This document shows, one piece after another, positions 1-54,862 of a DNA stretch of 54,862 nucleotides; within the stretch, counting starts at the first letter, position 1, and each line of letters opens with the position of its first letter. The translations under genes were made by a program, and so were the position numbers. The stretch lies in NCBI GenBank assembly GCA_944376225.1, contig CALWBZ010000100.1, positions 1 to 54,862 on the forward strand. Direction: 5' to 3'. The notes under the pieces were generated by a model. It had not been told where the DNA came from and searched no databases. It worked only from the letters and a program-made list of their open reading frames with translations. This stretch comes from an uncultured Clostridia bacterium. GTDB taxonomy: Bacteria; Bacillota; Clostridia; Lachnospirales; Bianqueaceae.

Positions 1-158
1 AGAAAAGCCCGTAAACTTTTGAAAAAATCGTGAGATTCCGAAATTGGCCGGATCTCCCTTGCAAATCCGTCCCTTACCAAAAACAACAATATTCCATATA
101 TCATTCCCGTCCCGACGCCCCATTGGGCCTTTTTTTATACCCATTTTCCAGGCCCCAG
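1..158. other. Non-coding stretch at window start
   Basis: No reading frame here has a convincing ribosome site or recognisable protein. The open frame from about 44 runs into the tandem repeats by chance. The stretch may be the 3' flank of a gene outside the window. Nothing else is seen. Confidence 0.5.
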
Positions 159-464
159 GTTACGCTATCGACGGCGAAATCCCCGGGGCCCCGAAAAAAA
201 GCGTAACCCGTTACGCTAACGACGGCGAAATCCCCGGGCCCCGAAAAAAAGCGTAACCGCGTTACGCTATCGACGGCGAAATCCCGGGGCCCCGAAAAAG
301 AGCGTAACCGCGTTACGCTAACGACGGCGAAATCCCGGAGCCCCGAAAAAGAGCGTAACCGCGTTACGCTATCGACGGCGAAATCCCGGAGCCCCGGAAA
401 AGAGCGTAACCGCGTTACGCTATCGACGGCGAAATCCCGGGGCCCCGAAAAAAAGCGTAACCGC
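159..464. repeat. Six tandem 51-bp repeats with inverted-repeat arms
   Basis: Units begin at 159, 210, 261, 312, 363 and 414, each exactly 51 bp. Each opens with GTTACGCT and closes with AGCGTAAC, so a unit can fold into a hairpin. Neighbouring units also form a near-palindrome across their junction, AGCGTAACCGCGTTACGCT in the later copies. A GC-rich core around GGGGCCCC and a short A-run lie inside. Variation is slight: ATCG or AACG after the first arm, GGGG or GGAG in the core. There are no unique spacers, so this is not CRISPR. Function is unknown; it lies just upstream of the uvrC promoter. Confidence 0.9.
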
Positions 465-493
465 GAGCCTCGGTTAAAAAGATACGGGAGTTC

Positions 494-532
494 TTGCCTA
501 TGCCGATCGGTTTATGGTACAATAGGCGCAGC
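494..532 (+). promoter_or_regulatory. Promoter upstream of uvrC
   Basis: A -35-like TTGCCT at 494-499 is followed after 18 bp by TACAAT at 518-523, preceded by TG-rich sequence. The 19-mer ATGGTACAATAGGCGCAGC (514-532) recurs exactly at 29151-29169 and with one change at 29256-29274. Assigned by motif only. About 100 nt of leader would precede uvrC. Confidence 0.6.
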
Positions 533-628
533 GAGGCGGAATTCTTGGAGAAACGCCTGGCATATCATATAGATAGCACGCCGCGGCGTGAGACTGGATT
601 TTGGATCGATTAGGAAAAGAGGCAGAGT

Positions 629-2515
629 ATGTTTGATATTAAAGAGGAATTGAAGAAACTTCCCCATCAGCCCGGCGTATATATCATGAAAGACGGGGAT
701 ATGATCTTATATGTGGGAAAGGCGGTGGATCTCCATAATCGGGTACGGCAGTATTTTCAGAGCAGCAGGGGGAAGTCGCCGAAGATACTGAAGATGATCA
801 GCCGAATTCAAGAATTCGAGTACATTGTTACGTCGACGGAGACGGAGGCGTTGGTACTGGAGAACAATCTGATCAAGCTGCACCGTCCCCCGTATAATAC
901 GATGCTGAAAGATGATAAGCAATACCCTTATATCAAGGCCACGGTACAGGAAGCCTTTCCCAGGATCTTCAGTACCCGCAGTATGAAAAGGGACGGAGCC
1001 AAGTATTTTGGTCCCTATACCAATGTGGGCGCCGTAAGGGAGACGCTGGAGCTGATGACTTCGATTTTCCGGCTTAGAAGCTGTCATCGCAATCTTCCCA
1101 AAGATATAGGAAAGGAACGGCCCTGTCTGAATTATCATATTCACCGTTGTATGGGGCCCTGTACGGGGAAGGTTTCTCAGGAAGAATATGACCGGGTCTT
1201 TCAAAAGGCGTTAGCCTTTTTGGAGGGCAAATATAAAGAAATTCAGCAGGATTTGGAACGCAATATGCGCGAGGCGGCGGAGGCCATGGATTTCGAGCGG
1301 GCGGCCGTACTGCGGGATCAGATCCAGAGCATCAAGGCGCTGATGGACCGACAGATCATGGAGGACGCGGGATCCGAGGAAGACCGGGATGTGGTCGCTT
1401 ACGCGGTCTATGAGGGGCGCGCCCTCGTACAGGCATTCTTTATTCGCAAGGGAAAGCTTATCGGCAGGGAGCACTTTTTCATGCAGACCGGGACGGAGGA
1501 AAACGGGGCGGAACTGATCCGGGCCTTTATCGGGCAGTTCTATTCGGGAACGCCTTATATTCCCAGGGAGATCTTGGTTATGGCGGAGCCGGAAGATCGG
1601 GAAGCCTTAGAGAACTGGCTCGGGGAAAAGGCCGGGCATCGGGTTTATATCCGCGTGCCCCAAAGGGGAGAGAAATGGAATCTGTTGGAGCTCGCCAGAA
1701 AGAACGCGCAGCTGACGCTGAATCAGTTTGGAGAGCGGATGCGTCAGGAAGAACGCAGGACCCAGGGCGCCATGCGGGAACTGGCGGAACTATTGGGCAT
1801 CGAGGACGAGGAGATGCCGCCCAGCCGCATCGAAGCCTACGACATTTCCAATACCTTTGGGTTCTTATCCGTGGGTTCCATGGTGGTATTCGAGAACGGG
1901 CGGCCCCTTAAGAACGATTACCGGAAATTTCGGATCCAGACGGTATACGGGGCCAATGATTATGCCAGCATGCAGGAGGTGCTGCGCCGCCGTTTCGCCC
2001 ATGCCTTTAGAGAGCTCAAAGAGCGGCAGGAGACGGGCAAGGACATCGCCCTCGGTAAGTTTACCCATCTGCCGGATCTCATTCTCATGGACGGCGGCAA
2101 GGGACAGGTGCATATAGCGGAAGAGGTATTAAGGGAATTTGGATTGGAGATTCCCGTGGCGGGCATGGTGAAAGACGATCGGCACCGGACTCGCGGCCTC
2201 TATTTTCATGACCGTGAGGTCAACCTTTCGGGCCACGACGAGGTCTTTCATCTGGTAACCCGGATCCAGGACGAGGCTCACCGGTTCGCCATCACCTATC
2301 ATAAGAAACTGCGTGCGGAGGATCAGATCCAGTCGATCTTAGAGCAGATTCCCGGCATCGGACCGGCGAGACGAAAGGCGCTGATTTCAGCCTTTGGTTC
2401 CGTGGAATCCATTAAGGATAAGGAAGAGGCGGAGCTTGCCGGCGTAGCGGGGATGAACGCGGCGAGCGCCCGGGCGGTGTATGAATTTTTTCATCAGGAT
2501 ACGCAAGACGCTTGA
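629..2515 (+). CDS. uvrC: Excinuclease ABC subunit C
   Basis: UvrC makes the incisions on both sides of a lesion in nucleotide excision repair after UvrAB loading. The 628-residue product has the usual family length. It has an N-terminal GIY-YIG nuclease (PGVYIMKDGDMILYVGKA at about 15-32), a UVR motif near 210-235 for UvrB contact, a central RNase H-like endonuclease region with YDISN and MDGGKGQ motifs, and tandem helix-hairpin-helix motifs at the C-terminus (IPGIGPARRKAL). The ATG at 629 follows AGGCAGAG. It is probably read from the promoter at 494-523. It is followed after 63 bp by plsC, which may have its own promoter. Assignment is secure. Confidence 0.97.
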   Translation: MFDIKEELKKLPHQPGVYIMKDGDMILYVGKAVDLHNRVRQYFQSSRGKSPKILKMISRIQEFEYIVTSTETEALVLENNLIKLHRPPYNTMLKDDKQYPYIKATVQEAFPRIFSTRSMKRDGAKYFGPYTNVGAVRETLELMTSIFRLRSCHRNLPKDIGKERPCLNYHIHRCMGPCTGKVSQEEYDRVFQKALAFLEGKYKEIQQDLERNMREAAEAMDFERAAVLRDQIQSIKALMDRQIMEDAGSEEDRDVVAYAVYEGRALVQAFFIRKGKLIGREHFFMQTGTEENGAELIRAFIGQFYSGTPYIPREILVMAEPEDREALENWLGEKAGHRVYIRVPQRGEKWNLLELARKNAQLTLNQFGERMRQEERRTQGAMRELAELLGIEDEEMPPSRIEAYDISNTFGFLSVGSMVVFENGRPLKNDYRKFRIQTVYGANDYASMQEVLRRRFAHAFRELKERQETGKDIALGKFTHLPDLILMDGGKGQVHIAEEVLREFGLEIPVAGMVKDDRHRTRGLYFHDREVNLSGHDEVFHLVTRIQDEAHRFAITYHKKLRAEDQIQSILEQIPGIGPARRKALISAFGSVESIKDKEEAELAGVAGMNAASARAVYEFFHQDTQDA

Positions 2516-2540
2516 TTTTATCGGTTAAATAGTGTAAGAT
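2512..2540 (+). promoter_or_regulatory. Possible promoter for plsC
   Basis: TTGATT at 2512-2517 overlaps the uvrC stop and is followed after 17 bp by TAAGAT at 2535-2540. The match is moderate. Confidence 0.35.
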
Positions 2541-2578
2541 GAAAGAAACGCATAAGAAGATTCACGAAGGAGGCCGCT

Positions 2579-3295
2579 ATGTTACGAGCGTTGAGTGTTT
2601 TTCTTCATTTGGCCTGGGAGCTTGTCTGCAATCGCCGCAAAGCGAAACGGTACGCGCAGATGCCGGTTCCCCAGCGCTGGAATGAAAGCCTGCTCATTTT
2701 GCAGAAACTGGTGAAGAATTTGATGAACCATACGGGAGCCAGGGTCGTTTATCACGGGCTGGAGAATATTCCGGAGGATCGGACCGTTTTCTTCATCGCC
2801 AATCATCAGAGTTACTTTGATATTCCTATCCTGCTGGACGTGATGGATCGGGGAACGGCCTTTGTGGCTAAGGAGTCCTTGGGCAAGATCCCCATGCTGC
2901 GCCAGTGGATGGAGAATTTGGGGTGTTTGTTCATCGATCGGGACGACATTAAGCAGTCCGTGCGGGTGATCCGTGAAGCCGCGGAGCAGATGGAGCAGGG
3001 GCTCAATATGGTCATCTTCCCGGAGGGGACCCGCAGCAGGGGTGAGCAGACCCATGAGTTTAAGCGCGGCAGCGTGAAACCCGCCTTCTTGGCTAAGGTG
3101 CCGGTGGTGCCCGTCTGCATCGACGGCGCGTACAAGATCTTCGAAGGGAATAAAGGCTTCCGGGTCAAGCCGGCGGAGGTGCATGTGTATATCGGAGAGC
3201 CGATCGAGACAAAGGACATGAGCAAGACGGAGCAGAGAGAGTTTTCGGGACAGATGGAAGAGTTGATCTTCCGGCAAAAAGAGATTATCAAGTAA
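2579..3295 (+). CDS. plsC: 1-acyl-sn-glycerol-3-phosphate acyltransferase (PlsC family)
   Basis: This enzyme adds the second acyl chain to lysophosphatidate, giving phosphatidic acid at the inner membrane face. The 238-residue protein carries the family's HX4D catalytic motif as NHQSYFD (His76, Asp81) and the substrate-binding FPEGTRS motif near residue 147. A hydrophobic N-terminal segment probably attaches it to the membrane. AAGGAGG lies a few bases before the ATG. The next gene starts 17 bp after the stop, suggesting co-transcription. The PlsC superfamily is clear; the exact acyl substrate is inferred from the family. Confidence 0.92.
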   Translation: MLRALSVFLHLAWELVCNRRKAKRYAQMPVPQRWNESLLILQKLVKNLMNHTGARVVYHGLENIPEDRTVFFIANHQSYFDIPILLDVMDRGTAFVAKESLGKIPMLRQWMENLGCLFIDRDDIKQSVRVIREAAEQMEQGLNMVIFPEGTRSRGEQTHEFKRGSVKPAFLAKVPVVPVCIDGAYKIFEGNKGFRVKPAEVHVYIGEPIETKDMSKTEQREFSGQMEELIFRQKEIIK

Positions 3296-3312
3296 GAGAG
3301 GATGAATTTGAC

Positions 3313-4668
3313 TTGGATCAATTGCCCTCACAAATAGGGGTGCAGCTCCTTCTTCTGCTTATTTTCGCCCTGATGGCCGGAGCGGAGGCCGCGTTAGGGG
3401 CGGTGGATAAGACGGAGCTGGAGCAGGAAAAAGAGAAGGGAAAAATGACCGCCAGGATCGTGGAAAGATGGTGGAAACATTACCACAGGACGCTTCATGC
3501 CCTGCGGTTGGGGCAGGTGATCAGCCTGTCCTTGGGGGCCCTGCTGCTGGCTTTTTACGAAGGGCCCTTCCTGTCTCAATGGATGATAGAGAGAAACATG
3601 CCGGCGGGAGCGGCGCACTTTTTGAGCATCCTGATGCTGCTTGCGCTGTTGGTTTTGGAGTTCGGATGGTTGGGGTGGCTTTTGGCCCGGCGCTGGGCCA
3701 TGCATAACGAGTGGCGTTTCCTGCGGCTTACCGCGGTGGTCGTCAACGTCCTTCATTGGATCTGTCTGCCCTTTTCCTTCCTGCTTTCCGCCGCGGCGGA
3801 CGGCATTTTGCATCTGTGCGGCATTCGGGAGGTGGAGAAGGCGGAGGATGTGACCGAGGACGAGATCAGGGCCATGGTGGATCTGGGGTCGGAGAACGGA
3901 TCCATCGATCCACAGGAACGCGCGGTGATCACAAACGTCCTGGAGCTGGAAAATAAAACGGCGGAAGAAGCCATGACCCATCGGACCGATATGCAGGTGC
4001 TGTGGATGGATGATTCCATCGAAGAGTGGCTGGAGCAGATCGAACAGGCGAGTCATACCAGGCTGCCCGTATGCGGCAAGGATGTGGACGACGTGGTGGG
4101 GACGCTGTTCGTAAAGGATTTTTATATAGCCCTGCGTCGGGGCGCCAGGAGTGTGGAAGAGATTCGCCCTTATTTGAAGGAACCCTATTACGTGCCGGAA
4201 TCCGTGAAGATCGATACGCTGCTTCGGGACATGCAGATTTCCCGGCATCATTTTGCCATCGTCATCGATGAGTACGGCGGCGTAAGCGGCATCCTGACGA
4301 TCCATGACTTATTGGAGAAGCTGGTGGGAGAGATCGGGGACGGATGGAGCGAGAACGAGAAGCCGGAACCGAATATTATCCCCTTGGATGAGCAAACCTG
4401 GAGAATTCAAGGAACCACGCCTTTAGAGGACGTGGAAAAAATCCTGGAAATGGAACTGCCGGACGAGGATTACGATACCCTTGGCGGGATGATCTTCGAT
4501 GCCCTGGGAGGCATCCCGGACGACGGAAAAGACCTTGGCCCTTATACGGTGTCGGGGCTGGAGGTATATATTGAAAGAATACAGTCCCATCGCATCGAAT
4601 GGGCGAAGGTGCGAAAGCCGAATCCGCCGGCGAAGGAAACGGATGAAACGGGTCAGGAAGCATCCTGA
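3313..4668 (+). CDS. CNNM/CBS-domain (hemolysin/CorC family) membrane protein
   Basis: This is a 451-residue protein with the standard layout of the hemolysin C/CorC family: an N-terminal CNNM (DUF21) transmembrane domain to about 175, two CBS repeats at about 200-315 containing IDEYGGVSGILTIHDLLE, and a C-terminal CorC_HlyC domain. Family members are linked to Mg2+ or other divalent-cation extrusion. The start is TTG at 3313, set by AGAGAGGA upstream and by the first transmembrane helix. The ATG at 3302 is out of frame. Substrate cannot be told from sequence, and 'hemolysin' is a historical name. Confidence 0.9.
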   Translation: MDQLPSQIGVQLLLLLIFALMAGAEAALGAVDKTELEQEKEKGKMTARIVERWWKHYHRTLHALRLGQVISLSLGALLLAFYEGPFLSQWMIERNMPAGAAHFLSILMLLALLVLEFGWLGWLLARRWAMHNEWRFLRLTAVVVNVLHWICLPFSFLLSAAADGILHLCGIREVEKAEDVTEDEIRAMVDLGSENGSIDPQERAVITNVLELENKTAEEAMTHRTDMQVLWMDDSIEEWLEQIEQASHTRLPVCGKDVDDVVGTLFVKDFYIALRRGARSVEEIRPYLKEPYYVPESVKIDTLLRDMQISRHHFAIVIDEYGGVSGILTIHDLLEKLVGEIGDGWSENEKPEPNIIPLDEQTWRIQGTTPLEDVEKILEMELPDEDYDTLGGMIFDALGGIPDDGKDLGPYTVSGLEVYIERIQSHRIEWAKVRKPNPPAKETDETGQEAS

Positions 4669-4710
4669 CCTCTTGTTTTTATGGAATTTTCGCGGATGAG
4701 GATCCTTTTC

Positions 4711-4739
4711 TTGACAGATAATGAAATATAGGGTAGAAT
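4711..4739 (+). promoter_or_regulatory. Sigma-A-type promoter for the GH18 gene
   Basis: TTGACA at 4711-4716, a 17-bp spacer and TAGAAT at 4734-4739. The transcript leader contains a perfect small hairpin, ATCATCT-CACA-AGATGAT, at 4767-4784, just before the ribosome site. Confidence 0.75.
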
Positions 4740-4803
4740 AAACCTGTTGTGACCCATTAGGAGAAAATCATCTCACAAGATGATGACAAGCTAGGAGATA
4801 GAC

Positions 4804-6714
4804 ATGGATAAGAAGAATGTTTGGATCGCCGGCGGGATCATCCTGGTGCTGTTTGTGTTTATTGTGATTTTTGGCATCAACGAGATCCGAGGCATTGTGG
4901 ATATGGTATTTGTAGGGACGGAGACGGTCCTGCCCGAGACGGAAGACAGTGAAGGCGTGATCGTCCTGTCCGCCGAGGGTTATTCTACGGATAATGAGGA
5001 TTTTAAGATGCTCGGCGGAAAACTGTATGTTTCCCTGGATTATGTGAACGAGCACTACGCCGCTGACAGGTTCTTCCTGGATCTGGCTACGGATACGGTC
5101 ATCTATACCGATTCCACCCGGATCAGAAACTGCGGCATCGGCCAGAGCTACGATCTGACGGGGAACGGAAACGTCGGGGGGAGCGCCACCTTTCTTTTTG
5201 TCGAGGCTCCCGAGCCGGAGGAAAGTGAGGAGGACAGCGCCAGCGTGCTGACGCCCATTGACGAGTCTTCCTCCGAGGATTCTTCCCAGGAAGAACCGGT
5301 AGAAGAGCCGCTGCCGGAGGGAACCGCCTATATCCTGGCGGATCAGGTGAGCGATCTTTATGGCGTAAACTTCCGCTTCTCCCCGCAGAACAGGGTCTTG
5401 ATTCTTCAAAGTGAGATGACAAGATCGGTTACGGTGCAGGATCCGGGGTATACGGTGTATCTGAAGGCCCATCCGGAAGAAGGATCCCCCCTTATGACGG
5501 TCTTCGGCAAGACCGACGGCTATCAGGTATATCGGGAGCTGGCTGCGGGAGAGACCCTGTATGTGTACGGGGAAGACGGAGATTATTACCGCGTGGCGGA
5601 TACCGACGGCATACTGGGCTATGTGGCCAAGGAGGCCGTGGGAGAGGTGCAGTATGAAGAAGCGCCGACGGTGACGCTGGACAGCTATGAAATGCCGGAA
5701 GAACTTCAGCTGGATGAAAGGATCTCGGTGATCTGGGATTATTATTCCGCCGGCTACGGATATTTCGACGATTCGGTGGTAGAAAACTATGCCGGAACGG
5801 AAGACGCCCTTACGGTTCTGGCGCCCATCTGGCTGCACGTATGGGAAGATGAGGAAGGCAATCCCACCATCCAAAATTCCATCAATCAGGAATACATCAA
5901 TTGGGCCCATCAGCAGGGTTACAAAGTATGGGTCACCTTGGAAAACGTGGACAATACCTTTGAAGATATCGACGAGAAGCTGTTCGAACTGCTTTCCCAT
6001 ACGGAGAGCCGTCAAGCGCTGGTGCAGCAGATTCTTCAGTGGTACCAGGAATACGGGTTCGACGGCCTGAATGTCGACTTGGAAGATCTGGAAGACGAGA
6101 TCGGGCCTTATTTCGCGCAGTTCATGAGGGAACTCTCCGCCGTTTTGCGGCCCGCGGGCTGTATGCTGTCCGTGGATCTGGGCGTTCCTTCGGAGTGGAC
6201 TTCTCATTATGATCGAGAAACCATGGGAAGGGTCTGCGACTATGTGTGCCTGATGGCTTACGACGAGCATTACGCGGGAGACACCACCGCGGGAAGCGTG
6301 GCTTCCTATCCCTGGGTGCTCAGCGGTGTGCAGAACTCTTTGACGGAGGGAATCGCCGCGGACAAGCTGGTTCTGTGTATGCCTCTGTATACCCGTTTCT
6401 GGACCTTGGACAGCAGCGGCGAGGTTATGACGGATCGGACGGACACGGTGGACATGCAGATGGCTTGGGATACGGTCACCGAAAACTGGGGCGTCACGCC
6501 GGAATGGGACAGCAGCACGGAGCAGTATTTCGCGGAGCTGGTGTACGGAGACGGCAGCCGTATCCAGGTATGGCTGGAGGATGTGCAGTCCATGCAAAGA
6601 CGAATCGATCTGGCGGTCGAACAAAATCTGGGCGGCGTCGCCATGTGGTATAAAGGCTGGGAGACACAGGAGGTACTAGATGCGGTAGCCTCTTATCTCG
6701 ACGGCGGAAATTAA
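4804..6714 (+). CDS. Membrane-anchored GH18 hydrolase with SH3-like domain (YaaH/SleL-like)
   Basis: A 636-residue protein with one N-terminal membrane anchor (about 7-27). An extracellular region resembles the copper-amine-oxidase N-terminal stalk (about 50-100), followed by an acidic Ser/Glu-rich linker, a bacterial SH3-like domain (about 215-285) and a C-terminal GH18 barrel. The GH18 motif is DGLNVDLE at 420-427 with Glu427 as predicted acid; the Asn is usual in the spore-germination branch of GH18. The expected role is cleaving N-acetylglucosamine-containing wall or cortex glycan outside the membrane. A sigma-A-like promoter precedes it. Whether it acts on vegetative wall or spore cortex is undecided. 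Confidence 0.85.
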   Translation: MDKKNVWIAGGIILVLFVFIVIFGINEIRGIVDMVFVGTETVLPETEDSEGVIVLSAEGYSTDNEDFKMLGGKLYVSLDYVNEHYAADRFFLDLATDTVIYTDSTRIRNCGIGQSYDLTGNGNVGGSATFLFVEAPEPEESEEDSASVLTPIDESSSEDSSQEEPVEEPLPEGTAYILADQVSDLYGVNFRFSPQNRVLILQSEMTRSVTVQDPGYTVYLKAHPEEGSPLMTVFGKTDGYQVYRELAAGETLYVYGEDGDYYRVADTDGILGYVAKEAVGEVQYEEAPTVTLDSYEMPEELQLDERISVIWDYYSAGYGYFDDSVVENYAGTEDALTVLAPIWLHVWEDEEGNPTIQNSINQEYINWAHQQGYKVWVTLENVDNTFEDIDEKLFELLSHTESRQALVQQILQWYQEYGFDGLNVDLEDLEDEIGPYFAQFMRELSAVLRPAGCMLSVDLGVPSEWTSHYDRETMGRVCDYVCLMAYDEHYAGDTTAGSVASYPWVLSGVQNSLTEGIAADKLVLCMPLYTRFWTLDSSGEVMTDRTDTVDMQMAWDTVTENWGVTPEWDSSTEQYFAELVYGDGSRIQVWLEDVQSMQRRIDLAVEQNLGGVAMWYKGWETQEVLDAVASYLDGGN

Positions 6715-6720
6715 GGAAGG

Positions 6721-6742
6721 ACCGGGCCCCTATGGGCCCGGT
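6721..6742 (+). other. GC-rich hairpin between GH18 gene and hflX
   Basis: ACCGGGCCC and GGGCCCGGT form a 9-bp stem with a CTAT loop, 6 bp after the GH18 stop. No T-run follows, so it is at best a weak terminator or an mRNA-stabilising or processing hairpin. Confidence 0.6.
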
Positions 6743-6769
6743 CTTGCGGCATCAAGAAGGAGAAATAGT

Positions 6770-8065
6770 ATGGAAGAAAATAAGAAAGGACTCTATGAGA
6801 CGGGGGCAGTGTTGGAGAATTATATCCTGGCCGCCGTAGAAGAAGAGGGAGGGGAAATCAGCGCCGAGCAGTCCCTGGACGAATTGGCGGATCTCCTCCG
6901 GACGGCGGGGGGCGAGGAAGCGGGTCGTGTGATTCAGAAGCGAGAATCCCCCCATCCCAAGACCTATCTGGGCAGCGGAAAGGTAGAAGAAGTAAAGGCC
7001 ATGCTGGAGTCCCGAGGAGCCAGCGGCCTCATTACGGACGATGAACTTACGCCCGCCCAGCTTCGCAACCTGTCGGAGGCCCTCGGAAGCAAGGTGATCG
7101 ATCGGACGCTGCTGATTTTGGATATCTTTTCCCAGCGGGCATCCACCAAGGAGGGACAGACTCAGGTAGAACTCGCCCAGCTGAATTACCGTCTGACGCG
7201 CCTCGCGGGCCTGGGGACGGAACTGTCCCGGCAGGGCGGATCCGTGGGCGGAGGCAATCATTCCAGGGGAGCGGGAGAAACCAAGCTGGAACTGGACCGC
7301 CGCTATATCCGGCAGCGAATCGACGTGCTGAAACGCCAGCTAAAGGATCTGGAGAGTCAGCGGGAGGTGGCCCGCAGCCGTCGATTGAAGAATCAGATCC
7401 CGGTCATCGCCTTGGTGGGATATACGAACGCGGGCAAATCCACCTGGTTCAACCGCCTCACGGATTCGGCGGTCTTGGAAGAGGACAAACTCTTCGCCAC
7501 CCTGGAGACGACGACCCGCAAGGCGACGCTTCCCAGCGGACGGGAAGTTTTATTCACCGATACGGTGGGCTTCATTCATAAGCTGCCCCATCATTTGGTG
7601 GACGCCTTCCGGGCGACGCTGGAAGAAGTTCGTTACGCAGACGTGCTGCTGCATGTGGTGGACGCCTCGGACGAGAAGGCGAGCATGGAGATCAAGGTCA
7701 CCATGGAGGCCATGGAAGCGCTGGGCGCGGGAGACCGACCCGTGCTGCGGCTGATGAATAAGCAGGACTGCCTCAAGGAGATGCGCCGGGTGACGATCTT
7801 TCCCCAGGAAGGCTATACGCAGCTAAAGGTATCCGCCTTTCGGGAGGAAGACCGCCTTCAGGTGCTGGAGGCGCTGGACCGGATCTTGGAGGAACAGGAA
7901 GTCGAATATGAGGTCTGTATTCCCTATCCCCAGGGACGCCTGGTCAGCCTGCTGAGGCAGAACGGCAAGGTGCTGGGAGAGGAATACCGGGAGGAGGGCA
8001 CCTATTTGCGGGTGCGTACCCAGGAGCAGTACCGGAGCATGGTAAAGGAATATCTCCTGCCATAA
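6770..8065 (+). CDS. hflX: Ribosome-associated GTPase HflX
   Basis: HflX is a GTPase that splits stalled 70S ribosomes under stress. The 431-residue protein has the glycine-rich HflX N-terminal domain (GGSVGGGNHSRGAGE near 160-175), a coiled-coil linker and a G domain with Walker A GYTNAGKST (217-225), DTVGF switch II and the NKQD base motif. A C-terminal subdomain follows. The ATG comes after AAGAAGGAGA. It lies between two wall-hydrolase genes in a same-strand series with short gaps. Identification is firm. Confidence 0.95.
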   Translation: MEENKKGLYETGAVLENYILAAVEEEGGEISAEQSLDELADLLRTAGGEEAGRVIQKRESPHPKTYLGSGKVEEVKAMLESRGASGLITDDELTPAQLRNLSEALGSKVIDRTLLILDIFSQRASTKEGQTQVELAQLNYRLTRLAGLGTELSRQGGSVGGGNHSRGAGETKLELDRRYIRQRIDVLKRQLKDLESQREVARSRRLKNQIPVIALVGYTNAGKSTWFNRLTDSAVLEEDKLFATLETTTRKATLPSGREVLFTDTVGFIHKLPHHLVDAFRATLEEVRYADVLLHVVDASDEKASMEIKVTMEAMEALGAGDRPVLRLMNKQDCLKEMRRVTIFPQEGYTQLKVSAFREEDRLQVLEALDRILEEQEVEYEVCIPYPQGRLVSLLRQNGKVLGEEYREEGTYLRVRTQEQYRSMVKEYLLP

Positions 8066-8098
8066 AGACATAGACTGTCAAAAAAGGCGGAGCCGTAT

Positions 8099-8818
8099 AT
8101 GCGAAAAAAATTCCTATGGATCCTGGTGATCACTCTCCTGGGAGGAAGCTTCTTGGGATGGGGAATCCTGGCCGCCTCCGCAAACGGAGATCCGGCCGCG
8201 CTGCCCGTGGCGGGCAAGGTCGTTCTCATCGACCCGGGACACGGGGGAGCCGATCCCGGAAAAACCGGGAGTCAGGGAGAAGACGAGAAGATCATCAATC
8301 TGTCCGTTGCCCGGAAGCTCGCGGCCTATCTGGAAGCCGGCGGCGCTTTGGTTTATATGACCCGAACCGAGGATGAAACCCTGGGAGGGGGAACCAAAAA
8401 AGAGGACATGAAGCTCAGGGGAGAACAGATCCGGGAGCTTCAGCCCGACCTGTTCGTGAGCATCCATCAAAACAGTTATACGAACAGCCGCTATTGGGGC
8501 CCTCAGGTATTTTACTACGCGGATTCTGAGAAGAGCGAGGTCTTGGCCCGTAAAGTCCAAGAACAGCTTAACATCTTCACGGGAAGCGACAGGCAGCATA
8601 AGGCCAATACGGACTACTACGTGCTGAGGCAGGGACAGGAGCCGGGAATCTTGGTGGAATGCGGTTTTCTGACGAATCCGGAGGAAGAGAAACGCCTGAA
8701 CGATGAGACCTATCAGAAAAAGATCGCTTGGAGTATTTACTCGGGAATGAACGCATATCTAGAGGAGGAAAGAAATGGAGACACAATGGATTCACATGGA
8801 GAATCCCCAAGAGGCTGA
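8099..8818 (+). CDS. cwlD: N-acetylmuramoyl-L-alanine amidase, CwlD-like
   Basis: A zinc amidase (Amidase_3 fold) that removes peptide stems from peptidoglycan; CwlD makes the muramic-delta-lactam of spore cortex. The 239-residue protein has an N-terminal signal/anchor helix and zinc-binding DPGHGG (His48). SIHQNS supplies a second histidine and ILVECGFL the catalytic glutamate. Length and layout fit CwlD, and the genome has other spore genes, but general wall amidases share these motifs. Its last 44 bp overlap the next gene, tsaC, so the two are translationally linked. Confidence 0.8.
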   Translation: MRKKFLWILVITLLGGSFLGWGILAASANGDPAALPVAGKVVLIDPGHGGADPGKTGSQGEDEKIINLSVARKLAAYLEAGGALVYMTRTEDETLGGGTKKEDMKLRGEQIRELQPDLFVSIHQNSYTNSRYWGPQVFYYADSEKSEVLARKVQEQLNIFTGSDRQHKANTDYYVLRQGQEPGILVECGFLTNPEEEKRLNDETYQKKIAWSIYSGMNAYLEEERNGDTMDSHGESPRG

Positions 8819-9857
8819 GAGAGGGTATGAGGAAGGGATCCGCCTGCTTCTCGCGGGAGAAAACGTGGCCTTTCCCACGGAAACCGTCTATGGATTGGGA
8901 GGATATATCGGATCGGAGGAAGGACTGCGAGGCATCTTCCGGGCCAAAGGAAGGCCGTCGGATAATCCCCTGATCGTTCATATTTATCCGGGATACGATG
9001 TCGGCCGGGTGGCCAGAAAGATTTCCCCGCAGGCAGAAAGGCTGATGGCACGCTACTGGCCGGGGCCCATGACGCTGATTTTCGAGAAAGCGCCGGGCCT
9101 TTCCCCGCTCATTACCGCGGGTCTCGATACGGTGGCGGTTCGCATGCCCAACCATCCCGTGGCGCTGGAGCTGATGCGCCGGGGAGGACTCGCCGTCGCC
9201 GCGCCCAGCGCCAACCTGTCCGGACGGCCCAGCCCCACCACGGCGGAGCATGTGTATGAAGACATGAAGGGGCGGATTCCCCTGGTTTTGCACGGCGGAG
9301 CCTGTCAGGTGGGGCTCGAGTCCACCATCATCGATATGACGGCGGAGCCGCCGATGGTATTGCGTCCCGGGGGACTCACCATAGAGGAAATCAGAGAGAT
9401 CCTGCCGGATGTTCGCATGGATCCGGGACTCGCCGTCAAGAAGGACGCGGTGCCCAAGGCGCCGGGAATGAAATACCGTCACTACGCCCCCAAGGCGCCC
9501 ATGTGGATGGCGCTGGGTTCGCCCGAAGAGCAGGAGGAGCAGATCCGCCGGGGCCTTCTCGCGGCGAAAGGGAGTCGTCGGGGAGTTCTCACGGTGGACG
9601 AGCATCGAGGGGATTTTGACGCGGAAGTGATCCTGAGCCTGGGATCCCGCCAGGATCCGGAGGGCATGGCCGCCCGCCTGTTCGACGCCCTGCGCCGATT
9701 CGACGAGGAGCGGTGCGAGATCCTTTTCGCGGAGAGCATTTCGAGAGAAGGCATAGGGGAAGCGTTCATGAACAGGCTGCAGAAGGCTTGCGGAGGAAAA
9801 ACCTTGAAAGGAGACGACGATGGAAGAACAGGTATATCTGGTGAAGACGCTCGATGA
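8775..9857 (+). CDS. tsaC: L-threonylcarbamoyladenylate synthase (TsaC/Sua5)
   Basis: This enzyme makes L-threonylcarbamoyl-AMP from threonine, bicarbonate and ATP, the first step of t6A37 formation on ANN-decoding tRNAs. At 360 residues it is the long Sua5 form: a YrdC domain (FPTETVYGLGG, KGRPSDNPLIVH, PSANLSGRPSPT) to about 210, then the Sua5 C-terminal domain after the PGMKYRHYAPKAP linker. The start is supported by AGAGGAGGAAAG a few bases before the ATG, inside the preceding amidase gene. It overlaps the next gene by 38 bp. Confidence 0.95.
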   Translation: METQWIHMENPQEAERGYEEGIRLLLAGENVAFPTETVYGLGGYIGSEEGLRGIFRAKGRPSDNPLIVHIYPGYDVGRVARKISPQAERLMARYWPGPMTLIFEKAPGLSPLITAGLDTVAVRMPNHPVALELMRRGGLAVAAPSANLSGRPSPTTAEHVYEDMKGRIPLVLHGGACQVGLESTIIDMTAEPPMVLRPGGLTIEEIREILPDVRMDPGLAVKKDAVPKAPGMKYRHYAPKAPMWMALGSPEEQEEQIRRGLLAAKGSRRGVLTVDEHRGDFDAEVILSLGSRQDPEGMAARLFDALRRFDEERCEILFAESISREGIGEAFMNRLQKACGGKTLKGDDDGRTGISGEDAR

Positions 9858-10407
9858 GGCGCAGAAACTGTGGGACCGGCTGAAACAGGAGCATTGGGAG
9901 AGCGTGATCGTAGGGATCCACGAGGACTTATTCAACCTGGATGTTAAATGGCGGGCGCTGCCCCTGTTGAAAAAGTATTCCGTGACCGACCTGGAACTTC
10001 ACTGGATCGAGCCGGATACGGCCTATCTCAGCGGGCAGTCCTCCTTTGGCGGGGGCATCAGCCTGAGATACTATGTGAAGATCGAGAGACTCATGTTTGA
10101 AGAGGGGATGCACGCCCTGAGCCTTTCTTATATCGAAGAGGCGGAGAAGACGGCCGGTCTCATGACGGTCCTGGGAGGACTGGCCAAGACGGCCACGGGA
10201 AAGACCTATCTGCAAATGTTTGCGGGAAATCATCCCATGCTGCGGGTGGACGGGGAACGGATCTTAGTGGATCTGGATGCCTGGGAGGCGTTTCGGCGGG
10301 TTTCGGGGTGGACCTATGAGGATAAGACCATCGGACGGAATCTGAACATCGAAAACCTGGGAATGATGAACCGCTGCATCTGCCTGCGTTTTTCTTGGCG
10401 GTCTTAA
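9820..10407 (+). CDS. Conserved hypothetical protein
   Basis: A 195-residue soluble protein that I do not recognise. AAAGGAGACGACG precedes its ATG inside the tsaC 3' end, and the next gene begins 1 bp after its stop, so it is probably translated in this operon. It is acidic and aromatic-rich, without a clear signal peptide, membrane helix or nucleotide-binding loop. A segment near 115-135 (GLMTVLGGLAKTATGKTY) is small-residue rich but is not a Walker A motif. No function is proposed. Confidence 0.75.
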   Translation: MEEQVYLVKTLDEAQKLWDRLKQEHWESVIVGIHEDLFNLDVKWRALPLLKKYSVTDLELHWIEPDTAYLSGQSSFGGGISLRYYVKIERLMFEEGMHALSLSYIEEAEKTAGLMTVLGGLAKTATGKTYLQMFAGNHPMLRVDGERILVDLDAWEAFRRVSGWTYEDKTIGRNLNIENLGMMNRCICLRFSWRS

Positions 10408-10408
10408 G

Positions 10409-10906
10409 ATGGGAGAATATCAACACGCGGAACACGCCTTCGGGCCGGTCTGCGACGGCGCGTCGGAAATCTTGATTTTGGGGTCTTTTCCCTCGGTGAA
10501 GTCCAGGGAAGCGTCGTTTTATTATCATCATCCCCAGAACCGTTTCTGGCGTCTTCTCAGTCTTTTATATGAGGAGAATTTCCCCCAGAGTATCGAAGAG
10601 CGCAGAGCGTTCTTGCTGCGGCGACACATCGCCCTGTGGGATGTCATCGAAAGCTGCGATATCATCGGGTCCAGCGACACCAGCATACGCAATGTGCGGC
10701 CGGTGGATCTTGGGGAAATCCTGAACCGCGCGAGTATCCGGAAGATCTACGGAAACGGGACGAAGGCCTGTCAGCTTTACCGCCGTTACTGTGAAAAGGC
10801 CTGCGGCAGACCGATTCATCCCCTTCCTTCCACCAGTCCGGCCAACGCGGCCTGGAGCCTGGAACGGCTGCGGGAGGCCTGGGCCTGCATTCTGGAAACC
10901 AATTAA
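10409..10906 (+). CDS. UDG-superfamily DNA glycosylase (deoxyinosine glycosylase type)
   Basis: A 165-residue uracil-DNA-glycosylase-fold protein. ILGSFPSVKSREASFYYHHPQNRFW and PSTSPANA match the family that includes DNA-deoxyinosine (hypoxanthine) glycosylases. Such enzymes remove deaminated bases to start base excision repair. It starts 1 bp after the upstream stop and ends at a strong convergent terminator. The superfamily is clear; base preference (hypoxanthine, uracil or G:U mismatch) is from family knowledge only. Confidence 0.85.
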   Translation: MGEYQHAEHAFGPVCDGASEILILGSFPSVKSREASFYYHHPQNRFWRLLSLLYEENFPQSIEERRAFLLRRHIALWDVIESCDIIGSSDTSIRNVRPVDLGEILNRASIRKIYGNGTKACQLYRRYCEKACGRPIHPLPSTSPANAAWSLERLREAWACILETN

Positions 10907-10948
10907 AAAAGGGGGAGCGCTGCCAAAAAAAACAGCGCTTCCCCTTTT
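10907..10948. terminator. Bidirectional terminator between convergent genes
   Basis: A 16-bp stem pairs AAAAGGGGGAGCGCTG (10907-10922) with CAGCGCTTCCCCTTTT (10933-10948), with one G-T pair and an A-rich loop. T-tracts are present on both strands. It serves the glycosylase gene on plus and the methyltransferase gene on minus. Confidence 0.9.
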
Positions 10949-10953
10949 CGGAG

Positions 10954-12096
10954 TTAATCCTCTTCCTTTAGGATGGAGGGGTGGAGACGGAAGGCTTCAC
11001 AGAGGCGTTCGATTTCCTCGGCCGCCTTTTGTTTCGCGCTCTGAGAGACCGGCGCCTTGACGGCCCGGATCAACAGGTTCTTAGGGGTATGTTCCAGGTC
11101 CACAAATTCCAGAAGCTGGGTCTTATATCCCTTGGTCACCAGATAATTGGCCCTTATGGCGTCCGTCATCAGGGCGGAGAGGCGTTCTTTCACGATGCCG
11201 TAACGAGTCAGGATGGAAAGATCGTCACTCCCAATCTGTCCGTTCAACTCATGCTGAGAGCAGGGAACGGAGAAGATCATGGAAGCGCCGCAGGCCACCG
11301 CGTTTTGCAGGGCGAAATCCGTGGCGGTATCGCAGGCGTGAAGGGTGATCACCATATCCACGTTGGGTTCCTGACGGAAACCGTGGATATCCCCCACTTG
11401 AAACTGAAGCGTATCATAACCGTAGCGTTTCGCGGCGGCATTACAGCGAGCGATCACGTCCGCCTTTAGATCCAGGCCCAACATGGAGACGGGGATACCA
11501 CGGATCTGCGTGAAATAGTGATAAAGGATGAAGGTCAGATAGGACTTGCCGCAGCCGAAATCGATGATGCGAAGGGGCTTCGGAGGCAGATCGCGGATCG
11601 CGTCGTCCACCAGCTCCACGAACCGGTTGATCTGTCGGTATTTATCCGACATGGAAGGGATGAGCGTCCCCTCTTTGGTGAAGATTCCCATGTCCACGAG
11701 GGCGGGAATCACGGTGTCGGAGGCGAGCAGGTGGCGCTTAGGCCGGTTATGGGCCAGAGACAGCATGGCGGCGCCCTTAGAGAGAGCCTCGTGAAAGAGC
11801 ACGCGATTCTTCTTGGAGAGGCGGATGCTGTATTCATGATTGTCCGTCCAGGCATGGAGCTGGGCGTAACGCTCGGGCAGAAGGGCGTGCAGACGGCCTT
11901 CTAATTCCTGAGGATCATAATTTTCGTGAAAGACCTGGGTCGCGGTACGCCGGGCTTCCTGATAGTATCGCCGACCCTCCTCTTTTAGCAGGATCTCCCG
12001 ACGGGGATAGAGTTTTTCTTCTCCCCGGGGTTGGCTGAGGACGATGCGTTTGGGGGCGTCTTGTAAAATCTTGCCAAGGGCTTCTTCCAGGGTCAT
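10954..12096 (-). CDS. Class I SAM-dependent methyltransferase
   Basis: A 380-residue protein with a Rossmann methyltransferase domain in its second half. Motif I is IIDFGCGKSYLTF near 185-197, and later MVITLHACDTATD and a DLEHTPKNLLIRA segment fit the Methyltransf_32-like family. The N-terminal 150 residues are a family-specific extension. The substrate is unknown; RNA is plausible. It is the last gene of the dnaD-dnaC operon: its ATG overlaps the preceding stop by 4 bp (ATGA). Ends at the bidirectional terminator. Confidence 0.82.
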   Translation of the reverse strand: MTLEEALGKILQDAPKRIVLSQPRGEEKLYPRREILLKEEGRRYYQEARRTATQVFHENYDPQELEGRLHALLPERYAQLHAWTDNHEYSIRLSKKNRVLFHEALSKGAAMLSLAHNRPKRHLLASDTVIPALVDMGIFTKEGTLIPSMSDKYRQINRFVELVDDAIRDLPPKPLRIIDFGCGKSYLTFILYHYFTQIRGIPVSMLGLDLKADVIARCNAAAKRYGYDTLQFQVGDIHGFRQEPNVDMVITLHACDTATDFALQNAVACGASMIFSVPCSQHELNGQIGSDDLSILTRYGIVKERLSALMTDAIRANYLVTKGYKTQLLEFVDLEHTPKNLLIRAVKAPVSQSAKQKAAEEIERLCEAFRLHPSILKEED

Positions 12097-13106
12097 AGGG
12101 CGCCCTCCTCTCTAAGACGCTTTTTCCTGCGCAGGTCGGGTCCGATGAAGCGGCAGAACGTATAAGAGCCGAAAATACGGGAAGAGAATCGATCCCCATA
12201 GGCGGCGCCCAGATCAGCGAAGGTCAGATTGGTCGAGATCAGAGTGGAGCGGCGGGCCAACAGCCGCTGATTGACACAGTGGAAAAGCTCCGTCACGGAC
12301 AGGGTATTGCGAAATTCCGTCCCCAGATCGTCCAGAATCAGCAGGTCGCAGCTTTCGACGGTCTCGGAGGTGAAGGAAAGCCGCGGCGAACGGGCCCGAT
12401 CCTGGAACCGTTCTTTCTCCAGAAGGGCGCATAAATCGTAGGCGGTCACATATAATACGGTGTAACCCTGGTCCAGCAGTTCTTTGGCCACGCAGTTACA
12501 TAAGAAGGTCTTGCCGGTACCGGTGGGACCGCTGAAGAGCAGGTTTTGTCCCGGGTTCTCGGAAAAACTCCCGAGGAAACCCTGTACCCGCTTCAGAATC
12601 TGCTGCATGTTCTGACGAGGAGTCAGGGTCTCGGAGGGGACGGGACGATCCTCAAACAGGGACAGATCAAAACAGGCCATGTTTTCCCGTTCCAGGATCC
12701 GCTCCAGGCCGGACTGGTGATAGGCGCGGTTGATCAGCTCCTGCTTTAGACACCGGCACTTCTCGTATTGCACATATCCCGTGTCCTTGCAGAGGGGGCA
12801 GGCATAGCGCGTTTCCATATAATCCGTGGGGTATCCCGCCCCCAAAAGGAGCGCTTCCCTGCGTTCTTTTAATTCATCCATCCGCTGACGCAGCCGGGAC
12901 AGCGCTTTATGGGGGTCTTTGCCGCATTTCAGGTATGCGCCCATGGCGCTTAAGCTAAAAGATTCGATCTCGTCGTCGATCGTCTTCACCTCCGGCAAAC
13001 GCTCATAGACTTCTTTCTGCCGGTTTTCCCGGGCAAGCTTTTCCGCGGCGCGCCGGTCCTCGTATTCCTTCAGGATCTGCTGCAGGATCTCCTTTGAGAC
13101 GGGCAT
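12093..13106 (-). CDS. dnaC: Replicative helicase loader, DnaC/DnaI-type AAA+ ATPase
   Basis: Loads the replicative DnaB-type helicase onto single-stranded DNA at initiation or restart. The 337-residue product has an N-terminal helical helicase-binding region, a zinc-binding cluster (CPLCKDTGYVQYEKCRC), then an AAA+ core with Walker A GPTGTGKTF, Walker B LLILDDLGTE and a sensor region (LISTNLTF). AAAGGAGG precedes the ATG. It sits between dnaD and a methyltransferase gene on the minus strand, as in many Clostridia. In Bacillus the equivalent gene is dnaI. Confidence 0.92.
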   Translation of the reverse strand: MPVSKEILQQILKEYEDRRAAEKLARENRQKEVYERLPEVKTIDDEIESFSLSAMGAYLKCGKDPHKALSRLRQRMDELKERREALLLGAGYPTDYMETRYACPLCKDTGYVQYEKCRCLKQELINRAYHQSGLERILERENMACFDLSLFEDRPVPSETLTPRQNMQQILKRVQGFLGSFSENPGQNLLFSGPTGTGKTFLCNCVAKELLDQGYTVLYVTAYDLCALLEKERFQDRARSPRLSFTSETVESCDLLILDDLGTEFRNTLSVTELFHCVNQRLLARRSTLISTNLTFADLGAAYGDRFSSRIFGSYTFCRFIGPDLRRKKRLREEGAL

Positions 13107-13142
13107 GGGAATTCCTCCTTTGCGTGAAAATCATATGTAAAG

Positions 13143-14189
13143 TCAGACGGGATCGCCATATGTAAACTGCGTCAGTTCCTTTTCCAGCTGATCATAATCC
13201 ATATCGCTGCGCTGGGTGTAATTTAGGAAACTGTTTTGGGAGCGGCCGTTCGCGGCACGCCGGGACGGATGTTCTCGGTCGGAGGCCGCCTTCTGTTCGT
13301 AGGCCGAATCCGCTTTTTCTAACTCCTGGCGGGTATGGACCCCGTGCTTATGCCAGTCGGACAAGATGCCTTCCAGATAACGGAAACTCGGCGTCTTGGC
13401 CCGTATCTGGGTGCGGCGGCAGGCCTCCATCATCATCTCTTCCGGCATCTGGTACTGCTGCTGGAGTCGGTCCAGACTGCGGCAATCCTCGTCGGTGGGA
13501 TATCGGTTTAGGCCCATCGCTTTGAGCAAGGGACGGTATACGTCGAGCCGCTGTACGTAATCTTGAGCCTGCCGCGCGGAGCGGATGTCGTGATCCGCCC
13601 AGTCCTGGGCCACCCGCTCGATATAGCGAAGATCCCGGTGACCGCCCCGCACGCAATAATGAATCAGAAACTCGATCACGTCCAGGGGCAGACGGTAATA
13701 GTCATAGAAGCTGTACAGGGTGGACAGGTTAGGCTGACTCAGGATCTGCCCCAGGGACGCCGCGGCGGAAGAGAACAGATGCTGGATCTGGGGATCCCGT
13801 CCGTAGATGCTCAGCTCGTCCGGGGAATAGGTGGGCTTTTGCTCCACCCGGATGACTTTCGCCGGGGCTTTTTCCGGGACGCCCGAGGGAGGCGGGGGGA
13901 CGGAACCCTCCGAGAAGGAAATCTCCATAGCGCCCTCCTTTTCGCGGATTTGCACGAGTCCCTCCTTCTCCCAGTAACGCAAGCCTTCCAGTACGTCGGA
14001 CTCGATCATATGCAGGGTCTCGGCCGCCTCCGAAGTCGTCGGCTCCCCTTGGGGGGTCTGGCTGTGACATAAAAAGAAGAGGTAGACTTTGACGTAGGCT
14101 CCATTGGCCTGGGGCATATGCCGCAGCAAAAACGCGTTGGAAACCAGGGTATAGGGAGAAGAACAAGCAGAAAAGGTCACTGTGGGCAT
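13143..14189 (-). CDS. dnaD: DnaD-domain replication initiation protein
   Basis: A 348-residue primosomal protein. The N-terminal winged-helix part (about 1-95) is followed by a linker and DnaD/DnaB-type domains, the last with the YxxxW-like signature region (YLEGILSDWHKHGV near 270-285). DnaD-type proteins remodel origin DNA and help recruit the helicase loader, which is encoded directly downstream. AAGGAGG stands before the ATG. The mRNA probably starts near 14300 and has a stable leader hairpin. The DnaA-box cluster at 14369-14496 lies just upstream. Confidence 0.88.
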   Translation of the reverse strand: MPTVTFSACSSPYTLVSNAFLLRHMPQANGAYVKVYLFFLCHSQTPQGEPTTSEAAETLHMIESDVLEGLRYWEKEGLVQIREKEGAMEISFSEGSVPPPPSGVPEKAPAKVIRVEQKPTYSPDELSIYGRDPQIQHLFSSAAASLGQILSQPNLSTLYSFYDYYRLPLDVIEFLIHYCVRGGHRDLRYIERVAQDWADHDIRSARQAQDYVQRLDVYRPLLKAMGLNRYPTDEDCRSLDRLQQQYQMPEEMMMEACRRTQIRAKTPSFRYLEGILSDWHKHGVHTRQELEKADSAYEQKAASDREHPSRRAANGRSQNSFLNYTQRSDMDYDQLEKELTQFTYGDPV

Positions 14190-14232
14190 GAGAACGCCTC
14201 CTTATGTAAATTAGAGCCATGGGGCTAACAGG

Positions 14233-14292
14233 TCCTTGGCGCGGGGACGGATGCGGCCTCGCGCGCCGCCTCGCGAGGCAAGGCGCCAAGGA
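14233..14292 (-). other. Structured 5' leader of the dnaD operon
   Basis: A perfect 10-bp outer stem, TCCTTGGCGC (14233-14242) with GCGCCAAGGA (14283-14292), encloses an inner 8-bp stem, GCCTCGCG (14256-14263) with CGCGAGGC (14272-14279). On the minus strand it lies between the promoter and the dnaD ribosome site. No U-run follows, so it is not a simple terminator. No known riboswitch is recognised. Confidence 0.7.
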
Positions 14293-14304
14293 ATCGTAAG
14301 TACA

Positions 14305-14311
14305 CCTATTA
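14305..14311 (-). promoter_or_regulatory. Extended -10 promoter for the dnaD operon
   Basis: Read on the minus strand, TGTATAATAGG gives a consensus TATAAT with an extended TG. No good -35 is seen at 17 bp; the upstream DNA is A-rich. The DnaA boxes start about 60 bp upstream. Confidence 0.6.
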
Positions 14312-14368
14312 TACATGATTTTTCTTTTTTTGGGAAGGGCGAGATATACACCGGGTTTTCCGATAAAG

Positions 14369-14496
14369 TTATCCACAGGGGGTGTGAATAAGTGGATAAC
14401 TTTTTATTTTATGGAGAAATCAGGGGTTTTAAGGTGAAAAATATCCACAGGGCATGAGGAGAAGTTTTCTCAAGCAACTGTGGATATCGTGGATAA
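14369..14496. promoter_or_regulatory. Cluster of six DnaA-box-like sites
   Basis: Six 9-mers match TTATNCACA or differ by one base: TTATCCACA at 14369-14377 (plus), TTATTCACA at 14383-14391 (minus), TTATCCACT at 14391-14399 (minus), ATATCCACA at 14441-14449 (plus), ATATCCACA at 14479-14487 (minus) and TTATCCACG at 14488-14496 (minus). Two weaker ones lie inside the murC 3' end (TTATCAACA 14551-14559; TTGTCCACA on minus 14565-14573). The intervening DNA is AT-rich. It occupies the gap between the murC stop and the dnaD promoter. This is probably a DnaA-binding regulatory or titration site. Confidence 0.85.
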
Positions 14497-14497
14497 G

Positions 14498-15853
14498 TTA
14501 TTGACTAAGCAGATCTTCTCCGATGGTTGCCACGTCTCCGGCCCCCATGGTTATCAACAGATCCTGTGGACAACATTTTTTTCGTAAGAAGTCTTCGATT
14601 TCCGCGAAGGAACCGAAATAGTAGGCGTCGGCCCCCTGTTCTCGCAGCGCGTCGGCGATCATGCGGGAATGGATGTCTCCCGGATCCTTCTCCCGGCTGG
14701 CGGAATAGATGTCGGCCAGTATGACGTGGTCCGCCAGGGAGAGAGCCTTGACGAAATCGTGAAAGAAGGCCTTGGTTCGGCTGTAGGTGTGGGGCTGGAA
14801 AACCACATAGAGATCTTTCTCGGCCACTTCTTTCGCGGCCTGGAGGGTGGCGCGGATCTCCGAAGGATGGTGGGCGTAGTCGTCGATGACCTTGGCCCCC
14901 TGAAACATCCCCTTAAATTCAAAACGCTTTTTCGGACTCCGGTATTTGGACAGTCCTCTGCGGATCTCCTCGAAGGAGACGCCGCTCCATAAGGCGGCGC
15001 CCACGGCGCACAGACAGTCGAAAATATTATGGGAACCGGGGACGTGAATGGTCAGGCGTCCCAGGTTTTGGCCTTTATAAATACAGTCGAAATGGCTGCC
15101 CAGATGATCCTCCGCGGGTTCGACGCGGGCGGCGGTCAGATCCGCCTGAGCGTTCTGCAAAGAGACCGTCAGCATCTGTCCCTGATAATCGGGGAAGAGG
15201 GACTGATAATCGTAGTTGAGAATCAGGCACCCTCCGGGTTTTAGTCCGGCCACGTATTTCCGGAAGGAATCCACCATCCGTTCATAAGTCTTGAAGTAAT
15301 CCAGATGTTCCGCCTCCACGTTCAGCACGATGCCGATCTGGGGATGGAAATGCAGGAAACTGTCCGAATATTCGCAGGCTTCCGCGATAAAATAGGAAGA
15401 GCGGCCGATACGGTAGTTGCTGTGCAGGTTTTCTAAAATGCCCCCGATGGTGATGGTGGGGTCTTTATCCGTTTCCAGGAAAATATAGGAAAGCATGGTG
15501 CTGGTGCTGGTCTTGCCGTGGGTACCGGCAATGCCGATGGAATGCTCGTACTCGTCCATCAATTCGCCTAAGAGGACGGAACGCTCGATGACCCTGGGCA
15601 CGGACCTGCGAGCCTGGATCAGTTCGGGGTTATCTTCATGAACGGCGGCGGTATAAACGGCCACGTCGATACCCGGACCAATATTCTCGGCGCGTTGGCC
15701 AATGGCCACCGAGATGCCCTGTTCCTCGAGGGAGCGGGTGATCGGCGTCTCCTTGATATCGGAGCCGGAAACCTCGTATCCCCGGGATTTCAGGATGCAG
15801 GCCAGGCTGCTCATGCTGATGCCGCCGATGCCTATAAAATGAAAATGCTTCAT
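14498..15853 (-). CDS. murC: UDP-N-acetylmuramate--L-alanine ligase
   Basis: Adds L-alanine to UDP-MurNAc with ATP, the first amino acid of the peptidoglycan stem peptide, in the cytoplasm. The 451-residue protein has the N-terminal Rossmann UDP-MurNAc domain (FIGIGGISMSSLACIL), the central ATPase with P-loop GTHGKTST (about 113-120) and DDYAHHPSEI, and the C-terminal Mur ligase domain. Length is normal. It is transcribed divergently from glmU, with promoters back to back; its stop abuts the DnaA-box cluster. Confidence 0.97.
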   Translation of the reverse strand: MKHFHFIGIGGISMSSLACILKSRGYEVSGSDIKETPITRSLEEQGISVAIGQRAENIGPGIDVAVYTAAVHEDNPELIQARRSVPRVIERSVLLGELMDEYEHSIGIAGTHGKTSTSTMLSYIFLETDKDPTITIGGILENLHSNYRIGRSSYFIAEACEYSDSFLHFHPQIGIVLNVEAEHLDYFKTYERMVDSFRKYVAGLKPGGCLILNYDYQSLFPDYQGQMLTVSLQNAQADLTAARVEPAEDHLGSHFDCIYKGQNLGRLTIHVPGSHNIFDCLCAVGAALWSGVSFEEIRRGLSKYRSPKKRFEFKGMFQGAKVIDDYAHHPSEIRATLQAAKEVAEKDLYVVFQPHTYSRTKAFFHDFVKALSLADHVILADIYSASREKDPGDIHSRMIADALREQGADAYYFGSFAEIEDFLRKKCCPQDLLITMGAGDVATIGEDLLSQ

Positions 15854-15903
15854 ATAGAACCTCTCTTGCTTCTTATTGAATAATATATCCTCGAATCCAT
15901 CTC

Positions 15904-15931
15904 ATTTTACCACATTTTTTCGATTTGTAAA
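15904..15931 (-). promoter_or_regulatory. murC promoter
   Basis: On the minus strand TTTACA (15926-15931), a 16-bp spacer and TAAAAT (15904-15909) with TG-rich upstream sequence. Its -35 lies about 20 bp from the divergent glmU -35. Confidence 0.6.
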
Positions 15932-15950
15932 GGCGCATATGGGAAAAAGC

Positions 15951-15979
15951 TTGACCCATTTCGTAAAAGCCGTTATAAT
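15951..15979 (+). promoter_or_regulatory. glmU promoter
   Basis: TTGACC at 15951-15956, a 17-bp spacer and consensus TATAAT at 15974-15979. It leaves a leader of about 75 nt before the glmU ATG. Confidence 0.8.
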
Positions 15980-16062
15980 GGTAGGGAGGGTGCCTAAGGG
16001 TGCCGTCTTTTGCATGGAAATAAGAGTCGGATGGGATCCGAAAAGAAAGGCAGGAATTCAGA

Positions 16063-17343
16063 ATGGAAAGACAATGGAAAGCGATTGTGATGGCGGGCAG
16101 AAATGACGGCAGCGTGGTCGAGGGAAAGCCGATCTGTCTGTTTCCGCTATTGGGAATCCCCGTGATCCAGTACGTGCTGGACGCGCTTCTTGCGGCGGGA
16201 GCCAAGGAGATCTGTGTTTTAAGCTCGGAAGAGCCCGAAAAATACGAATCGGTTTTAGGAAAGCAGGAAAAGATTTGGTATCTGAAAGGGGAGAAGGGAA
16301 GCACCCCGGCGAAGGACGCGGGATTCTTCGATGAGACAGAAGAGGATGTGATCCTGGTCTCCGCCAATACGCCCCTTTTAGCGGCGGAAGAGATCAAAGA
16401 CCTGGTACAGGTGCATCAGGAACACGGAAACGCGGCGACGTATTATATGCCGGAAGCGGGGGAGAGGACGCCGGTGATGAGCTACGATCACGGCTTCTGT
16501 TTCTGTTTTCGGGCGAATTACTTGGCAGACGCGCTGGACGCGGTATCGAAATACGCGGCGACGAATATCCTCACCCGGGTGGTGGCCGACGGCGGCCGGG
16601 CGGAACAGCGGATACGCCCGGGCTGCGGAGCCTTTGACATCATCCGAAACCGGGTGCAGATGGCCGTGGTGTTAAAGAAACTTCAAATCCGAATCAACGA
16701 GCGGCATATGAACGACGGCGTCATGATCATGTCGCCGGAGACGACGTATATCACTCCCCATACGGTCATCGGCCGGAACACGCTGATCTACCCCGGCACC
16801 TACCTGGAAGGCAGGACGGTGATCGGCGAGGACTGTGTGATTGGTCCGAACTCCCGTCTGGTCTCCGCCTCCGTAGGAGACGGCGCGGAGATCGCCTATT
16901 CCACGGTGCTTCAAAGCGAAGTGGGACGGGGAGCGCATGTGGGGCCCTATGCCTACGTGCGGCCGGGCAGCCGGATCGGCGAGGAAGTCAAGATCGGCGA
17001 TTTCGTGGAGATCAAAAACTCCCATATCGGGAAGGGAACCAAGGTGTCCCATCTGACCTATATCGGGGACGCGGACGTGGGAGAACGGGTGAACTTCGGC
17101 TGCGGAACGGTGGTGGTCAACTATGACGGGGTGAAAAAGCATCGTACCGTCATCGAGGATGACGCTTTCATCGGCTGCAACACGAACCTCGTCTCTCCTG
17201 TGCGGGTAGGGGAAGAGGCTTTCACCGCCGCGGGTTCCACGATCACGGAGGACGTCCCGGCGAAAAACCTGGCCATCGCCCGGGCGAAACAGGTCAATAA
17301 AGAGGGCTGGGTCAGCCCGAAAGAAAGAAGCGAAAAAGAGTAA
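16063..17343 (+). CDS. glmU: GlmU-like protein: intact acetyltransferase, degenerate uridylyltransferase
   Basis: GlmU normally acetylates glucosamine-1-P and then uridylylates it to UDP-GlcNAc. This one has 426 residues against about 455. The C-terminal left-handed beta-helix is intact, with RPGSRIG, EIKNSHIG, SHLTYIGDADVG (His330, the predicted base) and NFGCGTVVVNYDG. The N-terminal half has lost its signatures: LxAGxGTRM is replaced by VMAGRNDGSVV, and the Mg-binding GDxPL is SANTPLL (Asn102 for Asp). The stretch that normally carries GYGRI and the VEEKD segment is shortened. I infer loss of uridylyltransferase activity. It is first in the operon with pth and mfd; prs is absent. Confidence 0.85.
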   Translation: MERQWKAIVMAGRNDGSVVEGKPICLFPLLGIPVIQYVLDALLAAGAKEICVLSSEEPEKYESVLGKQEKIWYLKGEKGSTPAKDAGFFDETEEDVILVSANTPLLAAEEIKDLVQVHQEHGNAATYYMPEAGERTPVMSYDHGFCFCFRANYLADALDAVSKYAATNILTRVVADGGRAEQRIRPGCGAFDIIRNRVQMAVVLKKLQIRINERHMNDGVMIMSPETTYITPHTVIGRNTLIYPGTYLEGRTVIGEDCVIGPNSRLVSASVGDGAEIAYSTVLQSEVGRGAHVGPYAYVRPGSRIGEEVKIGDFVEIKNSHIGKGTKVSHLTYIGDADVGERVNFGCGTVVVNYDGVKKHRTVIEDDAFIGCNTNLVSPVRVGEEAFTAAGSTITEDVPAKNLAIARAKQVNKEGWVSPKERSEKE

Positions 17344-17362
17344 ACACCGGGGAGGGAACAGA

Positions 17363-17965
17363 TTGTATTTGATCGTAGGGTTGGGAAACCCGGAGGAAAG
17401 ATATGCCGGGACACGGCATAACGTGGGGTTTGAGGCCGCAGAATGCCTGCGGTCTCTCTGTCGCTGCGCGCTTCCCAGGCTTCGGTTTCACAGCGAGATC
17501 TCCCAAGGGAAGATCGGCGCCGAGTCCTGTCTGGTGGCCAAGCCTCTGACTTATATGAACCGAAGCGGGTTGGCGGTGCGGGAGATCGCCGCCTTTTACA
17601 AGATCGAGCCCTCTCGTATCATCGTATTGTGCGATGACGTGAGTATCCCCTTCGGGCATCTCAGGCTTCGGGCGGGAGGCTCCGCGGGAGGGCATAACGG
17701 CCTTAAAAACATCATCGAGCAGCTGGGGAGCACGGACTTTCCGCGGATCCGGATCGGAGTGGGGGAAAAGCCCGCCGGATGGGATCTGGCGGATTATGTC
17801 CTGTGCCGGATGACCCCCCGGGAGCAGGAGGAGATGGGGGAGACCGTGGCTCGGGCGGCCCAGGCGGCCCTCTGTATGGCGGAAGAGGGCATGCAGAAGG
17901 CGATGAACCGCTTTAATACTCCCCGGAAGAAGCCGGAAACCATAACGGAGCCAGGGAAAGGATAA
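17363..17965 (+). CDS. pth: Peptidyl-tRNA hydrolase
   Basis: Cleaves the ester bond of peptidyl-tRNAs dropped from ribosomes, recycling tRNA. The 200-residue protein shows VGLGNPEERYAGTRHNVGFEA with the catalytic His, LVAKPLTYMNRSG, CDDVSIPFGHLRLRAGGSAGGHNGLKN and FPRIRIGVGEKP, all standard. The start is TTG at 17363, placed by GGGGAGGG and by MYLIVGLGNP being the normal beginning of the family. Follows glmU by 19 bp and precedes mfd by 6 bp. Confidence 0.97.
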   Translation: MYLIVGLGNPEERYAGTRHNVGFEAAECLRSLCRCALPRLRFHSEISQGKIGAESCLVAKPLTYMNRSGLAVREIAAFYKIEPSRIIVLCDDVSIPFGHLRLRAGGSAGGHNGLKNIIEQLGSTDFPRIRIGVGEKPAGWDLADYVLCRMTPREQEEMGETVARAAQAALCMAEEGMQKAMNRFNTPRKKPETITEPGKG

Positions 17966-17971
17966 TCGGAT

Positions 17972-20900
17972 ATGAAAGGAATCTTTCAGCCGGCGGCGGA
18001 GCTGCCGGGATACGAATCGATCAAGGCGCGGATTCTCGCAGGAGAATCGGCGCTTGTTTCCGGTATCGGAAATTCGGTGCAGGACTATTTGTCGGCGGCC
18101 CTCGCTCAGGATCTGAACCGGCCGGCGGTGATCGTCACGGCCAACGAGCTGAGCGCCCGGCAGGTCATGGAGGACATGGCCTTCTACGCGCCGGAGGGGG
18201 CCTGCCTCTTCCCGGCCAAGGATCCGCTGTTTTACAGCGCGGACGTGCGGGGCGGAGCCATCGAGGAGCAGCGAATCCGCGCCATATGCCGCGTCCGGGA
18301 AGGATCGGCCAAAGTGCTGGTGCTTCCGGTGGAGGCTTTGTTCGACCGCCTGGTGCCCCGAGAGCGGTTTGCAGGCTTCTTTTTGCACCGCAAGGTGGGG
18401 CAGGAACTCCCGCCGGAGAAGTTGGCCAAGCGTCTGGTGGAGATGGGCTACGCGCGCCGGGATCAGGTGGAGCACGCGGGACAGTTTTCCGTCCGGGGCG
18501 GGATCGTGGACGTGTTTCCCGTGACCGGGGACACGGCCTACCGGATCGAACTCTGGGGAGACGAGATCGATTCGATCCGGGTACTGGATACGCAGACGCA
18601 GCGTTCGGCTCACCGGCTCACGGAAGTGAGTCTGGCTCCGGCCAAGGAGATCGTGGCGGGAGAGACGGAGGAAGAGGCGGCCCTGGCCCTTATCCAAAAG
18701 GAGACGGAAGAGGAGGCCGCCCGTCTGAGCGCGGAGGGACGGGAGGAGGAAGCCGGCAGGATCCGCGAGATGACGGAATCCTTCTTATACCGCCTGGACG
18801 GGGATCGTTCCCGTACCTTAGACGGATACATTCCCTATTTCTATCCGAACAGCGAATGCATCCTGGATTATATGGGGGACGACGCGCTGATCATCCTTCA
18901 GGAGCCGGCGAGAATCCGAGAGAAGATTCGAGTGTACCAGGAAGAGCTCGCCTCCGGCATGCAGGGAAGGATCGAGAAAGGGTATCTTTTGCCCGGCCAA
19001 TGGAAACTTTTCCCTCAATGGGAGGAGATCGCCGAGAGAATGAGGAAGAAACCCTGCCTTCTATTATGCGCTCTCCTGTCCTCCGGGCAGAATCTGATTC
19101 CCGTGAAAGAGATCTTTCAAATGCAGACGAGATCCATGAATGTTCTCATGCGGGAACAGCAGGAATGGCTCCGGGATCTCAAACAGTACACGGAGCAGGG
19201 GTATCGGGTCGTTCTTCTGGTGGAGTCGGCGCTTCGGATTCCCATGACCGTATCCTATCTCCAGGAAGAGGAGGTTCCCGCGAGGGGAGAGGAGGATTCC
19301 CAGGCGGAGCTTAAACAAGGCGTCGTGACGGTGATGCGGGGAAGCCTGCGGCAGGGATTCGTCTGCCCCCAGGCGAAATGGGTCCTGGTCAGCCAGCAGG
19401 AAGGCGGGGAGAAACGCAAACAGCGGAAGCGCCGCAGACGGTTTAAGGACGGAAAGAGGATCGAGAGTTTCGGAGAACTCACCGTAGGAGATTACGTGGT
19501 GCATGAGACCCATGGGGTGGGCATCTATCAGGGGATCGTGCAATTAGAGAACGACGACGCCTACCGGGACTATTTTAAGATTCAATATCGGGACGGCGGC
19601 GTCCTATACGTGCCGACCACCTCCCTGGATCTTTTGCAGCGCTATGTGGGAGGCGAAGACGCCAAACCCCGGATCAACCGCCTGGGGGGCCAGGAATGGC
19701 AGAGGACGAAGAACAAGGTCAAAGAATCCGTGGCTCGTCTGGCGGAGGATCTGGTGGAATTGTACGCCGAAAGACAGGCGCGGCAGGGCTTCGCCTTCTC
19801 GCCGGACTCGGTTTGGCAGCAGGAGTTTGAGGAGATGTTTCCCTACGAGGAGACGGATGATCAGATCACGGCCATCGAGGATACGAAACGGGACATGGAG
19901 AGCGCCAGGATCATGGACCGGCTGATCTGCGGCGACGTGGGATACGGCAAGACGGAAATCGCCATCCGGGCGGCCTTTAAGGCGGTACAGGACGGTAAAC
20001 AGGTGGCCGTCCTCGCCCCGACCACGATCCTGGCCCAGCAGCATTACAACACCTTCAGCGCCCGGATGCGGGATTATCCTGTTAAGGTCGGCCTCCTTTC
20101 CCGTTTTAGAAGCAAGAAAGAAATCTCGGAAGCCATCAGGGGCGCCGCCGCGGGCACGGTGGATATCTTGATCGGCACCCACAGAATCCTTTCCAAAGAC
20201 GTGCGGTTTAAGGACTTGGGACTGCTGGTAGTGGACGAGGAGCAGCGGTTCGGGGTCGGGCATAAGGAGAAAATCAAGGATCTGGAACGCGGCGTGGATG
20301 TTTTGACCCTGACCGCGACGCCCATTCCCAGGACGCTTCATATGAGCCTTTCCGGTATTCGGGATATGAGCGTATTAGAGGAGCCTCCCCAGGAACGCCA
20401 TCCGATCCAGACCTTCGTGATGGAGGAGGACGAAGAGCTGATCCGAGAGGCGATCTACCGGGAGATCGGACGGGGCGGCCAGGTGTTTTTCCTTTCCAAC
20501 CGAGTGCGAAATATCGAACAGCAGATGCTGCGGATCCAGAAGATGGTGCCGGAGGCCAGGGTCTCCTTCGCCCACGGTCAGATGGCGGAGCGGGAACTGG
20601 AAAACGTCATGATGGAATTTGTCGAAGGACAGATCGATGTCCTCGTCTGCACTACGATCATCGAGACGGGACTGGACATCCCCAACGCCAACACGATCCT
20701 CATCGCGGACGCGGATACCATGGAGCTGGCCCAGCTCTATCAGCTTCGGGCCCGGGTGGGCCGTTCCGATCGGCTGGCCTATGCCTATTTCATGTACCGG
20801 AAAGGAAAAGTCCTGCAGGAAGTGGCCCAGAAACGGCTGGAGGCCATCGGAGAATTCACGGAATTCGGGTCCGGTTTTCGGATTGCTATGCGGGATCTGG

Positions 20901-21526
20901 AGATCCGGGGCGCCGGCAATATCCTGGGGGCGGAGCAGCACGGCCACATGGGCGCCGTGGGATATGAACTTTATTGTAAGATGCTGCAGGAAGCCATGGA
21001 CCGGCTGCGTAAGACCCCGGTTCGTCCCACCTTCGAGACGACCATGCGCATCGGCGTGGACGCCTACATTCCTTCTGAATATATTGCCAACGAGGCCCAG
21101 AAACTGGAGGTATATAAGAAGATCGCGGCCATCACCAACGAGGAAGACTACCTACAGATGCAGGAGGAACTCCTGGACCGGTATTCCGACATGCCCGCCT
21201 GCGTGGGAAACCTGGTGGATATCAGCTTCCTGAAGGCGCTGGCCAGCTCCCTCGGGGCGGACAGCCTGGAGGAGGACGGAAAGGAGCTTCGTATGCACTT
21301 TCGTAAGGACGCGCCCCTGGATCCGGCCAAGCTCATGGAGATTACCTATTCCCTTGGGAAGGGGGCGAGGCTGGTGCCCAAGGAGGATACGGTGCGACTG
21401 ATCCTGCCCTTCCTGAAAGGACCAAAAGAAAAGGATACGGCGCGGCTGCTTCGTATCCGTAAACTCTTGGAACGGCTCAGGGAAGCCAGGATAAAGGATG
21501 AGGAATGGGATGAGAAAACGAGTTAA
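17972..21526 (+). CDS. mfd: Transcription-repair coupling factor
   Basis: Mfd removes RNA polymerase stalled at DNA lesions and recruits UvrA. The 1184-residue length is typical. It has a UvrB-like N-terminal region, the RNA polymerase interaction domain (GDYVVHETHGVGIYQG near 505-520), a RecG-like translocase with Walker A GDVGYGKTE near 653 and VDEEQRFGVGHKE, a TRG motif region and a C-terminal UvrA-binding domain. It continues from pth and overlaps the following lipoprotein gene. The uvrC gene lies in the same window but in a different transcription unit. Confidence 0.97.
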   Translation: MKGIFQPAAELPGYESIKARILAGESALVSGIGNSVQDYLSAALAQDLNRPAVIVTANELSARQVMEDMAFYAPEGACLFPAKDPLFYSADVRGGAIEEQRIRAICRVREGSAKVLVLPVEALFDRLVPRERFAGFFLHRKVGQELPPEKLAKRLVEMGYARRDQVEHAGQFSVRGGIVDVFPVTGDTAYRIELWGDEIDSIRVLDTQTQRSAHRLTEVSLAPAKEIVAGETEEEAALALIQKETEEEAARLSAEGREEEAGRIREMTESFLYRLDGDRSRTLDGYIPYFYPNSECILDYMGDDALIILQEPARIREKIRVYQEELASGMQGRIEKGYLLPGQWKLFPQWEEIAERMRKKPCLLLCALLSSGQNLIPVKEIFQMQTRSMNVLMREQQEWLRDLKQYTEQGYRVVLLVESALRIPMTVSYLQEEEVPARGEEDSQAELKQGVVTVMRGSLRQGFVCPQAKWVLVSQQEGGEKRKQRKRRRRFKDGKRIESFGELTVGDYVVHETHGVGIYQGIVQLENDDAYRDYFKIQYRDGGVLYVPTTSLDLLQRYVGGEDAKPRINRLGGQEWQRTKNKVKESVARLAEDLVELYAERQARQGFAFSPDSVWQQEFEEMFPYEETDDQITAIEDTKRDMESARIMDRLICGDVGYGKTEIAIRAAFKAVQDGKQVAVLAPTTILAQQHYNTFSARMRDYPVKVGLLSRFRSKKEISEAIRGAAAGTVDILIGTHRILSKDVRFKDLGLLVVDEEQRFGVGHKEKIKDLERGVDVLTLTATPIPRTLHMSLSGIRDMSVLEEPPQERHPIQTFVMEEDEELIREAIYREIGRGGQVFFLSNRVRNIEQQMLRIQKMVPEARVSFAHGQMAERELENVMMEFVEGQIDVLVCTTIIETGLDIPNANTILIADADTMELAQLYQLRARVGRSDRLAYAYFMYRKGKVLQEVAQKRLEAIGEFTEFGSGFRIAMRDLEIRGAGNILGAEQHGHMGAVGYELYCKMLQEAMDRLRKTPVRPTFETTMRIGVDAYIPSEYIANEAQKLEVYKKIAAITNEEDYLQMQEELLDRYSDMPACVGNLVDISFLKALASSLGADSLEEDGKELRMHFRKDAPLDPAKLMEITYSLGKGARLVPKEDTVRLILPFLKGPKEKDTARLLRIRKLLERLREARIKDEEWDEKTS

Positions 21527-22598
21527 GGCAGTCTTTGCCCTGGGGATCCTGCTGGTTCTCCTCGGCGGATGCAAGAGGCCCGCAGCCGTGGTCACGGTGG
21601 AGGGAGAGACGGTGTACGAACAGCAGGCGACGCTGTACCTGGCGCTTACCCTGAAGGCCTATGAAGAACAGGCGGGAAAAGAGATATGGAACATGCGGAT
21701 CGGAGGCGTGGACGCCTTCGACGCCGCCTGCGAAGCCGCCATGGAATCGATGATCCGGAACAAGACGGTGCTGATTAGACGCCACGGAACGCAGACCACG
21801 CTGATCGGCGACGAGGAGGAAATCCGGCGCTCGTCGGAGAATCTCACGGAACGGATCGGGGCGCAGACGCTGGAAGGATGGGGGATCACAAAGGAACAGG
21901 TGGAAAGCTGTGTGTCCGAGGATTATCGCGTCTACCAGGCGCTGCAGCAGATCACCTATCTGCCGGATGAAGAGGAGATTGAGGAGCGGGTGGATGAATA
22001 CTTCGTCTGGTATGATCATGTGGATGTGGACGAGTATATGGAGAGGATCTGGCTGGACGCGGTGGTTATCTATACCGGACAGTTTATGGACGGCGAATGG
22101 GTAGAGGCCACGGGAAAGGGGGCCTACGAAAAGGCTCAAGAAGCCAAGGCGGCCCTTGACGAGGGCGCCTCTTTCGAGGCGGTTAAAAAGGAATATAATG
22201 AAGAGAAGAATATCGCCTCAGCCCCCTGTTTTACCGTGGGAGTCGTGCAGGCCCAATCCGGCAATATTTTCTTCAAGGGACAGTTGGAGAGGGATCTATG
22301 GGAGGAGCTCTTTCGGATCCCCATCGGGCAGAACTCGGAGATTCTCACCACGGAGTACGGATATCTCATCGTTCGCGTCGTCGGATTTCCCGAGAAAGAG
22401 CTTAACGATCGGGCTCTGTACCACAGAAAGCTGGAAGAAGCCAGGGAGGAATACAGGCAGGAAATGACCCAAAAGATGATCCAAGAAGGCATAGAATCCA
22501 CCATCGATCAATGGAGGCAGGAGCTTTCCGTCACGGTACATATGGAAGCGTGGCAGCGGATCATAGAAAACCTCAGGCAATGGATCGGGGCGGAGTAA
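21510..22598 (+). CDS. Parvulin-like (PrsA/SurA-type) lipoprotein foldase
   Basis: A lipoprotein of about 362 residues: the N-terminal signal ends in a lipobox, LLGGC, followed by a SurA_N-like helical region and a parvulin-like rotamase domain (about 185-310; GQNSEILTTEYGYLIVRVVG at its end). Such proteins help exported proteins fold outside the membrane. The usual GGDLG-type core is not evident, so isomerase activity is uncertain. I chose ATG 21510 because GGATGAGGAA stands 5 bp before it; ATG 21498 is in frame and also possible. It overlaps mfd. Confidence 0.78.
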   Translation: MRKRVKAVFALGILLVLLGGCKRPAAVVTVEGETVYEQQATLYLALTLKAYEEQAGKEIWNMRIGGVDAFDAACEAAMESMIRNKTVLIRRHGTQTTLIGDEEEIRRSSENLTERIGAQTLEGWGITKEQVESCVSEDYRVYQALQQITYLPDEEEIEERVDEYFVWYDHVDVDEYMERIWLDAVVIYTGQFMDGEWVEATGKGAYEKAQEAKAALDEGASFEAVKKEYNEEKNIASAPCFTVGVVQAQSGNIFFKGQLERDLWEELFRIPIGQNSEILTTEYGYLIVRVVGFPEKELNDRALYHRKLEEAREEYRQEMTQKMIQEGIESTIDQWRQELSVTVHMEAWQRIIENLRQWIGAE

Positions 22599-22604
22599 GA
22601 CGCT

Positions 22605-22640
22605 AAAAAGGAGGCTCGCGGGCAGGCGGGCCTCCTTTTT
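22605..22640. terminator. Terminator after the foldase gene
   Basis: AAAAAGGAGGC (22605-22615) pairs perfectly with GCCTCCTTTTT (22630-22640), with T-runs on both strands. It ends the glmU-pth-mfd-foldase operon and may back up the minus-strand terminator. Confidence 0.9.
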
Positions 22641-22650
22641 GGAAGCAAAA

Positions 22651-22678
22651 ATGCCGTGCTGTTGGCACAGCACGGCAT
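22651..22678 (-). terminator. Terminator of the spoVT/glycosyltransferase minus-strand genes
   Basis: A perfect 11-bp stem, ATGCCGTGCTG (22651-22661) with CAGCACGGCAT (22668-22678), followed on the minus strand by a T-run. It lies 12 bp past the glycosyltransferase stop. Confidence 0.9.
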
Positions 22679-22690
22679 CTAAGGCTTAGA

Positions 22691-23863
22691 TCATTTTGCG
22701 GCCTCGTTCCCCTCATCGGGGACGGAGACGCTTTCGGAAGCGGTTTCGTCGTTATCGCAGTCCGCCAGAACGAAACTGCAGATCTGGGCGGCCGCCGTGG
22801 GATCCACATAAAGCTCCTGGGCGTCCTGCATGCGCTTCCGCGTCCCCGTATCGTCCAGAAGGGTACGGACGGCCTCAAGGTAATCGGATTTCTTCTCCGG
22901 CACCAGGGCGAGTCCGTGCCGCAGGAAGAAGGAGGCGTTTTGCGTCTCGCAGCCCGGGATCGGGTCGGTCAGGATCAGGGGCAGTTTCTTGGAGGCGGCC
23001 TCCGTGGAGGTGAGTCCTCCCGGTTTTGTGAGAAGCAGATCCGCCGCGTCCATATACAGGCTGACCTGTTCCGTATAGTTGACGATGAAGACGTTGGAAT
23101 AGGAAGAAAACTGCTTTTTCAGCCGTTCCTGCGCCTTGGTATTGCTGCCGCAAAGGACGACCAGGCTGAGACGACTCCCGTATTCCTTACAGAGACTGGA
23201 GGCCATCTGTCCCAGATGACCGTATCCCATGCTGCCCGACATCAGGAGAACCATGGGGCCATCCGTGGGGAGTCCCAGAGCCTGGCGCGCCTCCTTTTGA
23301 TCCCGGCGCACCCCGAAGGTGCGCTGCACAGGAATGCCCAGGGGAATCAATTTCTCGTGAGGAATCCCCGCTCGGATAAACTCCCTCGACAGCTCCCGAT
23401 GGGGAATGAAGAAATAGTCGGGTTCTGTTTCCTCCCAGAAGGGGATGCAGGTATAATCCGTGGCCACCGCGTAGGTGCGGGCGGTGATCTTCTGTTTTTT
23501 CTTCAGATGGGTGATGGCCTCCGCGGGAAACAGATGGGGCATGACAACCGCGTCAAAACGATTTTCTTCGATGTACTCCCCCAGTTTCGAGGCATATTTT
23601 CGATTAAAGGCGTATACCACCGACTTGCGATGGGGGGAGCTGATCCAATGAGCGATATTATAGGCGATTTGAAACAATCGCGGCGTTTTCGTCGTGACGT
23701 TGATATAGATCGAAGAGGCCTGCTTCGAAGCGCGGGGGCCGGCAAAGGACAGCGTATCCAGAAACTCACAGTCGATCCCCCGACGATGGAACTCCTCGTA
23801 TAAAGCCCTTCCGGCAGCATTATGACCGCCTCCGGTATTGCAGGAAAGAATAAGCACTTTCAT
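22691..23863 (-). CDS. MGDG-synthase-type glycosyltransferase (UgtP-like)
   Basis: A 390-residue GT28/GT-B enzyme. The N-terminal SCNTGGGHNAAGRAL is the signature of the MGDG synthase family, and the C-terminal UDP-sugar site includes LLMSGSMGYGH and KPGGLTSTEAASKKLPLIL. Bacterial relatives add glucose or galactose to diacylglycerol, giving glycolipids that anchor lipoteichoic acid, or act on other lipids. Donor and acceptor cannot be told from sequence. It has its own promoter (23910-23938), lies downstream of spoVT and ends at a strong terminator. Confidence 0.87.
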   Translation of the reverse strand: MKVLILSCNTGGGHNAAGRALYEEFHRRGIDCEFLDTLSFAGPRASKQASSIYINVTTKTPRLFQIAYNIAHWISSPHRKSVVYAFNRKYASKLGEYIEENRFDAVVMPHLFPAEAITHLKKKQKITARTYAVATDYTCIPFWEETEPDYFFIPHRELSREFIRAGIPHEKLIPLGIPVQRTFGVRRDQKEARQALGLPTDGPMVLLMSGSMGYGHLGQMASSLCKEYGSRLSLVVLCGSNTKAQERLKKQFSSYSNVFIVNYTEQVSLYMDAADLLLTKPGGLTSTEAASKKLPLILTDPIPGCETQNASFFLRHGLALVPEKKSDYLEAVRTLLDDTGTRKRMQDAQELYVDPTAAAQICSFVLADCDNDETASESVSVPDEGNEAAK

Positions 23864-23909
23864 AACCAGTGGATCCTTCTTTCTCGTTTATTTTATCGTA
23901 CACAGACAT

Positions 23910-23938
23910 AGGATAGCACAGATCATTGGAAAATGCAA
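23910..23938 (-). promoter_or_regulatory. Promoter for the glycosyltransferase gene
   Basis: On the minus strand TTGCAT (23933-23938), a 17-bp spacer and TATCCT (23910-23915), about 45 bp before the ATG. Confidence 0.6.
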
Positions 23939-23984
23939 GGAAACTTAATACAATTGTAACAAAATTAAGGGGTCTTAAGAGAAT

Positions 23985-24533
23985 TTAAGATTCCAGCTGA
24001 CGCCCCAGGATGAGCGCCGCCGCCTGCGTCAGCTTGACGTCTCCGTCGGTGCAGAGGACCGATTCCGGGGATAAAAGAAGCACGGCGCCCGCCGTGTCCC
24101 CCTCCGCCAGAATGGGGAAGACGATCTCGCAGGAAAAATGCTTGGAAGAAAGAGAGGGAACCGGGACGACGTAGTTTTTATCGGTGTTTTGTGCCGTGAC
24201 TCCCGTCCGGCCAGAGATCAGCTGGCGAAGTTCCGGGGTGATTTCCTGGCCCAACAGATCCTTCTTATATTTTCCGGAGGCGGCGATGACCCGATCCCGG
24301 TCGCAGACGCAGGCGGTCAGTCCGCTGGTCTGGGAGAGGGCGTCCGTGATCTGATGGGCCATGTCCCCCAGTTCGCCGATGGGAGAGTATTTCTTCAGGA
24401 TGATCTCGCCGTTTTGATCCGTAAAGATCTCCAGGGGATCCGTCTGCCGGATGTGCAGGGTCCGGCGGATTTCCTTGGGGATGACAATGCGGCCTAAATC
24501 GTCGATTCTTCGTACAATTCCGGTTGCTTTCAT
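23985..24533 (-). CDS. spoVT: Stage V sporulation protein T
   Basis: SpoVT is an AbrB-type regulator that adjusts sigma-G genes in the forespore. The 182-residue product has the N-terminal swapped-hairpin DNA-binding domain (GIVRRIDDLGRIVIPKEIRR at 5-24) and a C-terminal GAF-like domain. Length is that of SpoVT, longer than AbrB. AAGGAGA precedes the ATG. In Bacillus spoVT follows mfd; here it is inverted and separated from it by the glycosyltransferase. A possible sigma-G-like GTATA box lies upstream but its -10 is poor. Confidence 0.95.
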   Translation of the reverse strand: MKATGIVRRIDDLGRIVIPKEIRRTLHIRQTDPLEIFTDQNGEIILKKYSPIGELGDMAHQITDALSQTSGLTACVCDRDRVIAASGKYKKDLLGQEITPELRQLISGRTGVTAQNTDKNYVVPVPSLSSKHFSCEIVFPILAEGDTAGAVLLLSPESVLCTDGDVKLTQAAALILGRQLES

Positions 24534-24693
24534 ATATATTCGTCTCCTTATGGTTATTTTAGGGTGATGGGGCTATTGTTTGAAAAAGGAAACCAATTTA
24601 TACTTTGAGCGGGGCAAAAGTTTACGCAGACGGAGAAAAGGGAGGATTTAGGGCAAAAAAACGGTAAAACCGGGATTATTTTGCATTTGGGCC

Positions 24694-24722
24694 TTGACAA
24701 ACATAAGAAAAATGAGTATAAA
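24694..24722 (+). promoter_or_regulatory. Strong hup promoter
   Basis: Consensus TTGACA (24694-24699), a 17-bp spacer and TATAAA (24717-24722), in AT-rich DNA. The transcript would have a leader of about 115 nt. Confidence 0.85.
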
Positions 24723-24757
24723 TAGGAATAGGACAGAGATAAGGGACTGGGATAGCC

Positions 24758-24810
24758 CACAGGGATGCAGAAAAAGCATCTTTAAGGTTTTCGGATGATG
24801 CGTCCCTGTG
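24758..24810 (+). other. Structured hup mRNA leader
   Basis: CACAGGGA (24758-24765) can pair with TCCCTGTG (24803-24810). Inside, GCATC (24776-24780) can pair either with GATGC before it (24764-24768) or with GATGC after it (24797-24801), so two folds are possible. No T-run follows. It ends about 20 nt before the AAGGAGG site of hup. It resembles no riboswitch class that I know. Confidence 0.6.
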
Positions 24811-24845
24811 CTTTGATCCAAATATTTTAAGGAGGAATTTTTACG

Positions 24846-25124
24846 ATGAACAAGGCAGAACTTGTAGCCGCGCTGGCAGAATCCATGGAAGTGACCAAGA
24901 AGGAGGCCGAGAAGTTTCTGAAGGCTTTCGAGGACGTGGTGACTGACGAGCTGAGAAAGGGCGGAAAGGTGCAGTTGGTCGGCTTCGGTACCTTCGAAGT
25001 AGGAAAGAGACCGGCTCGTTCCGGTATCAATCCCCGTACCAAGGAGACGATCGAGATTCCGGCAGCAAACTCCCCGAAGTTCAAGGCTGGCAAGGCCCTG
25101 AAGGATGCCGTTAACGAAAAGTAA
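24846..25124 (+). CDS. hup: HU family DNA-binding protein
   Basis: The HU nucleoid protein bends and compacts DNA as a dimer. The 92-residue product is standard: MNKAELVAALAESMEVTKKEAE helices, GFGTFEVGKRPARSGINPRT in the beta-arm and the closing KFKAGKALKDAVN. AAGGAGG precedes the ATG with good spacing. Promoter and terminator make it a single-gene unit; codon choice and promoter strength suggest high expression. Confidence 0.97.
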   Translation: MNKAELVAALAESMEVTKKEAEKFLKAFEDVVTDELRKGGKVQLVGFGTFEVGKRPARSGINPRTKETIEIPAANSPKFKAGKALKDAVNEK

Positions 25125-25133
25125 GATGCCATC

Positions 25134-25171
25134 AAGCGCCTGCGGAGAAGAGATCCGGAGGCGCTTTTTTT
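25134..25171 (+). terminator. hup terminator
   Basis: AAGCGCCTGCGG (25134-25145) pairs with CCGGAGGCGCTT (25155-25166) with a small mismatch, followed by a run of T. Confidence 0.9.
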
Positions 25172-25202
25172 CCCGAACGCGGGAAGAGGGGAGGGGGAAC
25201 AG

Positions 25203-25445
25203 ATGAGACTCGACAAATACCTAAAGGTATCTCGGCTGATCAAACGCCGCACCGTGGCCAACGAGGCCTGTGACGCGGGCCGGGTAACGGTGAACGGAAA
25301 AGTGGCCAAGGCCGGCACGACGGTGAAAGAAGGAGACAGGATCGAGATCCAGTTCGGCACGAACGTCCTGCGGGCGGAGGTGCTCCTGATCGCGGACACG
25401 ACCAGAAAGGAAGAGGCCAAAGAAATGTACAGGCTTCTGCCATAA
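25203..25445 (+). CDS. rqcP: RqcP (YabO) S4-domain ribosome quality-control protein
   Basis: An 80-residue single S4 RNA-binding domain protein (MRLDKYLKVSRLIKRRTVANEACDAGRVTVNG). In Bacillus, RqcP/YabO works with RqcH on obstructed 50S subunits to add C-terminal alanine tails. Hsp15-type proteins are similar, but the position before yabP-yabQ-divIC matches yabO. GAGGGGGAAC precedes the ATG. Confidence 0.93.
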   Translation: MRLDKYLKVSRLIKRRTVANEACDAGRVTVNGKVAKAGTTVKEGDRIEIQFGTNVLRAEVLLIADTTRKEEAKEMYRLLP

Positions 25446-25522
25446 GTTTGGAATAATCTTTCAAGAGCCCTCATATATTGAACAAAGGAGCCGGATTCCA
25501 AACACGAACGGGGGGATGTTGA

Positions 25523-25804
25523 GTGGAAGGGATGTCGCCGCATCGGCTGATCTTAGATAACAGGGCGCACATGGAGATCACGGGAGTGCTGGACCTGTTG
25601 ATGTTTGACGAGACGGAGATCGTATTGGAGACTTCCGCGGGAGTCTTGAACATCCGGGGAGATCAGCTGCATATGAACACCATGACGCTGGAGAAGGGGC
25701 TCCTGGTTCTGGCGGGGGAGATCGCGGAGATCTTTTATGAAGAGCCTGGGACGCTAAAGAAGCAGAAAACAGGACTGATGAGCAAGTGGATAAAAGGTGG
25801 ATGA
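25523..25804 (+). CDS. yabP: Sporulation protein YabP
   Basis: A 93-residue small protein of the YabP/YqfC family (HRLILDNRAHMEITGVLDLLMFDE, then a beta-rich segment). YabP acts with YabQ in the mother cell during sporulation, and in Bacillus the locus is sigma-E controlled. The start is GTG at 25523 after GGGGGATG; ATG at 25532 is an alternative that removes three residues. The stop overlaps the ATG at 25801 as ATGA, so YabQ is coupled. The 77-bp gap from rqcP has no clear promoter. Confidence 0.92.
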   Translation: MEGMSPHRLILDNRAHMEITGVLDLLMFDETEIVLETSAGVLNIRGDQLHMNTMTLEKGLLVLAGEIAEIFYEEPGTLKKQKTGLMSKWIKGG

Positions 25805-25806
25805 GG

Positions 25807-26172
25807 ATGAGCGAGGCCTGTCGTTTTTTTCTTTTCGCCTGTTTATACGGATTCGGAGCGTGTTTGAGTTATGATCTCCTGCGGCTCTTTCGCAGGATGA
25901 TCCCTCACTCGCTCCTTTTCATTCACGGGGAAGATCTGCTGTTTTTCGCCCTCTGCGCCGCGGCGTTCCTATACGGCGTATGGAGTCAGGCCCAGGGACA
26001 GCTGCGGGGATACTATTTTCTGGGAATCGGCCTTTCCGGGCTAGTGTACGTCTGGGGGATTCATCCTCTTCTTGGAAAACCGGTACGTTTTTTTCGGCGG
26101 ATTTCGGGCAGGATACGAAAAGACTGTAAAAGTTACGGGAAAAGTTTCGGAAAATGCGAAAAAAAGCATTGA
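25807..26172 (+). CDS. yabQ: Spore cortex biosynthesis protein YabQ
   Basis: An integral membrane protein of about 121 residues with several transmembrane segments (CRFFLFACLYGFGACLSYDLL, DLLFFALCAAAFLYGVW, YYFLGIGLSGLVYVWGI) and a basic tail. YabQ is needed for spore cortex formation in Bacillus. Three in-frame starts exist: GTG 25786, ATG 25801 and ATG 25807. I chose 25807 because AAAGGTGG stands 6 bp before it; for 25801 the site would be too close. Confidence 0.9.
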   Translation: MSEACRFFLFACLYGFGACLSYDLLRLFRRMIPHSLLFIHGEDLLFFALCAAAFLYGVWSQAQGQLRGYYFLGIGLSGLVYVWGIHPLLGKPVRFFRRISGRIRKDCKSYGKSFGKCEKKH

Positions 26173-26227
26173 CGGATAGCGAAAAATATTATATCATGGT
26201 AAGCATGAAAGCAAAAGGCGGGATATC

Positions 26228-26566
26228 ATGTCGTACCAGAAGAAGAAAAAGAAACGCGGCATGGCAGCGAGGGAGCAAGCAGCAGGCAAAAAGCTGGGGC
26301 ATTCACTCAGGAATTTTTGTATCGCCGGTTTCTTTCTTGCTTTCGTGTTCGGGTGTTTTTTGCATCATCAGCAGCTGCAGGACCAGATTGCAGCCATTCA
26401 CCAGAAGACCCAGGCCGTGGAGTATCAGGTGGATGAGGAGTTAGAGAAACAGATCGATCTGAAGGCCCAGCAGAGTTATCTGCAAACCGACGATTATTAC
26501 GCACGGCTGGCGCGAGAGCGGTTTCACCTTCTGAAGGAAGGCGAGCACATGTATGTTTTCGAGTAG
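26228..26566 (+). CDS. divIC: Septum formation initiator (DivIC/FtsB family)
   Basis: A 112-residue bitopic division protein: a basic cytoplasmic tail (KKKKKRGMAAREQAAGKK), one transmembrane helix (about 30-46), then a coiled coil and the YYARLARERFHLLKEGE segment typical of FtsB/DivIC. DivIC joins FtsL and DivIB at the division site. Its place after yabQ and before spoIIE matches the Bacillus order without yabR. It ends at a strong terminator. Confidence 0.93.
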   Translation: MSYQKKKKKRGMAAREQAAGKKLGHSLRNFCIAGFFLAFVFGCFLHHQQLQDQIAAIHQKTQAVEYQVDEELEKQIDLKAQQSYLQTDDYYARLARERFHLLKEGEHMYVFE

Positions 26567-26607
26567 GTACATCTTCTGTCCCTAGAGGAAGAAGATGTAC
26601 CCTTTTT
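26566..26607 (+). terminator. divIC terminator
   Basis: GGTACATCTTC (26566-26576) pairs perfectly with GAAGATGTACC (26591-26601), followed by CTTTTTG. It separates divIC from the spoIIE promoter. Confidence 0.92.
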
Positions 26608-26659
26608 GTTTTATAAAGACGAAAAATGTCCTAAAATTTTTGCGAGGGCCTCCCCGATT

Positions 26660-26692
26660 TTGACAGCCTTTGTAGGACAAACCTTCTATAAT
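26660..26692 (+). promoter_or_regulatory. spoIIE promoter with 21-bp spacer and Spo0A-box-like site
   Basis: Perfect TTGACA (26660-26665) and perfect TATAAT (26687-26692) are separated by 21 bp rather than 17. Spo0A-activated spoIIE and spoIIG promoters of Bacillus have such 21-22 bp spacing. The complement of 26659-26665, TGTCAAA, differs by one base from the 0A box TGTCGAA and overlaps the -35. Weaker candidates lie at 26617-26623 and 26627-26633. Confidence 0.75.
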
Positions 26693-26724
26693 AGACGAAA
26701 CGAGCTTCTTTGGGGAGGTGTCTT

Positions 26725-29058
26725 ATGGAAGGACTGAATCGGCCTTTGCGCCGGACGGAGAACGACGCGGGCCGTCTGGCGCTGCCGGCCTTTGCGGCGG
26801 ATCTTTTATGGAGCGTGCCGGCTCTTTTTTTAGCGCGGATACCGGTCTTTCTGAACCTGTACATCCTGGGACCGGCGTATCTGTGCCTCCTGACGCGCAG
26901 ACCGGCCAGGGGACGCCTGGGAGCGCTCTGGTGTCTTTTGGGGATCCTCAGCATGTATCGAGAGCCCGGAATCGGCAAGTACGGGATTTTGGTCCTGGCG
27001 GTCTGGGCGACGGAAGAGTGGCTTCGGCACGGGAAGAAAAGAATCTCCGACATGGGGCGCAGTCTCCTCCTGGCCCTCATGCTGCCGGTGGCGGCGCTGC
27101 TTTCGGCGTGGATTTTCAAAAGCGGCTATTCCTTTCTCCTGATCTTGGTGGAGACCGGCATGTTCTGGATCTGGATCTTCCTGTATCAGATGGGGGCGGA
27201 CGCGCTGCGCAAGGGAAAGACGGCGGGGTGGATGCTCTCGGAGGAGGAGCAGACCATGGCGCTGTCCGCCTGTCTCGGCAGTTTCCTGGCGATTCTTCCC
27301 TGGGACGTGGCCTGGAAGGCGCCCCTTTTGTTTTTCACCATGGCCGCCTCCTACGGCAGAGGGATCGGATACGGGCTGTTGGTGAGTCTGCCGGCGGCGG
27401 CGGTCCTGCGGATCCTGGGCGTATCGGGGGAAAGTCTTCTTTTGCTCTGCGTCTTCTGCGCCGTTTTATGCAGCTTCTTCAGAGAATTGGGCCGGGCTAC
27501 GGTGGTACTGGCCAACCTGGTGGGCGGCGTGATGATTCTGCTCCTGTATCAGGGCCAGGTCGTGCTATGGGAAATCGTAGCCCTTCTCGCGGCGGGGCTT
27601 GCCTTTTTATGGGTGCCCGCCTCCTGGTATGAGAAAAAGCTGTGGGGGCCGATATGGCAGGAAGCCTCCGGAACGGCCCAGGTGCGCACGATGCAGCAGC
27701 ATGTGAATCAGATGTTAGCCCGCAGCGCGGCGTCCATGGAAGAAATGGGGGAGGTGCTGCGGGAGACGACGGGAGAAGAGACGCTGGACAGTCTGGATAC
27801 CGGCCGGATCCTGGAGGATCTGGCGGAGAGGGTGTGCGGGAGCTGTCCGGGCCGGGATCAGTGTTGGGGCGGGCATTTCAGCGAGACCTACGAGACCATC
27901 GAGGCCATCATGGAGGCGGCCAGGAGCAAGGGAATCATCGAGAAGAAGGACGTGCCCCTTTATTTCCTGAACCGATGCCAAAACAGCGAGGAGTTCATTC
28001 GCAGAACCAATCGGCATTATGAGCTGTACCGCCTGAATCTCAGCTGGGAGAACCGGATGCGCAGGAGCGCGGCGATCACGGCGGATCAGCTTCATCATAT
28101 GGCGGACATGCTGCAAAACATGCGCAATTATCTATGCGCCCAGCTGGAATTGGATCAGAACCTGAGCCAGAGGGTGCAGGAGGAATGGACTCGGGGGAGC
28201 CTGCCCATTCTGCGGACACAGGTGTTGAAGGACCTAAAGACGGATCGGTACACCCTGCATCTGGAGGCGCGGGTCGGCCACAGTCAGAAGCTGAAACATC
28301 AGTTGGAAGCCCGGCTGGAGTCCATGCTGGAGCGTCCCGTGCAGGTGACAGGCTCCCGCATGATCAAACAGGGGCTTTGGGACTGGCAGATCGAAGAGAC
28401 CTGCCGCTTGCGGGTGGAGAGCAGCGTCCTTTCTAAAGGCAAGGAAAGAGTCAACGGGGACAGCACCTGGATGGGGCGGCTTCCGGGAGGGCGTTACGCC
28501 GTCGCCATCAGCGACGGCATGGGAATCGGCAGCCAGGCAGGCGGGGAGAGTGAGAGGGCCCTGCGAATCTTAAGGCTCCTACTAGAGGCGGGAGCGGAGG
28601 AAGAAGAGGCGATTCGCCTGCTGAATTCGATGCTTCTTCTTTGCGGGGACGGAGAACATTTCTCCACCATCGATCTGGTGGTCATGAATCTGTATACGGG
28701 CAGCGTACACATCGCCAAGGCAGGCAGCGCGGCCACCATCCTGAAAAAACAAGGGAGGATTCAGGTGTACCGCTCGGATAACGTGCCGGTAGGCATTATG
28801 GAGAAGGCGGAGTGGGAGGCTTTTCAGGATCACGTGGAAGAGGGAGACTGGATCGTGCTCGCCTCCGACGGCGTCTTCGATCAGCAGCGGGACAGCGAAA
28901 GCGTAGAAAGAAAGATCCGCGCCATCATGCTGCGCCAGAGCCGGGAGGCGAGCGCCAAGATGGCCCAAAGCATCTACGACGCGGTTTGCAGCGGGTGGCA
29001 GCAGGAGGACGATATGACGATCATCGCGGTCCGGATCCAGAGTAATCTCCGGTCATAA
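26725..29058 (+). CDS. spoIIE: Stage II sporulation protein E phosphatase
   Basis: SpoIIE is the membrane PP2C phosphatase that dephosphorylates SpoIIAA and so activates sigma-F in the forespore. The product has 778 residues: an N-terminal polytopic membrane region to about 310, a regulatory/oligomerisation region with a CGSCPGRDQCWG cysteine cluster, and a C-terminal PP2C domain with metal motifs ISDGMGIG (about 595) and ASDGVFD (about 713). ATG 26725 is chosen because GGGGAGGTG precedes it; the TTG at 26710 would lie upstream of that site. Flanked by a long-spacer promoter and a terminator. Confidence 0.96.
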   Translation: MEGLNRPLRRTENDAGRLALPAFAADLLWSVPALFLARIPVFLNLYILGPAYLCLLTRRPARGRLGALWCLLGILSMYREPGIGKYGILVLAVWATEEWLRHGKKRISDMGRSLLLALMLPVAALLSAWIFKSGYSFLLILVETGMFWIWIFLYQMGADALRKGKTAGWMLSEEEQTMALSACLGSFLAILPWDVAWKAPLLFFTMAASYGRGIGYGLLVSLPAAAVLRILGVSGESLLLLCVFCAVLCSFFRELGRATVVLANLVGGVMILLLYQGQVVLWEIVALLAAGLAFLWVPASWYEKKLWGPIWQEASGTAQVRTMQQHVNQMLARSAASMEEMGEVLRETTGEETLDSLDTGRILEDLAERVCGSCPGRDQCWGGHFSETYETIEAIMEAARSKGIIEKKDVPLYFLNRCQNSEEFIRRTNRHYELYRLNLSWENRMRRSAAITADQLHHMADMLQNMRNYLCAQLELDQNLSQRVQEEWTRGSLPILRTQVLKDLKTDRYTLHLEARVGHSQKLKHQLEARLESMLERPVQVTGSRMIKQGLWDWQIEETCRLRVESSVLSKGKERVNGDSTWMGRLPGGRYAVAISDGMGIGSQAGGESERALRILRLLLEAGAEEEEAIRLLNSMLLLCGDGEHFSTIDLVVMNLYTGSVHIAKAGSAATILKKQGRIQVYRSDNVPVGIMEKAEWEAFQDHVEEGDWIVLASDGVFDQQRDSESVERKIRAIMLRQSREASAKMAQSIYDAVCSGWQQEDDMTIIAVRIQSNLRS

Positions 29059-29068
29059 CCCTATTTTT

Positions 29069-29106
29069 TCACCGTTCGGATAGAGATATTCGGGCGGTGA
29101 TTTTAT
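29069..29106 (+). terminator. spoIIE terminator
   Basis: A 14-bp stem allowing G-U pairs (29069-29082 with 29087-29100) is closed by a GAGA tetraloop and followed by TTTTAT. Confidence 0.75.
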
Positions 29107-29121
29107 GAGGAGCCCTAACCG

Positions 29122-29169
29122 CCCGCCTCCCTTGCTTTTTCAGGCGGGACATGGTACAATAGGCGCAGC
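29122..29169 (+). promoter_or_regulatory. Promoter between spoIIE and tilS, first copy
   Basis: TTGCTT (29132-29137), a 17-bp spacer and TACAAT (29155-29160). The -35 sits in the loop of an inverted repeat, CCCGCCT (29122-29128) and AGGCGGG (29142-29148). The block ATGGTACAATAGGCGCAGC (29151-29169) equals the one at the uvrC promoter. Confidence 0.6.
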
Positions 29170-29280
29170 ATGAAAGCATTCTCGAAGGAAAGAGACTGCG
29201 CTGCGCCCCGAGTTTGCCGCCAAAGGGCGTCAAACTCCCAAGATTGTTGTGAATCATGGTACAATAGGCGCGGCAAACTC
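29162..29280 (+). repeat. Inverted repeats and second promoter-like block upstream of tilS
   Basis: GGCGCAGC (29162-29169) is complemented by GCTGCGCC (29200-29207). GAGTTTGCCGC (29210-29220) is complemented by GCGGCAAACTC (29270-29280), a second fold that spans another TACAAT at 29260-29265. The block ATGGTACAATAGGCGCGGC (29256-29274) repeats the first with one change; it lacks a good -35. The region is non-coding. Confidence 0.65.
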
Positions 29281-29341
29281 CGACGGAAATTTCACTTCGA
29301 GGGGTGGCCAGAAAGTAATCCGGAGATAAGAGGTGAAGGAA

Positions 29342-30739
29342 ATGGAACTTGCGCGGGAAGTCCGATCGTTCCTGGAAGAGCGGGGGATCGGGGAAAAAGA
29401 CTGTCTCTTACTCGCCCTTTCCGGCGGCAGGGATTCTCTGTGCCTGTTTCATGTGCTTGTAGAACTGCGGCCCCTGATGGGATACCGGCTGCGGGCGATG
29501 TACGTGCATCACGGCCTGCGCCGGGAGGCGGATGAGGAGGCGGCATGGCTCAGGCGATGCTGTCTTGTCCAGGAGGTGCCTTTCACCGTGGCATACGTGA
29601 ACGTGGGAGAACGGGTGGAACAGACGAAGGAATCCGTCGAGGAGGCGGCGCGGGCGCTGCGTTACCGGGCGCTCGAGGAGGAAGGGCGAAAACAAGACGC
29701 CTGGATCCTGACGGCCCATCACGCCCAGGACCAGGCGGAGACGGTCCTGCTCCGCCTTCTGCGGGGCAGCGGACTGCGGGGGCTCGGCGGCATGACCGCC
29801 CAGCGGGGCAGGCTTCTTAGGCCCCTGCTGGGGGTGGAGCCCGCGCGGATCGTGAAATACATGGAGGAACGGGAGTTATGCTGGCGGCAGGATGCCTCCA
29901 ATGAAGATCTGCGATATACGAGAAATTGGGTGCGGCATCGTCTCATTCCCCTCCTGGAAGAGAAAAACCCGGCTGTTCAAAGGAGCTTACGCGAGTTGGC
30001 GGATCAGGCCCGTCAGGACGAAGAGTATATGGAGAGAGAGGCGGAAGCCGTCTTTAGAGAGGCTTATGACGGGGAGGGGCTTTCCATCCCCATCCTGGAG
30101 AAGGCGCCCGCGGCGCTGCAGGGCCGGGTCTTATTTTGTTTTCTTCGGCAGAAGGGCGGGACGCGGAATGTGGGCCGAGTCCACATTCAGATGTTAAAAG
30201 AGATCTGTCGGGGGCCCCAGGGAGGAGAGGGGACGGCGCCGGGCGGCCGGGTGTTTTACCGAAGTTACGACCGTCTCCTGATGAGGAAAAAAGAAGATCG
30301 GGCCTTGCCGCAAGCGGGAGTGGAACTGGCCTGGGACGGGCTTTGGCACGATACGCCCTGGGGGCGGTTTCGGGTCCGAAAGATGGAAAATCCCTTTCAA
30401 AATTTTCAGCAAATCCCCGATTTACCGTATACAAAATGGGTAAATTGTGATACAATCACAGAACAGCTCGTCGCGCGTACCCGCCGTCAGGGAGATTATC
30501 TGGGCGTTGGGGGCGGGCATCAGAGCCTGAAAAAGTATATGGTGAACGCCAAGATTCCCAGAGAAGAAAGGGATCGGATGGCGGTACTGGCCTGCGGATC
30601 CCACGTCCTTTGGGTCGTGGGAAAAAGACTCAGCGAGGAAGCGCGGCTGACCCAACATGTTACGCAGGTCGTGTGCATAGAATATGATCCTAAGAAAGAG
30701 GAGGAGAACAATTGCTGGAACCCAAAAGAGACGGAATGA
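29342..30739 (+). CDS. tilS: tRNA(Ile)-lysidine synthase
   Basis: TilS attaches lysine to C34 of the CAU-anticodon tRNA-Ile so that it reads AUA. The product has about 465 residues: an N-terminal PP-loop ATPase with SGGRDS (27-32), [12 protein letters not shown] and [20 protein letters not shown], then the TilS substrate-binding and C-terminal domains ([15 protein letters not shown]). ATG 29342 is preferred: AAGAGGTG precedes it by about 6 bp. GTG 29333 lies inside that site. The 3' end overlaps ftsH by 28 bp; hpt, usually between the two, is absent. Confidence 0.95.
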
Positions 30740-32565
30740 AGGGTGTGGGGTTATACTTCGTGTCCATCCTGATTCTGCTGCTGATCCTGATGATGGTTTG
30801 GAACCAGGTGGGAGGGCAGGAAGTATGGCTGAGCGATCAGGAGGCGCAGGCCTTACTGGACGGAGGAGCGATCCAGCGGATCGAGATTGAACCCATACGT
30901 GTGGGGAGCGGAGAATCCGGCCGCGCCCTGTTTTATATGGAAGGAGCAAACGGTACCCAGACGGTCCGTTACTTCTTCGTATCCAACGTGGAGTCTTTCC
31001 GGGGCATGGTGAGCGAAAACTACGATTTTCCGGTTTACAGCCATCCCTTGGAAGAGGACAGCATTTTTGTGCGGATGCTGCCCTATCTGATGGTCCTCGT
31101 GATCGGAATCGTGATCCTGTTTGTCGTCAGCAGCCGAGCCCAGGGCGGCGGAGGCGGCGGGGGCGGCAAGATGGCGAATTTCGGCCGCAGCCAGGCCCGT
31201 ATGATCACGAAGGCCAACAATCCGGTGACCTTTCGCCACGTGGCCGGATCCTATGAAGAAAAGGAAGAGATGCAGGAGATCGTGGATTTTCTGAGGAATC
31301 CCGATCGTTTCTCCGCCTTAGGCGCCAGGATTCCCAAGGGCGTTATCCTGGTGGGGCCTCCGGGAACGGGAAAAACCTTCCTCGCGAAGGCGGTGGCCGG
31401 CGAGGCGGGAGTGCCTTTCTTCAGCATCTCCGGTTCGGATTTCGTGGAGATGTTTGTGGGCGTGGGCGCCTCCCGAGTGAGAGACCTCTTCGATCAGGCC
31501 AAACGACATGCCCCCTGCATCGTCTTTATCGATGAGATCGACGCGGTGGGCCGGCGCCGGGGCGCGGGTCTGGGCGGCGGACACGACGAACGGGAGCAGA
31601 CGCTGAATCAGCTCCTGGTGGAGATGGACGGTTTTACCGTCAATCAGGGCGTCATCGTGATGGCCGCGACGAACCGTGTGGACATTTTGGATCCGGCCCT
31701 TCTGCGCCCGGGACGCTTCGACCGACAGATCGTAGTCAACCGTCCGGACATCCAGGGACGGCGGGAGGTGCTCACGCTTTACTCCAAGGGAAAACCCATG
31801 GGAGACGATGTGGACCTGGATTCTGTCGCGCGGATTACCGCGGGATTTACGCCGGCGGATTTAGAGAATCTGCTTAACGAGGCGGCCATCATGGCGGCCA
31901 GAGAGAAGCGCGCCTATATTTCCATGGCGGACGTACAGGCGTCCCTGGTGCGGGTAGGCGTAGGCGCGGAAAAAAAGAGCCGCAGGATCTCCGAAAAGGA
32001 GAAGAAGATCACGGCCTATCATGAGGTGGGGCACGCGATCCTGCACCATCTGCTGCCGGAACTGGATCCCGTACACGCCATCTCCATTATTCCCACGGGA
32101 ATGGCGGGAGGATACACCATGTCCCTGCCCCAGGATGACAGCATGTACTGGAGCCGTTCGGAGATGAAGGCGGAGATGGCAGGGCTCTTGGGCGGCCGCG
32201 TGGCGGAGGAAATCATCTTCCGGGATGTGACCACGGGGGCTTCTAACGATATCGAACGTGTCAGCGAGATTGCCAGGGGGATGGTCACCAAGTACGGCAT
32301 GAACGACACTCTGGGGCCGCTGCAGTTCGGGGAGAAGGACGAAGAGGTCTTTCTCGGTAAGGAGATCGGTCACGCCAGGAATTACGGCGAACAGATCGCC
32401 GATACCATCGACCGGGAGGTCAAGAAGCTGGTAGACGAGGCCTATCAAACGGCAAAGAAGATTTTAGAGGAAAACATTGAGATTCTGCACAAGGGAGCGG
32501 CTCTATTGATAGAGCGGGAGAAAATCACCGGAGCGGAGTTTGAGGAGTTGTTTCAGACAGAATGA
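30712..32565 (+). CDS. ftsH: ATP-dependent zinc metalloprotease FtsH
   Basis: FtsH is a hexameric membrane AAA+ protease that removes damaged membrane proteins and some regulators. The 617-residue product has two transmembrane helices (about 10-28 and 122-140) around an extracytoplasmic domain, a Gly-rich linker, an AAA core with GPPGTGKT (about 215-222) and [13 protein letters not shown], and a zinc protease domain with HEVGH (437-441). The start is TTG at 30712 after GAGGAGGAGAAC; it gives the correct first membrane helix. The stop overlaps the next ATG (ATGA). Confidence 0.96.
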
Positions 32566-32912
32566 TGGAAAGCACAAGATCCACCGGCCAGGAAGACAGA
32601 GTCCTCCTGGCGATGGTCAGCCAATACACGGATAAGTATTTTTGGAACGAAGAACTGGGCCCCCTTCCGGAGGAGATCCGCAAGGAAGTGCTGGTCCTCC
32701 TCATTATGATCACGGAGGAGGCCGGCGGCATCACCGTGATGGGATTCGAAGAGGACGGAGAGATCTATCTCGCCAGCACCTGCGAGGAAGGCGACCTGGG
32801 ATACGACGAGATCAGCGCCGGTCTGCTCATTCGGGAAGTGGAACGGGAGCAGAAAGACCTGTTAGAGCGTCTGTCGGAGTGGTACCGTAAGGTGGGGCGC
32901 AAAAGACAATGA
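32562..32912 (+). CDS. Small conserved protein of unknown function
   Basis: A 116-residue acidic soluble protein, coupled at both ends: its ATG overlaps the ftsH stop and its stop overlaps the dusB start, both as ATGA. The sequence ([18 protein letters not shown] ... [21 protein letters not shown]) has alternating helix and strand and no known catalytic motif. From memory it resembles a small Lachnospiraceae family listed as a DUF (perhaps DUF6145), which I cannot verify. The coupling suggests a role connected with translation or tRNA modification, but that is only inference. Confidence 0.8.
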
Positions 32913-33877
32913 AGATCGGCGGGCTGGATTTGGGCCGGGGTGTGTATCTGGCGCCCATGGCCGGCTATACGGACAAAACCTTTCGCAGGATCTGTAAAAG
33001 GATGGGGTGCGACGCGGTGGTGACGGAGATGGTCAGCGCCAAGGCATTGTCCTATAATAACGAAAATACATGGAAATACCTGGACGCCGATCCGGAAGAG
33101 GAGCCGGTTTTCGTACAGCTCTTCGGGTCGGAGCCCGAGATCTTGGCGTCTCAAGCCGAGAGGATCCAGGATCGCTTCGCGGGCATTGACGTCAACATGG
33201 GGTGCCCGGCGCCCAAGGTGTTTCGCAATCACGAGGGTTCCGCGCTGCTGGCGGAGCCGGATAAGATCTATCGGATCGTGAAAGCCATGTCCGAGGCGGT
33301 GAGGGTTCCCGTTACCGTCAAAATCCGTAAAGGAATCCGAGAGGATAATCTTGCGGTGGAGGCGGCGCTCGCGGCCCAGGAGGGAGGAGCGAGCGCGGTT
33401 TGCGTACACGGACGGACCGCGGCGCAGATGTATAGCGGTCACGCGGACTGGGACGTCATCCGACAGGTCAAGGAAGCCCTAAGCATCCCGGTCATCGGAA
33501 ACGGCGACATAAGGTGCGGACAGGACGCGGCCCGCATGAGGCGAGAGACGGGATGTGACGGCGTCATGGTGGGGCGGGCCGCCAGGGGAAATCCTTGGAT
33601 CTTTCGGGAGATCCGGGCGGTCTTGGCCGGTGAGCCCATGCCGGAGGCTCCCTCCTGGGAGGACATCCGGGGGACGGTCCTGGAGCACGGGCGCATGATC
33701 TGCGCCGAAAAGGGAGAGTATACGGGCATGCGGGAGATGCGGGCCCATATGGGCTTTTACATCCGCGGATTCCGGGGCAGCAGCCGCCTGAGAGGCGCGA
33801 CGCAGCAGTTATCCTCCTATCGGGAGCTCGAGGAGTTGATGAACGCCTTTTCGCCGGAGGAGACAATAAAGGATTGA
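32909..33877 (+). CDS. dusB: tRNA-dihydrouridine synthase
   Basis: An FMN enzyme that reduces uridines in the tRNA D-loop to dihydrouridine. The 322-residue barrel protein shows the N-terminal LAPMAGYTDKTFR, TEMVSAKAL, DVNMGCPAPKV with the catalytic Cys, VTVKIRKG, CVHGRTAAQMYSG, IGNGDI and GVMVGRAARGNPWIF, all typical of DusB-type enzymes. Translationally coupled to the upstream small gene. The greA promoter begins over its stop codon. Confidence 0.95.
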   Translation: MKIGGLDLGRGVYLAPMAGYTDKTFRRICKRMGCDAVVTEMVSAKALSYNNENTWKYLDADPEEEPVFVQLFGSEPEILASQAERIQDRFAGIDVNMGCPAPKVFRNHEGSALLAEPDKIYRIVKAMSEAVRVPVTVKIRKGIREDNLAVEAALAAQEGGASAVCVHGRTAAQMYSGHADWDVIRQVKEALSIPVIGNGDIRCGQDAARMRRETGCDGVMVGRAARGNPWIFREIRAVLAGEPMPEAPSWEDIRGTVLEHGRMICAEKGEYTGMREMRAHMGFYIRGFRGSSRLRGATQQLSSYRELEELMNAFSPEETIKD

Positions 33878-33902
33878 CATTTCCGAGACGGTACTATATA
33901 AT
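33874..33902 (+). promoter_or_regulatory. greA promoter
   Basis: TTGACA (33874-33879), a 17-bp spacer and TATAAT (33897-33902), a full consensus promoter overlapping the dusB stop. Its leader carries a 12-bp inverted repeat with one mismatch (GGCGGGATATGA with TCATATGCCGCC, about 33930-33957). Confidence 0.88.
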
Positions 33903-33982
33903 ATGGAACAATTGATTGGAATCAAGGCAGGCGGGATATGAGTTTTCATATGCCGCCCGATGGATTGAAAGGAAGTAAAAGA

Positions 33983-35979
<1,997 letters not shown>

Positions 35980-36026
35980 GGCGTTCCTAAAAGTTTTCTT
36001 AAGTTCCAAAAAAAAACTGGCGAAAT

Positions 36027-36046
36027 ACGCCGGTATGTGGTATGAT
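36027..36046 (+). promoter_or_regulatory. Possible promoter for the two membrane-protein genes
   Basis: TGTGGTATGATAG gives an extended -10 (TATGAT 36041-36046) without a clear -35. A small GGCG-AAATA-CGCC hairpin lies just upstream. Confidence 0.4.
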
Positions 36047-36108
36047 AGAAACTGGGGATCCTAGTTTGTGAAAACTCGGGTCAGTGGTCTAATTTCAAAG
36101 TAGAGGAT

Positions 36109-36504
36109 GTGAACGGAGTGGTCAATGAATACAAGGTCCGGGCAATGACCCAGGCCGCTTTATACGAGAGCAGCCAGCAGTATCGCCGGGACTTTTTCGT
36201 GAAACGCTATTTTAAGGCGGACTACATTGCGCTCAATCGTTTTATTACCAAAGCCTGGATGACGGTGTTTTACGCGATCGCCTTGCTGGCATATATGTTC
36301 CAGCAGGTTTATGTGGAGAGCGTGGATCTATTGCATTACGATTATCAGGGCTTCGTGGTCAAAAATGTGCTGCTGTATTTAGCCATCAGTATCGGTATCT
36401 CGCTGATCACCTCGGCGGTATACGGCAGCCGCTACGCGAAGGCGGAGAAGAGGATGGCCGGCTATTTTAAGAAGTTGGATCAGATCGATCGCTATGCATC
36501 GTGA
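36109..36504 (+). CDS. Small membrane protein, unknown function
   Basis: A protein of about 131 residues with a charged N-terminal part and two transmembrane helices (AWMTVFYAIALLAYMFQQVY and VLLYLAISIGISLITSAVY), ending in a basic tail. I do not recognise a family. Starts GTG 36109, GTG 36118 and ATG 36145 are all in frame; TAGAGGA fits 36118 best by spacing. It precedes a larger membrane protein and the c-di-AMP cyclase operon on the same strand, so a shared envelope role is plausible, but this is inference. Confidence 0.65.
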   Translation: MNGVVNEYKVRAMTQAALYESSQQYRRDFFVKRYFKADYIALNRFITKAWMTVFYAIALLAYMFQQVYVESVDLLHYDYQGFVVKNVLLYLAISIGISLITSAVYGSRYAKAEKRMAGYFKKLDQIDRYAS

Positions 36505-36545
36505 GACGCCCCCTTTAAGGCTAAACAGATACGAGGTATAATTCT

Positions 36546-37970
36546 ATGAAAACGATTTATCAGATACGCGGCGTGATCTGCCGGTTTTTCATGCAGTATG
36601 AGTTAATCGCGAAGGTTTTGTTGAAATTCTGCGCTTACTTGTTTATTTTTCGGCAGATCGCGGGTTGGGACGGATTTTCTTCCGCGGGCGTGTTAAACGC
36701 CTTTTCCGTGCATATGCTGCTGGCGCTTTTATGCGTGCTGCTGCCCTCCCGCTTCGCGGTATTCTTTTCCTTTGGGATTATCATTTACAATATCTATCAG
36801 GTTTCCTTATGGGGCGCCTTGATGGCGGCGGTGATCCTGCTGATTCTTTACGTCATGGTGGCGAGGCTGTGCCCGGACGAGACGGTGCTCATGATTCTCC
36901 TGCCCCTGGCGATGAAATGGAACATGTTTATGATCGTGCCCCTGTTTGCGGGGCTGTATATGGGAGTCTTCTCCATCATCCCCTTGGTGGGGGGCGTGTT
37001 GGTATGGGGAATCCTGCGTATCCTTCCCGCTTTTCTGGCCTTTAGCGAGACGGAGTTTGAACAGCTTCCGGAGGCCTTTTCCGACACGGCAAATTATATC
37101 ATCGATCAGCTCGCCCTAAACGAAAACCTGATTTTCATGATGGTACTCTGCGCGGGCGTGGTTTTGGTCATTTATTTGCTGAACAAAATCAATATCAACT
37201 ACATGCGTTACATCTCCCTGGCGGCCGGGGCGATGGTGGGACTCGTATGCATGATCGTAGGCCGCGTGGTGGGCATGACGGACACGGGGATTTTCTCCGC
37301 GCTCCTGATTCCGGTCATCTCCCTGGCGATCATGGTGGTGGTAGAGTTCTTCCACATGGCGCTCAATTACAAGATGGCCCAACGGCTTACCTTTGTGGAT
37401 GACGAATACTATTATTACGTTCAGGCCGTGCCCAAGATCCTGGGGATCAAGAATAAGACCGAGGTCAAACGCATCACCGGAAACACCGACCCGGTGGAAG
37501 AGGTAAGGGAACAGCCCGCGCCGTCCCCGTCCCGGGAGGAGGAGCCGGCTGCCCAGCCCTCCGCGTTGACGGAAAAGCTGATGCATACGACCCAGAAGAT
37601 CGGCGAGCTGTTCACCCAGGTGGGGGACAAGGCCAAGGATCTTTGGGGCCAAGTGAAGGAAAAGCAGGCGCAGGGAAGCAAAGGAAAACAAGGGGAAGAA
37701 CCGGAAGCCCTATCCCGAGAGGAATTCATGGCGGAAGAGATTATGCCGGAAGAGCCCTGGACCGAGCCGGCTCCGGAGGAACCCCTTCAGGAAGACGCCG
37801 AGGAGGTGATCCCGGAGAGTTCTTTTGCGGATCAGATCCCTACCAAGGAGAATGTAGAGGAGCTGGCCAAGCGCACCGGATGGTCGGACGAGACCATTAA
37901 GGATTTCTTTGCCGGATTGGATCTGGATATGAAAGAGGCAGAAGACGATGAGGATCCGAACAGGCAATAA
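36546..37970 (+). CDS. Polytopic membrane protein with acidic cytoplasmic tail
   Basis: A 474-residue protein of unknown function. Roughly the first 280 residues hold about eight hydrophobic segments, such as LLALLCVLLPSRFAVFFSFG and IPLVGGVLVWGILRILPAFL. The rest is a hydrophilic Pro/Glu/Gln-rich tail (about 315-474) that looks largely disordered and ends in a short helical segment. No transporter signature is evident. It lies 41 bp after the small membrane protein and 95 bp before cdaA, with a hairpin between. Confidence 0.75.
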   Translation: MKTIYQIRGVICRFFMQYELIAKVLLKFCAYLFIFRQIAGWDGFSSAGVLNAFSVHMLLALLCVLLPSRFAVFFSFGIIIYNIYQVSLWGALMAAVILLILYVMVARLCPDETVLMILLPLAMKWNMFMIVPLFAGLYMGVFSIIPLVGGVLVWGILRILPAFLAFSETEFEQLPEAFSDTANYIIDQLALNENLIFMMVLCAGVVLVIYLLNKININYMRYISLAAGAMVGLVCMIVGRVVGMTDTGIFSALLIPVISLAIMVVVEFFHMALNYKMAQRLTFVDDEYYYYVQAVPKILGIKNKTEVKRITGNTDPVEEVREQPAPSPSREEEPAAQPSALTEKLMHTTQKIGELFTQVGDKAKDLWGQVKEKQAQGSKGKQGEEPEALSREEFMAEEIMPEEPWTEPAPEEPLQEDAEEVIPESSFADQIPTKENVEELAKRTGWSDETIKDFFAGLDLDMKEAEDDEDPNRQ

Positions 37971-37983
37971 ATAGAGATATCAG

Positions 37984-38008
37984 AGGGCTGCCCCGGTAAG
38001 GCAGCCCT
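37984..38008 (+). other. Hairpin between membrane gene and cdaA
   Basis: AGGGCTGCC (37984-37992) pairs perfectly with GGCAGCCCT (38000-38008). No T-run follows, so termination would be weak or factor-dependent. Confidence 0.65.
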
Positions 38009-38065
38009 TACGACGTTAGACGGTAAAAGCGTACACGGGGTACATAGAAATGAGGTGAAGGCGGG

Positions 38066-38944
38066 ATGAGTTGGTTGGATCAGGTGATGGAATGGCTGCA
38101 GACGAGTACGGGGATTACCTTCATGCCGAAGCTGGGATGGATCGATCTCTTAGACATTCTGTTTGTGGCGTTTCTGGTGTATCAGATTCTGGTTTGGTTT
38201 CGGATGACGAGGGCATGGACGCTGTTTAAGGGCGTGATTCTGCTCGTAGTCATCGCGTTGGCATCTTCCATGCTCCGAATGAACATGACGTCCTGGCTAT
38301 TACAGAACACGATGGTTTACGGCGTATTGGCGGTGGTCATCATCTTCCAGCCGGAAATCCGCAAGGCGTTGGAACGATTAGGGCATAGCGGCCTGTTCTC
38401 CATTCTCACCAGCGACGAGGGAGAGGATCGGGTATCCCGGGAGACGGTGCAGGAGATCGCCGAGGCCATGGAACAGATGGCGGCGGTGAAGACGGGGGCG
38501 CTGATCGTGGTGGAACAGGAGGTAAGGCTGGGAGAGTATGAGCAGACGGGAATCGCCGTAGACGGCCTTGTGACTTCCCAGCTGCTGATCAATATCTTCG
38601 AGAAAAACACGCCCTTACACGACGGCGCCGTGATCATCCGGGACAATCGCATCGTATCCGCCACCTGTTATCTGCCCCTTTCCGACAACATGAACATCAG
38701 TAAGGCCATGGGCACCCGGCATCGGGCGGCCCTGGGGCTGAGCGAGGTTTCGGACGCCAAGATCTTCGTCGTATCCGAAGAGACGGGAGCCATGTCCATG
38801 GCCCAGGGCGGAAAGATCACGAGACAGATCGACCGGGAATTTATCCTGGGGCAGTTTCAACATAAAGAGAAGCAGGAGAAGAAGACCTCGGCGCTGCGCC
38901 GAAAGGTTCAGCTGAGGAAGGACAAGGGAGGCAAAAGAAAATGA
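38066..38944 (+). CDS. cdaA: Diadenylate cyclase CdaA
   Basis: CdaA makes c-di-AMP from two ATP at the membrane; c-di-AMP controls potassium and osmolyte balance and wall homeostasis. The 292-residue protein has three N-terminal transmembrane helices, then the DAC domain with HDGAV (Asp186-Gly-Ala) and RHR (218-220). The C-terminus is basic. Its stop overlaps the cdaR ATG as ATGA, the usual arrangement. In most Bacillota cdaA-cdaR is followed by glmM; here it is not. Confidence 0.96.
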   Translation: MSWLDQVMEWLQTSTGITFMPKLGWIDLLDILFVAFLVYQILVWFRMTRAWTLFKGVILLVVIALASSMLRMNMTSWLLQNTMVYGVLAVVIIFQPEIRKALERLGHSGLFSILTSDEGEDRVSRETVQEIAEAMEQMAAVKTGALIVVEQEVRLGEYEQTGIAVDGLVTSQLLINIFEKNTPLHDGAVIIRDNRIVSATCYLPLSDNMNISKAMGTRHRAALGLSEVSDAKIFVVSEETGAMSMAQGGKITRQIDREFILGQFQHKEKQEKKTSALRRKVQLRKDKGGKRK

Positions 38945-40242
38945 TCGATTTCCTGAAGAAATTCTTTTCCAAGAATTTGCTGATCAAAGCCTTTTCCCTT
39001 GTGTTCGCCTTTTGTTTATGGCTCGTGGTAGTCAATCAATTGGATCCTGTGACGAACCAGACGATTTATAACGTGCCGGTGACCGTCAAAAACGAGAATT
39101 ACTTTGCCGAGCGCGATCAGTATGTGACGATAGAATCGGAGCTTTCCGTCAACGTGACGGTGAGCGGCCGCCGCTCCGAGGTGGAGAAGCTTTCCGCGGA
39201 GGATTTTACGGCCACGGTGGACTATATGGAGGCGGATCCGGTCGTCGGCCGAGGACAGATTCGCTGTGTCAGCAGCAACCGAAGCGTGACGATTCAGGAT
39301 CTGAGCCAAACCTATATCCAGCTCTCCGTGGAAGATATGATCAGTAAGGAGCTGGCCGTGGAGGTGCAGACCGAGGGAACCCCGGAAGATGGGTATGTGG
39401 TGGCGGAAGATGATCCGTATATGATCGCGGAGCCCAGCACGGTGGTCGTTTCGGGGCCCAAGTCCCAGGTAGCTTTGATTTCTTCCGCGGCAGTCACCAT
39501 CGACGTGGAGGGCGCTTCGGAGGATGTATCCGGCCAGGGAAAAGCCATCGAATTTCGGGGAGTGGACGGAGAGGAAATCCGCCTGGAGGAGTATCCGGAC
39601 CTGCAAGTTTCGGCGAAACTCATGACCCGGCTGAGCCTGCCGGTTTATACCGTGCGAACCCTGCCCGTGAATCCGGTGGAGGTCATCGAGGATCCGAACA
39701 GTGATTATACGGTGGAGAGCCAGAGCCTGTCCTTAGAAGAGGTCAGGGTGTACGGACCGGCGGAGGTGCTTGAGGAAATCGGCTCCATCACGCTCAGTTC
39801 CGTGATGACCCAGGGACAGACGGGAGACTTTGAATATACTTATGACCTCTCGTCCGTGTGCGCCAGCCTGTCAAAGCAATATAACGCGAATATCGGCCTC
39901 GCCGAGGGAAGCGAGCAGAAGGCGGTATTGACGGTAAAATTAGAAAAGAAGGCGACGAAACAGTTTACCCTCGGCGCCTCGAACTATAGCTTTAAGAATA
40001 AGGCGGAGGGGAAAACTTACGAGCTTTCGGCGGGGTATCAGACCCTGACCCTTAAGGGAAAGGCCGAAGACTTAGAGAACATGACGGCGGCCAACATCCG
40101 GATAGAGCTCGATGTGGGGGCCTTCGCGGAAGACGGCGTCTACGAGGTCGAAGCCGTCTACATATTGCCGGAGGGCGTCACGGCGGTCAACGCGCCCGGC
40201 GCGATTTCCGTCACGGTGGAGCCGGAGGAGACCAATGAATAA
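38941..40242 (+). CDS. cdaR: YbbR-domain regulator of CdaA
   Basis: CdaR is an anchored extracytoplasmic protein that binds CdaA and tunes c-di-AMP synthesis. The 433-residue protein has one N-terminal transmembrane helix (AFSLVFAFCLWLVVVNQ) and about four YbbR-type beta domains outside the membrane (for example VTVKNENYFAERDQYVTIES and VVVSGPKSQVALISSA). Length is within the family range. Translation is coupled to cdaA. Confidence 0.93.
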   Translation: MIDFLKKFFSKNLLIKAFSLVFAFCLWLVVVNQLDPVTNQTIYNVPVTVKNENYFAERDQYVTIESELSVNVTVSGRRSEVEKLSAEDFTATVDYMEADPVVGRGQIRCVSSNRSVTIQDLSQTYIQLSVEDMISKELAVEVQTEGTPEDGYVVAEDDPYMIAEPSTVVVSGPKSQVALISSAAVTIDVEGASEDVSGQGKAIEFRGVDGEEIRLEEYPDLQVSAKLMTRLSLPVYTVRTLPVNPVEVIEDPNSDYTVESQSLSLEEVRVYGPAEVLEEIGSITLSSVMTQGQTGDFEYTYDLSSVCASLSKQYNANIGLAEGSEQKAVLTVKLEKKATKQFTLGASNYSFKNKAEGKTYELSAGYQTLTLKGKAEDLENMTAANIRIELDVGAFAEDGVYEVEAVYILPEGVTAVNAPGAISVTVEPEETNE

Positions 40243-40274
40243 CCGCATATACGAAGACGAGGGAGGAACGACCG

Positions 40275-41927
40275 GTGCCTAAGTTTTATAAAAAAGGCGC
40301 GATGGAATACGTGCAGTCCCATTGGGGCAAAGACTTTACGGAACGATTGCTGGAGGAACTCAATTTCCGCGACCTGGAGGATTTCTTTGTCGCCATGATG
40401 AAACGGGCGGACTGGATCCTGGACGATCAGACCTGGAACGACATGGAGCTCAATAGGGTCTACTGCAAGCTGAACCGGACCTATACGAGCCAGGGACAGC
40501 AGATGCTCTATAACATGCTGCGCACGCTGATCTTTGAAGAGGAGGAGCTCAAACGACGGGACCGGGTCATCGAGTTTTTCCAGCATAACAAAGAGGCAAG
40601 GGATAAGATCTCCTGCCTGCTGTTCTATCTGGGAAAGATGGAATATGACGGCACGGCCTCCCTTCTCTTTAAGGGAATCCCTAAGCTCCCGGATTACGCC
40701 AGTTATGCCAACGGCCTGACCATCGCCATGGCGGCGGCCATCGTCGCGATCCCCTTCTTTCATCTGGGCGGGCTGATGGCCACGGTCATCATGTTCGTGG
40801 TCAACACCATGTTCCATCAGAAGCTGAACATCAGTACCGAGGCCACCATGCCCGGCGTGCGCAATATCGCGCGGATGCTGACGGTGGCGGAGGAACTGGG
40901 GAATTTTCAGATCCCCCAGTTGGAAAAGCATTACAGCAGCTTTTTCCGTAAGTGTGTCAAGAAGTGCGAGATCATCAAGAAGAAGGCGGGGAAGCTGGGC
41001 ATCGGCGGGGGAGATCCCACCGGCATCTTCGAGTATGCCAAGATTTTGTTCCTCACGGAGGATCGGGCCTTCATCCGCTGTCTAAAGTACGTGGAGCAGG
41101 AAGCGCCGGTATTGAGGGTGCTTTATCGAAAACTGGGCGAGCTGGACGCTCTCTTATCGGTGGCCTCCTTCCGCAGAGGCTTACGACGGGTCACCAAGCC
41201 GGTCTTCGTAGCTGAACCCCGGTATTTCAAGGCGGAAAACATCGTTCATCCCCTGCTGACCCAGGGCGTGCCCAATTCCTTGGAAATGAAGGGGGGAAAC
41301 GTGGTCATCACCGGTTCCAACATGTCGGGAAAGTCTACATTCCTCCGGACGTTGGCCACGGGAGCCGTCCTGGCGCAGACCTTTTATACGGTGGTGGCGG
41401 ACAGCTACGAGGCGTCTTTCTTTAACATCCTCACCTCCATCAGTCCCAGCGACGATCTGATGGAAGGCAAGAGTTACTACATGGCGGAGGCGGAGGCGCT
41501 GCTTCGGATGGTGCAGGTGCTGGACGAAAACCGTACGTCGCTCCTGCTCATCGACGAGATCTTCCGAGGGACGAACCCGATCGAGCGGGTAGCCGCCGCC
41601 TCGGCCTTGCTGGAATACCTGGCCAGGCATAATACGATGGTCATCGTGGCCACCCATGATATCGAGATCACCCAGAAGGTGAAAGACCTATACGACAGCT
41701 ATCATTTCAGCGAGAAGGTGACGAAGGAATCGCTGGATTTCGACTATAAGCTCAAGCCGGGCGTCCTGCGGGTGCCCAACGGCATACGGATCCTGGAATA
41801 TCTGGGATATCCGGAAGAGATTACGGAAGAAGCATTCCGGGAGACCGGTTATGTGGGCTTTACGGCGCCCGAGGAAGAAGAGGAGCCGGAGGCCGAAGAC
41901 GGAAAGGGGGACACACAGGATGAATAA
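40275..41927 (+). CDS. MutS-like ATPase with membrane hairpin
   Basis: A 550-residue protein with a MutS C-terminal ABC-type ATPase: Walker A GSNMSGKST (about 350-358), Walker B LLLIDEIFRGTNPIE (about 423-437) and HD in ATHDIEIT. It lacks the MutS mismatch-recognition and connector domains. Residues 147-180 (GLTIAMAAAIVAIPFFHLGG onwards) form one or two membrane segments within a clamp-like helical region. It is thus a MutS-family paralogue of unknown role, not MutS1 or MutS2. GTG start at 40275 after GGGAGG. It overlaps the next gene by 8 bp. Confidence 0.85.
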   Translation: MPKFYKKGAMEYVQSHWGKDFTERLLEELNFRDLEDFFVAMMKRADWILDDQTWNDMELNRVYCKLNRTYTSQGQQMLYNMLRTLIFEEEELKRRDRVIEFFQHNKEARDKISCLLFYLGKMEYDGTASLLFKGIPKLPDYASYANGLTIAMAAAIVAIPFFHLGGLMATVIMFVVNTMFHQKLNISTEATMPGVRNIARMLTVAEELGNFQIPQLEKHYSSFFRKCVKKCEIIKKKAGKLGIGGGDPTGIFEYAKILFLTEDRAFIRCLKYVEQEAPVLRVLYRKLGELDALLSVASFRRGLRRVTKPVFVAEPRYFKAENIVHPLLTQGVPNSLEMKGGNVVITGSNMSGKSTFLRTLATGAVLAQTFYTVVADSYEASFFNILTSISPSDDLMEGKSYYMAEAEALLRMVQVLDENRTSLLLIDEIFRGTNPIERVAAASALLEYLARHNTMVIVATHDIEITQKVKDLYDSYHFSEKVTKESLDFDYKLKPGVLRVPNGIRILEYLGYPEEITEEAFRETGYVGFTAPEEEEEPEAEDGKGDTQDE

Positions 41928-44337
41928 GAAATCTTTGCAGGAAATGATGCCGCTCGCGGACGTGCTCAACCGGGACATCGTCTGCGACTGCGGCAAGATC
42001 CATCGGGCGGATATCGACGCCGTGGTGATCGGACAGGGAGCGATGGAATACGTGCCCCAGCTCCTTACCCAGCGGGGCATGGGGACGGTCATGCTCTTGG
42101 AAGACACCCATACCTATGACGCCGCGGGAAAGCAGGCCGCCGAGATCATCCGGGGAGCGGGCATCACCGTCTATGAGATGATCTACCGAAGGGAGGAGGG
42201 CTGGGTCACCGCCGACGAACAGGCGATGGACGAGGGCGCCGCCTTCTTTCACGGGTGCGAGACGCGGCCGGACGTGATTATTTCCGTAGGATCCGGTACC
42301 ATGAACGACTTGGGCAAGGTCATCGGCAGCATGGTGGACGCCCCCCAGTGGGTGATCGGCACCGCCGCTTCCATGGACGGGTACGCCTCCACCGTGGCGG
42401 CGCTGGTCAGGAATAACCTGAAGGTGACGGAATATTACGACCCGCCCAAGGTGATCGTGGGAGATACCGCGATTTTAGCGAAAGCGCCCCGTTCTATGAC
42501 CCTAGCGGGGATCGGGGATATGGCGGCCAAGTATAACTCGGGACTGGACTGGCGTTTAAGTCACCTGATCACGGGGGAGTATTACTGTGATTTCGTGGCC
42601 AAGGCCATGCTCGAGGTGACGGATCAGATCATGGATCTGGCCCTGGAAGCGCCGGAAGAGGGTGAATTCGGCGACGATCTTCTGGAAAGACTGATGGAAG
42701 GGCTGGTGCTTTCCGGCGTTTATATGAGCTACATGGGCTCTTCCCGGGCGGCTTCCGGCTCGGAGCATCATTTCTCTCATTTCTGGGAGATGTGGCTGCA
42801 GCTCAACGGGAAACCGGCGATTTACCACGGCACCAAGGTGGGCGTGGGAACCCTGATCATGGACCGGCTGTACCGGGAGTTTCTGAACATCGAGATCGAG
42901 GCCCGCAGGGTGATCCCGAGGCTGAGAAAATTCGACGTGGAGGCTTACCGCAAGACGCTGGCGAAAGTCTACGGCGCCGCCGCGCCGGCGATCTTGGCGG
43001 ACTATCATTATGACGCGGAAGAAAGGATCGAGCGGCTGAACAAGATCTTAGAGAACCGCAGGACGATCAACGCCATGATCCGGGAGACCTTGCCTTCCCT
43101 GGACAAGATGCGTAAGGCCATGGAGCATGTGGGGGCGGTGAGAGACTGGACCGGACTGCCCTTCATCACAGGAGAGGTGGCCTTAGAGGCGCTTTTGTAC
43201 TGCAAGGAGATGCGTCCTCACTATACGCTGTTACAGATGATGCAGGATGTGGGCGTCAACATTCGCAAGTTCGCCCCCAAGCTGACGGAGGCGGGGTATT
43301 TGCGCCTGGATCAGATCCAGATGCGGGATCCTTTCGTGCTGCCGGTTCCCGAAGAGAAGAAGTATTACCTGTTCGGCACCACGGATCCCAGCTGCTGGAA
43401 GGGGCCTTTTTACGGCTTCGACTGCTTCGTCAGCGAGGATCTAAAGACCTGGCAGGGGCCCATCGCCGCCTTCCGTCCGAAGGAGGATTTCTGGGCCGAT
43501 AAGAATTTCTGGGCCCCGGAGGTTCACCGCTACAAGGGGAAATACTATATGTTCGCCACCTTTGGCGCCGAAGGACGTCTTAAGGGAACGCAGATTCTGC
43601 GGGCGGATAAGCCGGAAGGACCCTATGAACCGATCTCGGAAGGTCCCGTCACCCCCGGGGATTGGGATTGTCTGGACGGAACCTTCTACCTGGATCCCAA
43701 GGGGAAACCCTGGATCGTCTTCTGCCATGAATGGACCCAGATCATCGACGGCGAGATCGTGGCGATGCCTTTGAAGAAGGATTTAACCGCTCCGGCGGGA
43801 GAGCCGGTGAAGCTCTTTGCCGCCTCGGAGGCCCCCTGGGCCCAGGGACGGCCCTGGAAGGAAAGACACCCGGAGAGCGATTTAGACGCCCTGAGCTACG
43901 TGACGGACGGGCCCTTCCTGGTGGAAGAAGAAGGAAGGCTCATCATGCTCTGGTCGGGGAGGGGCCCCAAGGGCTACGCGATGGGTTCCGCCTGCTCGGA
44001 AGGCGGCATCTTAGGCCCCTGGAAACAGAATAAGCGCCTGGCCTTCCAGGAGGACGGCGGACACGGCATGGTGTTTAAGACTTTCGAGGGAAAGCTTTTG
44101 ATGACCGTGCACCAGCCGAATCAGACGCCCAATGAGCGTCCCAAGTTCTTCCCGGCCAAGATTTCCGACGGAGAAATTCTCCTGGAGAAGGGCCGCGGGA
44201 GCGCTTCCGGCGCCAAGGCTCCCGCGAAAAAGAGCGAACCGAAGAAGGAGGCCGTCAAGGCAGCCTCTCCGGTGGAAAAGAAAAAGTCTAACGATTCGGT
44301 TCGGTTTACGCAGGATATGCCCTACTGGCTCTTATAA
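41920..44337 (+). CDS. Fusion: AraM-type sn-glycerol-1-phosphate dehydrogenase + GH43-type propeller
   Basis: One 805-residue frame. Residues 1 to about 455 match AraM/EgsA NAD(P)-dependent sn-glycerol-1-phosphate dehydrogenase: GSGTMNDLGK (about 124-133), with predicted metal ligands in GIGD (Asp200), SEHHFSHFWE (281-290) and the HGTK histidine near 303. From about 461 a GH43-like five-bladed propeller begins, with RDPFVLPV (Asp470), FWAPEVHRYKGKYYMFAT (WAPEV 531-535), DWDCLDGTFYLD and HEW (Glu604). A Lys-rich tail closes it. There is no signal peptide, so it should be cytoplasmic. GGAAAGGGGG precedes ATG 41920. Each domain is recognisable; the joint function is unknown. Confidence 0.88.
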   Translation: MNKKSLQEMMPLADVLNRDIVCDCGKIHRADIDAVVIGQGAMEYVPQLLTQRGMGTVMLLEDTHTYDAAGKQAAEIIRGAGITVYEMIYRREEGWVTADEQAMDEGAAFFHGCETRPDVIISVGSGTMNDLGKVIGSMVDAPQWVIGTAASMDGYASTVAALVRNNLKVTEYYDPPKVIVGDTAILAKAPRSMTLAGIGDMAAKYNSGLDWRLSHLITGEYYCDFVAKAMLEVTDQIMDLALEAPEEGEFGDDLLERLMEGLVLSGVYMSYMGSSRAASGSEHHFSHFWEMWLQLNGKPAIYHGTKVGVGTLIMDRLYREFLNIEIEARRVIPRLRKFDVEAYRKTLAKVYGAAAPAILADYHYDAEERIERLNKILENRRTINAMIRETLPSLDKMRKAMEHVGAVRDWTGLPFITGEVALEALLYCKEMRPHYTLLQMMQDVGVNIRKFAPKLTEAGYLRLDQIQMRDPFVLPVPEEKKYYLFGTTDPSCWKGPFYGFDCFVSEDLKTWQGPIAAFRPKEDFWADKNFWAPEVHRYKGKYYMFATFGAEGRLKGTQILRADKPEGPYEPISEGPVTPGDWDCLDGTFYLDPKGKPWIVFCHEWTQIIDGEIVAMPLKKDLTAPAGEPVKLFAASEAPWAQGRPWKERHPESDLDALSYVTDGPFLVEEEGRLIMLWSGRGPKGYAMGSACSEGGILGPWKQNKRLAFQEDGGHGMVFKTFEGKLLMTVHQPNQTPNERPKFFPAKISDGEILLEKGRGSASGAKAPAKKSEPKKEAVKAASPVEKKKSNDSVRFTQDMPYWLL

Positions 44338-44343
44338 GGAGCC

Positions 44344-46716
44344 ATGGAAGAGCAGAAACCCTATGTCTTCTCCGTCCGGCAGATGGTGGAGTTTATCTGC
44401 CGGAGGGGGGATCTGACCGGAGGATTCGGAGGAAGCGTCCAGCGCGCCCTGGAGGGTACCCGGGTGCATCAGAAGCTGCAAAAGAGCCGTTCCGGCGCTT
44501 ATCAGAGCGAGGTCGCCCTGAAGACGCGGGAGATCCTTTCCGACGGACTGATCCTTCAAGTGGAGGGAAGGGCAGACGGCGTGGAAGAATTTCCCGAGAA
44601 GGATCCTCCCGCCTGTATCGAAGAAATAAAGTCTACCTATGCCCCGGCGGATCGGCTCGGGTTTTCCTTCCAGCCGACTCACCGGGGACAGCTCTTATGT
44701 TACGGGTATATTCTGTGTAAGACAAAAGGGTGGGAGAGGGTTCTTCTGCGTCTCACCTATTATCAGATGGAGACGGATCAGGAATATTCCTTCGACGAAG
44801 TGTGGGATTTTCCTGCGCTGGAAACCTTCTTTCAGGAGACGCTGTCGGAATACGCCAAATGGATCCGCTGGCAGGAAGATCACCGGCAGAAAAGGACGGA
44901 GTCCCTGGGGACGCTGGAGTTTCCCTTTCCCGCCTACCGGGAGGGGCAGCGTACCATGGCCGCCTATATCTATAAGACGATCGAGAAGGGCGGCGGCCTC
45001 TTTTTGCAGGCGCCCACCGGTATCGGCAAGACGATCTCCGCCCTCTTTCCCGCCCTCAAGGCCATGGGACAGGGGCTGACGGGGCGGATCTTCTACCTCA
45101 CGGCCAAGACCGCCACGGCCCTCTCCGCCCAGGAGGCTTTGGGGAGGCTTAAAAGTCAGCGTCCCCGGCTTCTGAGCATCGTTTTGACGGCGAAGGATAA
45201 GATCTGTCCGTTCCCGGACAAAAGATGCGCCCCCGGGGAATGCCCTTACGCGAAAGGCCACTATGACCGGGTCATGGACGCGGTCTATGCCGCGATAGGG
45301 AAGGAGACGAGCCTTTACCGGCAGAAGGTGCTGGAATACGCCGAACGCTTCCGGGTTTGTCCCTTCGAGCTGGAACTGGATATTTCCAGCTGGGCCGACG
45401 TGATCATCGGAGACTATAACTACGCCTTCGATCCCACGGCTTCGTTAAAGCGCTTCTTTCAGGAAGGAAAAAGCGATTATACGCTTCTGGTGGACGAGGC
45501 GCATAACCTTCCGGACAGGGCCAGAAGCATGTTTAGCGCGCAGGTGAGCAGTCAGGATTTCAGGCGGTTCGCCCAGTCCTTGAAGGGGAAGAAAGGCTCC
45601 TCTATCAGGCGGCTCCGGCGCAAGCTAAAGGAGATCCTCGACGATCTTACGGAGCAGGAGGATAGTCTTCAAGTTGGGGAAATGCTCAGGGAAGAGGCGC
45701 CTTCGGAGGCCTTTTGCCTTCTCCTGCAGGATTTTCTCCTATGCCTTTCGGAGTATCTTGAAGAGGAGAATGAGGAGGAGTGGATGGAATTTTATTTCTC
45801 CTTACTCTTTTTCCTCAAGATGCGGGAGGAGTACGACGAGAGTTCCGTGACCTACTGGGAACGTCAGGACGGGGATCTTATCTATCATATTTTTTGCATT
45901 CATCCGGCCAAGAAGCTGGAGGAGACCTACCGCAAGGTGCGGGCGGTGATCCTTTTCTCCGCGACCCTCCTGCCGGTGGCGTATTATAAGGAACTTCTGG
46001 GAGGAAACAATCCGGAAACTCCCATGCCCGCCATCGATCTGCCCTCGCCCTTCGATCCTTCCCATAAAAAGGTATTGATCGCGGCGGGGATCCGTACCGA
46101 TTATCAGAACCGGGAGCAGACGATCGGCGCGGTGGCGGCGGCGATCTACCGCGCGACGCAGGCGAAGGAGGGAAACTATCTCGTGTTTTTCCCCTCCTAT
46201 CTGTATCTGCGGCGGGTGGCGGACTTCTTTCGGGATGCCTATCCCTCCATTCGGCTGTGGATCCAGGAAGCGGGGATGAAAGAAGAAGAGAGGGACGCCT
46301 TCCTGGAACATTTTCAAGAAGAAGGTCCCCGGGGCATCGGTTTTGCCGTGCTGGGGGGCATGTTTTCGGAGGGAATCGACCTAAGGGGCCGGCGTCTTGT
46401 GGGCTGCGTCATCGTTTCCGTGGGGATGCCCCAGATCGGCCCGGAACGGGATCTGGTCCGGGACTACATGGACAAAGCCCACGGAAGCGGATTCGACTAC
46501 GCCTACCGGTATCCCGGGCTGAACAAGGTCTTTCAGGCGGCGGGACGGGTCATCCGAACCGAGGAAGATCGGGGGATCATTCTCCTCATCGATCATCGAT
46601 ACCGGGAAGAACGGTACAGACGCAATTTCCCGGCGGATTGGACGCCGGTATGGGTAAGCCAGGAGCAGATTGGCCCGACGCTTACGGAATTTTGGAAGAA
46701 ACAGGAGTGGGAATAG
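44344..46716 (+). CDS. PD-(D/E)XK nuclease fused to DinG/XPD-type Fe-S helicase
   Basis: A 790-residue protein. The N-terminal ~190 residues look like a Cas4/RecB-type PD-(D/E)XK nuclease (GRADGV with Asp78, then EEIKS with Glu94 and Lys96). The rest is a Rad3/XPD/DinG superfamily-2 helicase: Walker A APTGIGKT (223-230), four cysteines for a 4Fe-4S cluster (288, 295, 300, 339), VDEAH (383-387), and helicase motifs V-VI near GMFSEGIDL and QAAGRVIR. It is probably a 5'-3' DNA helicase-nuclease in repair. It starts 6 bp after the preceding stop. Confidence 0.9.
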   Translation: MEEQKPYVFSVRQMVEFICRRGDLTGGFGGSVQRALEGTRVHQKLQKSRSGAYQSEVALKTREILSDGLILQVEGRADGVEEFPEKDPPACIEEIKSTYAPADRLGFSFQPTHRGQLLCYGYILCKTKGWERVLLRLTYYQMETDQEYSFDEVWDFPALETFFQETLSEYAKWIRWQEDHRQKRTESLGTLEFPFPAYREGQRTMAAYIYKTIEKGGGLFLQAPTGIGKTISALFPALKAMGQGLTGRIFYLTAKTATALSAQEALGRLKSQRPRLLSIVLTAKDKICPFPDKRCAPGECPYAKGHYDRVMDAVYAAIGKETSLYRQKVLEYAERFRVCPFELELDISSWADVIIGDYNYAFDPTASLKRFFQEGKSDYTLLVDEAHNLPDRARSMFSAQVSSQDFRRFAQSLKGKKGSSIRRLRRKLKEILDDLTEQEDSLQVGEMLREEAPSEAFCLLLQDFLLCLSEYLEEENEEEWMEFYFSLLFFLKMREEYDESSVTYWERQDGDLIYHIFCIHPAKKLEETYRKVRAVILFSATLLPVAYYKELLGGNNPETPMPAIDLPSPFDPSHKKVLIAAGIRTDYQNREQTIGAVAAAIYRATQAKEGNYLVFFPSYLYLRRVADFFRDAYPSIRLWIQEAGMKEEERDAFLEHFQEEGPRGIGFAVLGGMFSEGIDLRGRRLVGCVIVSVGMPQIGPERDLVRDYMDKAHGSGFDYAYRYPGLNKVFQAAGRVIRTEEDRGIILLIDHRYREERYRRNFPADWTPVWVSQEQIGPTLTEFWKKQEWE

Positions 46717-46717
46717 T

Positions 46718-47539
46718 ATGCGATATTGCTCCGTTGCCAGCGGTTCCAGCGGCAACTGTCATTTTGTGGAAGCCGGAGGAGTCCGGATCCTCGTGGATAT
46801 CGGCCTCGGCATGCGGGCCACGGAGGCGAGCCTTAGAGAGCTGGGGGTGCATCCCGAATCCGTTCAGGCGGTCTTTATTACCCACGAGCACACGGATCAT
46901 ATCCGGGGCGTGGGCGCCTGGGCCAGGCGGTATCGGATCCCGGTGTTCGCCACAGAAGGAACCTGGCGGGGGATGACGGGAAGCCTGGGGCGCATGGATC
47001 CCCAGAAATGCTACGCCATTCACGCGGGCAAGGGGTATCGCATGGGGATGCTGCGGGTGGAGCCTTTCATGATCTATCACGACGCGGCGGAACCGGTGGG
47101 CTACAGTTTTACCCTGGGAGAGGAGAAGCTCGTGATCATGACCGACACGGGCATGGTGTCCTCAGAGATGCGGCAGATGTTTTCGGGCGCCAGGATCGCC
47201 GTGGTAGAGTCGAATCACGATATCGAAAAGCTCATGGGAGGCCCCTACCCCTGGTCTTTGAAACGACGCATCCGAAGCAACCTGGGGCATCTGTCCAACG
47301 AAGACTGCGGTCACCTTCTGGCGGAGCTGATTCCCCAGAACCCGGACTGCGAGTTCATCCTGGCCCATCTGAGTGAAGAGAACAACACGCCGGATCTGGC
47401 CATGAGTACGGTGCTTTCCGTACTGCAAAACCGCCTGGGCCCCGGCGCCTATCATGTGGAGCTGACCTTAAGGGACCGGCCGACCCGGATGTTTTCTACG
47501 GAGGAGGAACCATGTATCGGGATCTCCATACCGATCTGA
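46718..47539 (+). CDS. MBL-fold hydrolase, WalJ/YycJ-like
   Basis: A 273-residue metallo-beta-lactamase-fold protein with THEHTDH (55-61), SGSSGN near the N-terminus and a C-terminal HLSEENNTP motif, all characteristic of the YycJ/WalJ family. Relatives are linked to wall and division control or to exonuclease activity in mismatch repair. ATG 46718 follows AGGAGTGGG; the longer in-frame TTG at 46670 would run back into the helicase gene. It overlaps the next gene by 28 bp. Confidence 0.9.
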   Translation: MRYCSVASGSSGNCHFVEAGGVRILVDIGLGMRATEASLRELGVHPESVQAVFITHEHTDHIRGVGAWARRYRIPVFATEGTWRGMTGSLGRMDPQKCYAIHAGKGYRMGMLRVEPFMIYHDAAEPVGYSFTLGEEKLVIMTDTGMVSSEMRQMFSGARIAVVESNHDIEKLMGGPYPWSLKRRIRSNLGHLSNEDCGHLLAELIPQNPDCEFILAHLSEENNTPDLAMSTVLSVLQNRLGPGAYHVELTLRDRPTRMFSTEEEPCIGISIPI

Positions 47540-48432
47540 TCCGGCGCTTCGGAGAGAAGACCTATAAGCTGGCCCTCTCCGGAGGGATGAGTTGTCCCAA
47601 TCGGGACGGGACGATCGGATGGGGCGGATGCATCTTCTGCAGCGCGGGAGGTTCCGGGGAGTTCGCGGCGGAGGCCACGCTCCCCATCCCGGAACAGCTC
47701 GCGCGGGCGAAGGAAAAGATCGGTGGTAAGTATAAGGGCCATTCCTATATCGCTTATTTCCAGTCCTATACCAACACCTATGGAGAGATCGGTTATCTGC
47801 GGCGCATCTTTACCGAGGCCCTGTCCGACCCGGAGGTTAGGGCCTTGTCCGTCGCCACCAGGCCGGATTGCGTGGGGCCGGAGGTGCTGGAGCTTTTGCA
47901 AGAGCTAAACCGAGTAAAGCCGGTGTGGGTGGAACTGGGACTTCAAAGCGCCAAGGAGGAAACGGCGCGGTTCATTCGGCGGGGATATCCGCTAAAGTGT
48001 TTTGAAGACTGCGTAAAGGCCCTGCACGAGAGGCATATCGAGGTCATCGTCCATGTGATCCTGGGCCTCCCCGGGGAGAGCCGGGAAGACATGTTTCGGA
48101 CGATCGACTGCGTGAACCGGGCGCGGGCGGAGGGAATCAAGCTGCAGCTTCTGCATGTGCTTCAGGGAACGCCCCTGGAGAGGCTCTACCGGGAGGGATC
48201 CTTCAGGGTTCTTAGCCTGGAGGATTACGTGGAGATCCTGGGAGACTGCGTGGAACGGCTGGATCCTTCCATCGTGATCCATCGGCTCACCGGGGACGGG
48301 CCTAAGCGGCTGCTAGCGGCGCCTTTATGGAGCGGGGATAAGAAGAGGGTTCGGGGAAGGATCCAGCAGGAGTTTACCCGCAGGGGTATCTGCCAGGGAC
48401 GTTTGTTTAGAGGAAGGGAGGGAACGGAGTGA
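47512..48432 (+). CDS. Radical SAM protein, TIGR01212 (YhcC-like) family
   Basis: A 306-residue radical-SAM enzyme with an atypical cysteine motif, Cys28-x11-Cys40-x2-Cys43 (CPNRDG ... GGCIFC), characteristic of the YhcC/TIGR01212 group. The C-terminal part (HVILGLPGESREDM, LQLLHVLQGTPLERLY) is also standard. The substrate is unknown; tRNA modification has been suggested for relatives. GGAGGAACC precedes the ATG, within the MBL gene. It is coupled to the next gene by a GTGA overlap. Confidence 0.92.
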   Translation: MYRDLHTDLIRRFGEKTYKLALSGGMSCPNRDGTIGWGGCIFCSAGGSGEFAAEATLPIPEQLARAKEKIGGKYKGHSYIAYFQSYTNTYGEIGYLRRIFTEALSDPEVRALSVATRPDCVGPEVLELLQELNRVKPVWVELGLQSAKEETARFIRRGYPLKCFEDCVKALHERHIEVIVHVILGLPGESREDMFRTIDCVNRARAEGIKLQLLHVLQGTPLERLYREGSFRVLSLEDYVEILGDCVERLDPSIVIHRLTGDGPKRLLAAPLWSGDKKRVRGRIQQEFTRRGICQGRLFRGREGTE

Positions 48433-50069
48433 TCCGAGTCACACAGCTTGGGCTTTCCATCGAAGAACCGGTGGAGGCCCTGGAGAAACAGATCTGTCAT
48501 AAGCTGAAGATCCGTCTGCGGGATCTTAAGCGGTGGGAAGTGGTACGCCGTTCCCTGGACGCCAGGCGCGGACACGCCTTTCGCTTTTCTTACACGGCGG
48601 ATGTCTGGGTGGAAGACGAGGAGGGCTGCATGAGGCGACTTTCGGGAAAGGACGCGGAGCGGCGAAAGGAAGATCCGCCGATCCTTCCTCATGTGCCGGG
48701 ACGCAAACCTAAGCATCCGCCCGTGGTGGTGGGATTCGGTCCCGCGGGCATGTTCTGCGCCCTGCTCCTAGCCCGGGCGGGGCTCTGCCCCATCGTCCTC
48801 GAACGGGGACGTCCGGTGGAAGAACGGGTGCAAGACGTGGAGCGTTTCTGGAAGGAGGGGGTCCTGGATCCCGATTCCAACGTGCAGTTCGGGGAGGGCG
48901 GCGCGGGAACTTTCTCCGACGGGAAACTCAATACGCTGGTGAAGGACCGGGAAGGCATCGGGCGCTTCATTCTGCGAGAGTTCGTGGGTTTCGGCGCGCC
49001 CCCTGAGATCCTTTACGACGCGAAGCCCCATATCGGCACCGATCGTCTGCGGGAGGTGGTGCGTTCCCTCAGGCAGGAGATCTTAAGTTTAGGCGGGCAG
49101 ATTCATTTCTCTACTTGTCTGAGCGGCATCGGGCAGGGAAGCGAGGGGCTGCGGGTCTTTTGTGGCGGCGCGTCGGAAGCTTCCTGGGTGACGGAAGCCC
49201 TCTTTCTGGCGGTCGGTCACAGCGCCCGGGATACCTTCGCCATGCTGGAAGGCATGGGAGTGGCCATGGAACAAAAGCCCTTTGCCGTGGGATTTCGCGT
49301 GGAGCATCCCCAGGAGTGGGTGGACCTGGTGCAGTACCGGGAGTACGCGGGACATAAAAGTCTGGGCCCCGCTCCCTACAAGGTGACGGGGAAGGGGACG
49401 GGCGGCCGGGGAGTGTATTCTTTCTGCATGTGCCCCGGCGGCCTGGTGGTGGCCGCGGCCTCGGAGGAGGGCGGCCTTGTGACCAACGGGATGAGTAACT
49501 ACCGCAGGGACGAAGCCAACGCCAACGCGGCGATTTTGGTGGGCGTTACCCCCGCGGATTATGAAGGATACGGCAAAGGTCCCCTGGCGGGCGTGGCCTT
49601 TCAGCGGGATCTGGAGCGGAAGGCTTATCGGCTGGGCGGATCCTCCGGCCGGGCGCCGGCAGAGGACGTGTCGGATTACCTGGCGGGCCTAGGCCTTTCT
49701 GTTCCCGAGGCGGGGCATCTTCCGAAAGCCGCCGTCCCCAGCTATACGATGGGCGTAGCGGAAGCGGACTTGAGTCAGCTTTTGCCCCGGGAACTGGGGC
49801 TTTCCATCGGCCTGGGCCTTCTGGATTTTCAGAAAAGCATGCCCGGGTTCGCGGAAAAGGGCGGCGTGCTGACCGGGGTGGAATCCCGCAGTTCTTCTCC
49901 CGTGCGGATTTTGCGCAACGAGAGGATGGAGGCTTCCATACCGGGGCTCTTCCCTTTGGGAGAGGGCGCCGGCTACGCGGGAGGCATCATGTCCGCGGCG
50001 ATGGACGGCTGTAAGGCGGCCAGGACCTATCTGGCCTCACTGGAAGGAGAAGGGTCATGTGGTGCGTAA
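48429..50069 (+). CDS. FAD-dependent oxidoreductase
   Basis: A 546-residue flavoprotein. An N-terminal extension of about 95 residues precedes a Rossmann FAD motif (VVVGFGPAGMFCALLLARAG near 98-117). FGEGGAGTFSDGKLNT, GRGVYSFCMCPGG and a C-terminal GEGAGYAGGIMSAAMDG follow, typical of the large 'NAD(FAD)-utilising dehydrogenase' family in Clostridia. The reaction is unknown. GTG start at 48429 overlaps the previous stop. It overlaps loaP by 13 bp. Confidence 0.9.
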   Translation: MIRVTQLGLSIEEPVEALEKQICHKLKIRLRDLKRWEVVRRSLDARRGHAFRFSYTADVWVEDEEGCMRRLSGKDAERRKEDPPILPHVPGRKPKHPPVVVGFGPAGMFCALLLARAGLCPIVLERGRPVEERVQDVERFWKEGVLDPDSNVQFGEGGAGTFSDGKLNTLVKDREGIGRFILREFVGFGAPPEILYDAKPHIGTDRLREVVRSLRQEILSLGGQIHFSTCLSGIGQGSEGLRVFCGGASEASWVTEALFLAVGHSARDTFAMLEGMGVAMEQKPFAVGFRVEHPQEWVDLVQYREYAGHKSLGPAPYKVTGKGTGGRGVYSFCMCPGGLVVAAASEEGGLVTNGMSNYRRDEANANAAILVGVTPADYEGYGKGPLAGVAFQRDLERKAYRLGGSSGRAPAEDVSDYLAGLGLSVPEAGHLPKAAVPSYTMGVAEADLSQLLPRELGLSIGLGLLDFQKSMPGFAEKGGVLTGVESRSSSPVRILRNERMEASIPGLFPLGEGAGYAGGIMSAAMDGCKAARTYLASLEGEGSCGA

Positions 50070-50794
50070 TGCAGGTTCCTACGGGACAGGAGGAGGAGCT
50101 CCGGCGAAAATGCGAGGAACATCTTTGTCCTCCGGTTCTGGAGAAGAGCTTCCTGCCATATTATGATGAGATGAGGAAGATCCGAGGCGTGTGGACGGTG
50201 ACGAGAAAGATCCTCTTTCCCGGATATGTTTTCATGATTACGGAAGAACCGAAGGAGCTTCTGCGGGAACTCAGGGAAATCAGCGGATGGAAGAACCTGC
50301 TTAAGGCCGGAGAGGATATTTTGTATATCAGCCCGGCGGAGGAGGCGTTTCTGAAGGAATTCGGCAGCGCCGACCAGGTGGTTCGCGCCTCCCGAGGCAT
50401 CATCGAGGGAAACCGGGTCATCGTGACAGAAGGCCCCTTGATGGGCCACGAGGCCAGCATTCGCAAGATCGATCGTCATAAAAGGCTGGCGTTTTTGGAG
50501 CTGCATCTTTTTTCCGAGGTGATCCGAACCCGGGTGGCGCTGGAGATCTATGAGAAACGCGCGCAGGTGTCTGTTCCGGACGTGGCGGGGCTTTACGAAC
50601 AGCGAAAGGAAGAGCCTCAGCCCGCGCCTCCGGAGGCGGAAGATACGGAAAGAAAGAATTACGAGGTGAGGCTCATGCAAACCCAGGGCGCGGTGGTCTC
50701 TTTGGAGGAGGATCAGTCTTCGGAAGAAATCGAGGAGATCCATAGAAAGACACAGGAGGCCCTGCGGGAGCAGGAAGAGCAGAAGGGAGAATAG
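50057..50794 (+). CDS. loaP: LoaP-type NusG paralogue (antitermination protein)
   Basis: A specialised NusG that rides RNA polymerase and suppresses termination in chosen long operons. The 245-residue protein starts with the NusG N-terminal domain (MWCVMQVPTGQEEELRRKC; FPGYVFMITEE) and has a KOW region (VTEGPLMGHEASIRKIDRHKRLAFLEL). It then has an unusual acidic Glu/Gln-rich tail of about 70 residues. It lacks the length and C-terminus of housekeeping NusG. LoaP proteins are known near exopolysaccharide and polyketide operons; here an EPS-type gene follows glmS. The glmS ATG is 6 bp after its stop. Confidence 0.82.
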   Translation: MWCVMQVPTGQEEELRRKCEEHLCPPVLEKSFLPYYDEMRKIRGVWTVTRKILFPGYVFMITEEPKELLRELREISGWKNLLKAGEDILYISPAEEAFLKEFGSADQVVRASRGIIEGNRVIVTEGPLMGHEASIRKIDRHKRLAFLELHLFSEVIRTRVALEIYEKRAQVSVPDVAGLYEQRKEEPQPAPPEAEDTERKNYEVRLMQTQGAVVSLEEDQSSEEIEEIHRKTQEALREQEEQKGE

Positions 50795-50800
50795 AAAGAT

Positions 50801-52645
50801 ATGTGTGGAATTATCGGATATATCGGCAGGGAAGAAAAGGCTTCCGACATGATTATGGAAGGGCTCGCGAAGCTGGAATATCGGGGATACGACTCGGCGG
50901 GCATCGCCCTCGCCACCCCTTCCGGCATCTTGGTGGAGAAGACGAAGGGGAAACTCGTCAACCTGGCGGATCATCTGGCCCAGATCGGGTTTCCGAAGGG
51001 ATACGCGGGCATCGGGCACACCCGTTGGGCGACCCATGGGGAACCCTCGGACATCAATGCCCATCCCCACTGGAGCCAGAATCATGACGTGGTGGTGGTA
51101 CATAACGGGATCATCGAAAACTACATGCAGCTGCGCCAGGAGCTTCTTCAGAACGGGGATACCTTTTTGTCGGAGACGGACACGGAGATTATCCCTCATA
51201 TCATCGCCCAATATTACGAGAAGGACAGGGATCCGGTAAGGGCCATATCCCAGGCGATCAGCCGTATGCGGGGGTCCTATGCCCTGGGCATCATGTTTGC
51301 CGACCGTCCGGGAGAGCTCTACGCGGCTCGCAAGGACAGTCCCCTCGTCGTCGGCCTGGGCCGGCACGAGAACTACATCGCCTCAGATATCCCGGCGGTG
51401 CTTTCCCATACGCGGGACGTCTATTTCCTGGAGGATTACGACATCGCCATCCTGGATACGGAGCAGATTCGGATCGTGGACCGGGCGGGACATTCTGTCA
51501 GCCGGGATGTCTTTCACGTGACGTGGGACGTGGCCGCGGCGGAGAAGGGGGGATTTCCCCATTTCATGCTGAAGGAGATTCACGAGCAGCCTCACGTGGT
51601 GCGCGAGACGCTGAATTCCCGTCTGCTGGATGATGTGGACGCGCCCAAGATGGAGGATCTGGGCATCAGTAAAGAGGTGCTGGACGGACTGAAACGGATC
51701 TATATGGTGGCCTGCGGCACGTCATATCATGCCGCCATGGTGGGGAAATACCTGATCGAGCGGGTGGCGAGGCTCAGCACGATCGTGGAGACCGCGTCCG
51801 AATTTCGATACAGGGATCCGATTATCGACGAAAAGACGCTGGTGATCGTCGTCTCCCAGTCCGGAGAGACGGCGGATACCCTGGCGGCTCTGCGCATGTC
51901 CAAACAGGCGGGGGCCAAAGTATTGGGCATCGTGAACGTGGTAGGCTCCAGCATCTCCCGGGAGGCGGATTATGTCTTTTATACCTGGGCGGGTCCGGAG
52001 ATCGCCGTAGCCAGCACCAAGGCCTATTCCTGCCAGTTGGCCGCCATGTATTTGCTGACCGCTCATTTCGCCATGCTGCGGGGCAAGATGACGCCGGAGG
52101 AATTCCACGAACTGAAGGGAGATCTGATCGGTCTGCCCGCCAAGATCGGTGAGATCCTGAATCAAGAAGAGGAGATCAAGAAGATCGTGGACGCCGTCGA
52201 TCCTCTGAACGTGTTTTATGTAGGGAGAGGATTGGATTATTACACGGGCATGGAGGGTTCCCTGAAACTCAAGGAAATCGCCTATCTGCACAGCGAAGCT
52301 TACGCGGCCGGAGAATTAAAGCACGGCCCCATCGCCATGATCGAGCCGGGGACGCTGGTCATCGGCATCGTCACGCAGAAAAGCCTAGTGGAAAAGACCA
52401 TCAGCAATCTGAAAGAGGTCAAGGCCAGAGGGGCTCAGGTGCTGTGCATCGCCACGGAGGACGTGGATCCTTCTCTCATGGATGGCGTGGCAGACGAGAG
52501 AATCATCATCCCCGCCGGCAACTGGATGTTCACCTCCCTCCTGGCCAACATTCCCCAACAGCTCATCGCCTACTACATGTCCGTCAAGAAGGGGTACGAC
52601 GTGGATAAACCCCGTAACCTGGCCAAAAGCGTCACCGTAGAATAA
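50801..52645 (+). CDS. glmS: Glutamine--fructose-6-phosphate aminotransferase
   Basis: GlmS makes glucosamine-6-phosphate, the entry step to UDP-GlcNAc. The 614-residue product starts MCGIIGYIG, so Cys2 is the N-terminal glutaminase nucleophile. The GATase domain (HTRWATHGEPSDINAHPH, HNGIIENY) runs to about 235 and two SIS isomerase domains follow (ACGTSYHA, VSQSGETADT, ending PRNLAKSVTVE). The gap to loaP is only 6 bp, so no glmS ribozyme can precede it in the usual place. It ends at a strong terminator. Confidence 0.97.
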   Translation: MCGIIGYIGREEKASDMIMEGLAKLEYRGYDSAGIALATPSGILVEKTKGKLVNLADHLAQIGFPKGYAGIGHTRWATHGEPSDINAHPHWSQNHDVVVVHNGIIENYMQLRQELLQNGDTFLSETDTEIIPHIIAQYYEKDRDPVRAISQAISRMRGSYALGIMFADRPGELYAARKDSPLVVGLGRHENYIASDIPAVLSHTRDVYFLEDYDIAILDTEQIRIVDRAGHSVSRDVFHVTWDVAAAEKGGFPHFMLKEIHEQPHVVRETLNSRLLDDVDAPKMEDLGISKEVLDGLKRIYMVACGTSYHAAMVGKYLIERVARLSTIVETASEFRYRDPIIDEKTLVIVVSQSGETADTLAALRMSKQAGAKVLGIVNVVGSSISREADYVFYTWAGPEIAVASTKAYSCQLAAMYLLTAHFAMLRGKMTPEEFHELKGDLIGLPAKIGEILNQEEEIKKIVDAVDPLNVFYVGRGLDYYTGMEGSLKLKEIAYLHSEAYAAGELKHGPIAMIEPGTLVIGIVTQKSLVEKTISNLKEVKARGAQVLCIATEDVDPSLMDGVADERIIIPAGNWMFTSLLANIPQQLIAYYMSVKKGYDVDKPRNLAKSVTVE

Positions 52646-52676
52646 ACAGGGCAAGCCCTCATAAAAAGCTTCACAG

Positions 52677-52717
52677 AAAAAACCATTCGGAAAAAATACC
52701 TTCCGAGTGGTTTTTTT
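52677..52717 (+). terminator. glmS terminator
   Basis: AAAAAACCATTCGGAA (52677-52692) pairs with TTCCGAGTGGTTTTTT (52701-52716) with one G-T pair, followed by T. It ends the cdaA-glmS run. Confidence 0.93.
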
Positions 52718-53046
52718 AGAGAAAAAGCAAGACAAAATGTAGAGGAGGAGTATAAATTTTCGTTGTGAACAATACCTAACAAAAAACTTTACTTCCCGTC
52801 ATTACGGGTAAACCTATTTAGTTTTTTTGGAAAAGTAGGAAACGGGCATGGGAAAAAGAACGGAAATCAATGCGAAAATTTTTGTAAAATGTACAAAATT
52901 ACCATATGGATGGGATAAAGTGCATTTTTAGGAGGGAAAGTATGGAAATTCCTCCGCGATTTTGACAAGCCTTCTTATAGTTTTTACTAAAAAATAGGGT
53001 TAATATGCCGTTTTTTTCACTGAGGCACTTGAAGAAAATCTTGAAA
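52718..53046. other. AT-rich non-coding region before the EPS promoter
   Basis: Visibly richer in A and T than its flanks, with no convincing protein. It contains an inverted repeat around CCCGT-CATT-ACGGG (52788-52811), a possible promoter TTGACA (52962-52967) with TACTAA (52985-52990) at 17 bp, and a GGAGG/CCTCC hairpin (52931-52955). A seven-codon frame at 52942, MEIPPRF, follows GGAGGG and could be a leader peptide. Minus-strand frames look like shadows. Confidence 0.5.
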
Positions 53047-53051
53047 ACGAG

Positions 53052-53080
53052 TTGCAAATGAGATGACTTTGTGGTATACT
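53052..53080 (+). promoter_or_regulatory. Promoter of the EPS/capsule operon
   Basis: TTGCAA (53052-53057), a 17-bp spacer and TATACT (53075-53080) with an extended TG at 53072-53073. The transcript would start near 53087. Confidence 0.75.
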
Positions 53081-53086
53081 GTTTGC

Positions 53087-53368
53087 AGACAAAGTCAAGA
53101 AAGGGGTAATGCTTAGGATTCACCACGTCAGCGTATGAATGCTCGTTTCGCCAGTTCCTGAAAAATTCTCTGGGACTTAAATCGTCGCCGTGTCGCGTTT
53201 AGGAAGCAGGGATGTCATATTTTCTTTAGGAGTCACGTATCCATGGGAGCGTGAATGGCGAAGCATACATTTTGCACGATGGGATCTAAGGATCACCCAT
53301 CTGGATGGGACACGGTTTTACAAAAGATCTGCTCTACTAGAATAATCGATTTGAGGATTGATGAATAT
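53087..53368 (+). other. Long 5' leader of the EPS operon, candidate LoaP target
   Basis: About 280 nt lie between the promoter and the preferred start codon. Hairpins include CCCATC-TG-GATGGG (53296-53309), AGTTCC with GGGACT (about 53151-53175), and CACG/CGTG enclosing TCCATGGGA (53234-53253). An in-frame ATG at 53255 has GGGAG before it, so translation might begin in the leader. No recognised riboswitch. The nearby loaP gene makes this a candidate antitermination leader. Confidence 0.5.
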
Positions 53369-54784
53369 ATGTACAGACAGACGAAAAACGGCTTAGGGAA
53401 GCACTGGGACTTTATCATTGTCGATATCTTCGCCCTGGAGCTTTCTCTTTTTCTGGCCTATCTGATCCGTAACGGCGGTTCGCTGCCGATGACGGATTCT
53501 CTCTACCGGAACTTGATTTTGTTTCTGCCGATGCTGCATCTGGTTGTCGCCTTTGTCTTCGACAACTATTCCGGCATTCTTCGGCGTGGTTATCTGAAAG
53601 AGCTGAGCGCGGTTTTGGTTCAGTGCCTTCTGATAGCCGGTTTCTTATTGTTATACTTTTTCATTGTGCAGACGACGGATCGTTATTCCAGATCGGTCCT
53701 GATTCTGACAGGCGTCTTCAGCGCGGTTCTTATGTATATAGGAAGAATCCTGCTGCGGTATGTCATCAAGCACATGGATGAGACGCTCTTGTCCATTCCT
53801 TATATGCTGGTGGTGACGCCGGCCGCGCAGGCCGAATCCGTCGTAAACGAGCTGAAGCGTGTCGCCTATAACAGATTTCGCCTGTCCGGCGTTGTATACA
53901 CCGACCGAGCCCACACAGAGGGGGCGACGGTTTCGGGCGTCCCGGTGGTGGCGGATCTGTCTTCCTATGGCGAATATATGCGGCAGCAGGTGGTGGATGA
54001 AATATTCATCGCCCTAAAGCTGAACGACCCTTGTCTGCCCCAGGTGATCTTACCGATCGAGGAGACGGGTTCCACCGCACATTTGAACATCCCGTCTTTG
54101 TTCCCTGCCGCTTTTCCGCAGACGGTCTCTCAGTTCGGCCCCTATACGGCGATTACCTCTTCTCCGAAGTTGGTTACACGGACGCAGCTTGTCCTAAAGA
54201 GAAGCATGGATATCATCTCCGCCCTGATTGGCCTTCTGGCGACGGGCATCGCCTTTCTTTTTGTGGCGCCCATCATCAAGATCCAGGCCCCCGGCCCGGT
54301 CTTCTTCTCGCAGATGCGAGTAGGCAAGAACGGCCGCCCTTTTAAGATCTACAAGTTCCGTTCCATGTACATGGACGCGGAGGAGCGCAAGAAGGAGCTC
54401 ATGGCCCAGAACCAGATGCAGGGCCTCATGTTCAAGATGGAGAACGACCCGCGGATCTTCCCCTTTGGGCATTTCATCCGCAAAGCCTCCATCGATGAGC
54501 TGCCCCAGTTCTGGAACGTCCTGAAGGGAGATATGTCCCTCGTGGGGACAAGACCCCCGACCCTGGACGAGTACAAGCAGTACGAGCTGCATCACAAGTT
54601 CCGCCTGGCCTTTAAGCCCGGCATCACAGGGATGTGGCAAGTCTCCGGCCGGTCTTCCATCACCGACTTTGAGGACGTGGTGAAGTTAGACAGCGAATAC
54701 ATTCGCAACTGGTCCATCGGCCTGGACATCAAGATCATCTTAAAAACAGTGAAGGTGGTTCTCCTGCGGGAGGGCGCCGAATAA
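53369..54784 (+). CDS. Undecaprenyl-phosphate sugar phosphotransferase (EPS initiator)
   Basis: Transfers a sugar-1-phosphate to undecaprenyl phosphate, starting capsule or exopolysaccharide repeat-unit synthesis at the membrane. The 471-residue protein has four or five N-terminal transmembrane helices, a CoA-binding-like middle domain and a C-terminal bacterial sugar transferase domain (KRSMDIISALIGLLATG, FKIYKFRSMYMDAEE, DELPQFWNVLKGDMSLVGTR). I prefer ATG 53369 because MYRQTKNGLGKHWDFIIVD resembles the usual beginning of the family, with GAGGA 11 bp upstream. ATG 53255 would add 38 residues without family character. The sugar is not predictable. Confidence 0.88.
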   Translation: MYRQTKNGLGKHWDFIIVDIFALELSLFLAYLIRNGGSLPMTDSLYRNLILFLPMLHLVVAFVFDNYSGILRRGYLKELSAVLVQCLLIAGFLLLYFFIVQTTDRYSRSVLILTGVFSAVLMYIGRILLRYVIKHMDETLLSIPYMLVVTPAAQAESVVNELKRVAYNRFRLSGVVYTDRAHTEGATVSGVPVVADLSSYGEYMRQQVVDEIFIALKLNDPCLPQVILPIEETGSTAHLNIPSLFPAAFPQTVSQFGPYTAITSSPKLVTRTQLVLKRSMDIISALIGLLATGIAFLFVAPIIKIQAPGPVFFSQMRVGKNGRPFKIYKFRSMYMDAEERKKELMAQNQMQGLMFKMENDPRIFPFGHFIRKASIDELPQFWNVLKGDMSLVGTRPPTLDEYKQYELHHKFRLAFKPGITGMWQVSGRSSITDFEDVVKLDSEYIRNWSIGLDIKIILKTVKVVLLREGAE

Positions 54785-54787
54785 TTC

Positions 54788-54813
54788 ATGCTGCTGCCGA
54801 GAGGTAGCAGCAT
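54788..54813 (+). other. Hairpin after the EPS gene
   Basis: ATGCTGCTGCC (54788-54798) pairs with GGTAGCAGCAT (54803-54813) with one G-T pair around GAGA. It is followed by A rather than T, so it is more likely an internal operon hairpin than a terminator. The last 49 bases show no gene. Confidence 0.6.
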
Positions 54814-54862
54814 AAAAAATCGAAAGAATATGAAATGTGCAACAAATGGCTAGGGGGTATTT

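Follow-up and report, generated by a model that had tools for sequence, protein, structure and literature searches.

The murC–dnaD junction

The window, which is the whole stretch of 54,862 nucleotides analysed here, carries on its minus strand and in this order murC, a cluster of putative binding sites (DnaA boxes) for DnaA, the protein which starts chromosome copying, a gene for a DnaD/DnaB-like helicase loader and a gene for a DnaC-like ATPase. The product of murC (14498–15853, minus strand), UDP-N-acetylmuramate–L-alanine ligase, was recognised by TIGR01082 (460.8 bits, cut-off 335.1) and by the Pfam Mur ligase domains. The DnaD-domain/DnaB-like loader protein (13143–14189, minus) contains two DnaB_2 stretches (PF07261, 116.7 bits; TIGR01446). 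The DnaC/DnaI-like AAA+ helicase-loader ATPase (12093–13106, minus) matches NF005304/PRK06835 (370.3 bits, cut-off 215) and IstB_IS21. The two loader genes are called dnaD and dnaC below.

An earlier note on this DNA had described six DnaA-box-like 9-mers ahead of the loader genes, two of them exact, together with two weaker sites extending into murC. A scan with TTATNCACA, allowing at most one mismatch, recovered all eight, within 205 bp (14369–14573). Six lie outside murC, at 14369 (plus), 14383 (minus), 14391 (minus), 14441 (plus), 14479 (minus) and 14488 (minus), two of them exact for TTATNCACA, and two lie inside it, at 14551 (plus) and 14565 (minus). The AT-richness of the cluster was likewise confirmed, its GC content being 0.38 as against 0.56 for the window.

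The final 75 or so nucleotides of murC hold two boxes of the array. The first is a weak box, TTGTCCACA (14565–14573, minus), 75 nt before the end of the stop codon, which is also present in genomes G003 and G004; the second, TTATCAACA (14551–14559, plus; −61), lies in the codons for MurC LLITM and is opposed to the tandem boxes. Module A begins 2 nt past the murC stop with TTATCCACG (14488–14496, minus), which is abutted at a 9-bp step by ATATCCACA (14479–14487, minus). A reverse box, again ATATCCACA, follows at +49 (14441–14449, plus). Module B consists of TTATCCACT at +99 (14391–14399, minus), the exact box TTATTCACA at +107 (14383–14391, minus) and the exact reverse box TTATCCACA at +121 (14369–14377, plus). 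The adjoining and overlapping boxes of the earlier note are thus the abutting pair of module A and the two minus-strand boxes of module B, which share one base. With TTATCCACG and ATATCCACA as its first module and an overlap in its second, the window array is a slightly degenerate case of the layout described below. A dnaD promoter, TTCCCA-17-TATAAT, is predicted at 14308–14336 (minus; 10 of 12 consensus matches), its −35 element lying 32–33 bp past the last box.

No tRNA gene lies near the array in the window. The dnaD leader (14190–14300, minus) can form a long GC-rich hairpin (−40.8 kcal/mol), which was considered as an RNA element and rejected: its fold z-score against shuffled sequences is −0.87, it has no Rfam match and it is not conserved in the genus. 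A GlmU-like gene (16063–17343, plus) scores below its NCBIfam cut-off (377.8 versus 450); its N-terminus seems to be without the usual glycine-rich nucleotidyltransferase signature, and the uridylyltransferase half may be altered.

Conservation across Lachnospirales

The order was taken as Lachnospirales, which includes many abundant gut bacteria, on the strength of named relatives sharing the array, Blautia and Vallitalea being members of this order. A DnaD protein search gave matches in 283 of 295 genomes of the order. In the upstream DNA that was sampled, box clusters were found, with few exceptions, where murC is directly upstream with room between the genes, and few boxes or none were found otherwise.

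Conservation of the boxes in relatives had been proposed as a check on the cluster, and it is borne out: the array is present at 116 of 127 in-order murC–dnaD junctions. At these 127 linked junctions 682 boxes were counted after the MurC motif, compared with 68 in dinucleotide shuffles and 78 with the reversed pattern, and 106 of the loci contain an abutting pair. Other orders of the class supplied 23 murC loci, none of which has the array; these loci hold 9 boxes in total, with a maximum of 2 per locus. The array criterion behind the counts 116/127, 11/24 and 105/127 leaves the coding-embedded box out, while the definition of array loci behind the distances in 101/118 and 91/103 loci, and behind the outgroup coding-box count of 0/23, partly used it. 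Loci were de-duplicated by exact sequence alone and the counts are not phylogenetically independent; locus L132 (genome G088), in which the MurC motif was not found, was left out.

A search with a DnaC alignment returned 80 named loci, and murC is directly upstream in 53 of them. In 50 of these 53 at least four boxes lie in the interval from −110 to +700 relative to the murC end, the coding box being included in the count. The named murC-linked loci include Blautia parvula, Butyrivibrio fibrisolvens, Herbinix and Vallitalea. Neither murC nor exact boxes were found at the dnaD genes of C. difficile, Clostridium, Caloramator, Thermoanaerobacterium, Tepidibacter and Sedimentibacter.

Geometry of the array

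The layout of the array is rigid. The first abutting pair lies 48–50 nt past the MurC motif LLITMGAG in 101 of the 118 array loci which have a pair, and the murC stop codon ranges from 42 to 105 nt past the same motif. Since the pair keeps its position while the stop shifts, the array is placed relative to the coding sequence and not to the stop codon. Among the 116 linked arrays the commonest steps between boxes on the same strand are 9, 12 and 21 bp (176, 68 and 62 cases), the commonest opposite-strand offsets are +48/+39, and boxes oriented with murC outnumber those opposed to it by 543 to 138. A third box 12 bp beyond the abutting tandem boxes is part of the layout, as is a second module, in most cases some 165 bp off. 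A second abutting pair, found in 58 linked arrays, is mostly 156–167 bp from the first.

An alignment of 79 non-redundant sequences has highly conserved box columns and nearly random columns beyond them. These loci had been picked because they hold a tandem with at most 4 mismatches, so that what the alignment can show is limited to the difference between boxes and flanks. The dominance of abutting boxes, with a gap of 0 bp, raises a structural question as to how DnaA packs on DNA. Abutting pairs were also seen just past dnaA in genomes G004, G005 and G255, and the 9-bp unit may thus be a shared feature of replication origins within the order.

A box within the murC coding sequence

The TTATCAACA box, on the strand opposite to murC, falls in Leu-Leu-Ile-Thr codons. 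The array loci carry it in 105 of 127 cases, the in-order loci which lack the array in 4 of 24 (Fisher p ~6e-10, relatedness ignored), and the 23 outgroup murC loci in none. It is separated from the first tandem pair by 62–64 bp in 91 of 103 loci. Among 124 array loci, 107 use ATA as the Ile codon within the box. When loci selected by pattern are included the figure is 112 of 129, compared with 22.4% (1090/4866) for the other Ile codons of the same genes. The bias is also seen in GC3-rich murC genes, where the Ile codon of the box is ATA in 45 of 54 cases against a background of 12.1% (211/1739).

The retention of the coding box, the ATA bias and the fixed spacing together amount to strong evidence that what is constrained at the LLIT codons is DNA and not protein. 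The embedded box and its fixed spacing also tie the array to murC. A site for the control of replication would in this way be able to shape codon choice in an essential gene of cell-wall synthesis.

Relation to the helicase-loader genes

The position of the array ahead of dnaD and dnaC invites the explanation that it is chiefly an operator of the dnaD–dnaC promoter, at which DnaA activates or represses the loader operon and so couples initiator level to loader supply. The order murC–array–dnaD, kept at 116 of 127 linked loci, counts in favour of such an operator. The predicted TTCCCA-17-TATAAT promoter is found 32–33 bp past the last box in all three members of the window's genus, in which the leader has diverged, and promoter-like matches occur in 77 of the 116 linked arrays, with 46 expected by shuffling; all 16 rows of family f1 are positive. 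In genome G021 a gene named from its sequence as response-regulator-like separates murC from a complete box module, and the module has remained with dnaD, about 230–280 bp upstream of it. A precedent may be offered by Caulobacter, whose replicative helicase gene, dnaB, has predicted DnaA boxes upstream according to PMC8203912. Across the order, by contrast, the promoter position varies, and the best match overlaps a box in only 16 of 77 cases. The extension of the array into murC, where it constrains codons, also counts against a dnaD operator.

The behaviour of the array where the genes have separated bears on the operator explanation from both sides. The murC gene was searched for in 25 genomes in which dnaD was not beside the murC found, of which 24 could be scored; this unlinked set of 24 loci was obtained by removing from 29 the five loci fetched for a match to the tandem pattern. 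The array is still at murC in 11 of the 24 genomes, and this argues that control of dnaD is not the whole reason for its conservation. The next gene converges on the array in 7 of the 11 (a SPOUT methyltransferase twice, an alanyl-tRNA synthetase-like protein, DUF6809, LeuA, SLH and RNase H), and in the other 4 it is an unrelated gene on the same strand, ArsC-like or for oligopeptidase F (the latter identified by Pfam in two genomes and by its open reading frame alone in L126). Upstream of the unlinked dnaD genes boxes are mostly absent; three loci of family f17 (L049, L058 and L059) have two or three boxes nearby. At the same time the array is far rarer in the unlinked set than at linked junctions (11/24 versus 116/127; Fisher p=1.3e-6, phylogeny uncorrected), a drop in retention which titration of DnaA alone does not predict. 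It is absent altogether from 13 of the 24 genomes and is thus dispensable there.

The suggestion of the earlier note that DnaA controls the loader genes therefore stands as a possibility, given the promoter after the array in the window's genus, and fails as a full account of why the array is kept. The link to the loader genes is real as synteny and, judged on this evidence, a candidate only as function. Control of dnaD is a plausible added role of the array and may be its main role in some families; that it is the chief role overall seems rather doubtful.

Transcription at the murC 3′ end

The anchoring of the array to murC, with a box embedded in the coding sequence, is also compatible with a role directed at murC itself. 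DnaA bound at the 3′ end of the gene would then block RNA polymerase or set the level of read-through, linking the synthesis of cell-wall precursors to replication. The boxes are oriented predominantly along murC transcription, nothing resembling a terminator was found at the junction in the window, and roadblock termination by DnaA is mentioned for E. coli in PMC11317965. Terminator-like hairpins, however, are about equally frequent at linked loci with the array (39 of 116), at in-order loci without it (9 of 24) and in the outgroup (7 of 23). The array is hence no substitute for a terminator, and the idea that it replaces one was rejected. In G021, moreover, a gene stands between murC and the module. 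On this evidence a role in murC transcription appears unlikely.

Relation to the replication origin

The earlier note held that the cluster is not the usual oriC, and this was upheld: dnaA and dnaN of the window's own genome lie on another contig, C31. The GC-skew analysis it had called for was run on a complete relative, G054 (3.01 Mb), by reading 20 stretches of 20 kb. The sign of the skew flips at dnaA, from −0.148 in the 20 kb to the left to +0.177 just to the right, and does not flip at the array, 250 kb away, where it is positive on each side (+0.148 and +0.162).

A second or ancestral replication origin at the array is accordingly very improbable. The density of boxes and the tandem pairs do resemble those of an oriC, and abutting pairs occur beside dnaA, for example in G255 and G004. 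Against this, the array of G054 is at no skew switch, which rules out origin identity for this one genome, and column conservation in the 79 aligned sequences gives no sign, past the boxes, of a DnaA-trio or unwinding element.

In the seven genomes from which arrays were fetched, the array lies 250, 471, 181, 270, 346, 1258 and 107 kb from dnaA, or about 2–13% of the chromosome in six of them and 27% in one. Gene coordinates, with replication assumed to take the shorter arc, place murC–dnaD–dnaC head-on to replication in six of seven genomes (G054, G060, G130, G165, G183, G043 and G104), an orientation not usually seen among the essential operons of the phylum.

Box frequencies in the window and its genome

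The window as a whole contains 29 box matches, where shuffled versions average 17.4 and reach at most 28. At the murC–dnaD junction 8 boxes fall in a 409-nt region, where 0.34 are expected and none of 200 shuffles reaches 8, and in 300 shuffles of the neighbourhood no 210 bp held more than 2. The cluster is richer in AT than the window, so that chance occurrence in AT-rich intergenic DNA might be entertained, but this is refuted by the shuffles, the reversed-pattern control, the conservation, the fixed spacing and the codon bias, and its probability is negligible.

The draft genome to which the window belongs (2.49 Mb, 142 contigs) contains 57 exact copies of TTATNCACA. Counting exact sites, there are four places with at least two per 200 bp, against 0.25 expected by chance (P(4 or more)=0.0002). 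Two of the four are the dnaA–dnaN region on C31 and the murC–dnaD cluster; the others are a pair (C38:5489) and, ahead of hpf, a further cluster (C38:24916).

A probable DnaA-control site outside the origin

A geometry which is near-fixed, lies partly within murC and is kept across the order away from the origin suggests that the array is probably a dedicated DnaA-control site and not only a switch for the adjoining helicase-loader genes. On balance we favour the explanation that it is an extra-origin DnaA-binding site in its own right, which would time initiation through titration of DnaA, a role proposed for the DnaA-box clusters of B. subtilis, or through the state of DnaA and may also tune dnaD–dnaC. 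Titration at the array, which the earlier note had offered as one of its two suggestions, is at present the likeliest reading.

We infer that DnaA would bind the oriented boxes cooperatively, occupying the coding box, the abutting pair with its third box, the reverse box and the second module, and that the bound protein would build an ordered complex over about 200 bp. The array appears as a rule to be origin-proximal and would be duplicated soon after initiation. Doubling early, it should hold DnaA off oriC or set the state of the protein, and initiation would be timed by either route. With dnaD–dnaC downstream, a complex beside their promoter may in addition tune loader supply.

A bolder version may be considered in connection with YabA, the negative regulator of DnaA in B. 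subtilis. In a search which, among regulators of DnaA, covered YabA (PF06156), none of 57 genomes of the order scored over the cut-off and two gave sub-threshold matches, while the same profile matched in B. subtilis and L. lactis as a control. The array might then be an order-wide cis-acting DnaA control site, with a rigid architecture reaching into murC, which serves as a main initiation timer where YabA is missing and feeds into dnaD–dnaC supply; this we put forward tentatively, as a possibility short of an even chance.

The closest parallel is found in B. subtilis, in which six extra-origin DnaA-box clusters (DBCs) were described by Okumura (2012), as summarised in the reviews PMC5295017 and PMC13220808. 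According to the same reviews, removal of all six leads to early initiation and restoration of one gives partial relief. A DBC is defined by at least three clustered boxes away from oriC; the array, with dnaA on a different contig, has eight sites in 205 bp. Like the DBCs, it lies outside oriC and would be expected to bind free DnaA, and in most of the genomes measured it seems to be origin-proximal. It differs in occupying another locus, the murC 3′ end, and is set apart by the fixed modular geometry, coding-embedded box and order-wide conservation found here.

In E. coli, datA has five boxes and an IHF site, and DARS1 and DARS2 share a three-box core (PMC4585315). The array may be likened to these as a non-coding, position-conserved DnaA control locus of fixed layout; it differs in that its boxes are mostly in the same orientation and abutting. 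With the clostridial origins oriC1 and oriC2, as described for C. difficile in PMC7561715, the array shares the box consensus and tandem boxes; it differs from them in not lying beside dnaA–dnaN and in having no skew switch and no conserved element past the boxes. The double DnaA boxes of E. coli are pairs 2–3 bp apart, and DnaA prefers a 3-bp gap, according to PMC11317965. The 12-bp step of the array corresponds to a 3-bp gap and matches this spacing, whereas its dominant 9-bp step, with a gap of 0 bp, falls outside the E. coli optimum.

The titles and abstract openings of the open-licence literature searched do not describe the array, which is weak evidence of absence, and yielded no account of the control of initiation outside oriC in Lachnospirales. 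Among the literature searched, the array thus represents an unreported variant of the extra-origin DnaA-box cluster, real and deeply conserved. It offers one defined, mutable site of exact predicted geometry, at which models of titration, of transcriptional control and of a roadblock to RNA polymerase make different predictions.

The array may have a counterpart upstream of the gene for the ribosome hibernation factor (hpf/RaiA-type). In the window's own genome this cluster (L096:6917–7072, equivalent to G000:C38:24916–25072) has 6 boxes, 4 of them exact. At least four boxes were found upstream of hpf in 13 of 30 loci read across the order, one of these (G054) being without an exact box, and the boxes often form a triple with a 12-bp and then a 9-bp step. 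The hpf-upstream cluster is possibly a second member of a network of DnaA sites.

Follow-up and report, generated by a model that had tools for sequence, protein, structure and literature searches.

Here we show that a single gene in the 54,862-nucleotide window, the whole stretch of DNA that was analysed, encodes a dehydrogenase of the AraM/EgsA type joined in frame to a glycosidase of family GH43. The domain architecture is new, combines two known families and is restricted to a small lineage. The fusion was confirmed as a real, conserved join, and both halves are, from sequence comparison, under strong purifying selection with their active-site residues intact.

Our preferred reading, to which we assign a probability of about one half, is that of a lineage-restricted cytosolic protein whose two enzyme units act in parallel and independently of each other. 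In some members of one clostridial family, an AraM-family gene lies with a MutS-like gene on one side and a DinG-like gene on the other, and in two genera a GH43 unit, of a kind elsewhere widespread as a standalone protein, is joined in frame between AraM and a charged tail. The GH43 half would trim imported plant-wall oligosaccharides. The AraM half would use NAD(P)H and a metal to turn a small phosphorylated ketone into an alcohol and back, most probably DHAP and sn-glycerol-1-phosphate (G1P) or a near relative of this pair. Being fused would keep the two units in equal amounts and in one place, perhaps via a conserved C-terminal peptide, with no common intermediate passed between them.

Frame, junction and distribution of the fusion

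The first-pass annotation had described one uninterrupted frame of 805 residues, and the frame was indeed open for 805 codons. Its ATG (41920) overlapped the end of the MutS-like gene (41927) by 8 bases. The encoded protein comprises, in this order, a complete AraM/EgsA-type dehydrogenase (residues 1-447), a short linker, a GH43 propeller that is likewise complete (464-755) and a tail (Table 1). We looked for a missed stop or frameshift near 43290-43330 and found the junction open in the window as well as in four separately assembled relatives. The RDPF and WAPEV motifs lay where they had been placed earlier, and the sequence was free of a hydrophobic leader, in agreement with the cytoplasmic location that had been proposed. 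Standalone AraM proteins end at a position equivalent to about residue 446 of the fusion, and the linker of about 16 residues was ungapped in the alignment of all 5 fusions.

Table 1. Coordinates of the fusion gene, its parts and predicted functional residues, and its two neighbours in the window
Feature	Position	Strand	Basis
Upstream MutS-like gene (MutS domains III and V), conserved neighbour	40275..41927	+	
Fusion gene, 805 codons + stop, complete	41920..44337	+	Uninterrupted frame; orthologues
AraM-like NAD-binding (Rossmann) domain, residues 34-190	42019..42489	+	Pfam Fe-ADH_2; AF2
D182, predicted metal ligand	42463..42465	+	Invariant in fusions, conserved in standalone AraM, aligns with G1PDH Asp
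AraM-like C-terminal helical metal-binding domain, residues 191-447	42490..43260	+	Aligned with 9h4x and archaeal G1PDHs
H283, predicted metal ligand (SGSEHH motif)	42766..42768	+	Alignments
H303, predicted metal ligand (HGTKVG motif)	42826..42828	+	Alignments
Interdomain linker, residues 448-463	43261..43308	+	Alignment; relaxed constraint
GH43 five-bladed propeller, residues 464-755	43309..44184	+	Pfam, AF2, Foldseek
D470, predicted GH43 catalytic base (RDPF)	43327..43329	+	Nearly invariant, 60 aligned proteins; conserved in 5c0p
D586, predicted GH43 pKa modulator (LDGT)	43675..43677	+	Invariant column where aligned; conserved in 5c0p
E604, predicted GH43 catalytic acid (FCHEW)	43729..43731	+	Nearly invariant; conserved in 5c0p
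Lys/Ala/Pro-rich disordered tail	44185..44334	+	AF2 pLDDT <50 for residues 759-805
Terminal MPYWLL of the tail	44317-44334	+	Motif common to the GH43-less AraM of a sister genus
Downstream DinG/Rad3-like helicase gene, conserved neighbour	44344..46716	+	

A survey of genomes for the same fusion recovered it in five genomes of one family, that of the window and four relatives, covering two genera and with the same operon and neighbours. The relatives were 87% (G001), 72% (G012), 72% (G005) and 68% (G009) identical to the window protein; a further relative (G002) ended at a contig edge after residue 205 and was uninformative on the fusion. Evenly drawn samples took in 392 genomes from the order, 391 from the class and 398 from the phylum, with slight overlap and about 1,100 genomes in total. 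Single AraM and single GH43 proteins were common in these samples, and no further protein covering both halves was found in them. The best two candidates per genome were scored in these larger-group scans, which suffices for the fusion but not for paralogue counts. When 84,980 named species genomes were scanned with two peptide patterns, which could miss a very divergent fusion, the four fusions were recovered from the MAGs UBA1390, RUG12817, RGIG2801 and RGIG2938, and there was no other case. The pairing of AraM with GH43, flagged as unusual from the outset, is supported as such. The few carriers are uncultured and related to Clostridia of the gut and rumen; RGIG2801 and RGIG2938 originated from goat omasum.

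Against the 4 orthologues, the AraM part gave dN/dS values of about 0.03-0.16, the GH43 part values of up to about 0.12 and the linker values of 0.3-1.3, all of them rough since synonymous sites were near or past saturation. Change is freely tolerated in the linker and in the bulk of the tail.

History of the locus and of the C-terminal tail

The AraM gene is placed in a housekeeping operon, between the MutS-like and DinG-like genes. Where the reading was clear, the MutS-like gene was followed directly by the DinG-like gene in two other genera of the same family (g2, g5), with no AraM there. Since the operon occurs without AraM in genera of this family, the gene is a late insertion into it. 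For the same reason, the interest drawn earlier from a c-di-AMP/envelope operon is unsupported, and so is a functional link to CdaA/YbbR.

In a third sister genus (g3), AraM lies between the MutS-like and DinG-like genes without GH43. It is about 56% identical to the first half of the window protein and carries a tail of about 100 residues with AT-hook-like stretches (KKRGRKPGSKNKPK, KRRGRPKK). In the two fusion-bearing genera (g1, g4), the GH43 unit is placed between the AraM domain and the tail. The C-terminal [ML]P[YV]WLL is common to the forms with and without GH43, while the remaining tail drifts; C-termini in g3 and g4 read KKKEELPYWLL, KKKDELPVWLL and similar, and that of the window protein MPYWLL. 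A search of four genomes found the terminal motif on this protein only, plus one short ORF of doubtful reality. The fused GH43 domains formed one clade with full support in the tree and the AraMs of the locus also formed one clade; therefore, a single fusion event suffices. The most economical reading starts from a tailed AraM into which GH43 was inserted later, loss of GH43 from g3 being a possible alternative. The three stepwise states of this one locus, namely without AraM, with a tailed AraM and with a tailed AraM-GH43 fusion, offer a natural series on domain capture.

The AraM half and its divergence

Domain search with the full protein matched Pfam Fe-ADH_2 (PF13685) at residues 36-190 (6e-27; 94.9 bits against a curated cut-off of 28), thereby confirming the AraM/EgsA dehydrogenase assignment of the first half. 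By sequence, the closest solved relative of this half was 9h4x (1.5e-36), labelled a glycerol-1-phosphate dehydrogenase, and archaeal G1P dehydrogenases came next; 9h4x looks like the B. subtilis AraM type. The predicted NAD and metal-binding motifs were present in the alignment, as GSGT (residues 124-127, glycine-rich) and as the Asp-His-His ligands D182, H283 and H303. The roles given to these ligands and to the GH43 triad follow from what is established for Fe-ADH/G1PDH and GH43 enzymes, together with our alignments. What points to G1P as the putative substrate of this half is its family membership.

Bacterial AraM genes often lie beside arabinose and arabinan genes. B. subtilis AraM, an sn-glycerol-1-phosphate dehydrogenase, depends on Ni (Guldan 2008, cited in PMC13400652), and araL and araM are adjacent within araABDLMNPQ-abfA of this organism (PMC3207120), which ties AraM to arabinose and sugar-phosphate metabolism. 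The first half of the fusion shares with B. subtilis AraM and 9h4x the fold family, GSGT, the metal ligands, SGxEHHxSH and HGxKVG. The fusion differs from B. subtilis AraM in its low identity to it, in having an extra GH43 unit and tail, in lying outside an ara operon, and in that the genomes searched gave no PcrB or AraA over the cut-off. Near one AraM relative (L199) there are an alpha-L-arabinofuranosidase gene and a partial GH43 that belongs to another group. Three relatives from other Clostridia (L192, L193, L194) resemble the fusion in that AraM is the N-terminal half of a fusion of roughly 730 residues, but their partner is an AraL-like HAD-type phosphatase, and an FGGY kinase gene adjoins L192 and L193.

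Gene searches, in which the B. subtilis positive controls matched, covered 11 genomes, namely that of the window and ten others from the family and order (10 of the 11 from the same family). AraA (AraA_N) had no match in these 11 genomes, XylA had none over the cut-off and PcrB gave only sub-cut-off fragments; several of the genomes are incomplete, as are most of those in this study, being metagenome assemblies, so that absence may partly reflect incompleteness, yet it was consistent over genera. The links to arabinose catabolism and to G1P glycolipid synthesis suggested by the first-pass annotation were not borne out by these searches. Since AraA and XylA gave no matches, two units acting in parallel would leave the use of pentose released in the cytosol unexplained. 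Even without PcrB, G1P could find its way into lipids, since PlsY and PlsC can use it (PMC13400652).

A tentative and rather unlikely alternative is that the AraM half has changed function and, with its metal site and NAD fold intact, acts on another substrate, for example a sugar, phosphorylated or not, that GH43 sets free. The AraMs of the locus stand on a long stem of 1.33 changes per site and differ at positions nearly invariant among standalone AraMs (P98A, P150A, R247E, A268Y, P277A). P150 belongs to the TAPS motif and P277 to the SRPASG motif; both motifs are near the metal site, and SRPASG adjoins the metal ligand H283. The locus AraMs have TAASMDG for TAPSMDG, SRAASG for SRPASG and E for R247, as compared to 15-16 of 16 standalone AraMs, and TAAS and SRAASG occur in the window protein and in nearly the whole locus clade. 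Because of the long stem and of the changes at otherwise conserved positions, the substrate of AraM may differ. A change of function is also favoured by the score of the NCBIfam G1P dehydrogenase model PRK00843, 153.7 bits and far under its cut-off of 413 (an equivalog perhaps built on archaeal enzymes), and by the lack of PcrB over the cut-off in the 11 genomes. However, the metal ligands, SGSEHH and HGTKVG are retained, and P150A, P277A and the other changes are common to g3, which is without GH43; they thus do not track the fusion and either predate it or are independent of it. As a stable natural AraM-glycosidase fusion from organisms with no detected PcrB or AraA, the protein provides a clean test of the role of bacterial AraM outside the ara operon and where it does not feed a known ether-lipid enzyme.

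The GH43 half and coupling of the two units

Pfam Glyco_hydro_43 (PF04616) matched residues 468-735 (4.8e-32; 111.9 bits against a curated cut-off of 32.2), and the best solved relative of the second half was 5c0p (1.1e-70), an 'endo-arabinase' of Bacteroides thetaiotaomicron. The AF2 model, made with 60 rows of related proteins, had a pLDDT mostly above 90 over the propeller (about 466-755) and about 80-97 over most of 40-150 in the Rossmann domain, dropping beyond, with low confidence in the helical domain of AraM; an earlier prediction with only five close relatives had given a pLDDT of 39. Foldseek returned 5c0p as the best fold match of the model (E 6e-30; TM-score 0.91 on target). The Pfam match, the AF2 fold and the match to 5c0p bear out the GH43-type propeller.

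Standalone cytosolic GH43 proteins related to 5c0p have the same triad and match the GH43 unit over its whole length. They are single-domain proteins, mostly of 290-340 residues and about 48-61% identical to the fused unit, and are spread over many phyla (Bacillota, Chloroflexota, Lentisphaerota, Spirochaetota, Actinomycetota and others). Their genes often lie beside those for LacI regulators, solute- or sugar-binding proteins, GFO/IDH/MocA oxidoreductases and other glycosidases, a setting that fits hydrolysis of imported oligosaccharides. They differ from the fused unit in being single-domain and in that an AraM gene was nearby at none of the 72 other GH43 loci inspected. Separate genes for AraM and GH43 lying side by side, which could have lent support, were absent from these 72 loci; the partial GH43 near L199 is of another group.

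The same count weighs on the improbable proposal that the two activities are coupled by substrate, GH43 cleaving a glycerol- or glycerolphosphate-linked glycoside and AraM oxidising the freed G1P. The presence of the two units in one cytosolic chain in all complete copies, from two genera, would suit such coupling, but the g3 locus has AraM without GH43, and we know of no GH43 enzyme that cleaves glycerol- or glycerolphosphate-linked glycosides. There is also little to be expected of a GH43 unit serving as a non-hydrolytic sugar-binding or scaffold domain, with the C-terminal peptide docking to a partner. That idea would account for [ML]P[YV]WLL being kept while the tail drifts, whether or not GH43 is present, and for its near-confinement to this protein in the four genomes searched; the GH43 triad and its surroundings are, however, nearly invariant as compared to the single-domain relatives, which is unusual for a dead enzyme. 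Very improbable is a single enzyme in which GH43 would free a G1P-type aglycone for AraM to oxidise to DHAP, the source being for instance glycosylated G1P lipids met in the gut, whether archaeal-type or not; if true, it would give bacteria a route to G1P lipids as food. An assembly chimera, frameshift or missed stop linking two adjacent genes was ruled out by the identical junction in five genomes from different projects, with no in-frame stop.

Two other fusions of the same GH43 group were found, with an altronate dehydratase (L125) and with a rhamnosidase-type enzyme (L200). Both are independent, which suggests that this GH43 group readily joins carbohydrate enzymes.

Motif and tail of the AraM proteins

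A CxCGxxH motif lies close to the N-terminus of the window protein (residues 22-28) and is kept in the AraM-GH43 fusions as well as in standalone clostridial AraMs; it is possibly an additional metal site. The AraM proteins of the sister genus g3 carry a tail of ~100 residues with AT-hook-like basic motifs, terminating in LPYWLL; this tail, borne by a dehydrogenase, resembles a DNA-binding type.

Positions of the features
Feature	Locus	Positions
CxCGxxH motif	window	41983-42003
474-residue protein, upstream of cdaA	window	36546-37970
Short MutS-like protein, only domains III and V	window	40275-41927
AraM-HAD fusion	L192	8745-10949
AraM-HAD fusion	L193	8446-10680
AraM-HAD fusion	L194	8227-10425
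GH43-dehydratase fusion	L125	3344-5854
Rhamnosidase-type/GH43 fusion	L200	6404-9373
g3 AraM tails (C-termini)	L086-L089	about 9998-11653

Other fusions and pentose enzymes

At three loci AraM is joined to an AraL-like HAD phosphatase, and in L192 and L193 an FGGY kinase gene adjoins the fusion. Such proteins could couple DHAP reduction to dephosphorylation and in this way produce glycerol as an electron sink. The GH43 group of the window fusion is N-terminal to a D-galactarate/altronate dehydratase in Clostridiales MAG Nc350_bin65 (L125), and L051 (genome G173) appears to hold the same fusion. In L200, one 989-residue frame holds an alpha-L-rhamnosidase-type domain followed by GH43 of this group. 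In the window's genome and ten relatives, GH43 matches numbered 1-14 per genome, whereas neither AraA nor XylA had a match.

Genes upstream of the fusion

The 474-residue protein has no match in Pfam or NCBIfam at E 0.01; several of the family's genomes encode it at the same position, but its sequence diverges fast. The short MutS-like protein was found in 18/19 genomes of the family.
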